5,759 bases of DNA from Anaerolineales bacterium (GTDB lineage: Bacteria > Chloroflexota > Anaerolineae > Promineifilales > Promineifilaceae): the NCBI GenBank assembly GCA_020432595.1, contig JAGQGA010000001.1, positions 12,127-17,885 on the forward strand, given 5' to 3'. The notes below the pieces were generated by a model. That model was not told the origin of the DNA, made no database searches, and was given only the letters and a program-made list of their open reading frames with translations. This document shows positions 1 to 5,759 of this stretch, one piece after another. Numbering within the stretch: the first letter of the stretch is position 1; each line of letters opens with the position of its first letter. Position numbers and translations under genes: made by a program.

Positions 1-2
1 CA

Positions 3-479
3 GCATCTGGGGTAGAAATACGGCCGTTGCCTCAGCAAAAACAGCATGACCCTAACTGGCTCCACAATCTGTATGAGCTGGATTGGGCGTTGACCCAAGA
101 TGAACCGCAGCCCAGCCCACCAACCAAGCTCCCGTTAGAGCAGTATGTCAAAACGTTTCTTGACGACCCGAATGTGCTGGAAGAGGCATGGTTTGTGGCG
201 GTGGAAAACGGCCGTTATTTAGGCATGACCCAACTCTACCGCAAACCAAACAAGCCTAAGGAATACGGTACTGGCTTCACCGGCGTGGTTCGCAGCCATC
301 GGCGGCGCGGTCTAGCAACAGCGCTCAAAAGCTATGCCGTCGAATATGCCCAGCAGCAGGGCATTGAAACGCTACGCACGGGTAACGAAGAAAAGAACCC
401 GATGTATCAGCTAAATAAACGGTTAGGCTTTGTTGACTTAACAACGGAACTGGCCTATGAAAAGAGATTTGAGGCTTAA
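3..479 (+). CDS. GNAT family N-acetyltransferase, 5'-truncated by the window edge
   Basis: The visible 158 residues form a GNAT fold, which transfers an acetyl group from acetyl-CoA to an amine; the substrate is unknown. The acetyl-CoA loop is seen at visible residues 95-108 (GVVRSHRRRGLATA, matching R-x-x-G-x-A), and the C-terminal GNAT motif at about 128-143 (N..KNPMYQLNKRLGF). The first in-frame start-like codon is a TTG at 27, but the frame stays open to the left edge and encodes ASGVEIRP before it. 'VEIRPL' looks like the first beta-strand of a GNAT domain. The end resembles the second domain of tandem-GNAT proteins of about 300 residues, so I infer that the true start lies outside the window. 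The TAA stop is followed directly by the ATG of the next gene, so the two are probably translationally coupled. Family assignment is secure; the tandem architecture is inference. Confidence 0.85.
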   Translation, partial: ASGVEIRPLPQQKQHDPNWLHNLYELDWALTQDEPQPSPPTKLPLEQYVKTFLDDPNVLEEAWFVAVENGRYLGMTQLYRKPNKPKEYGTGFTGVVRSHRRRGLATALKSYAVEYAQQQGIETLRTGNEEKNPMYQLNKRLGFVDLTTELAYEKRFEA

Positions 480-1478
480 ATGAAACAAGAAATTCGAGAA
501 CGACTAAACGACGCTATTTTGCAGGAAGCGCGAGCGCGATATGGCCTTGAGGCTGGGCAGCTAGAGGCATTAGATGGCTTTGAGAGCTTTATCTACACGT
601 TTGCGCGGGATGGCGAACGCTATATCTTGCGGCTAGGGCATTCACAGCGGCGCAGTGAGGCACTGATTCGCGGCGAGGTGGATTGGATTAACTATCTGGC
701 GGAAAACGGGACATCAGTGGCGTGGGCGGTGCCATCGCCGCAGGGCAATTTGGTGGAACCCATTGCCGATGGGCATGGCGACCATTTTCTGGCGACGGCG
801 TTTGTCTATGCGCCGGGAGGCAGGGCGGCGTGGCCTATCGGTCATGATGTAGCGTTTTGCCGCAATTACGGCCGTTTATTGGGCAAAATGCACCGCCTCG
901 CCTCCACCTATCAACCGCGTGACCCCGGGGCAAAACGGCCGTTTTGGAACGACCCCGCCAACAACATCCAGCTTGCCCACATCTTGCCCACCAGCGACAG
1001 CGAAATCTTGGCAAAATCCGATGCCCTCATCGCCCACTTTGCCACCCTGCCCACCGACCCCGCCCACTTCGGCCTCATCCATCAGGACGCACACGGTGGC
1101 AACTTCCACGTAGATGACAGCGGCACCATCACCCTGTTCGACTTCGACGACTGCGCCTATATGTGGTACGCCAACGACGTGGCAATGGTGCTGTGTTACG
1201 CCAGCATGGGGTGGGATGATGGGCAGGCGTTTGTCAACACCTTTTTCCCGCCGTTTTTGGCTGGCTATCGGGAGGAGTGGGAGATAAACGGCCGTTGGCT
1301 GGCCGAGATCCCCCACTTTATGAAGCTGCGCGAACTAGACCTTTACGCCATCATCAACCGTGACTTCACCCCCGCACAAATTGCCGAAGATGGTTGGCTT
1401 AACCGTTTCATGAACGGCCGTCGGGAGAGACTGCTCCGGGATGTGCCGTTTCTGGATGTAGACCTTACTGGATTTTAG
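480..1478 (+). CDS. APH-family phosphotransferase (protein-kinase-like fold)
   Basis: The 332-residue product is a small-molecule or protein phosphotransferase of the APH/choline-kinase superfamily, using ATP in the cytoplasm. The catalytic loop is HQDAHGGN at 201-208, with D203 as catalytic base and N208 as metal ligand. DFD at 221-223 is the metal-binding (DFG-like) motif. GFESFIY at 33-39 is the nucleotide loop, YILRLG at 48-53 the strand that usually carries the ATP lysine (here Arg51), E60 or E66 the probable helix-C glutamate, and ATAFVYAPGG at 105-114 the hinge. Length is normal for the family. The ATG at 480 abuts the GNAT stop and has GAGG at 471-474, five bases upstream. Substrate cannot be read from sequence; a SrkA/YcbJ-like kinase or homoserine-kinase-II-like enzyme is possible. 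A resistance role is not supported beyond the pairing with an acetyltransferase. Its TAG stop lies inside the following repeat. Confidence 0.88.
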   Translation: MKQEIRERLNDAILQEARARYGLEAGQLEALDGFESFIYTFARDGERYILRLGHSQRRSEALIRGEVDWINYLAENGTSVAWAVPSPQGNLVEPIADGHGDHFLATAFVYAPGGRAAWPIGHDVAFCRNYGRLLGKMHRLASTYQPRDPGAKRPFWNDPANNIQLAHILPTSDSEILAKSDALIAHFATLPTDPAHFGLIHQDAHGGNFHVDDSGTITLFDFDDCAYMWYANDVAMVLCYASMGWDDGQAFVNTFFPPFLAGYREEWEINGRWLAEIPHFMKLRELDLYAIINRDFTPAQIAEDGWLNRFMNGRRERLLRDVPFLDVDLTGF

Positions 1479-1549
1479 TAATCGGTAATCAGTAATCGGT
1501 AATCAGTAGGTGTGTTTTACTGATTACCGATTACTGATTACTGTTTACC
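1477..1549. repeat. Heptamer-repeat long hairpin (24-bp perfect stem)
   Basis: The left arm is four tandem heptamers alternating AGTAATC and GGTAATC from 1477, then a partial fifth. The right arm carries the reverse complement (GATTACY units). Bases 1485-1508 pair perfectly with 1518-1541 around a 9-base loop (1509-1517). Pairing continues to about 1478/1548 with one G-U and one mismatch. The phosphotransferase stop codon (1476-1478) overlaps the left arm, and the small gene's ATG starts only eight bases after the pairing ends. No T-run follows on the + strand, so this is not a classic intrinsic terminator. It could protect mRNA ends, attenuate, or be a mobile repeat. The repeat structure is seen directly; its function is unknown. 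Confidence 0.9.
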
Positions 1550-1556
1550 ACACAAA

Positions 1557-1901
1557 ATGGCTGTTAACACAAAAGGAAAACGCAAAGTCAAAGTCGGCGG
1601 ACGTGACTACATTTGGTACGTCCAAACCAACGAAGGGCTGCCCGATGAGGGGTACCTAGACAAACTCGAACCAGAACGGTACCTCCACATCATCGCCACC
1701 AATAAAAAATTCATCGTCCATTACCGCATCCCGCAGCAAGGCGACGACCATGCCCTGCTGCGCGTAGAAGGGGAACAGTTCCCCCGCCAGCCCGGAGCCA
1801 AAGAAGTGGCCGTGCCGCGCTGGAAACATGACACCAACCATTTCCCCACGGCCGATTTTGTCCGCCGTCTCATTGGTTGGTGTATGAGTACGAAGGAATG
1901 A
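1557..1901 (+). CDS. Small conserved-looking hypothetical protein upstream of rsgA
   Basis: I do not recognise this 114-residue protein. It has a basic N-terminus (KGKRKVKVGGRDYIWYVQ), a central part that reads as beta-strands (YLHIIATNKKFIVHYRI, about 43-59), a charged proline-containing stretch and a likely C-terminal helix (FVRRLIGWCMS). It has no signal peptide or membrane segment and is probably cytoplasmic. The ATG at 1557 lies just downstream of the long hairpin, and no Shine-Dalgarno is evident. The TGA stop (1899-1901) overlaps the rsgA ATG as ATGA, which supports this being a real, translated gene coupled to rsgA. A role near ribosomes or RNA would be guesswork from context and basic charge only. 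Confidence 0.75.
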   Translation: MAVNTKGKRKVKVGGRDYIWYVQTNEGLPDEGYLDKLEPERYLHIIATNKKFIVHYRIPQQGDDHALLRVEGEQFPRQPGAKEVAVPRWKHDTNHFPTADFVRRLIGWCMSTKE

Positions 1902-3055
1902 GCAGAAAAAAACAGAAACAAAAACCCGGCAAGCGCAACATTCGCCACAACATTGCCGCCAACCAGGAAAAACACCGCTCCGACTGGCTGCCGCTCCAAC
2001 CTGACGAAGAAGGGCAGGTGGCGGATCGGCGCATTATGCGGCGGGATGAGCAAGACCGGCGGCTGGAAGTGGCCGAAGCCGCCACCGCCACCACGTTTGA
2101 GCCATTTGACGAATCGCTGTGGCAGCAAATGGCCGAGGCCAGCCCGTTTGAATTGGGGCTGGTGGTGGAGGTCAGTCGCGGGCTGGCGCGGGTAGATTTT
2201 GGCGATGAGATTTTGGTCTGCGACATTCGCGGCACGCTCATTGCCGAGGAAACGGGCTATACCAACATCGTGGCCGTGGGCGACCGCGCCCTGGTGAGCC
2301 GCCAAAGCTGGCGGCGTGGGCTGCTGGAAGAGGTGCTGCCCCGCCGCAGCGGCCTGGCGCGAGCCGACAGCTTTGACACCCATCTGCGCCAACTGCTGGT
2401 TGCCAACGTAGACCAACTGCTGATTGTGACGGCGTGGCGTGAACCGCAAATCTGGTTTCAGATGATTGACGAATATCTGATTGGCGGCATGAGGAACCAT
2501 TTGCAGGCGGTGATTTGCGTCAACAAGGTGGATTTAGCCGACCATGTGCTGGAGTGCCGCATGGCGATGCAACCATATGTAGAGATGGGGCATCGGGTGC
2601 TGTTTACCAGCACGATGACGGAGTATGGGCTGGAGGAACTACGCGAAACGCTGGCCGGCCGAACAACAGTCCTGGCGGGTTTATCGGGGGTAGGCAAATC
2701 ATCGCTGTTAACGGCCGTTGATCCCCACCTCGACCTCAAAACTGGCGAAGTCAGCAGCCTCAAAAGCCGCGAAGGCCGCCACACCACCACCCAGGCCGTG
2801 CTGCACCCGCTGACTGGCGGAGGCTACGTCATAGACACCCCTGGCATCAAGGACATGGGGCTGCTGGGGCTGTACCCAGAGGATTTGCTCGACTACTACC
2901 CCGAAGTGGCCGCCGTTTTGGGCAAATGTCGCTTCCGCAACTGCAGCCATGAGAACGAGCCGGGGTGTGCCGTGCAAACGGCCGTTTCCGACGGCCGCAT
3001 CCTCGAATGGCGTTTCCAAAACTACCAGAATCTGTACGACAAGCTGGCCGAATGA
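1898..3055 (+). CDS. rsgA: Ribosome small-subunit biogenesis GTPase RsgA
   Basis: RsgA (YjeQ/EngC) is a circularly permuted GTPase that binds the 30S subunit late in its maturation and is released on GTP hydrolysis. In the 385-residue product an OB-fold spans about 85-143. The G motifs are in permuted order: G4 NKVD (209-212), G1 GLSGVGKSS (261-269), switch RHTTT (294-298) and G3 DTPG (313-316). A C-terminal zinc site has C344, C349, H351 and C357. The ATG at 1898 is chosen because it overlaps the upstream stop (ATGA). AAGGA directly abuts it, closer than an ideal ribosome site, so translation may depend on coupling. An in-frame TTG at 1877 would add seven residues but is unlikely. The N-terminal 80 residues are unusually long and basic (SRKKQKQKPGKR), making the protein longer than the usual 300-350 residues. 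Confidence 0.96.
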   Translation: MSRKKQKQKPGKRNIRHNIAANQEKHRSDWLPLQPDEEGQVADRRIMRRDEQDRRLEVAEAATATTFEPFDESLWQQMAEASPFELGLVVEVSRGLARVDFGDEILVCDIRGTLIAEETGYTNIVAVGDRALVSRQSWRRGLLEEVLPRRSGLARADSFDTHLRQLLVANVDQLLIVTAWREPQIWFQMIDEYLIGGMRNHLQAVICVNKVDLADHVLECRMAMQPYVEMGHRVLFTSTMTEYGLEELRETLAGRTTVLAGLSGVGKSSLLTAVDPHLDLKTGEVSSLKSREGRHTTTQAVLHPLTGGGYVIDTPGIKDMGLLGLYPEDLLDYYPEVAAVLGKCRFRNCSHENEPGCAVQTAVSDGRILEWRFQNYQNLYDKLAE

Positions 3056-3069
3056 AGGAAGAGCTTCAA

Positions 3070-3143
3070 GAGATTAGAGATTAGAGATTGGAGATTGGAG
3101 GTTGTCAACCCTCATCAATCTCCAATCTCCAATCGCCAAACTC
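3070..3143. repeat. Heptamer-repeat hairpin between convergent genes
   Basis: Five tandem heptamers run from 3070 to 3104 (GAGATTA twice, GAGATTG twice, GAGGTTG). Inverted copies follow at 3116-3143 (CAATCTC twice, CAATCGC, CAAACTC). Bases 3086-3104 pair with 3116-3134, a 19-bp stem with one G-U pair and an 11-base loop. It fills the 91-nt gap between the stops of rsgA (+) and the aminotransferase (-). It could act as a bidirectional transcription end or mRNA-stabilising hairpin, but neither strand has the T-run of a standard intrinsic terminator. Confidence 0.88.
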
Positions 3144-3146
3144 TCA

Positions 3147-4484
3147 CTACGCCACCGTTTGCAACACCCCACGAACGGCCGTTACAAACCTATCCACCAA
3201 CTCCTCCATCTCCGTTTGCGTGATGTTGTAGGGGGGTGCCAAAATCGCCGCATCGCCGTGAACGCCGTCAATGATGCCGCCGACCGGGTAACAAATTAGA
3301 CCCGCGTCCAGCGTGGCAGCGCGAATGCAGGCGGCAAGCTGGTGGGTGGGGGAAAACGGCCGTTTTTCCCCCTTATCTGCCACAAACTCCACCCCAATAA
3401 AAAAGCCCCGTCCGCGAATGTCGCCCACATATGGGTGGTCGCCCAACTCTGCCCGCAGCGTTGCCTGCAGCCACTCTCCTTCCCGCGCCACCTTCGCCAC
3501 CAGCCCCTCCCGTTCCACGATCTGCTGCACCGCCACCGCCGCCGCGCACGCCGTCGAGTGGCCGGTGAAGGTATGTCCCGTCATCAAATCCCCGTGCGCG
3601 GTAAAAATCGGCTCGGCCAGCTTGTGGTGGTAAATCGCCGCCCCCAGCGGAATATAGCCTGCCCCCAGCCCCTTCGCCACCGTCATAATGTCGGGTTCCA
3701 CCCCGTCATGCCCCAACGCCCGCCACGTTCCCGACCGCCCCGAACCACACATCACTTCGTCGGCAATCATGACCACACCGTAGCGGTCACACACCGCCCG
3801 CATTCGCTGTGCGTAGCCCGGCGGTGCCGGAACCACGCCACCCGCTGCCCCCACAATCGGCTCAAAGACAAAGGCACAAACCGTTTCCGCCCCCAGCCGC
3901 AAAATTTCCTGCTCCAGTTCGTTGGCACAAAAATCGGCGATCTCGGCGACGCTCAATCCCTCAGGTGGGCGATAAGCGTTAGCCGGGCTGACAAAACTCA
4001 CATCCAGCAAGCTTCCGGCAAACATCGCCCGCCGCTTGGGATAACCCGATACCGACAGCGCCCCCAGCGAATTGCCGTGATACGATTGTTGGCGGGCAAT
4101 AAAGCGGGTGCGCTTGGTCTGCCCAATTGCCTGCTGATATTGCAGCGCAATTTTCAACGCCGACTCCATCGCCTCGGAGCCACTGCCCACAAACAGCATA
4201 TGCCGCAGCCCGCCGCCGCACAAACGGCCGATCATTTCCTGTAGCTGCTCCAGCGGGTCGCTGGTGAAGTTGTAGCGGTAGCCGTGGGCAAACTGCGCCA
4301 TCTGCCGCGTCACGGCCGCGTTGACCTCCTCATTACCGTGGCCGATGGCAAAAACGGCCGGCCCGCCGGAAGCATCAAAATATTGCTTGCCCTCGGTGTC
4401 ATACAGATACACCCCTTTGGCCCAGGCCACCTTGGGCAACGCCTGGGTTGAAAACAGATATTTTTCTTGGTTAGTTGTAGCCAT
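3147..4484 (-). CDS. Class III PLP-dependent aminotransferase
   Basis: This 445-residue cytoplasmic enzyme moves an amino group between an amine or omega-amino acid and a keto acid using pyridoxal phosphate. Class III (ornithine/BioA-like) marks are all present: SGSEA (101-105) for phosphate binding, YHG (135-137) stacking on the ring, FEP with E208, ADEV with D242 contacting the pyridine nitrogen, VAKGLG with K271 as the Schiff-base lysine, GHTFTGHS (303-310), and DIRGRGFFIGVEF (355-367). Length is typical. The ATG at 4484 has AGAGG at the right distance and agrees with the common N-terminus of the family. A TTG at 4517 would overlap the upstream gene and is rejected. It is last in a run of three - strand genes, seven bases after the membrane gene's stop. 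The amine-oxidase neighbour suggests amine or amino-acid breakdown; substrate is not determinable. Confidence 0.93.
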   Translation of the reverse strand: MATTNQEKYLFSTQALPKVAWAKGVYLYDTEGKQYFDASGGPAVFAIGHGNEEVNAAVTRQMAQFAHGYRYNFTSDPLEQLQEMIGRLCGGGLRHMLFVGSGSEAMESALKIALQYQQAIGQTKRTRFIARQQSYHGNSLGALSVSGYPKRRAMFAGSLLDVSFVSPANAYRPPEGLSVAEIADFCANELEQEILRLGAETVCAFVFEPIVGAAGGVVPAPPGYAQRMRAVCDRYGVVMIADEVMCGSGRSGTWRALGHDGVEPDIMTVAKGLGAGYIPLGAAIYHHKLAEPIFTAHGDLMTGHTFTGHSTACAAAVAVQQIVEREGLVAKVAREGEWLQATLRAELGDHPYVGDIRGRGFFIGVEFVADKGEKRPFSPTHQLAACIRAATLDAGLICYPVGGIIDGVHGDAAILAPPYNITQTEMEELVDRFVTAVRGVLQTVA

Positions 4485-4488
4485 AAAG

Positions 4489-4493
4489 CCTCT
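4489..4493 (-). promoter_or_regulatory. Ribosome binding site of the aminotransferase gene
   Basis: AGAGG on the - strand lies four bases before the ATG at 4484 and overlaps the TAG stop of the membrane protein gene. It decides the start codon and suggests coupled translation. Confidence 0.6.
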
Positions 4494-5172
4494 AATGTTT
4501 GAACAGCGCGACCCCAAACCAGATAGCCCAAATTGGCCCCAGCAAAATGTTTGCCATCAGCCCAATCAGGCTAAGTGATGCAATGTTGAACAGATTACCG
4601 AGCGTGTTGAGCAGGAGGAACACGCCAATAACCACAGCAAAGATTCCCAGTCCGCGCCGCTTGGGACGCAGCAGGCTGCCCATTCCCCAAAACCAAATGC
4701 TTCCGGCCAAGTTCTGCGCCACGCCGTGCAGCCCGGCCTCGGCAACGGCCGTTACCAGTTGGAAGTTGGCGACGAGGATGGGCTGGTTAACGGCCGTTCC
4801 TGCCGCATACTCCTCCATTAACATCGGCCACGTCGCCGCCAAAATAGCCGATCCCGCCGCCCCCAGCAAGATGTAGATAAACCCACTTGCCGTAAACAGC
4901 CGGGCAAAATCTGGCTGAGTAGGTTTTGTCCATTGGTAAAGCAGCAATGCCAGCGGCAACATAAACAAATAGTTGCCCACTATGTTGAGCCAATAGCTCC
5001 AGCGAATAAACCCCGCCGCCGCTGTTCCCGCTGCAATCAGCGAGGAACTATCAGAAAACACGTCAAAATCATAGTTCACCCCAGCCAACCCTACCACCAA
5101 ACTGAGTAGGGCAGCCAGACCGGCGATGATGGCAAGAACGGCCGTTAATCGCTGAAAAGACCCCAACCTCAT
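4492..5172 (-). CDS. DUF4386-like six-helix integral membrane protein
   Basis: This 226-residue hydrophobic protein has about six predicted membrane helices by eye: 9-31, 59-80, 92-113, 150-168, 174-195 and 198-220. A short basic N-terminus (MRLGSFQR) precedes the first helix, and a basic turn LLRPKRRG (167-174) sits between helices 4 and 5. The pattern and wording (e.g. NIVGNYLFMLPLALLLYQW, LNTLGNLF) resemble the DUF4386 family, whose function is not established; this match is from memory and not searched. The ATG at 5172 is preferred over a GTG at 5190, because a strong AAGGAGG lies five bases upstream and the GTG would overlap the preceding stop. It sits between the amine oxidase (14-nt gap) and the aminotransferase (7-nt gap). 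A transport or membrane-associated role for the pathway is possible but unproven. It carries three exact copies of the AACGGCCGTT palindrome, the most of any gene here. Confidence 0.82.
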   Translation of the reverse strand: MRLGSFQRLTAVLAIIAGLAALLSLVVGLAGVNYDFDVFSDSSSLIAAGTAAAGFIRWSYWLNIVGNYLFMLPLALLLYQWTKPTQPDFARLFTASGFIYILLGAAGSAILAATWPMLMEEYAAGTAVNQPILVANFQLVTAVAEAGLHGVAQNLAGSIWFWGMGSLLRPKRRGLGIFAVVIGVFLLLNTLGNLFNIASLSLIGLMANILLGPIWAIWFGVALFKH

Positions 5173-5177
5173 ACCTT

Positions 5178-5184
5178 CCTCCTT
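5178..5184 (-). promoter_or_regulatory. Strong ribosome binding site of the DUF4386-like gene
   Basis: AAGGAGG on the - strand is five bases before the ATG at 5172 and begins just after the upstream TGA (5187-5189). It is the best Shine-Dalgarno in the window and fixes this gene's start. Confidence 0.8.
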
Positions 5185-5186
5185 CC

Positions 5187-5759
5187 TCACGTCATAAAAG
5201 TTAGCACCGGGTTTTCCTCATACAAAATCGGCCGGCCGACCTCAAACCCACCAATATCATGCCCGGTTCCTCCATCAATCGCCAGCTCGCTCAAAACCCG
5301 CCCCATAAACGACGAAAACTTAAACGCATGAGCCGCCCCCACCGCCACCGATACGTTCGGGTGATCCGGCAGCGGCGACAGCACAAAATCCCGGTCGGGC
5401 GGCATGGTGTAAAGACACGTCTTCAGCAAAATGGGCGGGCCAAACGCCGTCGGCAAGTGTTGCTGCACAAACGCATCCAGCCGCGCCTGGTACGTCGGGT
5501 CTGGCTCAAAGCTGCGCGTATCGGCCGTTACCACCGGCCCCCCCACGTCCTGCGACACCTTCGGCCCCGCCTCACCATACACCGGAAAGCCATAGTAACA
5601 CGGCTCATCGAGCCAAATCCAAATCGGGAAGCGATCCGGCATAAAGTCGGCGGCGTGGGGGGTGTTGTAATAGGCCACCTGCTCCTGCGTCACCGTCAGG
5701 TGAATGTGGCGGCCAAAATGCGCCAGCAGATTGTTTGTCCACGCCCCGGCGGCAATCGT
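5187..5759 (-). CDS. Sarcosine-oxidase-like FAD-dependent amine oxidase, C-terminal part
   Basis: The 190 visible residues match the C-terminal half of monomeric sarcosine oxidase/N-methyltryptophan oxidase (MSOX/SolA), which oxidises secondary amines with FAD and makes H2O2 and an aldehyde. TIAAGAWTNNLL at the right edge fits the family's 'GAW..LL' segment before the substrate domain. KTCLYTMPPDRDF (visible 113-125) holds the cysteine (about 115) that carries covalent FAD in MSOX. GAAHAFKFSSFMG (141-153) holds the lysine (about 147) equivalent to the substrate-carboxylate lysine of MSOX. A GTG at 5693 could be mistaken for the start, but family homology continues upstream of it to the edge, so the gene is cut by the window and its Rossmann FAD domain lies outside. 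It is the first visible gene of the - strand operon. The exact amine substrate is unknown. Confidence 0.9.
   Translation of the reverse strand, partial: TIAAGAWTNNLLAHFGRHIHLTVTQEQVAYYNTPHAADFMPDRFPIWIWLDEPCYYGFPVYGEAGPKVSQDVGGPVVTADTRSFEPDPTYQARLDAFVQQHLPTAFGPPILLKTCLYTMPPDRDFVLSPLPDHPNVSVAVGAAHAFKFSSFMGRVLSELAIDGGTGHDIGGFEVGRPILYEENPVLTFMT

Follow-up and report, generated by a model that had tools for sequence, protein, structure and literature searches.

Why should the same palindrome recur in gene after gene of a short piece of bacterial DNA? In the window, by which we mean the whole stretch of 5,759 nucleotides analysed here, the sequence-only reading had counted ten exact copies of the 10-mer AACGGCCGTT and at least five one-mismatch copies that all keep CGGCCG, and had proposed a HIP-type repeat that is selected at the DNA level. 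The counts could be reproduced. All ten copies lie at the positions given beforehand (Table 1), and CGGCCG is intact in five of the five copies with one mismatch. Dinucleotide shuffles of the window hold 0.01 copies of AACGGCCGTT on average and none of 200 reaches ten; the Markov expectation from the window itself is 0.08 at third order and 0.59 at fourth order, the latter being built from words which AACGGCCGTT itself supplies. The ten copies are spread over five unrelated genes (GNAT acetyltransferase, APH-family phosphotransferase, RsgA GTPase, class-III aminotransferase and DUF4386 protein), and the readings NGR, KRPF and TAV claimed for them agree with the translations. Thus the palindromic repeat is real, but its unit is shorter than was thought: the 8-mer ACGGCCGT, present 13 times in the window, is the minimal unit, the 10-mer is only a sub-dialect, and CGGCCG is what most dialects have in common.

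Table 1. Copies of the palindrome in the window and the gene used to locate relatives
Feature	Position	Strand	Context
ACGGCCGT site within TACGGCCGTT (one mismatch to 10-mer)	20..27		GNAT gene
AACGGCCGTT	207..216		GNAT acetyltransferase gene; reads NGR
ACGGCCGT site within TACGGCCGTT	868..875		APH-family gene
AACGGCCGTT	934..943		APH-family gene; reads KRPF
AACGGCCGTT	1287..1296		APH-family gene; reads NGR
ACGGCCGT site within AACGGCCGTC	1414..1421		APH-family gene
RsgA-type GTPase gene	1877..3055	+	Pfam PF03193, E 3.6e-48
AACGGCCGTT	2710..2719		RsgA GTPase gene; reads TAV
AACGGCCGTT	2977..2986		RsgA GTPase gene; reads TAV
AACGGCCGTT	3174..3183		class-III aminotransferase gene (minus strand); reads TAV
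AACGGCCGTT	3355..3364		class-III aminotransferase gene (minus strand); reads KRPF
AACGGCCGTT	4744..4753		DUF4386 gene (minus strand); reads TAV
AACGGCCGTT	4789..4798		DUF4386 gene (minus strand); reads TAV
AACGGCCGTT	5137..5146		DUF4386 gene (minus strand); reads TAV

The nearest relatives of the window are Anaerolineae/Ardenticatenaceae MAGs, which were located via the RsgA-type GTPase gene, with counterparts of 60% and 61% identity in two of them. The palindrome is over-represented genome-wide beyond short-word expectation, and the excess extends beyond the window: AACGGCCGTT occurs 3,716 times in the genome of one relative and 669 times in the other (6 and 34 for the control, the reversed pattern), and in stretches of three relatives ACGGCCGT reaches a third-order observed/expected ratio (O/E) of 21–27. 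Within one family 31 of 52 genomes carry 1,189–15,176 copies of ACGGCCGT, whereas the maximum outside the family is 430 among 281 sampled genomes of the same class. The sites fall in all three reading frames, and their intergenic share of 8%, 15% and 7% compares with 10%, 12% and 8% of the sequence (G300, G321 and G318, respectively). These counts support the HIP-type repeat at the DNA level that the sequence-only reading had proposed; neither of the outcomes it had named as refuting, genomic counts close to a Markov expectation or an excess confined to the window, was observed.

Other members of the family use other outer bases. TCGGCCGA has 9,414 copies in G303 and 7,668 in G096, and GCGGCCGC has 12,040 copies in G183 against 2 for its control. 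In a relaxed dialect CGGCCG is accepted with any outer base (G153, G206, G331–333); its first-order O/E is 11.1 in G153, 12.8 in G331, 11.4 in G332 and 6.4 in G206, compared with 2.8, 3.0 and 1.4 in the motif-poor genomes G069, G116 and G313. The only exception without a CGGCCG core is G312, which has TGCCGGCA instead. None of the counted motifs is evident in 14 of the 52 genomes of the family, so the function is dispensable or replaced. Among one-off copies, each of the five stretches has its largest raw counts at the outer base. Judged by O/E, ACGGCCGT genomes have a clear enrichment of T alone (TCGGCCGT 1.97–2.55, GCGGCCGT 0.90–1.25, CCGGCCGT 0.36–0.77), and no outer one-off is enriched in G096 (0.13–0.85).

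The sequence-only reading had further asked whether copies are conserved between close relatives, and they are kept far better than their flanks, for example in 122 of 139 comparisons where 54 were expected. At 83–92% DNA identity a fraction of 0.83–0.98 of the sites is kept (0.28–0.56 predicted from local 8-mer identity), at 74% identity still 0.56–0.68 (0.11–0.14 expected), and in three less overlapping genome pairs 168 of 208 sites.

The sites are embedded in a mirror-symmetric compositional halo of about 30 bp, with an excess of G on the 5′ side and of C on the 3′ side. Read on either strand, the sequence 5′ of the site is G-rich, and in G300, G321 and G318 the left flank is the mirror image of the right. 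The halo is most pronounced at third positions and at fourfold-degenerate ones, and it is symmetric about the site regardless of gene direction. It is only weak in relaxed-dialect genomes and absent in viral loci with sites; at 7–12 bp it is not seen around eight control palindromes or around CGGCCG of motif-poor relatives. G at positions −3 and −4, on the other hand, is found in hosts and viral contigs alike. To our knowledge, no halo of this kind has been described around a short site before. In a first count at unshared positions (7–12 bp, overlapping pairs) the skew was +0.058 where the site is present and +0.001 where it is absent, as if the halo were a sequel of the site; this claim was dropped because the values came to +0.089 and +0.065 (7–18 bp) in pairs that overlap less. 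In addition, the flanks show no consistent complementarity beyond composition that would form hairpin or cruciform arms (for ACGGCCGT, z reaches 3.0 at offset 1 and 3.3 at offset 10, both isolated values). A role as bidirectional terminators was rejected, as the sites lie mostly within genes. So was a peak of 32 pairs of sites spaced 45–46 bp apart in G300, since the 8 of these among the pairs listed are all in one tandem repeat.

Viral loci carry up to 3.7 sites per kb, some of them inside portal, protease and terminase genes. More than one site per kb is found in 12 of 32 loci of at least 3 kb and in none of 21 fetched with two control palindromes, in a set which was selected for clustered sites and in which several loci come from one contig. 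Because the loci were fetched in this way, the A at position −1 and part of the density are a product of the choice; the hosts are assigned from the motif alone. It is the density inside viral loci that distinguishes the motif from the controls, not the pair matches, which are only about twice as frequent (25 stretches versus 13 and 10). A phage search with TCGGCCGA gave one of six loci with at least 5 copies (L242, 11 in 14.7 kb), and the matches listed for GCGGCCGC are GC-rich loci with an O/E of at most 4.5 among the 12 densest listed.

How such an array could arise has been discussed for HIP1. Elhai's model, applied here, would have an orphan cytosine methyltransferase mark CGGCCG, and methylation-directed mismatch repair would make and keep the sites as a by-product. 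The form is indeed that of HIP1: a short GC-rich palindrome, about 1–2 per kb (HIP1 itself has 0.38–2.05 per kb in the plasmid stretches counted for comparison), located in genes as well as between them. HIP1 one-off copies are likewise biased to outer positions, alternate HIPs replace HIP1 in some cyanobacterial relatives, and palindromic extensions exist in some genomes (Elhai 2015, PMC4390886). According to section 2.5.3 of that paper, a putative methyltransferase that could modify the sequence is present in every cyanobacterial genome where one is highly over-represented, though section 3.4 mentions some genomes with over-represented HIP1 that lack a CGATCG methyltransferase. In the Chloroflexota family, however, neither of the two cytosine methyltransferase families searched occurs in all motif-rich genomes, which goes against the methylase target that the sequence-only reading had offered as a role. 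Among the 29 genomes in which ACGGCCGT dominates, 14 lack a PF00145 match, where gaps in the MAGs may contribute, and three of those without it (G302, G306, G001) have only PF01555 matches with E values of 6.2e-5 or weaker. From 30 loci, a part of all PF00145 matches, 28 proteins were clustered at 38% identity and split into 14 groups, the largest a loose one of 11 proteins from 9 genomes. N6-adenine enzymes cannot write on CGGCCG and GCGGCCGC, as these hold no A, and phosphorothioation was rejected with DndC above cut-off in only 5 of 52 genomes. The case further differs from HIP1 in its phylum and in its CGGCCG core with outer-pair dialects. New relative to HIP1 are the G/C halo, which HIP1 lacks at 7–12 bp in three plasmid records, and the densely site-bearing viral contigs; HIP1 is frequent in only one of three cyanophage stretches (20, 0 and 1 copies in 50, 41 and 50 kb). 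The methylation model thus appears unlikely to us, if still the best of the alternatives.

Next in order, and improbable, is a palindromic DNA uptake signal: competent cells would import site-bearing DNA, drive would spread it, and dialects would isolate lineages, as DUS dialects do in Neisseriaceae. Thousands of copies and lineage dialects around an invariant core (apart from TGCCGGCA in G312) resemble the DUS of Neisseriaceae (PMC3630211), and density and positional conservation fit. ComEC, present in 47 of 52 genomes, would allow for uptake, but as it occurs in motif-rich and motif-poor genomes alike it is uninformative as a marker of competence. DUS and USS are directional, non-palindromic signals, whereas the unit here is a perfect palindrome, and uptake does not explain site-bearing viral contigs; both points disfavour this candidate of the sequence-only reading. 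About as improbable is biased repair or gene conversion, in which an enzyme favouring the site lets it accumulate without benefit and short repair tracts leave the halo as their trace. The preference of the halo for degenerate positions, its absence from viral loci and its strength at conserved sites (+0.181, against +0.089 at unshared ones) are in agreement with this. On the contrary, divergence beside sites is clearly higher only at bases 1–2 (0.171); from 5 bp outwards it is 0.104–0.142, hardly above the 0.124–0.138 at 46–160 bp, while the flanks of conserved control palindromes are lower still (0.082–0.111). Moreover, at unshared sites the siteless genome is nearly equal in skew, the halo is weak in relaxed genomes, and sites in viral genes suggest a benefit. 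We consider very unlikely a Chi-like site that stops a RecBCD/AddAB nuclease, bidirectionally through its palindromy. Chi sites are over-represented, have a G-rich strand context and could mark self DNA, and the flanks of our sites and their presence in viral loci fit such a self/non-self role; Chi is, however, not palindromic. PF12705 (PDDEXK_1) matches in 45 of 52 genomes, motif-poor ones included, but mostly in proteins of at most about 300 residues. Long AddB-like proteins (at least about 950 residues in G303, G321, G329, G331, G332, G333 and G153; weak matches in G246 and G316) are sporadic in the family.

We suggest instead, with a probability of just under one half (about 0.47), that copies of the palindrome all over the genome are binding sites, read sequence-specifically by a putative protein of this Chloroflexota family. 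The reader would recognise the symmetric core CGGCCG. In most lineages a constant pair of outer bases would be read as well (A..T, T..A or G..C), to which ACGGCCGT genomes would add a weak GG at the third and fourth position beyond the 8-mer (roughly GGnnACGGCCGTnnCC). Selection at the DNA level would maintain the sites across genes and frames. As such a protein would act on all DNA in the cell, phages living there would carry sites too. Its likeliest use may be a signal for "this is our DNA" or for genome maintenance, that is, nuclease sparing, repair, or nucleoid and segregation handling. What the data show is the abundance of the sites, their dialects, their conservation, their presence in viral contigs, the halo, and that neither cytosine methyltransferase family searched is common to the motif-rich genomes; that one protein reads the sites, which protein this is and what it does are inferred. 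No recogniser was found in the comparison of gene content, which covered a few families. The TGCCGGCA of G312, lacking the CGGCCG core, counts against this explanation, as do the 14 family genomes without an evident motif. A more specific form is doubtful but conceivable, namely a methylation-independent code for "self" in which the reader scans all DNA of the cell, CGGCCG dialects exclude each other, phages adopt the dialect of the cells they live in, and the reader, acting over long times, prints the strand-asymmetric G/C halo on the chromosome only.

Why HIP1 exists has stayed open, and Elhai's model requires methyltransferases; an independent, dense and dialect-switching case in another phylum, in which no methyltransferase family searched is shared by all motif-rich members and viral contigs bear the sites, allows this model to be tested. 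A palindrome with dialects that is also present in phage-like DNA points to a DNA-reading protein acting in the cell, and the dialects give a comparative route to this reader, which would be a protein in which the residues that contact DNA vary in step with the outer base pair.

The sequence-only reading had counted ten copies of the 10-bp palindrome AACGGCCGTT in the window; all ten are where it placed them, and shuffled sequences contain 0.01 on average. The minimal unit is the 8-mer ACGGCCGT with the core CGGCCG, which occurs 13 times in these 5.76 kb. The RsgA protein of the window has matches of 60% and 61% in two MAGs, Anaerolineae IP29b_bin.94 and Ardenticatenaceae CFX1 (genomes G001 and G002), and G001 falls in the family of G002. 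Relatives share the excess: in 200, 120 and 80 kb of the genomes G300, G321 and G318 the observed-to-expected ratios of ACGGCCGT are 27.1, 21.4 and 25.9 (2.40, 2.04 and 1.48 copies per kb).

Features of the window and of other loci, with the palindromic sites inside them
Locus	Feature	Position	Sites
Window	GNAT		
Window	APH family		
Window	114-residue ORF, unassigned		
Window	RsgA		
Window	class-III aminotransferase		
Window	DUF4386		
Window	DAO-type oxidoreductase	one end only inside window	
Window	inverted repeat GTAATCGGTAATCAGTAA.., intergenic	1481–1550	
Window	inverted repeat AGATTAGAGATTGGAGATTGG.., intergenic	3071–3135	
G300 contig C12 (L112)	tandem repeat, spacing 44–46 bp	~159,300–159,800	one per unit
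L209 (viral)	portal-like gene		5
L209	head maturation protease-like gene		9
L209	terminase-like gene		2
L209	major head protein-like gene		0
L232 (viral)	tape measure-like gene		2
L222 (viral)	portal-like gene		2
L222	head protease-like gene		5
L203 (viral)	antirepressor gene		
L203	ParA-like gene		

The two inverted repeats were spotted by eye and are possibly terminators or small repeats.

Among 298 genomes sampled from the class, 11 carry more than 1,000 copies of ACGGCCGT and all 11 belong to this family of 52 genomes, which contributes 17 genomes to the sample; the highest count in the remaining 281 is 430. We grouped the family by the counts of three 8-mers, with further motifs sought in samples only. 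On this basis ACGGCCGT dominates in 29 genomes (2,887–15,176 copies each), the least pure being G283 (2,982 versus 925 and 797). Two genomes (G303, G096) are of the TCGGCCGA type and one (G183) of the GCGGCCGC type, dialects with another outer base pair around CGGCCG; five are relaxed (G153, G206, G331, G332, G333), and in 14 none of the counted motifs stands out. TGCCGGCA of G312 breaks the dialect rule, as it lacks the CGGCCG core. It has 3,665 copies genome-wide, counted as a reversed control, and tops the over-represented palindromic 8-mers in contigs C1–C7 (L035–L041; 51 in 52 kb); ACGGCCGT is nearly missing from this genome (14 copies). On an rpoB tree obtained by a quick method from 40 family genomes, fetched out of 47 with an rpoB match, the five groups (G153 and G206 merged with none/weak) require 8 label changes versus 14.3 in shuffles. 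Thus, the motif type is inherited and yet switches. Six genomes of the class sample with 3.3–5.5 Mb (G021, G053, G126, G157, G244, G250) contain no ACGGCCGT at all, as if it were avoided (reversed control 15–247), and in G153 (4.1 Mb) three reversed-control 8-mers, each with GCCGGC, are almost missing (4, 2 and 2 copies).

The copies are conserved in position. In 14 pairwise alignments of 10.6–36 kb, among which genomes recur, site retention is far above local 8-mer identity and also exceeds that of other, 6-bp palindromes. Between G300 and G236, 122 of 139 sites are kept versus 54.0 expected, and between G302 and G002, 38 of 56 versus 7.5; three less overlapping genome pairs keep 168 of 208. 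Comparisons of rpoB and fusA concur, with about four sites per genome and thus few sites, repeatedly compared. Spacing is close to geometric; in G321 and G318 there is a surplus of long gaps, and G096 has its sites more regularly spaced (CV 0.75). Within genes the sites are read most commonly as TAV, then as DGR/NGR/HGR/YGR and last as xRPx. G occupies position −3 in 47% and −4 in 54% of 1,712 half-sites. Base −1 is genome-dependent (A 0.60 in G318, C 0.36 in G300). The window and G001, where AACGGCCGTT accounts for 3,716 of 6,919 sites, are of the A kind; beside TCGGCCGA, A or T is found at −1 in 98% of 392 half-sites.

The sites lie in a mirror-symmetric composition halo, as on either strand G exceeds C in the 5′ flank of all four palindromes. 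At 7–12 bp the skew is +0.162 for ACGGCCGT (1,712 half-sites), +0.151 for TCGGCCGA (392), +0.127 for GCGGCCGC (154) and +0.170 for TGCCGGCA (102), and eight control palindromes range from −0.031 to +0.029. It decays to +0.014 to +0.044 by 31–42 bp, with TCGGCCGA still at +0.063 at 43–60 bp. At fourfold-degenerate positions 7–24 bp from 1,119 coding sites, counted in the gene's own direction (background 0.37 and 0.38), G and C are 0.52 and 0.22 on the 5′ side and 0.24 and 0.52 on the 3′ side; 110 intergenic sites show +0.093. The window's 24 half-sites have the same sign (+0.083, se 0.066, at 7–12 bp; +0.319, se 0.067, at 13–18 bp). Four relaxed genomes pooled with G283 have a weak halo (+0.037, se 0.008; 1,272 half-sites). 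Around CGGCCG in six motif-poor genome sets (994 half-sites) there is none at 7–18 bp (+0.008 and −0.008, se 0.010), and +0.022 (se 0.007) at 19–30 bp. Conserved sites have the stronger halo (+0.181, se 0.019); the skew is +0.089 (se 0.027) at unshared sites, but still +0.065 (se 0.024) at orthologous places without a site. Divergence at least 5 bp from sites (0.104–0.142) barely exceeds that at 46–160 bp (0.124–0.138).

Two scans of IMG/VR for clustered ACGGCCGT gave 14 and 25 stretches, and control palindromes in pair form 13 and 10. At lengths of at least 3 kb, with two shared loci counted once, more than one ACGGCCGT per kb is found in 4 of 13 and 8 of 19 loci, and five or more copies in 9 of 13 and 11 of 19, some of these being GC-rich with exactly five; the controls give 0 of 11 and 0 of 10 in both respects. 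These loci were selected by their sites and several share one contig. At this length L203, L209, L202 and L216 are the densest (3.72, 3.52, 3.19 and 2.98 per kb). The loci may include prophages; 10 of 30 scanned proteins had no PHROG match. Their sites retain G at −3 and −4 (0.46 and 0.37; 688 half-sites) and show no halo at 7–12 bp (+0.014, se 0.011; 742 half-sites). A single locus, L242, has 11 copies of TCGGCCGA and none of ACGGCCGT.

In form ACGGCCGT resembles HIP1 of cyanobacteria, and this part of the proposed HIP type stands. The halo is absent around HIP1 at 7–12 bp on plasmids, not chromosomes, of Synechococcus elongatus (−0.029, se 0.021; 94 sites), Trichormus variabilis (+0.018, se 0.019; 100 sites; nearer in, +0.180 at 1–2 bp and +0.074 at 3–6 bp) and Gloeothece (−0.006, se 0.030; 39 sites). 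Three cyanophage stretches contain 20, 0 and 1 HIP1. Elhai 2015 (PMC4390886) links HIPs to a matching methyltransferase and also mentions HIP1-rich genomes without a CGATCG methyltransferase. As CGGCCG has no adenine, any base methylation there would fall on cytosine. The suggested co-occurring methyltransferase did not emerge: PF00145 is present in 24 of 52 family genomes and in only 15 of the 29 ACGGCCGT genomes, and PF01555 is widespread (up to 27 matches per genome). G302 (14,867 sites, with a contig of 396 kb), G306 and G001 have no PF00145, although MAG gaps could conceal genes in some, and their PF01555 is limited to matches of E 4.6e-4, 6.2e-5 and 5.0e-4. Some members have about 20 PF01555 matches or more (G301 27, G300 24) and their relative G302 has two. 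The distributions of DndC, AddAB-type proteins and ComEC do not follow the motif. Since the two families yielded no matching methyltransferase, we term the repeat HIP-like, not a HIP in the sense of Elhai.

A partial literature search returned no paper with 'iterated palindrom' and 'chloroflex' and none joining 'Chloroflexi' with 'CGGCCG', which does not prove the motif unpublished; AACGGCCGTT lies within a Thermus regulator site listed in PMC6651687. Because the positions are conserved and sites lie inside viral structural genes, we favour that the site itself is beneficial rather than passively accumulated. We suggest that a protein may read the kept sites as self or for maintenance.
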